Source of the DNA: an uncultured Pseudomonadota bacterium
Lineage (GTDB): Bacteria; Pseudomonadota; Alphaproteobacteria; RF32; CAG-239
Reading direction: 5' to 3'
Length of the DNA stretch: 45,612 nucleotides
NCBI GenBank assembly: GCA_949290295.1
Contig: CASERH010000016.1
Location: 1 to 45,612 of the forward strand
Notes under the pieces: model-generated
Seen by the model: only the letters and a program-made list of their open reading frames with translations
Told to the model about the DNA's origin: nothing
Databases searched by the model: none
In this document: positions 1-45,612 of the stretch, piece after piece
Layout: each line of letters opens with the position of its first letter
Numbering within the stretch: the stretch's first letter is position 1
Made by a program: the position numbers and the translations under genes

Positions 1-23
1 CCTGTGAAGAATCAGCTCGAGGA

Positions 24-53
24 TAAAATCAACCGTTGCTCCGGTTGATTTTA
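24..53. repeat. Perfect 12-bp hairpin
   Basis: The left arm TAAAATCAACCG (24-35) and right arm CGGTTGATTTTA (42-53) pair perfectly around a 6-nt loop. No T-run follows, so this is not an obvious terminator. CCTGTGAA lies upstream at 1-8. Confidence 0.75.
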
Positions 54-137
54 CCACAAGAGGCGTAAGCTTTCTTGCTTGAGTGAGCAAAGCGTAAGCG
101 AGCGAAACGAAACTAGAAAGCAAGTGACCCTGTGAAA

Positions 138-167
138 TAAAAACAATCAAAGTAATGATTGTTTTTA
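138..167. repeat. Perfect 12-bp hairpin, same geometry as 24-53
   Basis: The left arm TAAAAACAATCA (138-149) and right arm TGATTGTTTTTA (156-167) pair perfectly around a 6-nt loop. The stem sequence is unrelated to the hairpin at 24-53, but the 12/6 geometry is the same and CCTGTGAA lies immediately upstream (129-136). Confidence 0.75.
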
Positions 168-336
168 TGAGCCAAGCAATGAGACTTAGTTTCGCTTGCG
201 AATGAATATGAAGCTCAAGCAAAAGTTAGTCGGAATTGTCGCGCGACCATAAAATATCGGAATCTTCACACGGCAATAATCCCCTCACACAACAAAACCC
301 TGTCACTTTGAAGCAACATGGTTTTATTGATGAGAC

Positions 337-1116
337 CTAACTCAGCATCTGGACTTCTATAGTGTCCATATCCGAATTATAGCGAACAGTCATTCCATCC
401 CAAACGATAGGTTTCTGGCGGCTTGCCAAAGGAATCTCTCGGGTAAAAAGCTCTCCGGCAACATTGGTTTGCACATTAAGCCCTGTTCGATAATAGACAC
501 CGAGATTAAAGCAGTTAACAACGTACTCTTGGAAACCATCGCCATATTTTTCCCGCACCAACACGCCGACAAATATCAAAGACGAGTTGCCGAATATCCG
601 TGGCAACATCTGGATTGGAGTGATGTTGTAGGATTCTTGAAGCATTTCTTTGATTTTTTTAAGCTTCAAATTATTTGCCGGAATGAGCAGCTTTTCGCCC
701 ATAAAATTGCTCACTTGCACAAACTCCCTGCGCAAGGGGCGAATTTTCTGAGCAATCGGAGCCTCTAGAGGATTACCGAACACTCGCCTGGGAACATTAG
801 CCACGACCGGTTCAGCCGTCTTATCGATGACGATGGCTGTTGCACGCACCATCCAATTTTCCGGCACATACCTTCCCGCAATCGGAACCGCCACCCACAT
901 ATAATACTTGTGGTACTGTTTAAAAACGAGCTTTCGGCAAATTTGCCCACCTCTTTCCTCCTCCAAATAGAAATCCTCTTTGCAGGTAAGTTCCCGCAAA
1001 GACATCCTATAAGGAGCATAGTCAACATCTTTTCCCTCCAAGAAGCGAATAGCCTCAGCCTCGGAGAAAACCTTCACTTGTTTCAGCTGCTGAGCAGATT
1101 GTACAAATGCATTCAT
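337..1116 (-). CDS. Hypothetical protein, 259 aa
   Basis: I do not recognise the family. The reading frame is long and uninterrupted, runs from ATG to TAG, and its composition looks like a real soluble protein with no signal peptide or membrane segment. The middle (about residues 95-140) is rich in Arg and Pro. The C-terminal half has alternating hydrophobic strands that suggest a beta-rich fold. No clear Shine-Dalgarno sequence precedes the ATG. The gene stands alone, transcribed away from the plus-strand gene at 1343 and towards the hairpin block at the window start. I would not assign a function. Confidence 0.65.
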   Translation of the reverse strand: MNAFVQSAQQLKQVKVFSEAEAIRFLEGKDVDYAPYRMSLRELTCKEDFYLEEERGGQICRKLVFKQYHKYYMWVAVPIAGRYVPENWMVRATAIVIDKTAEPVVANVPRRVFGNPLEAPIAQKIRPLRREFVQVSNFMGEKLLIPANNLKLKKIKEMLQESYNITPIQMLPRIFGNSSLIFVGVLVREKYGDGFQEYVVNCFNLGVYYRTGLNVQTNVAGELFTREIPLASRQKPIVWDGMTVRYNSDMDTIEVQMLS

Positions 1117-1342
1117 AATAAACAGAAATTTAGAGAGTTAATAACTTTAATTTTGCCGCACCATAGCACCGGATAAACTGAAAAGCAAGCACAAATAAAT
1201 CATTACATTTTTGTTCATTTTGTCTATTGACCAAAGAAAAAAAATATGGTACTAATGATGACATCAGAAAATATTTTTATAGACAGTAATTAAACAAAAG
1301 AGGCACCGGACTAAACAAACCTCTCTAAAATCCGGCAATAAT

Positions 1343-1558
1343 ATGCGAAAGTTACAATACAATTTTAAAGTTTGGGCAAAGGCCGGTAAGCGCATCGATG
1401 AAGCGGAAGCCAAACAGCATTTCAAGGATCCCGTCCGGATCTCAGTTTCCGTCGGATACCGCAACCTCGACGGCCGCTGGGTAGAAGTTCAAAGCGACTA
1501 CGCCTGGACTTCCGCCAGTGCCCCGGGAGCGACCATCATCCCGGCGCTCACCGCTTGA
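1343..1558 (+). CDS. Hypothetical small protein, 71 aa
   Basis: This is a short basic N-terminal region followed by a possible beta-strand segment (residues about 32-50, ISVSVGYRNLDGRWVEVQSD) and an Ala/Pro-rich tail. I do not recognise it. Its reality is supported by an ATG start, a composition unlike the surrounding AT-rich sequence, and a strong plus-strand terminator that begins about 25 bp after its stop. No good ribosome binding site is visible. The frame running the other way over the same bases looks like a shadow. Confidence 0.5.
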   Translation: MRKLQYNFKVWAKAGKRIDEAEAKQHFKDPVRISVSVGYRNLDGRWVEVQSDYAWTSASAPGATIIPALTA

Positions 1559-1583
1559 TCCTGCTGCCCGAGCTACTAACACG

Positions 1584-1618
1584 CCCCGTCAAAGTTCCTC
1601 TTTGGCGGGGATTTTTTT
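1584..1618 (+). terminator. Intrinsic terminator after the 71-aa gene
   Basis: The stem CCCCGTCAAAG / CTTTGGCGGGG (11 bp with one G-U pair) has a short loop and is followed by A and seven T residues on the plus strand. The T-run touches the end of the minus-strand gene at 1617. Confidence 0.85.
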
Positions 1619-3098
1619 ACCTCAATACTTTTCCATACAACAAATATTCATAGACGTGAGAGCGCTTGCTTAATTCATCATCGAGCTTCTCATAATTATC
1701 ATACCCCTTTTCCGGCAAAGTCGGCTCCTGAGAATAAAGAGAAACACCGAGCCCCAATTTATCTCCTTTGATGTCAAAACCCAAACTTTCAACAATTGTC
1801 GGATACATATCAAAAGGCGTAAATTGACGATTTTTTACCTGACCATGTTTAGGAGAAATAGCAGGATTAATAATAATATTTAAATCTCTCCGTTGCATAT
1901 CTTCAGTAAACAAAGCATCATTCATAACCAAGTGATCATTCACAATCACCACCGTTGTATCCTTATAAAAAGGCTGACCTTTGAGCCAGGCAATAAAATC
2001 TCCTATTTTTTTGCTGGCACAACGATAGACGTTTTGGTGACGTTCGGCATAAGCTTTTGAGCAATTTTTCTCATCTAAAAACTCATTTCCGCCATGTGTA
2101 TCCATTGTCATGATAGTGAAGGAAAAGGGCTTTCCCATTTTAGCCAAACGACTGATTTCCTCTCTTGCTTCCTGATAAAGCTCTTCATCGCGCAATATAC
2201 GCTTACGGATAGGATCATGATTATCATCAAGATCAAACTTCGCCTTCCAGTCCTCCCAACTCAAGATATTAGGATTACCATGGCTCTCAAAAAATTTATT
2301 CACTCCGGCATAAGAGCTTTCCATACCCGTCATAAAACTTTGCTCATACCCCTGCTCTTTTAAGATATCAAACAAGCACCAAGCCTTTGGCAAATATCCG
2401 TGTTTGGGCAAAAATTTATTATGATTGGTAATCGGCAAATGCAGAGGTATTCCACAGGTTTGAGCCACAAGACCGGCCTGCGTCCACTGGGCTCCGTCTA
2501 CCTGCATGGCACCACCGATACCACCGTCATGGCTGAAATTTAAGTTATCAAGAGCCAATTTTTTAAGCTCCGGCATAAAAGCTGCTTTAAATTTGTCCCG
2601 GTATTCTTTACGCAAAAATGTCGCCTCAGCCGATTCCAAAAAAACAAGAACCAAATTGCGTTTTTTAGCTGGAGGTACAACCTCTGCCTCTTTAGGATCT
2701 CTATAATGCTTTTCATAAAAATCAGATACTTGATCTTTAGCGTGATAATCCTCAATAATTTCAGCAATATCCAGGCGTATAGCCACATAAATTATACTGC
2801 AGATAAGAAATAACAAGGCAATTTTATTTTTATAAAATAATACCTTATCTCTAATATTTTGAACCTTCTTTCCCCACGGCCACTTGATACCAAAGAGCAA
2901 GTAAAGCACCACCAAGACAATAGCAGTCACCATTACCGTGTTTTGCAAAAAACTTGTCAGTAGACGTGTTTCTGAATCCAAAGAGATATTCATATGGAAC
3001 AAAATTTGCTCATAAGTAACCTCGCCAAACTTACGCAACTGCCAATTCATGGCGGTTACAAGCAAACAAGAAATCCCTATTAACAGTAGTGCCAACAT
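1617..3098 (-). CDS. OpgB/LtaS-type phosphoglycerol transferase (paralogue A)
   Basis: This is a membrane-anchored alkaline-phosphatase-superfamily enzyme of about 493 aa. Relatives move phosphoglycerol from phosphatidylglycerol to periplasmic glucans or lipoteichoic acid. Three membrane segments precede the extracytoplasmic domain. Family marks visible are NLVLVFLESAE (metal-ligand Glu), WTQAGLVAQTCG (likely nucleophile Thr), TMDTHGG and VNDHLVMN (metal-binding Asp-His). I place the start at the second in-frame ATG (3098). GGGGAGAG lies 5 nt upstream of it, and from there the protein aligns without gaps to paralogue B through the shared RKFG and QI(L/I)FH motifs. The ATG at 3113 lies in a hairpin and has no such site. 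Substrate is not determinable; glucan decoration is the closest analogy. Confidence 0.85.
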   Translation of the reverse strand: MLALLLIGISCLLVTAMNWQLRKFGEVTYEQILFHMNISLDSETRLLTSFLQNTVMVTAIVLVVLYLLFGIKWPWGKKVQNIRDKVLFYKNKIALLFLICSIIYVAIRLDIAEIIEDYHAKDQVSDFYEKHYRDPKEAEVVPPAKKRNLVLVFLESAEATFLRKEYRDKFKAAFMPELKKLALDNLNFSHDGGIGGAMQVDGAQWTQAGLVAQTCGIPLHLPITNHNKFLPKHGYLPKAWCLFDILKEQGYEQSFMTGMESSYAGVNKFFESHGNPNILSWEDWKAKFDLDDNHDPIRKRILRDEELYQEAREEISRLAKMGKPFSFTIMTMDTHGGNEFLDEKNCSKAYAERHQNVYRCASKKIGDFIAWLKGQPFYKDTTVVIVNDHLVMNDALFTEDMQRRDLNIIINPAISPKHGQVKNRQFTPFDMYPTIVESLGFDIKGDKLGLGVSLYSQEPTLPEKGYDNYEKLDDELSKRSHVYEYLLYGKVLR

Positions 3099-3110
3099 AA
3101 AAACTCTCCC

Positions 3111-3139
3111 CATAGAATCGCAATGGTTGCAATTCTATG
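3111..3139 (-). promoter_or_regulatory. Hairpin abutting the Shine-Dalgarno of the OpgB-like gene
   Basis: The arms 3111-3123 and 3127-3139 form a 13-bp stem with one mismatch and a 3-nt loop. It buries the upstream in-frame ATG (3111-3113) and ends exactly at the GGGGAGAG site that serves the ATG at 3098. It could act as a processing or attenuation structure between the MIF-like gene and this gene. There is no T-run, so it is not a simple terminator. Confidence 0.55.
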
Positions 3140-3189
3140 ACAGCACCATTATTTAGCAAGTGTTAATATATACTTATTAACAGTGTTTG

Positions 3190-3522
3190 CTAGAAAACAC
3201 AACCTGAAATTGCCACATCACCTGCCGACATATCAACAAACTGGATGTTTATGTAAGCCGAATCCAACTGCAAGCGTTGCGCGACAAAATCAGTCAGAGA
3301 TTTTGCCAAGGCCCCTTTATCTCTAAAACCAATAGACTTCATCTCAATCAAGGCTCCCTTTGTATCTTCGCTTCCGTTAAAAGTCATTGCCGGATTAAAC
3401 AAAAGATTCACCACCACATATTGAATTGGTTTTCCAAGCTCTTTTGCCACCAACTGCGCGGCATCAGCGCATAAATTTTCATCTTTAACGGTTGCATTTG
3501 AATAAATTGTCAAAAACGGCAT
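3190..3522 (-). CDS. MIF-family tautomerase
   Basis: This 110-aa protein belongs to the macrophage migration inhibitory factor / D-dopachrome tautomerase family. These are trimeric enzymes that use an N-terminal proline as catalytic base for keto-enol tautomerisation. Pro2 follows the initiator Met directly. The other active-site positions of human MIF are also present: Lys31 in GKPIQY, Ile64 in KSIG, Tyr90 and Asn92 in YIN, and Val103. The CxxC motif of mammalian MIF is absent, so the thiol-oxidoreductase activity is not expected. The start codon overlaps the stop of the upstream OpgB-like gene (TAATG), which implies translational coupling. No secretion signal is visible. The natural substrate is unknown. 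Confidence 0.88.
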   Translation of the reverse strand: MPFLTIYSNATVKDENLCADAAQLVAKELGKPIQYVVVNLLFNPAMTFNGSEDTKGALIEMKSIGFRDKGALAKSLTDFVAQRLQLDSAYINIQFVDMSAGDVAISGCVF

Positions 3523-5006
3523 TACTCTTCTCCCAATACTTTTCCATATAACATTTTCTCATAAAGTTTTGAACGCATATCCAACTTTTTATCTATCTTT
3601 TTGCCAGATCCTATACGCTCCAACAAGGTTGGCTTGTTTTCAAACAACGTTGTACCGAGCCCAAGTTTATCACCTTCAATCTTCACACCGATAGAGCTCA
3701 AGATTGTAGGATAAATATCAAAAGATAAAAACTCTCTGTTTTTAGCCTGCTTAGGCTCAATTGCCGAATTAAGAAAGATATTCAAAATTCTCTTATCTTT
3801 CATAGAACGTGTAAACCCTGCATCATACATCAACAAATGGTCATCAAGCATCACCACAGTAGTATTTTCATAAAAAGGTTGTTGTTTTATCCAATCTACA
3901 AAATCACCCAACATCTTGCTCTGGCAAGCCATAATATTTTTATACCTATGATGCTCATCTTTTTTATCAAAAAGGCGTTCACATTTGTCTTCATCAAAAT
4001 ATTGTTTGCCCAAATGAGTATCAATAGTCATAACCGTAAAAGCAAACGGTTTTCCGCTTGAAGCCAACCGCAAAATTTCCTTCTTAGATATTTCCAAAAG
4101 TGAAAAATCTTTAACTATCTTTGTCCCTTCACTATAGTCTTCAGAAGTAAGCATATTATGGTCTTGCATATACCAAGTATCCATTAGCTTAATATTGCCA
4201 TGACTTTCCAAAAACTTGTCCAACCCGCCGAAAGTCTTAGGCATACCGTTAACCAACGTTTGCTCATATCCTTGCTCTTTCAAGAAATCAGACAAACACT
4301 TAGCCTCTGGCAAGAACCCATTATCTGGACGGAAATGAGAACTTTCGATTGGCAGTTTCAAAGGCAGGCCGCAAGTTTGTGCAGTCAGACCAGCTTGAGT
4401 AAAATTCGTCCCTTTAACCTGATACGCCCCACCAATATCATCATTGTTACTGAAGTTGATATTCTCACGAGCAAGCCTCAGCAATTCCGGTGTCAGATTA
4501 GTCTTGAAATAATCATAATATTTTGTCTGTAAATGTCCTGTATCCATTGATTCCATAAATATAATTATCAGATTACGTTTGTTCTTAGGAAACGTTAACT
4601 CAACGGTCCTTGGATCAACATAATTTTCTTCAAAAAAGGTCGAAACTTTTTGGAAACGTTTATATTGTCCCCACATTTCATCAACCTGCATTTTAATACC
4701 GCAATAACCAAGACATAACAAGAAAAATACGCCGGCACATAACCGATAATATTTATGACAAAGCATTGAAATTTGCCACTTTCTCTCACGTTTATGCACA
4801 CAAAGAAAATAAAAAATAATTGCCACACCGACTGCCGCAAACCACACATTCTCAAAATAACTGCGAATAAGCTTTTCCTCTGCATCAATAGGCATATTAA
4901 GATGAAAAATAATCTGATCAATTGTAACCACACCAAATTTCCGTGTTAACCAACGAGCCGTTGCCGCCAACACATAAGAAATAAAAACAATAAAAGTCGC
5001 AAACAT
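3522..5006 (-). CDS. OpgB/LtaS-type phosphoglycerol transferase (paralogue B)
   Basis: This 494-aa enzyme is a paralogue of the gene at 1617-3098, with the same layout: three N-terminal membrane segments, then a sulfatase-like catalytic domain facing the periplasm. Visible motifs are NLIIIFMESMD, FTQAGLTAQTCG (likely nucleophile Thr), TIDTHLG and LDDHLLM (metal-binding Asp-His). It starts at ATG 5006 with a TGAGGA site upstream. It is the first gene of a minus-strand unit followed by the coupled MIF-like gene and then paralogue A. A small palindrome (5025-5043) and the gyrA terminator lie upstream, so the unit probably has its own promoter. Its product specificity cannot be read from sequence. 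Confidence 0.85.
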   Translation of the reverse strand: MFATFIVFISYVLAATARWLTRKFGVVTIDQIIFHLNMPIDAEEKLIRSYFENVWFAAVGVAIIFYFLCVHKRERKWQISMLCHKYYRLCAGVFFLLCLGYCGIKMQVDEMWGQYKRFQKVSTFFEENYVDPRTVELTFPKNKRNLIIIFMESMDTGHLQTKYYDYFKTNLTPELLRLARENINFSNNDDIGGAYQVKGTNFTQAGLTAQTCGLPLKLPIESSHFRPDNGFLPEAKCLSDFLKEQGYEQTLVNGMPKTFGGLDKFLESHGNIKLMDTWYMQDHNMLTSEDYSEGTKIVKDFSLLEISKKEILRLASSGKPFAFTVMTIDTHLGKQYFDEDKCERLFDKKDEHHRYKNIMACQSKMLGDFVDWIKQQPFYENTTVVMLDDHLLMYDAGFTRSMKDKRILNIFLNSAIEPKQAKNREFLSFDIYPTILSSIGVKIEGDKLGLGTTLFENKPTLLERIGSGKKIDKKLDMRSKLYEKMLYGKVLGEE

Positions 5007-5024
5007 CTTTAGTTATCCTCAAAA

Positions 5025-5043
5025 ATATAACCTCAAGTTATAT
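5025..5043. promoter_or_regulatory. Short palindrome upstream of the OpgB-MIF unit
   Basis: ATATAAC and GTTATAT form a 7-bp inverted repeat around a 5-nt loop, about 20 bp before the start codon. It could be an operator or part of the leader. No regulator is identified. Confidence 0.3.
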
Positions 5044-5088
5044 CCTTGCTACATAACTGTATATGTAAGAGTTTAAGTTACTAACAAG

Positions 5089-5120
5089 AAAATCCCTGCC
5101 TTTTCAAGGCAGGGATTTTT
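5089..5120. terminator. Bidirectional terminator after gyrA
   Basis: AAAATCCCTGCCTT and AAGGCAGGGATTTT form a 14-bp perfect stem with a 3-nt loop, flanked by A/T runs on both sides. It sits about 20 bp past the gyrA stop, so its main role is ending gyrA transcription on the minus strand. Confidence 0.85.
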
Positions 5121-5141
5121 ATCGTAAGCAACTTCTCTAAC

Positions 5142-7955
5142 CTACTCCTCATCTGTCATTTCAGGTTCTGAGACACCCCCTTCATCACTGTCCTCAATAT
5201 CAGGAGCGCTCTCACCCAAAACCTCAGATCCGGTTTCTTCTTCGAGTTCTGCATCATCGCCTTCATCAGCGTCAAGCCAGGTCACGGAAACGACCTTCTC
5301 ATTCTCTGCCAAACGGAACAAGATAACACCTTGTGTCTTGCGCCCGGCGATTCTGATATCTGCCACCGGCATTCTGATGAGTTTTCCGCCATCTGTTACC
5401 ATCATGATTTGATTATTGTCTTCAATCGGGAACGAGCTGGCAATTTCTTTGTTGCGTGCAGACATTTCCATATTGGCAATACCCTGCCCGCCACGTCCGG
5501 TCACTCTGTATTCATAAGAAGAAGAACGCTTACCATATCCGGTTGTGGTAACAGACAAGATAAACTGTTCAGCCTCACGCATGGCCTCATATTTCTCTGC
5601 TGTTAAAACAGTCATTTCGACACCAGTATCGGAGGCAGAAATGGGCATATCATCTCCTCTTTCAGCCTGAATGCGCTTAGCGGCAGAAGATATCTTAAGA
5701 TATTCTTCTCTTTCCTCAGAAGTTGCATCACTGTGTTTCAAAACCGACATAGAGATAACGGCATCATCTTTGCCAAGCTTGATACCGCGAACACCGGTAG
5801 AGTTACGGCCGACAAATACGCGAACTTCCGTTACCGGGAAGCGGATGCACTTACCGCTGCGAGCTGCAAGCAAGATATCATCATCTTCGGTACAAATCCG
5901 AACATTGATAAGCTTATCGCCCTCATCAAGCTTCATGGCAATCTTACCGTTCGACTGAACATTGACAAAGTCCATCAAAGAGTTACGGCGAACATTGCCC
6001 TGCGCGGTCGCAAACATAATAGACAAGTCTTTGCACTCGGCCTCATTCTCCGGCAATTTCATAATAGTGGTGATAGTCTCACCGGCATCAAGCGGCAACA
6101 AGTTGATAAACGGCTTACCCTTAGAGGTTGGAGACCCGAGCGGCAGTTTATAAACCTTCATCTTGTAGACCAAGCCCTTAGAGGAGAAGAACAGAACCGG
6201 CGTGTGGGTACTGGCCACAAACAAACGGGTTACAAAATCTTCTTCTTTGGTCGCCATACCGGATTTTCCTTTGCCACCGCGTTTTTGTGCTTTGTAGGCA
6301 TTGAGCGGTACACGCTTGATATAACCGGCCTCAGTCACGGTCACAACCATATCCTCGCGCTGGATAAGAGATTCAATATCGGTATCATACTCAATATCTT
6401 CAATCTTAGAGCGGCGCGGCGTTGCATATTCATCCTTAATGGCCACCAACTCATCACGCATAATACCATAGAGTTTTTCGCGGCTGGAAAGAATAGACAG
6501 ACACTCTTTGATTTCATCACCGAGGCTGACTAATTCCTCATGAATTTTATCTCTCTCCAAACCAGTCAAACGTTGGAGTTTCAAATCCAAGATAGCACGA
6601 GCTTGCGCCTCAGATAAGCGATAAGTTCCGTTCTCAACCTTGCGGTCGGGTTCATCGATTAGTTTAACCAAAGCCTCAACATCTCCGGCCGGCCAAGCTT
6701 TAGCAAGCAAGGCATCTTTAGCTTCTTGTGGAGTCGGAGATGTGCGGATAAGATCAATCACAGGATCAATATTTTCAACCGCAATAGCCAAACCAACCAA
6801 CACATGAGCTCTGTCGCGTGCTTTGTTGAGCTCAAAGATTGTACGGCGGCGGATAACCTCCTCGCGGAATTCAATAAAGGCGGCAATGATTTCTTTCAAG
6901 TTCATCATCATCGGCCGACCGTTATGAATGGCCAACATGTTCATTCCGAAGCTGGTTTGCAGCGGGGTATATTTATAGAGCTGGTTCAAAACCACATCAG
7001 CTTGGAAATCGCGCTTGATTTCAATAACAACACGCACGCCATGACGGTCAGATTCATCACGAATCTCGCCGATACCCTCAATCTTCTTTTCCTTAACCAG
7101 CTCGGCAATACGAGTAATCATTGCCGCTTTATTAACCTGATAGGGAATCTCATGAACAATGATGGCCTCTTTATCTTTGTGAAGCTCCTCAATGGTGCAT
7201 TTTGCTCTCATCACAACAGAGCCTCTGCCGGTGAGATAAGCAGATTTGGCACCGGAATACCCTAGAATCAAGCCTCCTGTCGGAAAATCAGGGCCCGGCA
7301 CGATTTGGATGAGGTCTTCGATTGAAACTTCCGGATTATCAATATAAGCACAGCAGGCATCAATAACCTCACCCAAGTTGTGCGGCGGAATATTGGTAGC
7401 CATACCAACGGCAATACCATTGGCACCATTAACCAAAAGGTTCGGATAGCTGGCCGGCAACACGGAAGGTTCTTGCAAACTTTCATCATAGTTTGGCATA
7501 AAGTCGACGGTGTCTTTATCAATATCATCAATCAAGGCATGGGCAACTTTAGCCAATCTGGCTTCGGTATAACGCATGGCGGCGGCGCTATCACCATCCA
7601 TAGAACCAAAGTTTCCTTGTCCGTCAATCAAAGGCACGCGCATAGAGAAAGGCTGTGCCATACGAACCATTGCCTCATAAACAGAAGAGTCACCGTGTGG
7701 GTGATATTTACCTAACACATCACCGACAATACGGGCAGATTTTCTAAACGGGCGGTTATAGTCATAGCCGTTTTCATAGGCCGAATAGATGATACGGCGG
7801 TGCACCGGTTTCAAACCATCGCGCACATCCGGCAGCGCACGGGAGACGATAACGCTCATTGCATAGTCAAGATAAGAGCGGCGCATCTCATCAGAGATTT
7901 CAACGGGTGCAATATCTTTAGTGGTTTCCACCACGGGCATTACTTCATCAGTCAC
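5142..7955 (-). CDS. gyrA: DNA gyrase subunit A
   Basis: GyrA is the DNA-breaking and rejoining subunit of gyrase, acting with GyrB to introduce negative supercoils. The protein is 937 aa. The catalytic tyrosine is in [10 protein letters not shown], and the quinolone-resistance region reads [19 protein letters not shown], with Ser at the E. coli Ser83 position and Glu at Asp87, so it looks like a drug-sensitive type. The C-terminal region carries a GyrA box (QKRGGKG), which marks gyrase rather than topoisomerase IV, and ends in a strongly acidic tail of about 40 residues. Single-gene unit with a terminator at 5089-5120; the 356-bp gap upstream must contain its promoter. Confidence 0.97.
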
Positions 7956-8311
7956 TTTACATTACCTTCAAATTAATTAAACTTCCGGCAGTGTACCAGA
8001 AAAGAAAAAGTTTCAACAGTTTTTTTACCGAGTTATGCCCAACAAAAAGTAGCATTTTTCTCTCTACGGCCAAAAAAAGTGCCTTAAAATTGATTTTAGG
8101 CTCGAGCGGGAATAAAAAAGTTAACAAAAAAATCTCAAAAACGCAAAAAAAACAGATATTTTTTCGTCCATTATCGAAAAATATTGCAAAATAAGTTAAC
8201 TTATGTTAGGGTTGGTCTATAAAAGCTATTATTCTGTTGATATTATAAAAAAGAAGTTAATCGCGGAATAATGGTTGAAAAAAAGATGTTTAATCTTAAA
8301 ACCACAAAATT
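7956..8311. other. Divergent intergenic region between gyrA and the 408-aa gene
   Basis: The sequence is AT-rich with many A-runs, and I see no gene or RNA gene in it. It must hold the promoters of gyrA (minus) and of the gene at 8312 (plus). The only clear structure is a perfect 14-bp palindrome, ATAAGTTAACTTAT, at 8191-8204. A short open frame in 7991-8194 has low-complexity Lys/Ser composition and no ribosome binding site, so I do not call it. Confidence 0.5.
8191..8204. promoter_or_regulatory. Perfect 14-bp palindrome, possible operator
   Basis: ATAAGTTAACTTAT is perfectly self-complementary and lies 108 bp upstream of the 408-aa gene. No matching regulator is recognised. Confidence 0.3.
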
Positions 8312-9538
8312 ATGGCACAGAGAATAATTCTTGAAAACGGATGGTATCGTAACAGTAGAAAACAGCTCAAACTTCCCGACGGCACCATTATTGCCGAGGA
8401 CGTCGTTGAATGGCAAATTTTATCCTCAGGTATTGTCAAAATCATCACCGAAGGAAAAAAGACCCTTGTCTTTGATGCATCTGGAAATCTGATGAAAAAC
8501 GTAAAAGACTACGTAGAGATTAACGAAAACTACTATTACATTGAAACCTCCAAAGGCAAAAATCTCTACAACAAAGACGGACGCCTGATTGCCACCAACC
8601 TTGAGGCTGTCATAAAACATCAAAAAGGCTACCTTAGTATTCAAAAAAAGAAAAAATGGTATCGACCTTTTGATTCTGAACTCTGCAGCCTTTTGCGCCC
8701 TGATGGTACTCTGGTTGCTGAAAAACTAACGAGCTGTTTCATCTATACCAGCGGCTCATATGTACTAACAACCAAAAAGGACGTAAGGGTGTTCGATGTA
8801 GATGGTTCTTTGGTCACCATAAAAGGTTTGCTTGTAAAAGCATACGAAGAAAACATCTACGAGGTCAAAGAGGGCAGAAAGACGAAAATCCATTTTGCCA
8901 AAGAAAAGTTGTTCTTCAAAGGGTTTAAAAAATGGGGAAAACACGATTGTGGTTTTGTTTTTGTACCCTTTGCGAGGCTTTATAATTCTGAAGGGCATCT
9001 ATTGGCCAAAAGAGTTAAAATGTTTCGCCACCTTGGAAATGAGTGGATGATAATTGAGCAAAAAACGCTAAACGACGTTACTTGCAGTGTCATTAATAAA
9101 CAAGGGGAGTTCATTGAAAAAGATTTCGAAACGAATCTCTATCTACTCACAGGAAAACCGGAAGAAGGTTTCTGGGCAAGGAAAATGTATGCTTGTTTTG
9201 AAAACAATAAAAACATCAAATATTTCAACCCAATTTCAATAAAAGGCAAAGATTACGACCAGATTTGCATTGCCCAAACACCAAAAGAGCCGGCAATCTA
9301 CAGGCTGTTCGCCAACAATTGGTTTGAAAAGCAAACACCACAAAACAAACAGCTTTTCAACGCCGAGAAAAAACTCCTTGCCGAGGGGTTTGAACTTTGC
9401 TGTTGCTTCCCCAACAATTGGTATAGCCTCAGGACAAAAGATGGCTATGCCCTTTATGAGGAAGATGGGCACTTGATTGCTTCTCAAATGAACGAGACGG
9501 AGTATCAACTCCTTCTGGAGAAGCATCAAATAGATTAA
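8312..9538 (+). CDS. Degenerate-repeat protein of unknown function, 408 aa
   Basis: I do not recognise a named family. The protein contains about seven diverged repeats of the form (L/V)(Y/F)xxDGxL(I/V)A followed by a hydrophobic strand: LPDGTIIAED, YNKDGRLIAT, LRPDGTLVAE, FDVDGSLVTI, YNSEGHLLAK, FNAEKKLLAE and YEEDGHLIAS. Spacing is about 45-70 residues. The pattern recalls WG-type or beta-propeller-like repeats, where each DG turn links two strands. There is no signal peptide or membrane segment, so it is probably cytoplasmic. Start is ATG 8312 without a visible ribosome binding site. It is a single-gene unit closed by a terminator at 9551. Confidence 0.7.
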   Translation: MAQRIILENGWYRNSRKQLKLPDGTIIAEDVVEWQILSSGIVKIITEGKKTLVFDASGNLMKNVKDYVEINENYYYIETSKGKNLYNKDGRLIATNLEAVIKHQKGYLSIQKKKKWYRPFDSELCSLLRPDGTLVAEKLTSCFIYTSGSYVLTTKKDVRVFDVDGSLVTIKGLLVKAYEENIYEVKEGRKTKIHFAKEKLFFKGFKKWGKHDCGFVFVPFARLYNSEGHLLAKRVKMFRHLGNEWMIIEQKTLNDVTCSVINKQGEFIEKDFETNLYLLTGKPEEGFWARKMYACFENNKNIKYFNPISIKGKDYDQICIAQTPKEPAIYRLFANNWFEKQTPQNKQLFNAEKKLLAEGFELCCCFPNNWYSLRTKDGYALYEEDGHLIASQMNETEYQLLLEKHQID

Positions 9539-9550
9539 CTCCTCAACAAA

Positions 9551-9582
9551 CAAAGCCTGCCAAGTTTGGCAGGCTTTGTTTT
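9551..9582. terminator. Bidirectional terminator between convergent genes
   Basis: CAAAGCCTGCCA and TGGCAGGCTTTG form a 12-bp perfect stem with a 4-nt loop, then TTTT on the plus strand and a T-rich stretch on the minus strand. It serves both the 408-aa gene and ssb. Confidence 0.85.
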
Positions 9583-9605
9583 ACTAGATTAAAGATAATT
9601 TGGAA

Positions 9606-10076
9606 TTAGAACGGAATATCATCATCCAAATCAGCTGCCGGAGCAGAAGCTGAGGCAGAATCCCAACCGGCAGAACCACTGGCCGGAGAGAAAACATCAT
9701 TACCGCCGGCCGGCACACCATCGCCCCTAGCATCAAGCAAAACCAGATTACCACTGAAGTTTTGCAACACAACTTCGGTTGTATATCTCTCTTGTCCGTT
9801 GTTGTCTTCCCATTTGCGGGTTTGCAACTGACCTTCAAGATAAACTTTAGAACCTTTGTGTAAATACTTCTCTGCCACCTCGGCCAACTGCGGGTTAAAG
9901 ATAACCACACGGTGCCACTCGGTGCGATCTTTGCGCTCACCGGAGAGCTTATCTCTCCAAGTATCAGATGTTGCAACATTGAGGTTAACAATCTTTGCAC
10001 CACTCTGAGTATTGCTGACTTTGGGGTCTGCACCCAGATTGCCGACCAAAATAACTTTATTAATGCTTCCAGCCAT
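9606..10076 (-). CDS. ssb: Single-stranded DNA-binding protein
   Basis: SSB coats single-stranded DNA during replication, recombination and repair and recruits partners through its C-terminal tip. The 156-aa protein has the OB-fold domain in residues 1-115 ([13 protein letters not shown] at the start, TEWHRVVIF in the core). A Gly/Ala/Ser-rich linker follows, and then the canonical acidic tip DDDIPF. The length is normal for bacteria. It lies convergent to the 408-aa gene and upstream of no operon partner. PriA, encoded elsewhere in this window, is a known binding partner of the SSB tip. Confidence 0.97.
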
Positions 10077-10149
10077 TTTATTTTACCTTACATCAAAAAT
10101 TAAAAACTTTTTCAAATATACATTGAGATTTTTCAGAATAAAACCAAAA

Positions 10150-11250
10150 TCAATCAACCTGTGTATATTCTTCCCCCTGGCGCCTAAAAACACCATAGAT
10201 TGCGTTGCCTGAGAAATTTCCGTTGGCAAAAGACATATTCCCCCAAGGCATCATAAATTCTCCCTTGGCGGCGGCCTTTTTCATATCATCATAGGCGAAT
10301 CCTCCGGCTTTTTGTGCCACCTCAGCCCAAAGTTTGAGGGCAGCAAAACCGTACACACCAAGCCCAATAGGCTCCATCCCCTGCAAACGGAGATTAACCA
10401 AAGTTTCCGTAAAATAGGTGCTGTCCTTAAAATTCTTAAGCCCCAGATAATAAAGCCCATCGGTATTAAAGCCCATAATTTCCCGGTAGTTTTCATCGGC
10501 TATATACCTCTCGGTAAAAACGGCAACATTTTCATCCATATCTCTGAGCTCAAGAGTGAGCTCAGCTGTTTCCTCCCCGGTTCCCAAGATGTAGACGATT
10601 TGATTGTTTTGCAAAATTTCTTTTGCCATAGCCTCATAGTCATCAGCGTATTTGGCAAAATCAAAAGAAGAGATCCTTGCCCCCTGCCCGGCAGAGAGAA
10701 ATTCTTGTTGCAAAGCCTCTGCAACACCAACCATTGTTCGGTCTAAAGAATCATAAACCACGGCCACATTCTGTCCGGCAAAATTATGCTGATAATATTT
10801 CAAAAACGTTGTTGCCTGCTCTGAGCGCAACCCGGCAATTTTCAAAGGAGCTCCTGGCGCAAAAGCCTTCTCGCCCGCCAACGGCACCGGCACGATTTGC
10901 AAAATCTCAGCCTTGGCAAAAACACCGGCCGCCTCACTAAAAGCGTTTGAACAATAAGGCCCGATGATAACATTGGGTTTTTCATCTCTTACGCTGAGCA
11001 TCTGCGCCAAAGACACGGCAAAAACATCTTCACAACGGTCATCAGCCACCACTACGTTAATTTGTTGCCCCAAAAGTCCGCCATGATTATTGATGTCTTG
11101 CGCGGCAATCTTAACACCTTGCGCCAACTCATGCCCAAAACGGCGGTATTCTCCCTCTTGCGGAGCCACCACCATAACATCTATTGCCGCCAACGCAGCC
11201 GCCGGCCACATCAGCACCGGCGCCAAAAATTTCAACAATTTCAACATCAT
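10150..11250 (-). CDS. Periplasmic branched-chain amino-acid-type binding protein
   Basis: This 366-aa protein has an N-terminal signal peptide (hydrophobic core LLKFLAPVLMWPAAALA, likely cut before AIDV). The rest is a type I periplasmic binding fold of the Leu/Ile/Val receptor family: VMVVAPQEGEYRRFGHELAQG at the first strand and helix, INNHGGLLG, and VIIGPYCSN. Such proteins normally deliver ligands to an ABC permease, but no permease or ATPase gene is adjacent, so it may work with a distant transporter or as a sensor. The tandem ATGs at the start make the first residue uncertain by one codon. The ligand cannot be deduced. Confidence 0.85.
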   Translation of the reverse strand: MMLKLLKFLAPVLMWPAAALAAIDVMVVAPQEGEYRRFGHELAQGVKIAAQDINNHGGLLGQQINVVVADDRCEDVFAVSLAQMLSVRDEKPNVIIGPYCSNAFSEAAGVFAKAEILQIVPVPLAGEKAFAPGAPLKIAGLRSEQATTFLKYYQHNFAGQNVAVVYDSLDRTMVGVAEALQQEFLSAGQGARISSFDFAKYADDYEAMAKEILQNNQIVYILGTGEETAELTLELRDMDENVAVFTERYIADENYREIMGFNTDGLYYLGLKNFKDSTYFTETLVNLRLQGMEPIGLGVYGFAALKLWAEVAQKAGGFAYDDMKKAAAKGEFMMPWGNMSFANGNFSGNAIYGVFRRQGEEYTQVD

Positions 11251-11329
11251 AACAAATTTTGCTTACACAACCATGGAGCGCATAGTATCAGTTTCTAAAA
11301 TTTTTGCAACTTTTTATTTTATTAACCTA

Positions 11330-11358
11330 TTGCTATTGAGAGATAATTTAGCTATATT
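11330..11358 (+). promoter_or_regulatory. Sigma70-type promoter for uvrA
   Basis: A -35 TTGCTA (11330-11335) and -10 TATATT (11353-11358) are separated by 17 bp, placing the start of transcription about 14 nt before the uvrA ATG, just ahead of the CGGGAGA ribosome binding site. No LexA-like box is evident. Confidence 0.6.
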
Positions 11359-11378
11359 AACCGGCCGGGAGATAAAAA

Positions 11379-14195
11379 ATGAGTAATGATTTTATAGAAA
11401 TAAAAGGCGCACGCGAGCACAACCTCAAAAACATCAACATCAGCTTGCCCAAAAACAAGCTGACAGTCATCACCGGGCTTTCGGGCTCTGGCAAGTCCTC
11501 CTTGGCGTTTGACACCATTTATGCCGAGGGACAGCGCCGCTATGTTGAGAGCTTGTCATCTTATGCCCGCCAATTTCTGGACCTGATGAAAAAACCCGAT
11601 GTAGATTCGATTGAGGGCTTGTCCCCGGCCATCTCCATTGAGCAGAAAACGACATCTCACAACCCGCGTTCAACCGTTGGCACCGTAACCGAGATCTATG
11701 ACTACATGCGCCTTTTGTGGGCACGCGCCGGCACACCATATTCACCGGCCACCGGATTGCCGATTGAATCACAAACTGTCTCACAAATGGTTGACAAGGT
11801 CTTGAGCATGCCTGCAGGAACCAAGTTGCTGCTTTTGTCCCCGATAGCACGCGGCAAAAAAGGCGAATACAAAAAAGAGATAGAAGATTTGCGCAAACAA
11901 GGCTACCAACGCTTGAAAATAGATGGTACCGTGTATGATATTGAAGAAACCCCTGAGCTAAACAAGAATCAGAAACACGATATTGAAGTCGTAATTGATA
12001 GAATTGTCGTAAAAGAAGGCATTGCCGAACGCTTGGCTCAGTCTTTTGAAACAGCCCTCAAATTAAGCGATGGTTTAGTTTTTGCTGAGAATAATGAAAC
12101 TCATGAGAGAACAACTCTTTCCTCTAAATTTGCCTGCCCCGTATCAGGTTTCACCATAGAAGAAATTGAGCCGCGTCTGTTTTCATTTAATAACCCCTAT
12201 GGTGCCTGCCCTCACTGCGATGGCTTGGGCGCAAGCTTATACATGGACCCCGACCGAGTAGTCCCCAACCAAAATTTATCCATCTCCCAAGGTGCGATTT
12301 TACCATGGTTTAGCCGCAAACACGGTTTTTATACCGATACCTTGCGCTCTCTTTGCGAATGGCTGGGAATATCCGAAAAAACACCATGGAAAGATCTGCC
12401 CGAACACGCCAGAGATGTCATTCTATATGGCTCCGACAACGAGCCTGTGCCGATGTATTATCCACATTTTCAAACTTGCAAACCTTTTGAAGGTGTCATC
12501 AATAATCTGGAACGCCGTTTTATGGAAACAGATTCCCAAGCCACCAGAGATGAGTTTGCTCAGTATCAATCAGCGGCAGTTTGTGAATACTGCCACGGCA
12601 AAAGATTAAAACCGGAGGCTTTGGCAGTAAAAATCGGCGGCTTGGATATTATGGAAGCCTCTGAAATGTCAATAAAAAATGCCCTAACCTGGTTTAGAGG
12701 CATCGGCCCTAACTTAAGCCCGCAAAAACAAGAAATTGCAAACAAAATTCTCAAAGAGATTATAGAAAGATTAAGCTTTTTAAACAACGTTGGCCTAGAC
12801 TATTTGAATCTCTCACGCCAATCCGGCACTCTTTCCGGCGGCGAGGCTCAGCGCATCCGCTTAGCAAGCCAAATAGGCTCAGGCCTGACCGGTGTTTTAT
12901 ATGTTTTAGACGAGCCCTCAATCGGCTTGCACCAAAGAGACAACGACCGCTTGCTTGAGACCCTGACTCGCTTAAGAGATATCGGCAACACGGTAGTTGT
13001 GGTTGAGCACGATGAAGACGCCATCAGAGCCGCAGATTTTCTGGTTGATATGGGCCCCGGCGCCGGCAGTGAGGGAGGAAAAGTTGTTGCCTCTGGCACG
13101 GTTAAAGATGTCTTGAAAGTCAAAAACAGCCTCACCGCCCAATATTTAAACGGTGAAAAAAAGATAGCTGTTCCTGCCAAAAGGCGCAAAGGCAACGGCA
13201 AATTTATCGGCCTAAAAGGCGCCAGAACCAACAATCTGAAAAATGTTGATTTGAAAATTCCTTTGGGCACCCTCACCTGTGTCACCGGAGTTTCCGGCGG
13301 TGGTAAATCTTCACTGATATTGGAGACCTTATGCAAGGCATTGGCCAAAGAAATTTATAATTCCAGAGAACCTGGTGCCGTTTATGATAAGGTCATCGGC
13401 GCTGAAAACATAGACAAGATTATTAATATTGACCAATCTCCGATTGGGCGTACACCGCGCTCCAACCCCGCTACCTATACGGGGGTATTTGACCACATCC
13501 GCAATTGGTATGCCGCCCTACCTGAAGCCAAAGCCAGAGGCTATGCTGCCGGGCGTTTTTCATTCAACGTTGCAGGTGGCCGTTGTGAGGCTTGCAAAGG
13601 AGACGGCGTTACCAAAATTGAGATGCACTTTTTGCCTGATGTCTATGTTGAATGTGAGGTCTGCAAAGGCAAAAGATTCAACCGCGAGACATTGGAAGTA
13701 AAGTATAAAGATAAATCCATTGCCGATGTTTTGGATATGACGGTCGACGATGCTTTTGAATTTTTCAATGCCATTCCGGCTATCAAGAATAGGCTTGATT
13801 TGCTAAGAAAAGTTGGACTTGGCTACATCAAACTCGGCCAGGCGGCCACCACTCTTTCCGGTGGCGAAGCACAGCGTGTAAAACTTTCAAAAGAGCTCTC
13901 CAAACGTGCCACCGGCAAAACACTGTATATTTTGGATGAACCGACTACCGGGCTTCATTTTGAAGATATCAATAAACTTCTCAAAGTTTTGCAAGCCCTT
14001 GTCGACCAAGGCAACTCAATTATTGTCATTGAGCATAATCTTGATGTAATAAAAACTGCGGATTATATCGTTGATCTGGGTCCTGAAGGCGGCGACGGCG
14101 GCGGCAGAATCATTGCTCAAGGCACACCCGAACAAGTTGCCAAATGTGAAAATAGCTATACGGCCAAATACCTAAGACAAAAACTAGGAGCGTGA
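11379..14195 (+). CDS. uvrA: UvrABC system protein A (excinuclease ATPase)
   Basis: UvrA recognises DNA lesions and loads UvrB in nucleotide excision repair. The 938-aa protein has both ABC modules. The first Walker A is GLSGSGKS (33-40) with signature [12 protein letters not shown]; the second Walker A is GVSGGGKS with signature [12 protein letters not shown] and LDEPTTGLH. The C-terminal zinc finger is intact (CEAC...CEVC). The first zinc finger has CPVSG in place of CPxC, followed by CPHC. From family knowledge this form is common in alphaproteobacteria. The second Walker A has Gly where Ser is usual. It starts at ATG 11379 behind GGGAGA. Its last 12 bp overlap the convergent gene that follows. 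Confidence 0.97.
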
Positions 14196-15686
14196 AACAG
14201 AGCGACTTCTAACCGCCATAACTTTGCGGTTAGGATTGGTATATGCAGTCATAACCATTTGTGCTGCCCGTTGAAATTCGGGAGCATTATCAGCGCCTTT
14301 GGCCAAACGAGAACACAAATCGTCAACGTCTTCTTTTGAATAATCATAAGAGTTGACGATATAAGAAAACATACGTGTCATTTTCTGATGAAAATAGGGA
14401 TTAAATTCTCCTATATCTGGATGAGTAGAAACAATACTTTGAGCATAAACATCTGCAACATCTGCCACCAAAGCCTTATTGATTTTCGCAGGCTGTAAAG
14501 GAGCATCACCGAACAATCGTTCCTGAACACTATTAAGACCGCTCAAAGCCGCATTTTTTTGTAACAACCTTAGCAACGGCTTCTCCGATACATTATCATC
14601 CGTCGGATGCAGAGCCGCATATTCGCTCAAATATCCGGCATAAGTCGTAATCAGCCTCCGAGAAGGCATCACAAGAGCATTATCCACAACGCCTTCAATA
14701 AGCGGGTGAATTTTATCCATAATCTTCAATCGGCGTTCCCAGGTACGCCGGCTATTTTTAAGCATATCTTGAACGTTCTCGATTTTATTGATGACACTTT
14801 CGGCAGAGATAGGCTCAGACTTAAAATAACTGATACATCTGGCCGACAAGGGCAGTTTGGAACGTTGCAACCTTTTAAGAATATCAAGCTTAACGTCCTT
14901 GTCCAAAGTGTAGGTTTTGTTTTTCTCTCCCAAATCACCGCTAACATCGACATAAGTAATGTTATCGATATAAAAGCCGTTTTTGGCAGCATTTTCAAAG
15001 ATAGGCAAAAACAGTTGGAGCTTGGTGGCTCCATTTGAACTTCTGGATTTATCCAAAGCCTTAAAAAGGATTTTCACGGTCTGCTTTGCCGCAAATTCCT
15101 GGCGTGCAGGATTATCAGCCACATTATAGTCAGCCATCTGCCTAATAAACTCGGCATAGACCCCGCTTTTATCCGATGCTTTATAAGAAAGCAACAAATC
15201 AAGCACATTGACTTTAGAATAAGCATCGGGCTTAAGATCAATAGAGTTCAAGAACCGAACTTGCGTTTTTTTGAACTCGTCACGACGCTTATAGAGCACC
15301 TCTTGAGGAAGGTTAAGAACACTTTCTCGCAAATAAACCTTGTCCCAAACATGCCAAATCAGCTGCCCCGAAGCTTCCGGAGATGTTTTTAAAAATTCAT
15401 TAGCAGCTTTGATTAAGAATTGAGAATTATTCTCGATTGACGGATTGGGCTCAACCAACAAAACCTTTGGTCCCCAGGCCATTTTCCGTCCGCATAAGTT
15501 GATAAGGTTCTGATAAACTTCCGGATGCGTCTGAGACAAATCAGAGCGTTCCAACAAACGCGCCATCCGTTCATTATCAAACTTTCCCCAATAAGCTCGA
15601 CGATTAAGCACATCGGAAAGCATCATACCGACAAGATTTAAAAAGGCATCATTTTTTGAGGATTTCCCCTGAGAATTTTCGGACAT
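14184..15686 (-). CDS. Hypothetical protein, 500 aa
   Basis: I do not recognise this protein. It is largely alpha-helical by composition, soluble, with no signal peptide or membrane segment, and basic at its C-terminus ([13 protein letters not shown]). I start it at ATG 15686, because GGAGG lies 6 nt upstream. The longer frame to 15740 would begin upstream of a well-formed promoter whose -10 is at 15721-15726. The gene is a single transcription unit convergent with uvrA, overlapping its end by 12 bp, with no terminator between them. The helical repeats could form a solenoid scaffold, but that is only a guess. Confidence 0.75.
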
Positions 15687-15720
15687 TAGCGGCCTCCGAT
15701 ATTTTCGTCCATTTTCTGTC

Positions 15721-15748
15721 ATTATACACGATAAAAGCATAAAATCAA
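15721..15748 (-). promoter_or_regulatory. Sigma70-type promoter for the 500-aa gene
   Basis: On the minus strand, TTGATT (15748-15743) and TATAAT (15726-15721) are 16 bp apart, with TG just before the -10. Transcription would start near 15713, about 27 nt before the GGAGG-served ATG at 15686. Confidence 0.7.
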
Positions 15749-15785
15749 CAAAAAAAGAGGAAAGCTCATAAAAGCTTCCCTCTTT
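15749..15785 (-). terminator. Intrinsic terminator after the FadL-type gene
   Basis: On the minus strand AAAGAGGGAAGC and GCTTTCCTCTTT form a stem with one mismatch, a short loop and a following T-run. It lies about 23 bp past the stop of the porin gene and overlaps the promoter of the next gene downstream. Confidence 0.8.
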
Positions 15786-15807
15786 AGGAGAGTCAAAACA
15801 ACAAAAA

Positions 15808-17058
15808 TTAGAACTTATAGTTCATAGACAAGCCGAACAACTTAACAGAGTTGCTATACTCAGCATAGATACCGCGCTGGCCAGCCGCCGCATTGGTCGG
15901 CAAGTCAACCGTAGCATCTTTAGCTTGGATATACGTGTAAGCCACGTCAAAGCTTAAGTTTTCATTGTACTGATAGCCCAAACCAACTGAATACCAAATA
16001 CGGTCAGAATCCGGGATACGCGGTGTACGATATTGTTTTTTAACAGCCGTCTGGTCATAAGCCCAACCAAGACGAAGTTTCCATTGATTATCAATCTGGT
16101 AGCTGGCACCCAAAGCGAAGAAGTTTGTATCTTGCCAATGCTCATTGGTAGAGCTCAAGAGGTAGCCATTACCGGGTTGAAGAGGATTGGTTGTATCTTG
16201 GCCAATAATATCAAGCTTGTCAAAAGAGCTCCAGAACACGCGCTGATATTCTGCCATAACCGCCCATTTTTCATTGATTTGATGATAGGCACCAAAAGAC
16301 AACATTGCCGGAGTATCAAGACGTGCAGAAATATCTTGGTTCAAGAAACCATATGGAGCCGGAGAAGAAATATCACCTTTCAGCTTGTGATTAATTTCAC
16401 TACGATAGTTAACACCGAAACGAGTGTCATTAGAAAGCTCATACATAGCGCTCAACTGGTAACCAACATCAACGGTATCGCCCTTAAGAGAAGTATCGGT
16501 TGCCCCGGCCAACGCAGAGTTAGTCAAGCGAGCTTTAACATATTGTATAGGCAACCCGGCGCCGACAGAAAGTTTATCGGTTAGTTTATAAGCTGCCATC
16601 GGTGTAAAAGTAGAAGTGATGACTTTAGAAGTAATACCATGATCACCGCCGGCCCATTCCTGGTCGTATTTTGTAATCATACCAAAAGGAACATTAAGAC
16701 TCAAACCAAGGGTGAGCTTATCATCAACCTGGTGAGAGATTGTTCCGTTCGGAGCCCAAGCAGCATGCACGATATTGTTAATATCTGGTTGGCGCTGCCC
16801 CGCAGCATCACGCACATCTCCTGCCTCTGCCCGCGGCACAATATAGGTTGCGCCCATATTAATTTGGGTACCTTTCTGCCTGGTTAAACCGGCGGCATTA
16901 AAATAGGCATAAGAGTTGTTTTCGGCCCCGGCAGTTGCTCCCGCAAAAGCGTTACCTTGGGCAGCAGCGGATTGCTCTCTCAAATGGAAACCCGCAGCCA
17001 TAGCATTGGAAGCCATCAGGATAGTTCCCAGCGCTGTCAATGTAAGAAGTTTTTTCAT
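15808..17058 (-). CDS. FadL/OmpP1/TodX-type outer membrane transporter
   Basis: FadL-family proteins are 14-stranded outer membrane barrels that take up long-chain fatty acids or other hydrophobic compounds. The 416-aa protein has a signal peptide (MKKLLTLTALGTILMASNAMA). Its mature N-terminus AGFHLREQSAAAQGNAFAG is the family's hatch region, and NNSYAYFNAAGL is another family mark. The body alternates in a beta-barrel pattern. The C-terminus ends VKLFGLSMNYKF, with the terminal Phe recognised by the barrel assembly machinery. A TetR-type gene lies just upstream on the same strand, and an acyltransferase/acyl ligase pair lies beyond it. That context supports fatty-acid uptake. A perfect palindrome overlaps its -35 box (17117-17122). 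Confidence 0.92.
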   Translation of the reverse strand: MKKLLTLTALGTILMASNAMAAGFHLREQSAAAQGNAFAGATAGAENNSYAYFNAAGLTRQKGTQINMGATYIVPRAEAGDVRDAAGQRQPDINNIVHAAWAPNGTISHQVDDKLTLGLSLNVPFGMITKYDQEWAGGDHGITSKVITSTFTPMAAYKLTDKLSVGAGLPIQYVKARLTNSALAGATDTSLKGDTVDVGYQLSAMYELSNDTRFGVNYRSEINHKLKGDISSPAPYGFLNQDISARLDTPAMLSFGAYHQINEKWAVMAEYQRVFWSSFDKLDIIGQDTTNPLQPGNGYLLSSTNEHWQDTNFFALGASYQIDNQWKLRLGWAYDQTAVKKQYRTPRIPDSDRIWYSVGLGYQYNENLSFDVAYTYIQAKDATVDLPTNAAAGQRGIYAEYSNSVKLFGLSMNYKF

Positions 17059-17095
17059 AGAAAAGTCTCATTTGTAGTTAACGAACAAAGATACT

Positions 17096-17122
17096 AGTAT
17101 ATAAAAAAAGCCCTTATGTCAA
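17096..17122 (-). promoter_or_regulatory. Promoter of the FadL-type gene
   Basis: On the minus strand, TTGACA (17122-17117) and TATACT (17101-17096) are 15 bp apart, slightly short of the ideal spacing. This leaves a leader of about 30 nt before the ATG at 17058. Confidence 0.55.
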
Positions 17123-17134
17123 TCAATTGATTGA
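17119..17134. promoter_or_regulatory. 16-bp palindrome overlapping the fadL -35 box, candidate operator
   Basis: TCAATCAATTGATTGA is perfectly self-complementary and shares four bases with the -35 hexamer. Its size and position fit a repressor site. The TetR-type gene that ends at 17154 is the obvious candidate regulator, but this is inferred from position only. Confidence 0.5.
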
Positions 17135-17153
17135 ATTATGTAAAATCAGTGGA

Positions 17154-17795
17154 TTATTTTTGTTTATTCAACAAAAAGTCTATTTGTTGGCTCATGTATT
17201 CCTGAAGTTTTTGCATTTCTTTTTTGCCATAGCCGCTCCACTCCATAAAAGAGCAAATGGTTTCTTGCCGAGATGCAAAAACAAACAACTGAGAAAAGAG
17301 CGGAAACATATAAAGATAAGCATCTTTAATAGCGATTTTGCCACCGCTGGCCTGAGTGAGCAAAGCAGCCATCATCCGAAAAACAGGAAAAATAAGCCCA
17401 TCATAGAGAATAGAAAATTCGGCTGTCGGCCTTGAATATTCGGTGAAGAAAATGGCCTTCATGTCTTTAGAAATTTCATCTCCGCACAAAAGCCGCAAAA
17501 AACGGCAAATCAAGTCCTTAAGCAAGATCAAGGCCTCCTCTTGGGAACCGTTTTTTTCAACCTCCTGGCAGCGCTCCCAAATATTGCCGCTTTTGTCCTT
17601 AACCGTCTGCACAATCTCTTGCAGTACAGCAGTATAAAGACCTCTTTTGCCGCCAAAATAATAAAGAATGGCAGAGATATTGATTTTAGCATTTTTTGCA
17701 ATATCGCGAGTTGTTGCTCCCAAAAAACCATTTTTGGCAAACTCAGCAAAGGCACTATTCAAAAGTTTCGTTTTAGAGTCCATGTTTGACACCAT
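17154..17795 (-). CDS. TetR-family transcriptional regulator
   Basis: This is a 213-aa DNA-binding regulator. The N-terminal helix-turn-helix domain (about residues 8-55) shows the family pattern AFAEFAKNGFLGATTRDIAKNAKINISAILYYFGGKRGLY. The C-terminal ligand-binding part is helical and poorly conserved, with a layout like CerR/YbiH-type members. It could start at either of two ATGs, 17795 or 17783. It lies between the FadL gene (same strand, downstream) and the acyltransferase gene (divergent). Control of both by fatty acids or acyl-CoA is a reasonable inference. Confidence 0.9.
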   Translation of the reverse strand: MVSNMDSKTKLLNSAFAEFAKNGFLGATTRDIAKNAKINISAILYYFGGKRGLYTAVLQEIVQTVKDKSGNIWERCQEVEKNGSQEEALILLKDLICRFLRLLCGDEISKDMKAIFFTEYSRPTAEFSILYDGLIFPVFRMMAALLTQASGGKIAIKDAYLYMFPLFSQLFVFASRQETICSFMEWSGYGKKEMQKLQEYMSQQIDFLLNKQK

Positions 17796-17895
17796 TTTCT
17801 AATATAAACATCAAAAGGATTATGTCTCAAAGTTTCAAAAAAGGCAACCACAGAATTATCCCCGTCCAAAAAATGGCAAAACTTATTATTTTTCA

Positions 17896-17913
17896 AAATA
17901 TTATGTAATATTT
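17896..17913. promoter_or_regulatory. Palindrome in the TetR/acyltransferase divergent region
   Basis: AAATATTA and TAATATTT form an 8+8 inverted repeat around TG. It lies 83 bp before the TetR gene and about 96 bp before the acyltransferase start. A possible plus-strand promoter follows (TTGAAG 17925-17930, 18 bp, TACAAT 17949-17954). The palindrome is pure A/T, so chance is possible, and it does not match the 17119 palindrome. Confidence 0.3.
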
Positions 17914-18009
17914 GACAATAAAATTTGAAGTTATGGCAAAATTCACTTTACAATATCCCTCAGATTTAGTTAGATAAATTATCTTTTGTAACTACTCGGA
18001 GACTATATT

Positions 18010-18672
18010 TTGAGAGACATTGTAAGATTTTGCTTACGGACTTTTTTTACCGTAATGAAGGTAAGATGCAATATTGCTTTTGATGAGAACAAACTCCCGG
18101 CCAAAGCCGTTTATGTGTCCAACCACGTTTCATTCTTAGACCCATTATTACTGTTTGCCTTTCTACCTGGCAACCCCGTTTTTGCTCTCAACGGACATTT
18201 ATACCGCAACAAATGGATAAGATTGTTTATGAAAACGGCAGATATCATGCCCTTTAACCCGATTGAACCGGGCGACATCAAGGAGCTGATATCCAAGGTA
18301 GACAGCGGCCGTTGTTGCGTTATTTTTGCTGAAGGTCGCATTACTGAAAATGGCGGGCTGATGAAGATTTATGAAGCCCCCGGCCTGGTTGCCGATAAAT
18401 CAGGAGCCCCGATTGTTCCGGTTTGGATCAGCGGCCCGCAATATGGCTATTTTTCCAAAACCAAAGGAAAATTGCCGCATCGACCATTGCCCAAAATTCG
18501 CATTACAGTACGCAAACCGGTCAAGTTTAAGTTAAAAGATGAACTGCGCCGCCAACGCGACCACATCAGTAACGAAGTCTATATGATTATGCGCGAGATG
18601 AGCTTTGAGAAAGGGGTTGCTTCGCCGCCCAATGTTTGTAGAAGACATCAACCGCGTTCCCAATTCCTATAA
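18010..18672 (+). CDS. PlsC-type lysophospholipid acyltransferase (N-terminal half of an Aas-like pair)
   Basis: PlsC-type enzymes transfer an acyl chain to a lysophospholipid or glycerol phosphate at the inner membrane. The 220-aa frame shows the catalytic HX4D motif (NHVSFLDP) and IFAEGRITENG. The start is TTG 18010, served by GGAG 8 nt upstream. Through MREMSFE the sequence fits the acyltransferase domain of bifunctional Aas proteins (2-acyl-glycerophosphoethanolamine acyltransferase / acyl-ACP synthetase). After that the frame reads out-of-family residues (PPNVCRRHQPRSQFL) and stops, while the synthetase half continues in another frame that overlaps it by 68 bp. It is either a split gene, a frameshifted gene or a pair made by recoding. 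Confidence 0.82.
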   Translation: MRDIVRFCLRTFFTVMKVRCNIAFDENKLPAKAVYVSNHVSFLDPLLLFAFLPGNPVFALNGHLYRNKWIRLFMKTADIMPFNPIEPGDIKELISKVDSGRCCVIFAEGRITENGGLMKIYEAPGLVADKSGAPIVPVWISGPQYGYFSKTKGKLPHRPLPKIRITVRKPVKFKLKDELRRQRDHISNEVYMIMREMSFEKGVASPPNVCRRHQPRSQFL

Positions 18673-20113
18673 AGATATTATAATCAAGGCATTTGTCCTC
18701 GGAAGATTCTTCAAAAAGAAAACACAACCCGGTGAGCATGTGGCAATTCTTTTACCCAATGCCATTGCCACATTATGCACATTTTTTGGGCTTTCGGCCT
18801 ATGAGCGCATTCCAGTTATGTTGAATTTCTCGGTTGGCGCCAAGAACATGGTTTCCATGTGCAAAACAGCTACCTGCAAAATGGTCATCACCTCGCATTT
18901 GTTTATCCGCAATGCCAAGATGGAACCTGTTATAGAAGAGTTTAAAAAAGCAGGTTTAGAGGTGTTTTATTTGGAAGACTTGCGCAAATACATCACCTTG
19001 TTTGATAAAATCGGTGCTTTTTTGCGCTACAAAGTAAAAAGGGTTCCGCACAAAGAAGGCGGCAACAAGCCTGCGGTAGTGCTGTTTACATCAGGTTCTG
19101 AGGGTGCGCCCAAAGCCGTTGTTTTGAGCCATGCCAACATCATCTCAAATATTAAACAGATGTCATCGATTGAAACAATCAACGTCACCGACACATTGTT
19201 TAATGCTTTACCGATGTTCCATAGCTTTGGCCTCACGGTAGGAACATTATTCCCGTTATTTGAAGGGTCAAAGTTGTTCTTATATCCCTCCCCGCTGCAC
19301 TATCGTATCATTTCGGAGATTGTCTATGAGATTGGCGCCAGTATCATGTTAGCCACTGATACGTTTTTCCGTGGCTATGCCAAGATTGCCCATCCGATGG
19401 ACTTTCACAACATCCGCTTTATGTATGGCGGTGCTGAGGCCATTAAACCGGATACACGCAACATGTGGGTGGAAAGATTTGGTATCCGGGTTATGGAGGC
19501 CTATGGCTCAACCGAGTGCTCCCCGGTTGTAACCGCCAATAATCGTATTTTCAACCGTTTTGGTTCCATCGGTAAGCTGTTGCCCAAGATTCAATACAAA
19601 ATTGAGCCGGTTGATGGTATTGAAAAAGGCGGAGAGCTTTGTGTTAAAGGCCCCAATGTCATGATGGGATATTATATGCCGGATAATCCGGGCGTATTGG
19701 TTCCGCTCAAAGACGGCTGGTATCACACCGGAGATGTGGTTGAGATTGATGAAATCGGCTTCGTATACATCAAGGATCGCATCAAACGTTTTGCCAAGAT
19801 TGGTGGTGAAATGGTATCCCTAAATGCGGTTCATGAGATGGTTATCAAGGCCTGTGAAGCAAGCGGCCCCGATTATTCTTATGGTGTTGTCGCCGTTCCG
19901 CACGAAAGCAAGGGTGAGCAGATAGTTTTGGTTACCAATAATAAAAAGGTCACCCAAGATTGTTTGCACAACTACATCCGCGCCAATGGCATGTCAGAGC
20001 TATACTTGCCGAGATTAATTCTCTATCACGATACTTTGCCAGTCTTTGCCACCGGCAAAGCTGACAACGTAACTTTGAAAAAACAAGTTATGGAAGAACT
20101 GAATATAGCCTAA
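18605..20113 (+). CDS. AMP-dependent acyl-ACP/acyl-CoA synthetase (C-terminal half of an Aas-like pair)
   Basis: This is an adenylate-forming ligase that activates fatty acids with ATP. Visible motifs are VVLFTSGSEGAPKAVVLSH (phosphate-binding loop), MEAYGSTECSPVV and GWYHTGDVVEID; the C-terminal catalytic Lys lies in GKADN. The frame opens at TTG 18605; the first ATG is 18632 and neither has a well-placed ribosome binding site. The segment VEDINRVPNSYKDIIIKAFVLGR matches the usual linker entry of fused Aas proteins. The roughly 15 residues normally expected just before it appear to be missing. It overlaps the acyltransferase frame, so expression probably depends on coupling or frameshifting. 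Confidence 0.85.
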   Translation: MRKGLLRRPMFVEDINRVPNSYKDIIIKAFVLGRFFKKKTQPGEHVAILLPNAIATLCTFFGLSAYERIPVMLNFSVGAKNMVSMCKTATCKMVITSHLFIRNAKMEPVIEEFKKAGLEVFYLEDLRKYITLFDKIGAFLRYKVKRVPHKEGGNKPAVVLFTSGSEGAPKAVVLSHANIISNIKQMSSIETINVTDTLFNALPMFHSFGLTVGTLFPLFEGSKLFLYPSPLHYRIISEIVYEIGASIMLATDTFFRGYAKIAHPMDFHNIRFMYGGAEAIKPDTRNMWVERFGIRVMEAYGSTECSPVVTANNRIFNRFGSIGKLLPKIQYKIEPVDGIEKGGELCVKGPNVMMGYYMPDNPGVLVPLKDGWYHTGDVVEIDEIGFVYIKDRIKRFAKIGGEMVSLNAVHEMVIKACEASGPDYSYGVVAVPHESKGEQIVLVTNNKKVTQDCLHNYIRANGMSELYLPRLILYHDTLPVFATGKADNVTLKKQVMEELNIA

Positions 20114-20126
20114 ACAAGGGCTCAAA

Positions 20127-20154
20127 AAAACCCCGCTCCAAAGAGCGGGGTTTT
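20127..20154. terminator. Bidirectional terminator between the ligase and rpsU
   Basis: AAAACCCCGCTC and GAGCGGGGTTTT form a 12-bp perfect stem with a 4-nt loop and A/T runs on both sides. It serves the convergent ligase and rpsU genes. Confidence 0.88.
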
Positions 20155-20173
20155 CATTAACTGAGATTATAAA

Positions 20174-20380
20174 CTAGAAACCTTCAGTATCTAAGCGCTT
20201 GCGCAACTGCTTACGAGCACGGCGAACAGCCTCAGCCGCACGGCGAGCTTTTTTCTCCGAGTTCTTTTCATGGCAACGGCGCAACTTCATCTCACGGAAA
20301 ATACCTTCGCGCTGCATTTTCTTCTTCAGCACTTTCAGAGACTGTCCGACGTCATTACCGATAACAGTAACTTGAACCAC
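20174..20380 (-). CDS. rpsU: 30S ribosomal protein bS21
   Basis: bS21 is a small basic protein of the 30S subunit close to the 3' end of 16S rRNA, and it helps initiation. The 68-aa sequence is typical: [44 protein letters not shown]. The start is GTG 20380. The ribosome binding site GAGGTGAT is complementary over 8 bases to the usual 16S 3' end and lies 4 nt upstream. A plausible promoter lies further upstream (TTGCAA, 16 bp, TACAAA on the minus strand, about 20457-20430). The tandem repeat region lies between this gene and the next minus-strand gene upstream. Confidence 0.96.
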
Positions 20381-20872
20381 TTAAATCACCTCATTTCCAA
20401 AATATCTAAAGGGTTAATCCAAAAATTGATTTGTTTGTAACACAAAAAAAATAAATTGCAAGTATTAAAACACCATAAATTTAATTATTTAATTGCTCTA
20501 GATGCATCGTTATACGTATTTAAGAAAATTCAGATAGTGGAATTTATAGAGTCAGTATCAAAGCGAGGAATAAAAATACGGAGAATGGTGTAGATAGAGT
20601 GAAAGACAAAGCGGTCAAAATTTTAGTGTACATAGAAGTACATGAACTTTGACCGTTCTGTAGTTTTTTACTCTAGATGCGCCGTTATACGTATTTTAAG
20701 AAAATTCAGATAGTGGAATTTATAAAGCCAGTATCAAGGCGAGAAATAAAAATACGGAGAATGGTGTAGATAGAGTGAAAAACAAAGCGGTCAAAATTTT
20801 AGTGTACATAGAAGTACATGAATTTTGACCGTTCTGCAGTTTTTTACTCTAGATGCGCCGTTATACGTATTT
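20381..20872. other. Intergenic region with 175-bp tandem repeats
   Basis: No protein gene is visible. The first 115 bp are AT-rich and hold the likely rpsU promoter. From 20496 to the next gene the sequence consists of two full copies and one partial copy of a 175-bp repeat, described separately. Confidence 0.7.
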
Positions 20873-20877
20873 TTAAG
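20496..20877. repeat. Tandem 175/176-bp repeat, two full copies plus a partial third
   Basis: Copies run 20496-20670, 20671-20846 and 20847 to about 20877. The two full copies differ by about nine transitions and one indel, roughly 95% identity. Each copy begins CTCTAGATGC, includes the 8-bp palindrome ATACGTAT, and carries a stem formed by CGGTCAAAATT and AATTTTGACCG (AACTTTGACCG in copy 1) with an inner TGTAC/GTACA helix. TTTTTT follows about 9 nt later on the plus strand. A second, longer-range pairing joins CGTATTTT near the start with AAAATACG about 65 nt later. The partial copy runs over the stop codon of the gene at 20873-21085. The function is unknown. Confidence 0.9.
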
Positions 20878-21085
20878 CGATGATATTAGGCATAATCTTA
20901 GCCTCAACCGATTTAATTTTGGTTTTGAGGCCGCTACGCAAAGAGTTCAGTTGTTTAGCTTTGAAAAAATCAATTGTCTGGTTATTGCGCACCAGATGAC
21001 GAATGTCCGAACAAACTCTGCGCTCTTCCAACTTTAGCTCGCACAATTGCATCTGGAGTTTGCTGGTCTGATTTTTGTTAAACAT
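20873..21085 (-). CDS. DUF465/YdcH-like small coiled-coil protein, 70 aa
   Basis: This short, highly charged helical protein (LQMQLCELKLEERRVCSDIRHL ... KAKQLNSLRSGLKTKIKSVEAKIMPNIIA) resembles DUF465 (YdcH) proteins in length, heptad pattern and the PxIIA ending seen in alphaproteobacterial members. The family's role is not established. ATG 21085 has AAGGA about 10 nt upstream. The stop codon falls inside the partial third copy of the tandem repeat, so the repeat may have altered the original 3' end. It is divergent from pfkA. Confidence 0.6.
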   Translation of the reverse strand: MFNKNQTSKLQMQLCELKLEERRVCSDIRHLVRNNQTIDFFKAKQLNSLRSGLKTKIKSVEAKIMPNIIA

Positions 21086-21218
21086 AAACGTTGAATCCTT
21101 TCAAGAAATCAAAAAAAGTAGATTAAAATGCATTTTTTACTGGAAACTTCCTCAGAAATCTGTATTAGTATACATCAAAACAGATAAAAAAGCAACCCAA
21201 AAAGGAGTATTATATAAC

Positions 21219-22298
21219 ATGGATAAGAAGAAAAGACTTGGAATCCTCACCAGCGGTGGCGACTGTGCCGGTTTGAACGCAGTTATCAGCGCAGTTGTTG
21301 AGGCCGCCTCTGAGAAAGGTTGGGAAGTATACGGTATTCATAACGGAACAGACGGAATCACCCAAAAACCGCATAGCTATGAGGTGTTAACCATTCATAA
21401 TTTTTCCGATTCTCCCTGGCCGCGGTTGAGCGGATCTTATCTGGGCTCTCTAAATAAGGGTGTAAAGATGGAATCTCTGGAAGATATGTCTCAGCGATTC
21501 GCCCAAGGCGTAAAAGATCTTGGCCTTGATGCCGTAATTGTTGTTGGCGGTGACGGCAGCATGAACATTGTTTCCAACTACTGCAAGGGTAGCCTTGTTC
21601 GCATGATTGGTATTCCCAAAACCATTGATAACGATACACCTATCACCGAATTTTCGGTTGGTTTCCAGTCTGCGGTACAAGTTTGCACCAGCGCGGTAGA
21701 CAGTTTGGAATTGACTGCCCGCTCTCATAACCGCGCCTTGATTATGGAAGTTATGGGCAGAGACGCCGGCCACCTGGCCATGCATTCAGCTCTTGCCGGC
21801 CAGGCAGATGTCTGCTTGGTACCGGAAATTCCCTACACGATTGACGGTGTGATTAACAAACTTAAAGCCATCAAAGCCAGCGGCCGCAATCATGCTGTTA
21901 TTGTTGTATCGGAAGGCATTAAAACCGAAGACGGCAGCCATATCTCAAGCAAAAAGAACATGGTTGGCGAGGCTGTTTACGGCGGTATCGGCCAATATTT
22001 GTGCTCAGAAATCAGCAGTCGCTACAATGAATTTCAGGTTCGTGTAACCACATTGGGGCACGTTCAACGCTCTGGTGTTCCGGTTGCCTTTGACCGTCTA
22101 TTGGCTGCTCTGTATGGAGCCAAAGCCGTTGAGCTATTGGAAAACGGCGAAGACAACAAGATGGTCGTATGGAAGAACGGTCACGTTGATGCCGTTGCTC
22201 TATCTGAAGTTGTCAAGAGCGGCACCACCCTGCTCGACCCCAACAGCGAATATGTCAAAGCCGCCAAGGCTCTGGGCATGTATGTTGGTGAAATATAA
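21219..22298 (+). CDS. pfkA: 6-phosphofructokinase
   Basis: PFK phosphorylates fructose 6-phosphate to the 1,6-bisphosphate, the committing step of glycolysis. The 359-aa protein starts at ATG 21219 behind AAAGGAG (the frame extends upstream, but that part has no site and unlikely composition). Motifs are LTSGGDCAGLNAVI (phosphate loop), GGDGS (110-114), PKTIDND (133-139, catalytic Asp137) and MGRDAGHLA. Gly113, at the E. coli Gly104 position, favours ATP as donor. Lys134, at the E. coli Gly124 position, is typical of pyrophosphate-dependent and some long-chain ATP enzymes. The phosphoryl donor is therefore uncertain. It is a single-gene unit with its own terminator. Confidence 0.93.
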   Translation: MDKKKRLGILTSGGDCAGLNAVISAVVEAASEKGWEVYGIHNGTDGITQKPHSYEVLTIHNFSDSPWPRLSGSYLGSLNKGVKMESLEDMSQRFAQGVKDLGLDAVIVVGGDGSMNIVSNYCKGSLVRMIGIPKTIDNDTPITEFSVGFQSAVQVCTSAVDSLELTARSHNRALIMEVMGRDAGHLAMHSALAGQADVCLVPEIPYTIDGVINKLKAIKASGRNHAVIVVSEGIKTEDGSHISSKKNMVGEAVYGGIGQYLCSEISSRYNEFQVRVTTLGHVQRSGVPVAFDRLLAALYGAKAVELLENGEDNKMVVWKNGHVDAVALSEVVKSGTTLLDPNSEYVKAAKALGMYVGEI

Positions 22299-22321
22299 GG
22301 ATATATTATCACAACTAAAAA

Positions 22322-22346
22322 AACCGCTCTAAGAGCGGTTTTTTTG
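22322..22346 (+). terminator. Intrinsic terminator after pfkA
   Basis: AACCGCTC and GAGCGGTT form an 8-bp stem with a 3-nt loop followed by a T-run on the plus strand, about 24 bp after the pfkA stop. Confidence 0.85.
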
Positions 22347-22503
22347 TGTATAGCAAAAGCCCCAAAGTCCCATTTTCTCCCCAATACGATATGTATTTTT
22401 TCATCAGCTTGGTTGAAAATCCACAAACGCTGACTAGGTATAAATGCAGCCGACCTAACAAATTCGGTTCTTTTAATGTTAACCATAAATAAGGAGAAAA
22501 GAT

Positions 22504-23088
22504 ATGACTGAAGGCGTACGCTTTCCGACTTTTGCGTTCATCACCGGCGGTGCCGGCCAAGCTGATGATGGTATTCCCCCTCAACCGTTTGAAACATTTT
22601 GCTATGACTCAGCTTTGCTGCAAGCCAGAATAGAGAACTTCAATGTTGTTCCTTATACCTCAGTTTTGCCCAAAGAGTTGTTTGGCAAGATTGTTCCACT
22701 AAATGACAAGATTGTAAGCCAGTTTAAACATGGTGCGGTATTGGAAGTCATCATGGCTGGCCACGGCGCCAATCGCGACCAACACAAAGCCATTGCCACC
22801 GGTCTTGGTGTTTGCTGGGGCAAGAACAAAAAAGGCGAGTTAATTGGCGGCTGGGCAGCTGAATATGTTGAATTTTTTGATACCTATATTGATGATGATA
22901 TTGCCAAAGGCCATGCCGAAATGTGGCTCAACAAGTCATTAAACCATGAGCTTTCAATCCGTGGTGTTGAGAAGCACTCAGAGTTTCAGATGTGGCATAA
23001 CTATGTCAATATCACCCAGCAGTTTGGCTACAGCCTGACCGCGATGGGTTTTTTGAACTTTGAGCATGCCGACCCGGCCAAAGCTTAG
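22504..23088 (+). CDS. aaxB: Pyruvoyl-dependent arginine decarboxylase
   Basis: This enzyme removes CO2 from arginine to give agmatine, using a pyruvoyl group made by self-cleavage instead of PLP. The 194-aa protein has the cleavage site in VVPYTSVLP at Thr52-Ser53, the same residues and numbering as chlamydial AaxB. Ser53 would become the pyruvoyl group. The C-terminal half holds [12 protein letters not shown] and [13 protein letters not shown] 22504 has AAGGAGA just upstream. The antiporter gene follows after 78 bp with no terminator, so the two are probably co-transcribed and work as an arginine-agmatine exchange system. Confidence 0.92.
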
Positions 23089-23166
23089 GCAAAAATATTC
23101 ATCTTCCCCAAGATAACAAAGTCTTGGGGAAGATAATTTTAATTATCAACTTAAGGAACAAAACAC

Positions 23167-24654
23167 ATGAAAGCTACTCAAGCATCAAAAAGTGCTGCTC
23201 CCTCCGCAAATGAGAACAAATCAGGCGGGCTTGGCGTTTTTGCCCTTGCTGCCATAGTTGTCAGCTCCATGTTGGGGGGCGGCATTTACAGTCTGCCACA
23301 AAACATGGCTGCCGGCGCTTCCGCCGGAGCGGTTTTGCTGGCCTGGCTGATTACCGGTTTTGGTATATTTTTCATAGCCAGAACATTTTCTATTTTATCC
23401 ATGGCCAAACCGGACTTGACCACCGGTATTTACTCATACAGCCGCGCCGGTTTTGGCTCTTATGCAGGTTTCACCATCGGTTGGTCTTATTGGCTGTGCC
23501 AAGTTTGCGGCAATGTTGGTTATGCCGTCATCACTATGGATGCTCTCAACTACTTCTTCCCGCCCTATTTTGCCGGCGGAAATAATTTAGCCTCTATCAT
23601 CGGTGGCTCCATCATCATCTGGGGCTTTAACTATTTGGTTTTAAAAGGCGTTCGCCAAGCCAGCATTGTCAACGCCATCGGCACGGTTGTCAAAATTGTT
23701 CCTTTGGTTTTGTTTATATTGATTATGCTATTTGTTTTCCATGTTTCCAAATTTGACTTTGATTTCTGGGGCGAAGCCATTGCCACCAAAGCCAAGTTGG
23801 GAGATTTAAATACCCAAATAAAGAGCACCATGTTGGTAACCTTATGGGCCTTTATCGGCATTGAGGGAGCCGTTGTAATGTCTAATCGTGCAAAAAGTCC
23901 CAAAGATGTTGGCGCTGCCACCATCTTAGGCTTTGCCGGTTGCTTAATTATCTACGTGTTGCTCTCTTTGTTACCGTTTGGCTACATGAGTCAAGAAGAG
24001 TTAGCTAACGTGGCCAATCCCTCAACCGCCGGAATTTTAGAAGAGATTGTCGGTCGCTGGGGTGCATGGCTGATGAACATTGGTTTGCTGGTATCCGTCT
24101 TAACCAGCTGGCTGGCCTGGACTATGGTTACGGCGCAAATTCCGCAAGCAGCAGCACAAGACGGCACCTTCCCCAAAGCCTTCACCAAGGAAAACAAAAA
24201 CGGCTCGCCGAGTGTTTCCCTGATTGTCACCAGCATTGCCATGCAGTTATTCTTGCTTTTGGTATATTTCTCCAATAATGCATGGAACACTATGCTTTCA
24301 ATCACCAGCGTGATGGTATTGCCGGCTTATTTTGCCTCTTGCGCATACTTGTGGAAATTGTGTGAGGATGGAGAGTTTCCGCAAGGCATTATCTTCAAAC
24401 GCTCCGGCGCGCTGATAACCTCAATCATCGGCTCGGTTTATGCTTTGTGGCTGATTTACGCCGCCGGCCTAAATTATTTGCTGATGGCGGTCGTCATCAT
24501 TGCCTTGGGAATCCCGGTTTATGTCTGGGCACGCAAACAAAGCGCACCAAATGAGAGAGCTTTTTCTAATTCTGAGGCTGTTGGTGCTTGTATGCTGGTT
24601 TTGGTGGCAATTTTTGCCATATACGCCTTTGCCAGAGGCATCATAAACATCTAA
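23167..24654 (+). CDS. aaxC: Arginine/agmatine (or arginine/ornithine) antiporter, APC superfamily
   Basis: This is a 495-aa inner-membrane exchanger of the basic amino acid/polyamine antiporter family with about 12 membrane segments. The first contains the family substrate motif region SSMLGGGIYSLPQNMA, and later segments include LWAFIGIEGAVVMSNRAKSP and LTSWLAWTMVTAQIPQAAAQDGTFPKAF. Its place right after the arginine decarboxylase makes agmatine the likely export partner. Export would consume cytoplasmic protons (acid resistance) or feed polyamine metabolism. AAGGA precedes ATG 23167. No porin partner (AaxA in Chlamydia) is present locally. Confidence 0.88.
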   Translation: MKATQASKSAAPSANENKSGGLGVFALAAIVVSSMLGGGIYSLPQNMAAGASAGAVLLAWLITGFGIFFIARTFSILSMAKPDLTTGIYSYSRAGFGSYAGFTIGWSYWLCQVCGNVGYAVITMDALNYFFPPYFAGGNNLASIIGGSIIIWGFNYLVLKGVRQASIVNAIGTVVKIVPLVLFILIMLFVFHVSKFDFDFWGEAIATKAKLGDLNTQIKSTMLVTLWAFIGIEGAVVMSNRAKSPKDVGAATILGFAGCLIIYVLLSLLPFGYMSQEELANVANPSTAGILEEIVGRWGAWLMNIGLLVSVLTSWLAWTMVTAQIPQAAAQDGTFPKAFTKENKNGSPSVSLIVTSIAMQLFLLLVYFSNNAWNTMLSITSVMVLPAYFASCAYLWKLCEDGEFPQGIIFKRSGALITSIIGSVYALWLIYAAGLNYLLMAVVIIALGIPVYVWARKQSAPNERAFSNSEAVGACMLVLVAIFAIYAFARGIINI

Positions 24655-24673
24655 GCAACAGGCAAATAACAAA

Positions 24674-24703
24674 AAAGGGGCTCACTTTTTTGTGAGCCCC
24701 TTT
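24674..24703 (+). terminator. Terminator after the antiporter gene
   Basis: AAAGGGGCTCAC and GTGAGCCCCTTT form a 12-bp stem around a six-T loop about 20 bp after the stop. The following run is TTTCGTTTTG. Confidence 0.8.
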
Positions 24704-24715
24704 CGTTTTGACAAC

Positions 24716-24744
24716 AAAAAAACCGCAATCACAGAGATTGCGGT
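24716..24744 (-). terminator. Terminator after the 66-aa gene
   Basis: ACCGCAATC and GATTGCGGT form a 9-bp stem with a 5-nt loop, followed by seven T on the minus strand. It lies 20 bp past the stop of the minus-strand gene at 24764. Confidence 0.85.
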
Positions 24745-24763
24745 AAAAAATTATATTGTTTTT

Positions 24764-24964
24764 TTAGAGTTTTTTTTTAGCCTCAGCAATCGCTTTGGCC
24801 TCAGACCTTTTAATGGCCTTCTTTTTCAGCAATAAATCCCACAGAATGGGAATATATTGCAGATATTTTCGGAGCCCACCACGGCGCCGTTTGATGAGGA
24901 AATGTCTTGCCAACAAATCCCCTGCCGCTCGGGTATCTTCATCAGGTTCGAACGGCTTAATCAT
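24764..24964 (-). CDS. Hypothetical small basic protein, 66 aa
   Basis: I do not recognise it. It is strongly basic with RRRGG in the middle and a Lys/Ala-rich C-terminus (KRSEAKAIAEAKKKL) that is probably helical. ATG 24964 is served by GGAG only 4 nt upstream, but that GGAG belongs to the terminal hairpin of the IS200-like element. The gene may therefore have lost its native upstream part or leader to the insertion. A good terminator follows. Alternatives are a complete small protein or a 5'-truncated remnant. Confidence 0.55.
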   Translation of the reverse strand: MIKPFEPDEDTRAAGDLLARHFLIKRRRGGLRKYLQYIPILWDLLLKKKAIKRSEAKAIAEAKKKL

Positions 24965-24970
24965 GAAACT

Positions 24971-24990
24971 CCACCGGCTAATGCCGGTGG
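24971..24990. repeat. IS right-end hairpin
   Basis: CCACCGGC and GCCGGTGG form an 8-bp stem around TAAT, three bases past the transposase stop. Its outer arm supplies the GGTGGAG sequence that acts as ribosome binding site for the 66-aa gene. Confidence 0.7.
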
Positions 24991-24992
24991 TA

Positions 24993-25433
24993 TCATTTTA
25001 GTTCAAGCCAAGCTTGCCCCATATCTTCGCGCCCTTGGTGTTCAATGTAACGTTGTATCACTGCCTCGTTGATACCAACAGTACTGACAAAATACCCATC
25101 CGACCAAACACTTTCCGTACCAAAATAACATTTTTTAAGAAACGGATACGTCTTCTTCAAATCTCGTGCCGTATTAGATTTAATTATACGCACAACACTA
25201 CCCACACTCATTTTTGGTGGAATGGATACCAGAAGATGTATATGATCTTTGTCATGGTTTTGTTCAATGAACTCTATTTGTGGGTAGTGTTCATGAATTT
25301 CTCCTAGCCGTTTCTTAAAAAATCCATATACGCCTGCATTAAATATCTTCTTACGGTATTTTGTCACTATCACTATATGATAATGGCAGTGATACACGCT
25401 ATTACTCTGTTTTCTATATATTACCTGTTCCAT
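24993..25433 (-). CDS. tnpA: IS200/IS605 family transposase (Y1, HUH)
   Basis: TnpA is a dimeric single-strand transposase that cuts and rejoins the top strand of the element using one tyrosine. The 146-aa protein has YHCHYHIVIVTKYRKKIF, the metal-binding HUH motif in DHIHLLVSIPP and the catalytic Tyr in IQRYIEHQG. Its length and all key residues are intact, so it may be active. The start ATG (25433) lies inside a 10-bp inverted repeat (25430-25459), consistent with the tight translational control known for IS200. Confidence 0.95.
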   Translation of the reverse strand: MEQVIYRKQSNSVYHCHYHIVIVTKYRKKIFNAGVYGFFKKRLGEIHEHYPQIEFIEQNHDKDHIHLLVSIPPKMSVGSVVRIIKSNTARDLKKTYPFLKKCYFGTESVWSDGYFVSTVGINEAVIQRYIEHQGREDMGQAWLELK

Positions 25434-25459
25434 ATCTTCTTTATAGCGCGAAGATATGG
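25430..25459 (-). promoter_or_regulatory. Inverted repeat sequestering the tnpA start codon
   Basis: CCATATCTTC (25430-25439) and GAAGATATGG (25450-25459) form a perfect 10-bp stem with a 10-nt loop. The arm nearest the gene contains the tnpA ATG and the purine-rich sequence before it. IS200 is known to hide its start region in a leader stem-loop; this appears to be an analogous structure. Confidence 0.65.
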
Positions 25460-25471
25460 GTATGTCTACAT

Positions 25472-25491
25472 CTACCTGCTTATGCAGGTAG
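25472..25491. repeat. IS left-end hairpin
   Basis: CTACCTGC and GCAGGTAG form a perfect 8-bp stem around TTAT, upstream of tnpA. It is the same size and loop length as the right-end hairpin. Confidence 0.7.
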
Positions 25492-25572
25492 TGTTACGTT
25501 CGAATCATAAAATAAATATTAAAAATTTGTGTTAATACCTACCTTATACCATATTTTTTGTCCAAAACAAGT

Positions 25573-25606
25573 AAAAAAAGCACCTGCCACATAGACAAGT
25601 GCTTTT
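25573..25606 (-). terminator. Terminator after the nitroreductase gene
   Basis: On the minus strand, AAAAGCAC and GTGCTTTT pair, extended by a few interrupted pairs, and are followed by seven T. It lies about 50 bp past the stop at 25659. Confidence 0.75.
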
Positions 25607-25658
25607 CTCGAGCTACAAAACTCCTAACTAAACTAAATCCCCGATATATGTATTTTAA

Positions 25659-26174
25659 TTACCAATGATTATAATGAATTTTTTTCTCCTCAAAACGGTC
25701 TTTGGGTTGCGGCGGTACTTTTGCCGGATATCCAGCCACAACCAAAGCCAAAGGTTTCACATTTTCCGGCAAATTCAACAATTTTTGAAAGTGTGCTATA
25801 CGGTCTTGGTGTGGATATACGGCACACCAACAACCGCCCAGCCCTCTTCCGTGCAAAGCCAGCAACAAATTCTCGGTTGCCGCTGAGCAATCAATGGGCC
25901 AAAAACCATCGTCACATTGTTTTTGCTCATCTCCGCAAACAAAAATAGCTGCAGAAGCCTCTTTCAAAAAACTTGCGTGCGGATGAGCCTTAATGATTTC
26001 CTCTTTTAAATTATCATCATCAACCACCACAAACTCCCACGGCTGACGGTTGCAGCCTGAAGGCGCATACATGGCAATCTTCAAGACATCATCCATATCC
26101 TGTTTGCTGATTTTTTTGCCCGGTTGAAATTGACGCACCGAGCGACGTGTTAATAACCCTGCTTCCAAAAACAT
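25659..26174 (-). CDS. Nitroreductase family protein
   Basis: Members are dimeric FMN-dependent oxidoreductases using NAD(P)H. The 171-aa protein has the FMN-binding Arg region TRRSVRQFQPG at the N-terminus, MYAPSGCNRQPWEFVVV, AATENLLLALHGRGLGGCW, and the C-terminal strand PLALVVAGYPA. It is a short form of the family and the substrate cannot be inferred. A strong GGGAGG site precedes ATG 26174. It lies downstream of the atp operon on the same strand, but the atpC terminator separates them. Confidence 0.92.
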   Translation of the reverse strand: MFLEAGLLTRRSVRQFQPGKKISKQDMDDVLKIAMYAPSGCNRQPWEFVVVDDDNLKEEIIKAHPHASFLKEASAAIFVCGDEQKQCDDGFWPIDCSAATENLLLALHGRGLGGCWCAVYPHQDRIAHFQKLLNLPENVKPLALVVAGYPAKVPPQPKDRFEEKKIHYNHW

Positions 26175-26236
26175 AAAATGCCTCCCAAAATAAAATTGTA
26201 ATAATAAGATAAGGATTTACAAAGCGTTTTACAAGC

Positions 26237-26264
26237 AAAAACCGCTCTTTTCAGAGCGGTTTTT
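26237..26264 (-). terminator. Terminator of the atp operon
   Basis: AAAAACCGCTCT and AGAGCGGTTTTT form a 12-bp perfect stem with a 4-nt loop. It starts 2 bp after the atpC stop codon. The T-run on the minus strand is part of the stem. Confidence 0.85.
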
Positions 26265-26266
26265 TA

Positions 26267-26701
26267 TTATTTCTTGAAAACCAATCGACCAGACTTCTTG
26301 GCAAAGACTTTAAGAGTTCGCAGATAACGTTTGCGCACGCCTCTTAGGTGGTCCACAATCATCTGGTAGAACAAGCGCTCGACATCATCTTTAGCGTTTT
26401 CAGCCAGCTCTTTTGCAGAGTTGACATTCACGCTAGAGGCAGCCACCACTGCTTGCGTCATAATCTTACAATGATTTTGTGCCACATCAGCCATTCCGGG
26501 ATAGATAAAATATTTTTCTTTTGTATCTGCCCCACGCCCGGTCACTTCGACCACACCATAGTCCAACACAAAGACACTCGGTGCGCGCTCTGGCAAAACC
26601 TCAATCGGCGCCCTCACCGCCGGCAGCAAGACACCGGGCACATTTTTTTCCAAAAATATGCCGGTTGGTAATTCTATGGTTAGTTTCACATCACTACTCA
26701 T
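26267..26701 (-). CDS. atpC: F1F0 ATP synthase subunit epsilon
   Basis: Epsilon is part of the central stalk and can inhibit ATP hydrolysis. The 144-aa protein shows the N-terminal beta-sandwich (VKLTIELPTGIFLEKNVPGVLLPA; FVLDYGVVEVTG) and a helical C-terminal part. The match is weaker than for the other subunits, as is usual for epsilon. ATG 26701 has GAGGAG upstream, and atpD ends 25 bp before it. It is the last gene of the operon and is followed at once by a terminator. Confidence 0.88.
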   Translation of the reverse strand: MSSDVKLTIELPTGIFLEKNVPGVLLPAVRAPIEVLPERAPSVFVLDYGVVEVTGRGADTKEKYFIYPGMADVAQNHCKIMTQAVVAASSVNVNSAKELAENAKDDVERLFYQMIVDHLRGVRKRYLRTLKVFAKKSGRLVFKK

Positions 26702-26726
26702 TTCTTGCTCCTCTTAGCGTCAGCAC

Positions 26727-28325
<1,599 letters not shown>

Positions 28326-28371
28326 TTAAGTTTCTCCTCTTAAATCAACTTATAAACATTTCGCATCAAAA

Positions 28372-29280
28372 TCACAAAGCCTCGGCACCCGAGATAATCT
28401 CGGTCAGCTCTGTAGTAATTGCACCCTGCCGCAAACGATTATAACGCAAGGTCAACTTAGAAATCATCTCATTGGCGTTGCGAGTTGCATTATCCATAGA
28501 TGTCATTCTGGCTCCGTGCTCAGAAGCTTGCGCATTGAGCAAGCTCTGAAAAAATATGGACGTCAAAAGCAATAACAATACATCGATGAGGATTTTTTGC
28601 TTAGGCGCATCATAATCATAAAAAGCATTATCCACCTTGTTATCAAAACGCTCGTCTTCCGTATCCAAAACCAGCGGAATAAACTGCTGAGCCACCACCT
28701 CACGGCTGATAGCGGATTTAAAACGAGTATAGATAAGTTCGCAAGCGTCAAATTCTTTATTGTTATAATCAGCAAGAACCTTCTCACAGATTTTTTGCAA
28801 CTCTGAAAAATCGGCCCCTTTGGCAGCCACACCGCTCAAGACCTCAACTTCCACATCGGGCAACCTGTGCTTGAGAGCATCACCGGCTTTTTTGCCAATG
28901 CACAAGAGCTTGACCTGACGGCCATTCTTGCGCAATTCCGCCACACGTTGCATTGTTTCTCTAATAACATAGGCATTGTAGCTTCCGCACAATCCTCTGT
29001 CAGAAGAAAAAACAACCAACACATAACGCTCAAGATTTTCCTCCGGTCGCAACACCTTCGGAAATATATAGCGAATGTTGCTATTTTTTTCATCTTGCAG
29101 CATTTCCTTAAACAAACGCCCGGTAACGGTTAGTAAGTCTTGATGATAGTCTTGAGAGCGGCTCAATGCCTCTTGGGCTCGACGCAGCCGAGCCGCCGCC
29201 ACCATTTTCATGGCAGAGGTAATCTTCTGCGTCGATTTAATACTCCCAATTCGGGTTCTGAGCTCTTTTAAGCCTGCCAT
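28372..29280 (-). CDS. atpG: F1F0 ATP synthase subunit gamma
   Basis: Gamma is the rotating shaft inside the alpha3-beta3 ring. The 302-aa protein has the conserved N-terminal helix MAGLKELRTRIGSIKSTQKITSAMKMVAAARLRRA and the C-terminal helix with NATRNANEMISKLTLRYNRLRQGAITTELTEIISGAEAL. FSSDRGLCGSYN is in the central domain. It starts 4 bp after the atpA stop, so the two are closely coupled. Confidence 0.97.
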   Translation of the reverse strand: MAGLKELRTRIGSIKSTQKITSAMKMVAAARLRRAQEALSRSQDYHQDLLTVTGRLFKEMLQDEKNSNIRYIFPKVLRPEENLERYVLVVFSSDRGLCGSYNAYVIRETMQRVAELRKNGRQVKLLCIGKKAGDALKHRLPDVEVEVLSGVAAKGADFSELQKICEKVLADYNNKEFDACELIYTRFKSAISREVVAQQFIPLVLDTEDERFDNKVDNAFYDYDAPKQKILIDVLLLLLTSIFFQSLLNAQASEHGARMTSMDNATRNANEMISKLTLRYNRLRQGAITTELTEIISGAEAL

Positions 29281-29284
29281 ATTC

Positions 29285-30838
29285 CTATGCCGCCTTTTCT
29301 AAAGTTTCGCCAAACCGTTTGGCAAAGTTTTTGTAAAACTCAGTTAACTTAGCCTCCAAATCATCGGAGATAACTTTTTGGTTAGTAATTTCATCAAAAA
29401 ACTCCGGATGATTTGCTCTGATATCTTGCAAGGCTTTCTCCTCAAAAAGAGCCACCTTGTCGACCGGAATTTCATCCAAAAAGCCTCTGGCACCGGCAAA
29501 AATAGCCACAACTTCTTCAGCAACAGAAAGCGGCTTATACTGAGGTTGTTTCAACATCTCTGTCAAACGCGCACCTCTGGCCAACAACTTTTTGGTTGAA
29601 GCATCCAAATCAGATGCAAACTGAGCAAAAGATGCCATCTCGCGGTACTGAGCCAACTCCAACTTCATAGACCCGGCCACCTGTTTCATAGCCTTAATCT
29701 GCGCCGCAGAGCCCACACGAGAAACCGAGATACCGATATTAACGGCAGGACGTACACCCTGGTAGAACAAACCTGTTTCCAAGAAGATCTGTCCGTCGGT
29801 AATAGAAATCACGTTGGTCGGAATATAAGCAGAAACGTCTCCGGCCTGAGTTTCAATTACCGGCAAAGCGGTCAAAGATCCGGCGCCCTCATCATCGTTC
29901 ATCTTGGCGGCACGCTCCAACAAACGAGAGTGCAAATAGAACACATCACCCGGATAAGCCTCACGTCCTGGTGGACGGCGGAGCAGCAAAGACATCTGGC
30001 GATAAGCCGTCGCCTGCTTGGATAAGTCATCATAAAAGATAACGGCATGCATACTATTGTCACGGAAATATTCCCCCATAGCGCAGCCGGAATATGGTGC
30101 AATATACTGCATCGGAGCGGGGTCAGAAGCTGTTGCCGCCACCACGATGGTATAATCCATTGCCCCATAGTCCTTGAGTGTTTTAACCACCTGAGCCACG
30201 GTAGAACGTTTTTGACCTACGGCAACATATACACAATAGAGTTTGTCTTTTTCAGATTTTGCCGCATCATTAATTTTCTTTTGATTGATAATCGTATCAA
30301 GAATGATAGCTGTTTTACCGGTCTGTCTGTCACCGATAATAAGCTCACGTTGTCCTCTTCCGATAGGAATAAGGGAGTCAACCACTTTCAAACCGGTCTG
30401 CATCGGCTCATGCACAGAGCGCCTGGGAATAATACCGGGAGCCTTCACCTCAGAGCGGGAAAACTCTTTGGCTTTAATCGGCCCCAAACCGTCAATCGGC
30501 TCGCCCAAAGCATCAACCACACGGCCCAACAATTCTTTACCAACCGGCACACTAACGATTTGGTCGGTACGTTTAACCATATCACCTTCTTTAATCTCCT
30601 GGTCAGAACCGAAGATAACCACGCCGACATTATCCTCTTCCAGGTTAAGAGCCATTCCCTTAACCCCGCTTTCAAACTCAACCAACTCACCGGCCTGAAC
30701 TTTATCCAAACCATAAACACGGGCAATACCGTCTCCAACCGACAACACCTGTCCGACTTGAGAGATATCGACCTTCATTTTAGAGTTGGCGATTTTGTCT
30801 TTGATAATGGAAGATATTTCACTGGCAGATACCGACAT
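29285..30838 (-). CDS. atpA: F1F0 ATP synthase subunit alpha
   Basis: This is the non-catalytic nucleotide-binding subunit of F1. The 517-aa protein shows Walker [23 protein letters not shown] and the C-terminal signature region [17 protein letters not shown]. Its ATG overlaps the atpH stop codon (TAATG), giving translational coupling. A long antisense open frame over this gene is a composition artefact. Confidence 0.97.
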
Positions 30839-31392
30839 TATTCTTCACCTTTCATCATAATTTCCAGACGGCTAAGCTTTGCAGCCACCGTATCGTCAAA
30901 CATTTCCGAACCGAAACGAACCTTAAGTCCGCCAATCAGCTCAGGACAAATTTTATAGGCAACAGTTACCTTTTGCCCCAAAAGTTTTTCCAAAACGCCG
31001 ACAAGTTTTTTATCTTGAGCGGAGGAAGGTTTTTTCACACTTTCAACCTCAACCTCGGCAACATTACTGTGCCGATAATACAGATGCACGAACTCATCCA
31101 AAATCGGCACCAAATCACCAAAACGGCGATTCTGGTAGATAACATCCAAACACCGCAAGGTTTCATCAGAAAGCTTCAACTTTTTAGCCACTTGCGTCAA
31201 AACGGAGAGTTTATCTTCATCTTTCCATAGCGGACAAACCATATATTTGGCAAACTCCGCATCTTTGCCGACCGCCTCGCGCAAAGCCAAAACATCGGCA
31301 AACACTTTGGCGGCGTTTTTCTTTTGCAAAGCCGCATCCAAAAGTGCCGTAGCATAAGTAACAGCTATTTTTGTTTTTGAAATTTTCTTCAC
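30838..31392 (-). CDS. atpH: F1F0 ATP synthase subunit delta
   Basis: Delta links the F1 head to the peripheral stalk. From GTG 31392 the protein is 184 aa, the usual family length, opening with [19 protein letters not shown]. The C-terminal region ([27 protein letters not shown]) holds the family signature. The frame also stays open to a TTG at 31437, which would add 15 atypical residues; neither start has a strong ribosome binding site, so the start is uncertain. It is the first gene of an atpHAGDC operon. The F0 genes are absent here, as expected where F0 and F1 are encoded separately. Confidence 0.9.
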
Positions 31393-31496
31393 GTCTTTAG
31401 TCTTTCGATTCCAAACTGAGCTTATCTTATACGCCAATTAGTTTCTTTTTTATTAATATAATTTTATTCACCATAAAAATCTATTTTCTTTAAAAA

Positions 31497-33668
31497 TCAG
31501 AAGAAAGAATATGGGTCAATATCCACCTCCACACGGACGTTAGAAGGAATTTTCACCTTAGCCAACCATTGCTTCAAAACCGCCTGAATTGGTATATTTC
31601 TGGCAGTTTTAAGCAACAGCCGATACCGATATTTATTGCGCAGCATAAAAATAGGTGCCGGAGCCGGCCCGAGTGTGGATATATTCGTATCATTAAACGC
31701 GGCCTGTCCGAGCCATTGAGCCACTCTTTCCGTTTCTCCGGGATTCGCCCCCGAGACGATAACGGCGGCCAATTTTCCAAACGGCGGCATTTTCAATATT
31801 TTTCTGGTTTTCTTTTCCAAATTAAGAAATTCCGAGGCATCACCTTTTACCAAAGCCTGCAAAACGGCATTTTCCGGGTACAAAGTCTGCACATAAACAG
31901 TACCTTTTTTTTCACCGCGCCCGGCACGCCCGGAGACCTGAGAAAGAAGCTGATAAGTTCTCTCAGAGGCGCGCAAATCGCTTCCCATCAGGCCCAAATC
32001 GGCATCAACGATTCCCACCAATGTCAAAGCCGGAAAATGGTGGCCTTTGGCCAAAATTTGGGTTCCGATAAGGATATCCACATCGCCGGCTTCGGTTTCT
32101 TTGATAACATTGTAAATTTCCTGAAAATTCGTGGTAAAATCGCTTGAAAGCACACGCACCCTGGCCAAAGGAAACCGATATCTGATTTCTTCTGCCACCC
32201 GCTCTACTCCGGGGCCGCAAGCCGTAAGGCCGGATTCGGAATGGCATTCTGGGCAGCACTCGGGTATTTCGGTCATAAAACCGCAATGGTGGCAAACAAG
32301 CTTATTGGCACGACGATGCTCTGTCAGCCAAGCGGTGCAGTTTGGGCATTGGATTCTGTGTCCGCAATCACGGCAAATCACCAAAGGAGCATAGCCGCGA
32401 CGATTCAAAAACAGCATTGTCTGTTCGCCCTTATCCAGATTTTCCTTAATCTGCTCCACCAAAGTCGGCGCCAACCAAGAAACACCCCAAGAGCCGCGCA
32501 AAGGCTTGTCTGCCTTAAGGTCGATGATTTTAATTTCGGGCAACACCGCCTCGGCATAGCGGCTTTTAAGCTTGAGCTCGTCATATTTGCCGGTCTCGAC
32601 ATTCACCACCGTTTCCAAATCCGGCGTTGCGGTAGAAAGGATGACGGGAATTTCCTCAAACTTGGCACGCACAACCGCCATATCTCGCCCTTGGTAGTTG
32701 ACAACATCTTCCTGCTTAAAGGATTGATCATGACTTTCATCAACCACAATCAAACCCAAATCAGAAAACGGCAGGAATAAAGCCGAGCGCGCACCAACCA
32801 CCACTCTTGCTTGGCCCTGGCAAACAGCTTTCCAGGTGTCGATTCTCTCTCTTGAGCCAAGAGCCGAGTGCCATTTAGCCGGTTTCACGCCAAAGCGCTT
32901 TTCAAAACGTCCGAGCCATTGGCTGGTAAGGCCTATTTCCGGCACCATGATAAGCACTTGGCGCCCCTGGCGCAGAGCTTCAGCCACAGCCTCAAAATAG
33001 ACCTCTGTTTTGCCCGAACCGGTCACGCCGTTTAGAAGCGTCACCCTAAACCCCTGCCCGATTTTGCGGACCAAATCGTCGGCTGCAGACTGTTGTTCAC
33101 CTGTTAGTTTAACTTTTTGAAAATCAACATCCGGGATACCAAATTGCCGTTTATCCTCAACCAACACCGGCCGCAAAACCCCGGCATCAATCAAAGTTTT
33201 GATAACCGGCTGCCCCACTCCGGCGCCTGCGGCAATCTCCCGCCGGTTAAGAGGCATCGGCTCTAAAAGCTTAATCACCCGCCACCTAGCATCAGAGTTT
33301 TTAAGCTTGGCCTCAGCCAAAGTCTTTCCCGAAAGCTCATAGAGAACATTCATCTTTGGATCTTCAAACACGCCTTTGACAGAAAGCACCATTTTCAAAA
33401 CCAAACCCAAATAAGCCATATTATAAGAAGCCACAAAATCAACAAATTTCATTAATTCAGGCTCCAAGGGCGGCAAATTGATTCTTTCGGTGACAAATTT
33501 TATTTTATCTTCATTTAAGTTGGAAGATTTTCCGAGTTTCCAAACCGCCCCCACCAAAACCTCGCGGCCGAAAGAAACTCTGACCAACTCACCCGGCACA
33601 GCCTCTCCGTCGATTTGATAATCAAACGGCTCATTAAACGGCAACGGCAATAAAACCCCAACAATCAC
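31497..33668 (-). CDS. priA: Primosomal protein N' (replication restart helicase PriA)
   Basis: PriA is a 3'-5' helicase that recognises stalled forks and reloads the replisome. The 723-aa protein has Walker A GVTGSGKTEVYFEA, the DESH box VVDESHDQSFKQED and paired zinc-binding clusters (CRDCGHRIQCPNC, CHHCGF, CCPEC). C-terminal helicase motifs GTQILAKGHHFPALTLV and QVSGRAGRG are also present. I start at GTG 33668, because AAGGAG lies 7 nt upstream and the product begins VIVGVLLPLPFNEPFDY, as family members do. The frame is open further upstream but without a signal. Confidence 0.96.
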   Translation of the reverse strand: MIVGVLLPLPFNEPFDYQIDGEAVPGELVRVSFGREVLVGAVWKLGKSSNLNEDKIKFVTERINLPPLEPELMKFVDFVASYNMAYLGLVLKMVLSVKGVFEDPKMNVLYELSGKTLAEAKLKNSDARWRVIKLLEPMPLNRREIAAGAGVGQPVIKTLIDAGVLRPVLVEDKRQFGIPDVDFQKVKLTGEQQSAADDLVRKIGQGFRVTLLNGVTGSGKTEVYFEAVAEALRQGRQVLIMVPEIGLTSQWLGRFEKRFGVKPAKWHSALGSRERIDTWKAVCQGQARVVVGARSALFLPFSDLGLIVVDESHDQSFKQEDVVNYQGRDMAVVRAKFEEIPVILSTATPDLETVVNVETGKYDELKLKSRYAEAVLPEIKIIDLKADKPLRGSWGVSWLAPTLVEQIKENLDKGEQTMLFLNRRGYAPLVICRDCGHRIQCPNCTAWLTEHRRANKLVCHHCGFMTEIPECCPECHSESGLTACGPGVERVAEEIRYRFPLARVRVLSSDFTTNFQEIYNVIKETEAGDVDILIGTQILAKGHHFPALTLVGIVDADLGLMGSDLRASERTYQLLSQVSGRAGRGEKKGTVYVQTLYPENAVLQALVKGDASEFLNLEKKTRKILKMPPFGKLAAVIVSGANPGETERVAQWLGQAAFNDTNISTLGPAPAPIFMLRNKYRYRLLLKTARNIPIQAVLKQWLAKVKIPSNVRVEVDIDPYSFF

Positions 33669-33740
33669 TCTCGTTCTCCTTGAGAAAAGAGCATAACAGC
33701 CTTGAATATTTTTCTCAAACATCTTTAAAATTTACACACA

Positions 33741-33770
33741 AAAAAAGCCCTAATCAACAGATTAGAGCCT
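33741..33770 (-). terminator. Terminator after the 81-aa gene
   Basis: On the minus strand AGGCTCTAATC and GATTAGGGCTT form an 11-bp stem with two wobble pairs, a 4-nt loop and a following T-run. It lies about 20 bp after the stop at 33790 and before priA. Confidence 0.8.
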
Positions 33771-33789
33771 AAAATTGAACACAAAGAAA

Positions 33790-34035
33790 CTATTTTCCCA
33801 AAAGGAATACTTGTTCTATCTGAAGTTTTCCATTTTCAACCCGACAGTCAAAGCTGTCAAACTCGCGGGCGCAGATAACACGAGGTATTAACTCGGCCGG
33901 CAAGGATGGATCATCCAAAGCAATTTGGAAAGAAGAAGAATCAGAAAACACAACCGTTTTAAATAAACGATCCCCGATAGAATAAACCTTCTCGCGAGAA
34001 ATCCAGTGTTCCTCGTAGTAAATTTTTTTTATCAT
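33790..34035 (-). CDS. Hypothetical protein, 81 aa
   Basis: I do not recognise the family. It is a small, soluble, mostly beta-like protein starting MIKKIYYEEHWISREK, with an acidic centre and Leu/Gly/Lys at the end. It is a single-gene unit with its own terminator. No strong ribosome binding site is visible before ATG 34035. It is divergent from xerC across a 105-bp AT-rich gap. Confidence 0.6.
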   Translation of the reverse strand: MIKKIYYEEHWISREKVYSIGDRLFKTVVFSDSSSFQIALDDPSLPAELIPRVICAREFDSFDCRVENGKLQIEQVFLLGK

Positions 34036-34140
34036 ACAAATACAAAATAAGTTAACAAAGAATTTAATCCTACCTCTTAAAGCATAGAAAGATTAATTTG
34101 TCAATCATATCTTAACTTTCCACGACTATACTGATTTATA

Positions 34141-35082
34141 ATGAAACAAGAAATCAAATATAAGGCCTCCAAAGAGGTAATTGAGCTCATCACACGCTGG
34201 CAAACCTGGCTGCGCGATGAAAGACGCTATTCTGCTCATACTCTGGACGCCTACAGTCGTGATTTATCTTGTTTTTTTGAATTTATGCAGGGATATCTTG
34301 ACCGCACGCCGACTTTGGCAGACCTGCAAAAGGCTGAAATACGCCTGTTCAGAGCTTTTTTAAGCTCCAGAGCTGCTCGGCATATCGAAAAAAGTTCAAT
34401 AGCAAGAGAACTTTCAACCTTAAAAAACTTTTACCACTGGCTTGCCCGCAACAATATAATTGAAAATCCGGCCTTAGAAGTCATATCCTCACCTCGTCGG
34501 GCAAAAGTTCTGCCCCGTGCCGTAGATGTGGATGATGCGTTTAATATACTGGATATTGCCAAAGATTTTTCCAAAAAAGAATGGCAGGGTCTTAGAGATG
34601 TCGCCATTTTTACAATATTATACGGATGTGGTTTGCGAATTTCTGAAGCCCTGTCACTCAACTTGGATGATATTAATCATAATGATTTCCTCAAAATCAA
34701 AGGCAAAGGCAACAAAGAAAGACTTGTTCCCCTTCTGCCGGTGATTAAAGAAAAGATTGCTGCCTACCTTGCGGCTTGCCCCTACAATATCAAAAGCGGC
34801 GAATCTTTGTTTTTAGGCGCAAGAGGTGAGAGATTAAGCCCGCGGATTGTACAGCGAACCTTAGAAAAGATACGGGCATACTTGGGCCTTTCGGATAGTT
34901 TGACTCCCCATGCCTTACGTCACTCTTTTGCGACTCACCTTTTAGCAAACGGGACAGATTTACGCACCATTCAGGAGCTGCTGGGCCATGCGTCCCTTTC
35001 CACCACCCAGCGATACACTGATGTTCAAATCGAAACATTGCAAAAAGAGTATCACAAAGCTCACCCCTTGGAGCAAGACTAG
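34141..35082 (+). CDS. xerC: Tyrosine recombinase XerC/XerD
   Basis: Xer recombinases resolve chromosome dimers at dif during division. The 313-aa protein has the N-terminal SAM-like core-binding domain (residues about 15-105) and the full catalytic set: Arg166 in GLRISEA, Lys189 in KGKGNK, His257 and Arg260 in HALRHSFATH, His283 in LGHAS and nucleophile Tyr292 in QRYTDV. The neighbouring priA favours XerC over XerD, but sequence alone does not settle it. There is no ribosome binding site before ATG 34141, and a TATACT box ends 8 nt upstream, so a leaderless or very short-leader transcript is possible. Confidence 0.9.
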   Translation: MKQEIKYKASKEVIELITRWQTWLRDERRYSAHTLDAYSRDLSCFFEFMQGYLDRTPTLADLQKAEIRLFRAFLSSRAARHIEKSSIARELSTLKNFYHWLARNNIIENPALEVISSPRRAKVLPRAVDVDDAFNILDIAKDFSKKEWQGLRDVAIFTILYGCGLRISEALSLNLDDINHNDFLKIKGKGNKERLVPLLPVIKEKIAAYLAACPYNIKSGESLFLGARGERLSPRIVQRTLEKIRAYLGLSDSLTPHALRHSFATHLLANGTDLRTIQELLGHASLSTTQRYTDVQIETLQKEYHKAHPLEQD

Positions 35083-35083
35083 C

Positions 35084-35111
35084 AAAAAAAATGCCGGGCA
35101 TGGTGCTCGGC
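35084..35111 (-). terminator. Second, weaker hairpin with T-run past rpmG
   Basis: GCCGGGCA and TGCTCGGC form an 8-bp stem with one wobble pair; on the minus strand eight T follow. It backs up the stronger terminator next to rpmG and lies just after the xerC stop. Confidence 0.6.
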
Positions 35112-35124
35112 AAAGGCGTAAAAG

Positions 35125-35148
35125 AAAAAACCCGGCCGCTTGGCCGGG
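35125..35148 (-). terminator. Intrinsic terminator of rpmG
   Basis: CCCGGCC and GGCCGGG form a 7-bp GC-only stem around GCTT, followed on the minus strand by six T. It lies about 11 bp after the rpmG stop. Confidence 0.85.
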
Positions 35149-35159
35149 AATTCATTTTC

Positions 35160-35327
35160 TTATTTGAGCTTTTTCTCAACGAACTCTTCGTGTTTTTTAG
35201 ACTTCTTGTCATATTTCTTCAAAGTCAATTTTTCCGGATGAGTTCTCGGATTCTTCTCAGCCAAATAAAAAGTTCCTGTACCGGCGGTACTTTCCAATTT
35301 AACTTTAACTTTTACTGCTTTTGCCAT
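35160..35327 (-). CDS. rpmG: 50S ribosomal protein bL33
   Basis: bL33 is a small protein of the large ribosomal subunit near the E site. The 55-residue product begins MAKAVKVKVKLESTAGTGTF and continues YLAEKNPRTHPEKLTLKKYD and KKSKKHEEFVEKKLK. This fits the cysteine-free (zinc-independent) form common in proteobacteria. It has a near-consensus promoter upstream (35375-35402) and two terminators downstream. Confidence 0.95.
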   Translation of the reverse strand: MAKAVKVKVKLESTAGTGTFYLAEKNPRTHPEKLTLKKYDKKSKKHEEFVEKKLK

Positions 35328-35374
35328 TTTTTTATACTCTTGTTGATATTAAGATTTTAAAACATTTAGGCGTA

Positions 35375-35402
35375 ATATACAGTTTTTTGCGCCGCTGTCA
35401 AC
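35375..35402 (-). promoter_or_regulatory. Strong sigma70-type promoter for rpmG
   Basis: On the minus strand, TTGACA (35402-35397) and TATATT (35380-35375) are 16 bp apart, with TG before the -10. The leader would be about 40 nt. Confidence 0.75.
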
Positions 35403-35419
35403 TATATTTTGCAAAATAT

Positions 35420-36520
35420 TTATATTTTAAGCAGTTCGGCGGCAATTTCTTCTTCCAAAAGGCGGTCTTCTCTGGGCTCTTGGCCGCAATTTGCCTCTTT
35501 TCCGGCCGCAATCAGCTTAAAAATATCTTTATCATCGGGCATTTCATAAACACAAACATCCGGCGCCACCGCATTTTGGGCCAATTTTTGCCCCGAAGGC
35601 GTAAAGAAGTAAGAACTTGAAAGAGAAAGCACTCCTCCTTGCGGAAAATGAATCAGATTCTGAATGGTCCCTTTGCCAAAAGTCTTGGTGCCGACAACCT
35701 TGGCGCGGCTTTGCTCCTGCAAAGAGGCTGCCAAAACCTCTGCCGCAGAGGCAGTGTTGCCATCAACCAAAACCACCATAGGCAGCCCGTTGGTGATATC
35801 GCCGTCTTTTGAAGTGTAATAAGTTACCTCGTTCTCATTGCGCCCTTGCACCGAGACAACAATACCTTCATCCAAAAACAGATCGGCAATTTCAACCGCC
35901 GCAGAGAGCTGTCCGCCGGGAGAATTTCTCAAATCTAAAATAAGCCCCTTAGCCTCAGGATATTCACCTATTGCCTTAACAATTTCATCTTTGCTGAAAT
36001 TATTAAACGCCCCGATTTTCAAAAACAGATTATCTCCCTCCATTCTGGCGCCAAAGTTCGGATGATGAGGCGCGCGGCCTGCATTTTCTTTTAGGCCGGG
36101 ATAATATTTGGAATCCTTGTCTAAATTTGCCACAAAAGAATTCATAATCAAATCAAAGGCCTTAAAGTCGTTAGTTTGAGCTTCTCTTGAGGATTGATAA
36201 GCCAAATCCAAAACCTCTCCGCACAAGTCTACCCAAGCTGCAACATCATTGTCGCTTTCCGGCTTATACAAACTTTTGACAAGTTGCCCTCGATAATAAA
36301 GACTTATCTTATCATCATCGTTGCCAACCCGCAGATTCTTGTCCAACTGACCTATGCTTTTCAAAAAATAAACAGCCGTTTGTGCAGAGGTTACCTGCTG
36401 CACATATTGCGCCGGAACCTGCGCCAGCAAAACCCGCAGACTATCTTCCTCCGCCGCCAAAAGTGGCTTGGTAAAAAACAGGCCGAAAAATACTAACGCC
36501 GTGAGTGTCTTCTTGTGCAT
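35420..36520 (-). CDS. S41 family (CtpA-like) protease lacking an evident PDZ domain
   Basis: C-terminal processing proteases cut periplasmic and membrane proteins near their C-termini. The 366-aa protein has a signal peptide (KTLTALVFFGLFFTKPLLAA) and a helical region. The S41 core begins near residue 160, with LILDLRNSPGGQLSAAVEIADLFL, catalytic Ser258 in GNTASAAEVLAASLQ and Lys283 in GTKTFGKGTIQ. The 25-residue Ser-Lys spacing is the same as in E. coli Prc. Between DKDSKYYPG (136-142) and the core there are only about 15 residues, so the usual PDZ domain is missing. The start overlaps the rnr 3' end by 28 bp, with AAGGG as ribosome binding site. It is the last gene of the xth-rnr unit. Confidence 0.88.
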   Translation of the reverse strand: MHKKTLTALVFFGLFFTKPLLAAEEDSLRVLLAQVPAQYVQQVTSAQTAVYFLKSIGQLDKNLRVGNDDDKISLYYRGQLVKSLYKPESDNDVAAWVDLCGEVLDLAYQSSREAQTNDFKAFDLIMNSFVANLDKDSKYYPGLKENAGRAPHHPNFGARMEGDNLFLKIGAFNNFSKDEIVKAIGEYPEAKGLILDLRNSPGGQLSAAVEIADLFLDEGIVVSVQGRNENEVTYYTSKDGDITNGLPMVVLVDGNTASAAEVLAASLQEQSRAKVVGTKTFGKGTIQNLIHFPQGGVLSLSSSYFFTPSGQKLAQNAVAPDVCVYEMPDDKDIFKLIAAGKEANCGQEPREDRLLEEEIAAELLKI

Positions 36521-38523
36521 GCACGTCCCTTTCTGCCGGCTTTTTTCTCGGCAATTTTTGTTCGTCCTCGTCCACCCTTCATGTAATAATTTTCACCCTC
36601 CTCCGGATCTATGTATTTAAAAATCAAACCACCGGTAATGGGCGAGGCCTCAAGCAGTTTGGCTTTAATCACATCGCCAAAGTCGAAAGTCCTACCGCCA
36701 AACTCGCCGGCCAAAGAGGTATTTCCGTTTTCTAAAACATAGTCATCATCAGGCAGCGAGGAAAGCGGAATAAGCCCCTCCGCACCCAAAGAATTAACCC
36801 TCACAAAAACCCCGGCGCTGGATACACCGCTGACGCTAACCTCAAACACCTGCCCCAAGGCCGGCTGCAAATAGGCAGAAACAAATCTTGCTACCAAATC
36901 TCGCTCGGCATTAACGGCGCGACGTTCGGTCTCATTAATATGCTTGGCAATTTCTTCAAATTTGCCAACGGCATTTTTCTCCAAACCACCACCTTCAGGC
37001 AAACCAAGAGCGGCAATCAGCGCTCGGTGAATAAGCAAATCGGCATAGCGGCGGATGGGCGATGTAAAATGCACATAATCCCTGAGCCCCAAACCGAAAT
37101 GCCCGATGTTTTTAGGACTGTATTGCGCTTGCGATTGCATTCTCAGCACCAACTCGCTGATACCTTGTTGTTCGCCCTCTTTCTCACATTTGGCAATAAG
37201 CTTGTTAAAATGCTCTGGCTTTAAGGCTGGTCTATCAGGTAGCCTCATTTTGAAACTCTCAAGCAGCCCTTTCATATCGGCCAATTTTTCTTCCGGCGGC
37301 AAGTCATGCACCCTAAACATAATCGGTTGTTTAGATTTCTCCAGAGTCAGAGCAGCTGCGTTGTTGGCCGCCACCATAAATTCTTCAATAAGCTGGTTGG
37401 AAACCAAATTTTCCTCCGGCGCAATGGATTTGATTTGCCCGTCTTTATCAACCTTAATTTTAATTTCCACCGTTGAGAGCTCCAACGCACCGCGCCCTTT
37501 TCTGGCTTTTGCCAAGGCCAAATAGGCCTCATATAAAGGAGCAACGAATTTATCAAGTTGGGGTAAGTGTCCATCAATGGCATCTTGCACTTGCCGATAT
37601 GTCAACCTGGCGGCAGATTTGATAACCGCGCGTTTAAACTCAAAGGTCAAAAGCTTTCCTGCCTTATCAATCGTCATCAAACAAGCAATGGCGGCACGTG
37701 GTTTTTGGGGCATCAAAGAGCAGAGATTATTAGAGAGTTTCTCCGGCAACATCGGTACCACCATGTTAGGCAGATAAACAGAATTTCCGCGAGAATAAGC
37801 TTCTCTGTCCAAAGCACTCCCCGGCCGCACATAAAAGGCGACATCGGCAATAGCCACAATAAGGTTGAACCCAAGCGGTGTTTTTTGAGCCCAAACGGCG
37901 TCATCAAAATCCTTGGAATCATCTCCATCAATTGTCACCAAATCAACTCCGGTCAAATCAAGCCTGGAGTTAAAATCAAACTTAGGCAAGCGGTTTAGCT
38001 CTTGCATGGCTTGAGCGGAAAATTCATAAGGTATCTCATATTTTTCCAGCACCAAAGAAGCTGTTGCTTTGTTGAGGTCAAACGGCCCAAAATTTTTAAT
38101 CACGCGGGCTTGTTTAAATTTTCTCTCACCGGAGAGTTCCACACTGACAAAATCGCCGTTTTTCACTTTGCCGCATTTCTCCAACAAATAATCCATACGT
38201 GCGTTTTTTTCAGCCGGTTTAAGATAGATTTTGCCGTCTCGTTTTTCAATAATGCCGTATATTTTCTGGCTTTCGGTTAGAGCTGTTTTCACCCTGGCGG
38301 TTGGCCTCACCCACCACAAGTCGCCATAGTTTGAGAGCTTGCCGACAAACTCATCTCCTTCGCCGAGTGGCGGTTTAATTCTTTTATTTTCAAGCACCAA
38401 AAGAGGTTCTTTTTTCCCCTTAAGACGAGCCAAAAGCTCTCCCCCCGGGGTAGTCTGAAAAACCTCAAAAACGCCTTCTTGCCCATCTTGGTAGGAAGAT
38501 TTATTTTTTTTTAGCTTTTTCAT
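36493..38523 (-). CDS. rnr: Ribonuclease R (RNase II/R family 3'-5' exoribonuclease)
   Basis: RNase R degrades structured RNA from the 3' end. The 676-aa protein has cold-shock/OB domains at the N-terminus, the catalytic RNB domain with the metal-binding Asp cluster in TIDGDDSKDFDDAVWA and HFTSPIRRYADLLIHR, a C-terminal S1 domain (VSGVSSAGVFVRVNSLGAEGLIP) and a basic tail. It is shorter than E. coli RNase R (813 aa), apparently lacking the N-terminal helix-turn-helix region. Its ATG overlaps the xth stop codon (ATGA), and its end overlaps the S41 protease gene, so the three genes form a coupled unit. Confidence 0.94.
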   Translation of the reverse strand: MKKLKKNKSSYQDGQEGVFEVFQTTPGGELLARLKGKKEPLLVLENKRIKPPLGEGDEFVGKLSNYGDLWWVRPTARVKTALTESQKIYGIIEKRDGKIYLKPAEKNARMDYLLEKCGKVKNGDFVSVELSGERKFKQARVIKNFGPFDLNKATASLVLEKYEIPYEFSAQAMQELNRLPKFDFNSRLDLTGVDLVTIDGDDSKDFDDAVWAQKTPLGFNLIVAIADVAFYVRPGSALDREAYSRGNSVYLPNMVVPMLPEKLSNNLCSLMPQKPRAAIACLMTIDKAGKLLTFEFKRAVIKSAARLTYRQVQDAIDGHLPQLDKFVAPLYEAYLALAKARKGRGALELSTVEIKIKVDKDGQIKSIAPEENLVSNQLIEEFMVAANNAAALTLEKSKQPIMFRVHDLPPEEKLADMKGLLESFKMRLPDRPALKPEHFNKLIAKCEKEGEQQGISELVLRMQSQAQYSPKNIGHFGLGLRDYVHFTSPIRRYADLLIHRALIAALGLPEGGGLEKNAVGKFEEIAKHINETERRAVNAERDLVARFVSAYLQPALGQVFEVSVSGVSSAGVFVRVNSLGAEGLIPLSSLPDDDYVLENGNTSLAGEFGGRTFDFGDVIKAKLLEASPITGGLIFKYIDPEEGENYYMKGGRGRTKIAEKKAGRKGRACTRRHSRR

Positions 38524-39314
38524 TCCCTAAAACTCGCTTTCAAGGCTGTGTGGTCGGACGGTTTTGGGGCCAATCTTGGTGCTTTGTCAACCATGCAGGC
38601 CGCTAATTTATCAGAGGCGTAAGGAGAAGTGAAAAGATAATCGATTCGCATTCCCATATCATTTTGCAAGGCTCCGCCGGCATAGTCCCAAAAAGTGTAG
38701 CCGTTTTTAGTCGGATGCAAGGCTTTGAAGGCATCATAAAAGCCCAAATTTTGCAAGACACAAAGTTTTTGCTTAACCTCCTCACGGAACAGAGCATTTT
38801 TTCTAAAATCATCGGGATTGTAGACATCATCATCACGCAAGATGACATTAAAATCGCCCCCCAGCACAACCGGCTGCCTGAGCTCTAAAAGCTCTTTGGC
38901 ATGGGAGAGCAAAGCATCAAACCACGAAAGTTTGTAGGCATAGCGGCTGTCATCATCCGGATTATTATAAGGAGGATTGCCGTTGGGAGCATAGATGGAG
39001 GCCACACGCCATTTTTGCCCTTTGACCTCGACTTCTGCCTCCAGATATCTTGCTTGTTCATCAGCAAAACCGGGAAGCCCTTCTTCTGTAACTTTAAGCT
39101 TGTGTTTGCTTAAAATCGCAACACCGTTATAACTTTTTTGCCCCAAAATCTTGGCATCATAGCCGGCAGCTTGGAGCTCGAAAAACGGAAAAGCATTAAA
39201 TTCAGATTTAATTTCCTGCAGCAGCACAACATCGGGTGCGGCCTTTTGCAGCCAATCGAGCAAATTCTCGATTCTGGCGTTGATAGAGTTCACATTATAG
39301 GTTGCAATAATCAT
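38520..39314 (-). CDS. xth: Exodeoxyribonuclease III
   Basis: ExoIII-type enzymes cut at abasic sites in base excision repair and remove 3' blocking groups. From ATG 39314 the product is 264 aa and begins MIIATYNVNSINARI, as family members do. AAAGGG lies 6 nt upstream, and the adjacent upstream ATG (39317) is the alternative. Catalytic motifs are LLQEIKSE (metal-ligand Glu), VASIYAPNG, VVLGGDFNV (Asp-Asn pair), RIDYLFTS and the final KPSDHTALKA (catalytic Asp-His). The stop overlaps the rnr start. It is divergent from dgt. Confidence 0.95.
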   Translation of the reverse strand: MIIATYNVNSINARIENLLDWLQKAAPDVVLLQEIKSEFNAFPFFELQAAGYDAKILGQKSYNGVAILSKHKLKVTEEGLPGFADEQARYLEAEVEVKGQKWRVASIYAPNGNPPYNNPDDDSRYAYKLSWFDALLSHAKELLELRQPVVLGGDFNVILRDDDVYNPDDFRKNALFREEVKQKLCVLQNLGFYDAFKALHPTKNGYTFWDYAGGALQNDMGMRIDYLFTSPYASDKLAACMVDKAPRLAPKPSDHTALKASFRE

Positions 39315-39384
39315 CATTAACCCTTTATTATCAGAATTGAGTATAGAGTATAACAAAAATATAATGATTGAAAGTGAAAAAAAC

Positions 39385-40539
39385 ATGGCCTTAGCAACTT
39401 ACGCCACCCAAGACAATGCCAGCCGCGGACGCCAATACCCGGATTATGCGGCAGATATCCGCTCCCCCTATCAGCGAGACAGGGACAGATTGGTTCACTC
39501 CTCATCTTTTAGAAGGCTAGACGGCAAGACACAAGTTTTTGCTTATCATGAAGGTAAAAATTATCGCACTCGCCTCACCCATAGCATAGAGGTTGCACAA
39601 ATTACCAGAACTTTGTGCCGCAATTTGCAAATAAATGAGGAATTGGGAGAGGCAATAGCCCTGGCGCATGATCTAGGCCACGCTCCTTTTGGCCACGCTG
39701 GAGAAAGAGGCCTCAACATTGCCATGAAAAAGTTTGGTGGCTTTGACCACAACGTAAATTCTCTGAAAATCATGACCAAATTAGAGATACATTATCCTGA
39801 TTTTAGAGGCCTGAATTTAACATGGGAAACTCTAGAAGGCACCGTCAAACACAACGGCCCCATAAGCAAGATAAAAAACAGCTATCTCAAAGAGTTCAAC
39901 AAAAAGTTTGACTTAAAGCTGAAAGAATATTCCTCTCTGGAATCACAAATAGCCTCCTTTGCCGATGACATAGCCTATAACAATCACGATATTGATGATG
40001 GTTTCCGTGCCGGATTTTTCAGCATCGAAGACCTGCGGCGCCTTCCCTTTATTGCCAAGATTATAGACAAGTTCGATAAAGAAAATCCTTGTTGTTCAGA
40101 CAATATCAGAATTTATGCCATCACCCGCCGCCTGATTGCGGATATGGTATTTGATATTATAAAAACAACCAAAAATAATTTGAAAAAATTTAAGATAAAA
40201 AGCGGCGATGATATTCGCTCTCAAAAGCATTTCACGGCTAATTTCTCAGAACAAATGCAGCAAAACATCGCGCTTTTGCATGAGTTCTTAAAAGACAGAT
40301 TTTATACCATCACGCCGATTGCCCGCATGGATATGAAATCTCAAAAAATTGTAGAAAATTTGTTCAACGTATTTATGGAAGATTATCGCCTACTCCCGGT
40401 AGAAATAAGAAAAGACCTGAGTTCTTCAACTCCGGACAACGTTTTGGCAGAAACAATCTGCACTTATATCGCCAACATGACAGATATGATGGCCATAGAA
40501 GAGCACCAAAAACTTTTTGATGCCTACCGCAGATTCTAG
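39385..40539 (+). CDS. dgt: Deoxyguanosinetriphosphate triphosphohydrolase-like protein
   Basis: This is a dNTP triphosphohydrolase of the HD superfamily, splitting dNTPs to deoxynucleoside and tripolyphosphate. Motifs are SRGRQYP, YQRDRDRLVHSSSFRRLDGKTQVF, the HD residues in YRTRLTHSIEV and ALAHDLGHAPFGHAGE, and FADDIAYNNHDIDDG. I start at ATG 39385 (384 aa), because MALATYATQDNASRGR matches the usual alphaproteobacterial N-terminus. ATG 39364 and a TTG at 39337 are alternatives without ribosome binding sites. In many alphaproteobacteria dgt stands near argS, a SPOR gene and nagZ; argS is missing here. Confidence 0.93.
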   Translation: MALATYATQDNASRGRQYPDYAADIRSPYQRDRDRLVHSSSFRRLDGKTQVFAYHEGKNYRTRLTHSIEVAQITRTLCRNLQINEELGEAIALAHDLGHAPFGHAGERGLNIAMKKFGGFDHNVNSLKIMTKLEIHYPDFRGLNLTWETLEGTVKHNGPISKIKNSYLKEFNKKFDLKLKEYSSLESQIASFADDIAYNNHDIDDGFRAGFFSIEDLRRLPFIAKIIDKFDKENPCCSDNIRIYAITRRLIADMVFDIIKTTKNNLKKFKIKSGDDIRSQKHFTANFSEQMQQNIALLHEFLKDRFYTITPIARMDMKSQKIVENLFNVFMEDYRLLPVEIRKDLSSSTPDNVLAETICTYIANMTDMMAIEEHQKLFDAYRRF

Positions 40540-40615
40540 ATTTTTGTTAATTGATTTTAAAACATTTTCTTTTAGCATGAAGGCATTGGAAAATTAAAAT
40601 TCAAGGAGCCAAGAA

Positions 40616-41527
40616 ATGTTTGCAAACTTTGATGATAATAAGAATGACGATTTTCTGGATGAATTTCGCCAAAAGTTAAACACCGATTCGAGCGAGAGTT
40701 TTGAAGAGCGCAAGAACGAGATTAATCGCTCCAAAAACGTATTTATCGGAACAGTTTCAGGCATTGCCTTGGCAGCTGTTGTCGGTTGGTTTGTTTTGTC
40801 TCCGCGCTATGCCGAGAACAACTCTGCCGATATTCCGGTCATTCGCCGCCCACAAACAGCCGTAAAAGTTCAACCAGCAGAACCCGGCGGAATGGAAATT
40901 CTCAATCAAGACAAATCTGTTTATGATATCATAGAGAAAAAAGAAACCGATACTCCCAAGGTAGAAAATTTGCTTCCACCACCGGAAGAACCGCAAATGC
41001 CGGTAATTTCAGCCGTGCAAGAAACAGCTCCTGTAGTTGAACAAGCAGAAGAGATTATTAAGGTGGCAGATGTAAAAGTTGCCCCGGCTCCCGTTCCTCA
41101 AGCTGCACCGGAAGAAAAAACGGTTGAGGCTCCCAAAACCATAAGCCAAGCCGCCGCAGAAACCAAAGCCCCCATAGCCGAGGTTAAGACGGCAGAAAAA
41201 GCTCCGACACCAGTCGCAGAGCAACAAAAAGAGGCTCCCAAAACAGAGAGCAAACAAGAGGCCAAAACAATTGCCGTTACCGGCCCTTGGCAGGTACAAT
41301 TGATATCCTCCCCCAACCGCAAAGCCGTAGATACCGCTTGGGATGGCTTGGTAAAGAAATACCCGGTATTACAAGGTCAATCAAGAGAAATCGAGACGGC
41401 TGATTTAGGCGCCAAGGGGACTTATTATCGCCTCAAAGCCGGTGGCTTTGCAGACCGTAGCGGCGCAGATAAGCTTTGCAATGACATCAAGGCTCTTGGC
41501 GGCACCTGTATCGTAAAGAAAAAATAA
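40616..41527 (+). CDS. SPOR-domain membrane protein
   Basis: SPOR proteins bind denuded peptidoglycan glycan strands, often at the division site. The 303-aa protein has a cytoplasmic N-terminus and one membrane segment near residues 44-62 (FIGTVSGIALAAVVGWFVL). A long Pro/Ala/Glu/Lys-rich periplasmic linker (about 75-225) leads to a C-terminal SPOR domain (WQVQLISSPNRKAVDTAWDGL ... YYRLKAGGFADRSGADKLC). ATG 40616 has CAAGGAG upstream. It is followed after 1 bp by the M50 gene, then nagZ, so the three are co-transcribed and concern the envelope. Confidence 0.92.
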   Translation: MFANFDDNKNDDFLDEFRQKLNTDSSESFEERKNEINRSKNVFIGTVSGIALAAVVGWFVLSPRYAENNSADIPVIRRPQTAVKVQPAEPGGMEILNQDKSVYDIIEKKETDTPKVENLLPPPEEPQMPVISAVQETAPVVEQAEEIIKVADVKVAPAPVPQAAPEEKTVEAPKTISQAAAETKAPIAEVKTAEKAPTPVAEQQKEAPKTESKQEAKTIAVTGPWQVQLISSPNRKAVDTAWDGLVKKYPVLQGQSREIETADLGAKGTYYRLKAGGFADRSGADKLCNDIKALGGTCIVKKK

Positions 41528-41528
41528 G

Positions 41529-42185
41529 ATGCTGATAAGTATTGTCGTCCATTTTGTGCCAATAATCTTAGCCATCGTTTTGCATGAACTGGCTCACGGA
41601 TATGCGGCATACCTTTGCGGCGACAATACGGCAAAAGCAAATAAGCGCTTGTCATTAAACCCACTAAGACATGTGGATTTGTTCGGAACTCTAATAGTGC
41701 CCACTCTTCTAATCTTAGCCAAGACCGGCTTTGTTTTTGGGTGGGCCAAGCCGGTTCCCGTCAACTACAATAATTTGCGCAATCAAAAAAGAGACATCAT
41801 CATTGTTGCCTCTGCCGGAATTTTAATGAATTTGGCTTTGGCATTTGTATCTGCAATTTTGCTAAAATTGGCTCCCTATATTGGTCATATGCTCACCCAA
41901 GGGATAGTAACACTTTTTCTGCTCAATATGGTTATTTACAATGTTGTATTAGCGGTATTCAACGCTCTTCCCCTGCCTCCGTTGGATGGATCCAAAATCC
42001 TTCTTGGTTGGTCAGAAAATGAAAAGATTCAGCGTTTTCTAGACGCCAACAGAGAAGGAACAATGTTTATTATTTTGGTGGCATTCATCATTCCGCTGGG
42101 GGCAAGATATTTAGGCTATGACTTCAACCCGTTTGGTTACTACATGATAAAAGCCTCACAAGCTCTAATCGGACTTTTCATCTAA
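41529..42185 (+). CDS. Site-2-protease-type (M50) membrane metalloprotease
   Basis: M50 enzymes cut proteins within the membrane. The 218-aa protein has about five membrane segments, the zinc-binding HELAH motif (HExxH) in the first, and the third zinc ligand in the LPPLDGSKIL segment. It is a minimal type with no PDZ domain. It starts 1 bp after the SPOR gene (TAAGATG) and ends 11 bp before nagZ, so it is embedded in that operon. Its substrate is unknown; regulated proteolysis of a neighbouring envelope protein is conceivable. Confidence 0.9.
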   Translation: MLISIVVHFVPIILAIVLHELAHGYAAYLCGDNTAKANKRLSLNPLRHVDLFGTLIVPTLLILAKTGFVFGWAKPVPVNYNNLRNQKRDIIIVASAGILMNLALAFVSAILLKLAPYIGHMLTQGIVTLFLLNMVIYNVVLAVFNALPLPPLDGSKILLGWSENEKIQRFLDANREGTMFIILVAFIIPLGARYLGYDFNPFGYYMIKASQALIGLFI

Positions 42186-42196
42186 AGGAGGAAGGA

Positions 42197-43267
42197 ATGA
42201 GCAAAGAAATAATGCCGGCCATTCTATCCTGCTCGGGTTATGAGCTGACAGATGAAGAAAAAAACTTCTTTAGCCGAACCAATCCTCTTGGAATAAACAT
42301 TTTCGGTCGCAACATAAAAAATAAAGACCAATTAAAAAAGCTGATAAAAGAGATGAAAGAGGTTATCGGCAGAGAAGATGTTTTGATAGCGATAGACCAA
42401 GAAGGCGGGCGAGTTCGGAGATTACGGGAGCCGGAATTTGAAAGCTATGCGGCTGCCATAGATATTGGCCGCCTCCCCTTGCCAGAGGCGAAAGAAACTG
42501 CCAAATTGCACGCAAAGCTGATTGCGGAAGATTTAAGAGAATTAGGAATAAATGTTGACTATACCCCGGTGCTGGATTTGGTTTATGAAGATACAACGAG
42601 TGCGCTTAAAAGCAGATGCTTCAGCTCAGATGAGAAGATAGTAGCTGAGTTGGGCAAAGAGGAAGTAGATGCTTTCATCGGTTGCGGCATACTCCCCTGC
42701 ATCAAGCACATGCCGGGCCATGGCCGCACCCAAACGGATCCGCATTTAGGCTTGCCGATATTAGATCAAAATTTGGAAGAATTACAAAAAGATTTTTACC
42801 CTTTCAAGCAATTAAAAGATTGCCCATTAGGTATGACAGCGCATATTGTTTTAAGTGCGGTAGATGATAAATTGCCCATCACTCAAAGCAAAAAAGGGAT
42901 AGAAGAAATTATCAGAAAAGAGATTGGCTTTGAAGGCTTTTTGATTTCAGATGCCATAGACATGAAAGCACTGAAAGGCAGTGCCGGAGAAAAAGCGGCA
43001 AAAGCGCTTTCAGCCGGCTGTGATAGTGTCTGCTATGCTTTGGGAGATTTGGCAGAGATGGAAGAAATAGCAGCCTCTGTGCCGCCAATGTCGGATAAAT
43101 CACTAGAAAGATTTGCCAAAGCCGTAAAAATGATTCATAATAACAATTATTATAACAAGAATAGGCAAGAAGATATTTCCCGCTATAAGAAATTAATCGG
43201 AAATATTTCGCCCTACCAAGAAAATTACGATGCAACCGAAGTTCTAAATCGCTTGCAACAAAAATAA
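42197..43267 (+). CDS. nagZ: Beta-N-acetylhexosaminidase
   Basis: NagZ removes GlcNAc from anhydromuropeptides during cytoplasmic cell-wall recycling. The 356-aa GH3 protein has LIAIDQEGGRVRRL near residue 64, the KHMPGHGRTQTDPH loop (170-183, carrying the catalytic His) and the nucleophile Asp252 in FLISDAIDMKAL. The AAAGGAGGAAGG ribosome binding site is very strong. It is third in the SPOR-M50-nagZ unit, and a small membrane-protein gene follows after 24 bp. Confidence 0.95.
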   Translation: MSKEIMPAILSCSGYELTDEEKNFFSRTNPLGINIFGRNIKNKDQLKKLIKEMKEVIGREDVLIAIDQEGGRVRRLREPEFESYAAAIDIGRLPLPEAKETAKLHAKLIAEDLRELGINVDYTPVLDLVYEDTTSALKSRCFSSDEKIVAELGKEEVDAFIGCGILPCIKHMPGHGRTQTDPHLGLPILDQNLEELQKDFYPFKQLKDCPLGMTAHIVLSAVDDKLPITQSKKGIEEIIRKEIGFEGFLISDAIDMKALKGSAGEKAAKALSAGCDSVCYALGDLAEMEEIAASVPPMSDKSLERFAKAVKMIHNNNYYNKNRQEDISRYKKLIGNISPYQENYDATEVLNRLQQK

Positions 43268-43291
43268 AACAACGAACAAAGGAGAAAACAG

Positions 43292-43468
43292 ATGTTAACA
43301 TGGATTTTAATTGCTATTATTGTAGCAGCCCTCTTTGGAGTTATCAATTTTGATCAAATTCGCGAATGGCTGATAAAGATGTGGAAGCAATACTCACCTG
43401 AGGCCAAAAAACTTCTCAAACAAGCAAAAGAGAAAATTGAAGAACAAAGAAATAAGAAAAAAGACTAA
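43292..43468 (+). CDS. Small single-pass membrane protein, 58 aa
   Basis: This short gene codes for an N-terminal membrane helix (MLTWILIAIIVAALFGVINF) and a charged helical tail (WLIKMWKQYSPEAKKLL ... EEQRNKKKD). AAAGGAG lies 8 nt before ATG 43292 and a terminator follows the stop, so it is the last gene of the nagZ unit. The layout (short hydrophobic helix ending in LFG, then an amphipathic tail) recalls TatA, which lies downstream of nagZ in many alphaproteobacteria. The usual TatA FGxxKLPELG motif is absent, so I do not assign that function. Confidence 0.7.
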   Translation: MLTWILIAIIVAALFGVINFDQIREWLIKMWKQYSPEAKKLLKQAKEKIEEQRNKKKD

Positions 43469-43471
43469 CCC

Positions 43472-43497
43472 AAAACCCCGCCGCAAAGCGGGGTTTT
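43472..43497 (+). terminator. Terminator of the nagZ unit
   Basis: AAAACCCCGC and GCGGGGTTTT form a 10-bp stem with a 6-nt loop, 3 bp after the stop of the 58-aa gene. Confidence 0.88.
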
Positions 43498-43678
43498 AAT
43501 TATGAAAAACAATCTCTGCACCTTTCCTGATATGGGCGATATTTTTTGTCCAAACAATTCTCTTTGCCTTCGGCCTCGGTTTTATAAATTATTTATTGCC
43601 AAACCGTTCAATATCTGCTATAAAGCCCCTGTCATTAAGCTATATATTCAATTATTCTAACTTAAAAATCATAGAATT

Positions 43679-44839
43679 ATGGAAAAGCAAGTCAACGCTA
43701 CTTCAGAAGTTCACGATGAAAGAGAGTTTGACCTCAACGGTTTTTGCCGAAACGGAAGCAGGTATAATGCTGAGGGTTACGACCAAAGAGGCTTCAGACG
43801 AAACGGCATCCACCGTAATGGCACTCCATACGACGCTGAAGGCTACGACCAAAACGGCTTCGACCGTAATGGCATTCACCGTAATAGAACCCGATATGAT
43901 GATGAAGGCTATGACCGAGAGGGTTACAACTCTTTTGGTTACGATCGGAGTGGATACGACCGTGATGGTTTCGACCCTAGTGGTTACAATTGTGAGGGCT
44001 ACGACCGAAGAGGGTTCAACCGAAAAGGCCTCCACCGTAATAGAACTTGGCGTGACGACGAAGGCTTCGACTGTAAGGGGTTTGATTGCGAAGGCTACGA
44101 TCGTGAGGGGTTTAACCGTGATGGATACGATCGAGAAGGTTACGATCGAGAAGGCTTCGACCGCTGGGAGCGTGACCGAAGAGGTTTCAGCCTTTTTGGT
44201 AATTATCGTCACAGAACGCCATACGACAATGAAGGTTACGACAAGAGAAGCTTCGACAGTAAGGGCATCCACCGGAACGGAACGCCATACGACGATGAAG
44301 GTTACGACCGGAGGGGTTACGACCGTGAGGGGTACGACCGCAATGGTTTCGATCGTAAAGGATATGACCGTGATGGTTACGATCGAAGAGGTTTCAACCG
44401 AGAAGGCACCCACCGTAACGGAACTCGGCGTGATGCTGAAGGTTACGACCAGAGAGGCTTCGACAGTAAAGGCATCCATCGTAACGGAACCCGGCGTGAT
44501 GCTGAAGGTTACGACCAGAGAGGCTTCAGCTGGGCTGGTATCCATCGCAACGGAACTCGGCGTGATGCTGAAGGCTACGACTGGAAAGGATTCGACCAAG
44601 AAGGCATTCACCGGAATGAAACCCCGTATGATGATGAAGGATACGACCGAGAAGGCTACGACCGTGAGGGGTATGACCCTTGGGGACGCGACCATGAAGG
44701 CTACGATCGTGAGGGCTTCGACAATAACGGCTACGACCGAGAAGGTTTTGACCGGAGAGGCTACGACCGAGAAGGTTTTGACCGCAGAGGCATCCATTAT
44801 CTGCTTGCCAGCCGTAAACCTGACAGCTCTAAAAACTGA
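43679..44839 (+). CDS. Gly-Tyr/Phe-Asp pentad repeat protein, 386 aa
   Basis: Apart from about 15 residues at each end, the protein is built of five-residue units G-(Y/F)-(D/N)-x-x, most often GYDRE, GFDRN or GYDRD. About ten times the run is broken by a variant module of the type GIHRNGTPYDDEGYD. The result is a charge-balanced (Asp/Glu against Arg/Lys), aromatic-rich, Cys-poor sequence with no signal peptide or membrane segment. Differences between repeats lie largely at third codon positions (GGT/GGC, TAC/TAT, GAC/GAT, CGA/CGT), which shows that this frame is the translated one. No ribosome binding site is seen. The function is unknown; a regular solenoid or a condensate-forming chain are both possible. 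Confidence 0.75.
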   Translation: MEKQVNATSEVHDEREFDLNGFCRNGSRYNAEGYDQRGFRRNGIHRNGTPYDAEGYDQNGFDRNGIHRNRTRYDDEGYDREGYNSFGYDRSGYDRDGFDPSGYNCEGYDRRGFNRKGLHRNRTWRDDEGFDCKGFDCEGYDREGFNRDGYDREGYDREGFDRWERDRRGFSLFGNYRHRTPYDNEGYDKRSFDSKGIHRNGTPYDDEGYDRRGYDREGYDRNGFDRKGYDRDGYDRRGFNREGTHRNGTRRDAEGYDQRGFDSKGIHRNGTRRDAEGYDQRGFSWAGIHRNGTRRDAEGYDWKGFDQEGIHRNETPYDDEGYDREGYDREGYDPWGRDHEGYDREGFDNNGYDREGFDRRGYDREGFDRRGIHYLLASRKPDSSKN

Positions 44840-44879
44840 TAACAGAAACTCCCGCATAAAACGCGGGAGTTTCTGTTAT
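44839..44879. terminator. Long 17-bp hairpin after the pentad-repeat gene
   Basis: ATAACAGAAACTCCCGC (44839-44855) and GCGGGAGTTTCTGTTAT (44863-44879) pair perfectly around a 7-nt loop. The left arm begins at the last base of the stop codon. The GC-rich core followed by TTTCTGTTAT fits an intrinsic terminator, though the arms are unusually long. Confidence 0.7.
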
Positions 44880-44984
44880 AGCAAACCCCACACCAATCAA
44901 TTTCATCCCACAGTTTTCGCCTCAAACGCCCCTTCCCCACAGTTCATCCGCCCCATACGACAACTAAAATAATCCACTAATTCC

Positions 44985-45013
44985 TTGATTTTATAAAACT
45001 ATCATGTTATATT
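44985..45013 (+). promoter_or_regulatory. Extended -10 promoter for the 146-aa gene
   Basis: TTGATT (44985-44990) and TATATT (45008-45013) are 17 bp apart, with TGT directly before the -10. Transcription would start near 45020, about 45 nt before ATG 45065. Confidence 0.65.
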
Positions 45014-45064
45014 AATAGTTGAGGTTTGAAGAATTGAAACCGTATATTTTGTTGGAGAAGCCAC

Positions 45065-45505
45065 ATGAACATCAGCGCAACCAGAAAAGTTGGCAGTTCA
45101 ACCTCGGCCTCTAGGACCGAGCGAAATTATGCTGCCGGACATCCGAACTCACAATTTGTAGAAAACATTGATACCAGAAACAATGTGCTGGTTCGTGACG
45201 ACACGGACGGTCACAGCAATAAAAACTCTTACAACGCCCAAAAAGAAGAAACGGAGAAAAACACAGAAATATCCCCCTCCGTTGCCTATGTCAAAAACAG
45301 CATTGAGGCACTGGCTGTCAGCGGTGTTTTTGATGAAAAAGAAGATGAAGAGCAAGACAAGAAACACGCCAAAAGCAAAGTTGGCGTTTACGATAACAAC
45401 CAATCAATCATCCGCGATGAGGAATTAGAGCGCACGGGCCGCAACTACCTAAAACATTTTTACGAAAAGAACGAACACCTTGTTGATGTAGATGAACTAA
45501 TTTAG
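45065..45505 (+). CDS. Hypothetical hydrophilic protein, 146 aa
   Basis: I do not recognise it. The first 75 residues are Ser/Asn/Thr-rich and look disordered. A weakly hydrophobic stretch follows (VAYVKNSIEALAVSGVF), then a highly charged segment (DEKEDEEQDKKHAKSK) and a helical end (YLKHFYEKNEHLVDVDELI). GGAG lies 7 nt before ATG 45065 and a good promoter stands upstream, so it is very likely expressed. It has its own promoter and is separated from the pentad-repeat gene by a terminator. Confidence 0.65.
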   Translation: MNISATRKVGSSTSASRTERNYAAGHPNSQFVENIDTRNNVLVRDDTDGHSNKNSYNAQKEETEKNTEISPSVAYVKNSIEALAVSGVFDEKEDEEQDKKHAKSKVGVYDNNQSIIRDEELERTGRNYLKHFYEKNEHLVDVDELI

Positions 45506-45525
45506 CAAAACTCTAAATAGATATC

Positions 45526-45543
45526 CCCCAGTAAACTGGGGGT
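45526..45543. repeat. Hairpin 1 of the end cluster
   Basis: CCCCCAGT and ACTGGGGG form a perfect 8-bp stem around AA, about 20 bp after the 146-aa gene, followed by TTCTCTA. It could end that gene's transcript, although no long T-run follows. Confidence 0.65.
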
Positions 45544-45550
45544 TCTCTAG

Positions 45551-45576
45551 AAAAGGCACCATATGGTGCCTTTTCA
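45551..45576. repeat. 26-bp perfect palindrome
   Basis: The bases from 45551 to 45576 are perfectly self-complementary (half-site GAAAAGGCACCAT). In RNA this would form a 10-12-bp stem with T-rich sequence at its 3' side, which could terminate transcription in either direction. Confidence 0.75.
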
Positions 45577-45580
45577 TTAC

Positions 45581-45598
45581 AGCTCCAAACGGAGCTGA
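45581..45598. repeat. Hairpin 3 of the end cluster
   Basis: CAGCTCC and GGAGCTG form a perfect 7-bp stem around a 4-nt loop, 4 bp after the palindrome and close to the window end. Confidence 0.65.
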
Positions 45599-45612
45599 CC
45601 TAAATCCTGGCG

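Follow-up and report, generated by a model that had tools for sequence, protein, structure and literature searches.

A stand-alone G(Y/F)Dxx repeat protein in an uncultured alphaproteobacterium: selection, spread and a possible turn-based scaffold

Introduction

What can a bacterium do with a protein built of five-residue units, each opening with glycine, an aromatic residue and, usually, aspartate? The question is raised by a window of 45,612 nucleotides (the whole stretch of DNA analysed here, contig CASERH010000016.1 of assembly GCA_949290295.1) from an uncultured alphaproteobacterium, in which a first-pass annotation had noticed a long array of G(Y/F)Dxx pentads interrupted by periodic breaks. 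Our analysis indicates that the repeat is widespread and common to domains of life rather than unique to the window locus. We tentatively read the window protein as a cytosolic stand-alone member of this unnamed repeat, which may fold into a turn-based rod serving as a multivalent scaffold, and we would put this reading somewhat short of an even chance.

Results and Discussion

The gene and its array

Features of the locus are collected in Table 1. The repeat gene stands alone between two terminator-like hairpins, and a short tatA-like ORF sits between the nagZ-like gene and the upstream hairpin. The candidate promoter is absent from our consensus scan, which demands that the second hexamer end in T; it is kept in the ortholog of a related genome, G015, as TTGTCA-17-TATAAA. 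No Shine-Dalgarno sequence is visible at the repeat gene, in contrast to its neighbours. Where relatives lack the repeat gene, the gene of the downstream 146-aa protein adjoins the small upstream ORF; this protein looks core to the genus.

Table 1. Features of the repeat locus, in window coordinates unless given as residues (aa).
Feature	Position	Strand	Basis or remark
Upstream neighbour, glycosyl hydrolase family 3 (GH3, nagZ-like)	42197..43267	+	In 35/35 genus genomes searched
Segment missing from sister genome G033 (about 72 bp there, empty site)	43469..45007	.	blastn and reading of the junction
Stem-loop, terminator-like, between small upstream ORF and repeat gene	43470..43499	.	Hairpin scan
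Candidate promoter, TTGCCA-17 nt-TATAAA	43596..43624	+	Read from sequence
Repeat-protein gene, stand-alone, 386 aa	43679..44839	+	ATG..TGA ORF and translation
First canonical break, HRNGTPYDAE	43811..43840	+	Pattern count; coordinates derived from aa positions
Other seven canonical breaks	start aa 67, 119, 198, 245, 267, 289, 311	+	Pattern count
66-bp (22-aa, 5+5+5+7) tandem unit, 4.5 copies: GYDQRGFDSKGIHRNGTRRDAE	44371..44664	+	Tandem Repeats Finder; sequence
Stem-loop, terminator-like, 19 bp, directly after repeat-gene stop codon	44839..44879	.	Hairpin scan
Downstream neighbour, 146-aa protein, no known family, MNISATRKVGSS...	45065..45505	+	Pfam/NCBIfam searches

The array runs from about residue 17 to 375 of the window protein, in which we recognised no other domain; our own reading of the sequence found no apparent signal peptide or membrane segment. 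Strict G[YF][DN]xxG pentads number 38, whereas 2000 shuffles of the residues gave 0.3 on average and never more than 3. This bears out the original description of a protein made almost wholly of such units. Successive glycines are spaced by 5 residues (n = 48), 7 (n = 6), 12, that is 5 + 7 (n = 4), or 10 (n = 2). Position 1 of the 48 pentads is always Gly, position 2 is Tyr in 25 and Phe in 17, position 3 is Asp in 34, His in 5 and Asn in 5, position 4 is Arg in 31, and position 5 is Glu in 15, Asn in 11, Arg in 8 and Lys in 5. With Gly every five residues, followed by Tyr or Phe and then Asp or Asn, the protein belongs to the G[YF][DN]xx family as we define it here.

The pentads are interrupted by ten breaks of seven residues, each shifting the register by two, and the annotation's estimate of about ten breaks of the type HRNGTxYDxEGYD thus stands. 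Eight are canonical by a count of the pattern HR(N/H)xTx(Y/R)DxE, conforming to the family's break GxH(R/K)x(T)GTx(Y)Dxx with its two-residue shift, while two diverged ones, RNGSRYNAE (aa 24-32) and HRTPYDNE (near aa 178-185), were read by eye. Position 2 of the pentad that precedes GxH is occupied by Phe in 6 of 6 cases, compared with 7 of 32 elsewhere.

Selection on the reading frame

Two further frames are open across the array, 43596-44972 (+) and 43703-44857 (-), because its codons are repetitive. We compared the gene with its G015 ortholog (L002), to which it is 87% identical over 381 aligned codons without an indel, using the NG86 method. The frame 43679-44839 gives dN/dS of 0.062/0.227, or about 0.27, whereas dN exceeds dS in both the +1 frame and the long antisense (-0) frame, and coding in these was rejected. 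None of the 48 pentad Gly codons has a replacement, and they carry 8 synonymous changes; of the 7 changes at position 2, 5 exchange Tyr and Phe; position 3 has 2 changes, and positions 4 and 5 together have 13. The repeat frame is therefore under purifying selection, and this distribution of changes means that the protein pattern itself is selected. Selection for the protein sequence had been suggested earlier from synonymous differences between repeats; indeed third codon positions differ between repeats, with Gly codons differing only there, in 69% of unit pairs. Frame-breaking changes in a close relative would have spoken against the gene, and the comparison with G015 revealed none.

Could the array nevertheless be selfish or fortuitous, the product of slippage on a short repeat that happens to be open in three frames and does little? 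The two additional frames and the 22-aa units, which look recently duplicated, would fit, as would the accessory status of the gene (see below) and its atypical codon usage: TAC makes up 76% and CGA 22%, a usage seen neither in other window genes nor in the genome's ribosomal proteins, and GC content is 52% compared with 44% for the window. High expression can be ruled out as the cause of the C-ending codons, since the same-genome ribosomal proteins use TAT at 73% and CGA at 1%; a foreign origin, or growth of the array from a seed unit, would fit the codon usage. Against a functionless expansion stand the low dN/dS, the untouched Gly codons, the gene's own promoter-like site and terminators, and the fusion of such arrays to real domains elsewhere, and we consider this explanation improbable.

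Comparison with known repeat families

The window protein has no Pfam or NCBIfam match above cut-off and no PADLOC match, and it matches PHROGs only at E 0.01 or weaker. A text search for the repeat strings in 5.39 million open papers returned no relevant one. No Pfam, NCBIfam or PHROGs model describes the G[YF][DN]xx repeat: a short repeat of strict grammar, occurring in bacteria, an archaeon and viral contigs, has neither an entry in these libraries nor a solved relative.

The nearest analogue in form is the classical pentapeptide repeat (PF00805, A(D/N)LXX), whose fold is a right-handed quadrilateral beta-helix. It too has a five-residue period with Asp or Asn next to a large hydrophobic residue, and it too forms long arrays that are often fused to other domains. 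However, in the window array the residue order is reversed and Gly is fixed, G-[YF]-[DN]-x-x, and the small residue that classical repeats place at i-2 is missing (Ala in 1 of 48). With the wrong residue order and core positions, and no Pfam match to PF00805 or its relatives at E<=1, we reject this assignment, as the annotation had done. BLAST matches to annotated pentapeptide genes of Salmonella phage ST104 and Trichormus run antisense to the genes concerned and are therefore due to chance.

Only one repeat model, that of the DotG/IcmE decapeptide (PF25296, NCBIfam NF033900), scores weakly on several relatives, with matches in 7 of 48 for PF25296 and 15 of 48 for NF033900. We set it aside because the relatives reach 20.7-27.1 bits against a PF25296 cut-off of 45 and the window protein gives no match.

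Relatives across phyla

The annotation had proposed a search for other G(Y/F)Dxx arrays, and this yielded dozens of proteins in bacteria and one archaeon, besides arrays in viral contigs and plasmids. With the raw window protein as query no relatives were found among the viral contigs; a degenerate DNA pattern spelling four G[YF][DN]xx units in a row matched 96 stretches there, many, though not all, of them long in-frame arrays and some of them short or chance runs. In the genome contigs the pattern GTxYDxxG[YF][DN]xxG[YF][DN], which includes the break, matched 59 stretches. These come from Clostridium and other Clostridia, Kurthia and Caryophanon (both Bacilli), Sporosarcina, Anaeroplasma, Saccharibacteria, TM6, a Thermotogae MAG, Chloroflexi, Phycisphaerae, Treponema, the archaeon Nitrosopumilus and the two sister alphaproteobacteria. 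A few of the matches (L116, L122, L124) are not arrays. Matches in Sigmofec virus and an Acinetobacter phage were rejected as lysine- or histidine-rich translations antisense to annotated genes, and one in Enterococcus as a translation of the same kind inside a gene annotated as pilin-related. Within Pseudomonadota the repeat is rare, with 3 of 299 genomes positive at E<=1e-10, the window's own included. Plasmids of Gordonia and Euzebya and the pel loci of Fusobacterium and Cetobacterium bear related arrays as well. Since relatives were recognised by the pattern itself, common descent and convergence are not fully separable.

The hypothetical repeat proteins of Kurthia, Caryophanon, Clostridium, Fusobacterium, Gordonia, Euzebya and viral contigs have the same pentad as the window protein, and the Bacilli and Clostridia relatives also have its break and its Phe before GxH. 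Differences exist: relatives often bear an extra domain, many have the break HRxTGTxYD, which is one residue longer, and the Gordonia array has no break. Over 2149 pentads of relatives the Gly-Gly spacing is most often 5, then 7 and 6. Phe occupies the pentad before GxH in 140 of 153 cases, compared with 411 of 1479 elsewhere (Fisher p ~6e-56), and 42 of the 43 proteins, which come from many phyla, show the enrichment.

These data also bear on the suggestion that the array binds metal. If it did so, for instance with calcium, the pentad Asp and an acidic position 5 would serve as ion ligands in the manner of RTX or TSP3 repeats, and the presence of Asp at position 3 in 34 of 48 pentads, of Glu or Asp at position 5 in 18 of 48, and of His in the breaks is compatible with this. 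RTX nonapeptides and other Gly/Asp calcium repeats are likewise tandem turns rich in these two residues. Yet position 5 is Asn, Arg or Lys in 24 of 48, and in relatives position 3 is Asp in 50% and Asn in 36% of pentads. This interchange leads us to favour turn capping over metal binding. Judged by its sequence the array also seems distinct from the RTX motif GGxGxDxUx, having a period of five rather than nine, no GG or GGxGxD motif, tolerance of Asn for Asp and no Pfam match; no RTX, EF-hand or dockerin model matches, and there is no export signal, though calcium arrays usually work exported. The metal-binding part of the original proposal is poorly supported, and we regard it as very improbable.

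Structure models and proposed fold

AlphaFold2 gives the window protein a pLDDT of 86 with a low pTM of 0.42, and gives a stand-alone paralog of 154 aa encoded in G033 at L004:1489-1950 a pLDDT of 92 and a pTM of 0.64, the five models of the latter spanning pLDDT 70 to 92. Neither model contains strands of three residues, only isolated bridges. In the window protein model these link the GF..GxH Phe to the His at i+6 (F39-H45, F61-H67), and the paralog model has equivalent bridges (F16-H22, F33-H39). The Phe-His pairing, deduced from bridge positions in the models, agrees with the coupling seen in sequences; since the alignment is an input to the model, however, these two lines of evidence partly depend on each other. 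Foldseek, which may handle repeats poorly, retrieved nothing from the PDB at E<=10 with either model and no usable match from BFVD. It is known that AlphaFold2 gives confident yet unrealistic solenoids for repeat proteins (PMC11795689), and for this reason the fold proposed below is hypothetical. The novel solenoid first suggested is plausible, but it draws on AlphaFold2, which over-predicts such folds (PMC11795689).

How might an array of this kind fold? We propose that the chain makes a tight turn at every pentad G-[YF]-[DN]-x-x, with the Gly at a positive-phi position and the Asp or Asn capping the turn. The aromatic residues would pack into a ladder while positions 4 and 5, mostly Arg, Glu and Asn, would face solvent. 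The break unit F..GxHRNGTxYDxE would then act as a register-shifting corner at which the preceding Phe pairs with the His at i+6. Stacked turns would produce an elongated rod whose charged, Arg/Glu-patterned face could bind partners in many copies, so that the rod would serve as scaffold or spacer; in other proteins the module carries enzymes or nucleic-acid-linked domains. The strict register in relatives, the Phe-His bridges of both models, the selection on grammar positions and the fusions to other domains speak for such a rod. Against it speak the low pTM of the full protein, the spread of the paralog models, the accessory status of the gene and a composition that also fits disorder.

That last point leads to the main rival, in which the protein is an intrinsically disordered low-complexity chain with Tyr/Phe and Arg as stickers and Gly/Asp as spacers, forming condensates that concentrate partners. 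The composition appears compatible with this class (Arg 64, Gly 61, Asp 57, Tyr 34, Glu 31 and Phe 22 of 386 residues; 61 aromatics; 74 Arg and Lys versus 88 Asp and Glu), and AlphaFold2 confidence cannot be trusted for repeats (PMC11795689). However, the exact five-residue phase, the fixed seven-residue breaks and the Phe before GxH across phyla exceed what multivalent disorder needs, and the phase-defining Gly is wholly spared by mutations. The coupling of Phe to GxH in particular supports a folded rod, since a disordered chain that only has to be sticky could do without it. We therefore judge the disordered condensate former unlikely, and the folded rod remains our preferred reading.

Taking this reading further, G[YF][DN]xx may be a distinct, undescribed repeat fold, a Gly-Asx-turn rod with an aromatic ladder and Phe-His corners, used as a general modular scaffold in bacteria, archaea and viruses; we think this possible, if on balance doubtful. 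If true, it would take a place beside the pentapeptide, ankyrin or TPR arrays as one overlooked by family libraries, and if the repeat folds as proposed it would add a new repeat architecture among scaffolds and a simple building block for protein design. The Phe-before-GxH rule makes the proposed structure directly testable by mutation, and the 154-aa paralog is small enough for direct structure solution.

Accessory status, transfer and fused domains

Matches to the repeat protein occur in 6 of 152 genomes of the family, all six in one genus, and at the window locus the gene is found in 3 species. The nagZ gene of the sister genome G033 is 92% identical to that of the window, yet its site is empty (Table 1). 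The repeat gene is accessory, and this presence in three species at the locus implies that the host, a gut-type bacterium for which the gene is optional, can do without it. Other places hold shorter paralogs, likewise stand-alone: beside rplT in G015 and G033, and also in G001. In a further genome, G016 (L003), identity to window positions 42179-44138 is 68-90% over most of nagZ. Within the last part of that gene, near 43080-43180, it steps up to 98-100% and stays there through the repeat gene. Such a step suggests recent homologous transfer between species, or a chimeric MAG contig.

Arrays in relatives are fused to a variety of domains: a UvrD/HelD-like helicase in Anaeroplasma, the C-terminal domain of RNA polymerase alpha (RpoA-CTD; L140), DnaJ (L170), Pkinase/STK_OB (L117), an amidoligase (viral contig L055), DUF4145 (above cut-off in L159, slightly below in L169) and, slightly below cut-off, a PcrA/UvrD-tudor-like end (L155), besides several unnamed domains. 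Occurring beside so many different domains, the array travels as a module.

Does it then spread between species by helping in conflicts, as a mobile-element, phage-interaction or defence-related protein? Related arrays do occur in viral contigs and, next to transfer genes, on plasmids of Gordonia; the fusions to STK_OB kinase, DUF4145 and UvrD domains and the identity step, if it reflects recent transfer of the segment, would be in line with such a role. But no defence genes were recognised among the scanned neighbours of the window gene, the PADLOC search was negative for its product, and many fusions have no link to conflict. A role in conflict seems to us improbable.

Some relatives have contexts of their own. 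Unnamed C-terminal domains are common to proteins of Clostridia and Saccharibacteria (L150, L160, L161, L166-L168, L142, L147, L152, L158), with motifs such as 'ICDKTVR..V..Y.KGE' and no Pfam match where scanned. Three proteins (L134, L144, L149) combine an N-terminal hydrophobic segment, the array and a domain with 'TTHARERLAERL' that is DUF4258-like by eye; L134 and L149 gave no Pfam match at E<=0.01. The Gordonia plasmids (L011, L222) encode the array protein in a transfer-type cluster, adjoining a gene for a TraM-recognition domain and a peptidoglycan-acting enzyme, and in L011 hydrophobic segments follow the array. One viral contig (L029) has four tandem paralogs that have in common a conserved N-terminal domain (about 330 aa) and differ in the length of the G(Y/F)Dxx arrays at their ends. 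Arrays also occur at the pel exopolysaccharide loci of Fusobacterium vincentii (L012), in one frame with pelG-like sequence, and of Cetobacterium somerae (L014), overlapping the end of pelG and the gene that follows; both lie behind a lipoprotein-like Cys (LLGGCAS, LFLSGCTN), and a link to Pel secretion is possible.
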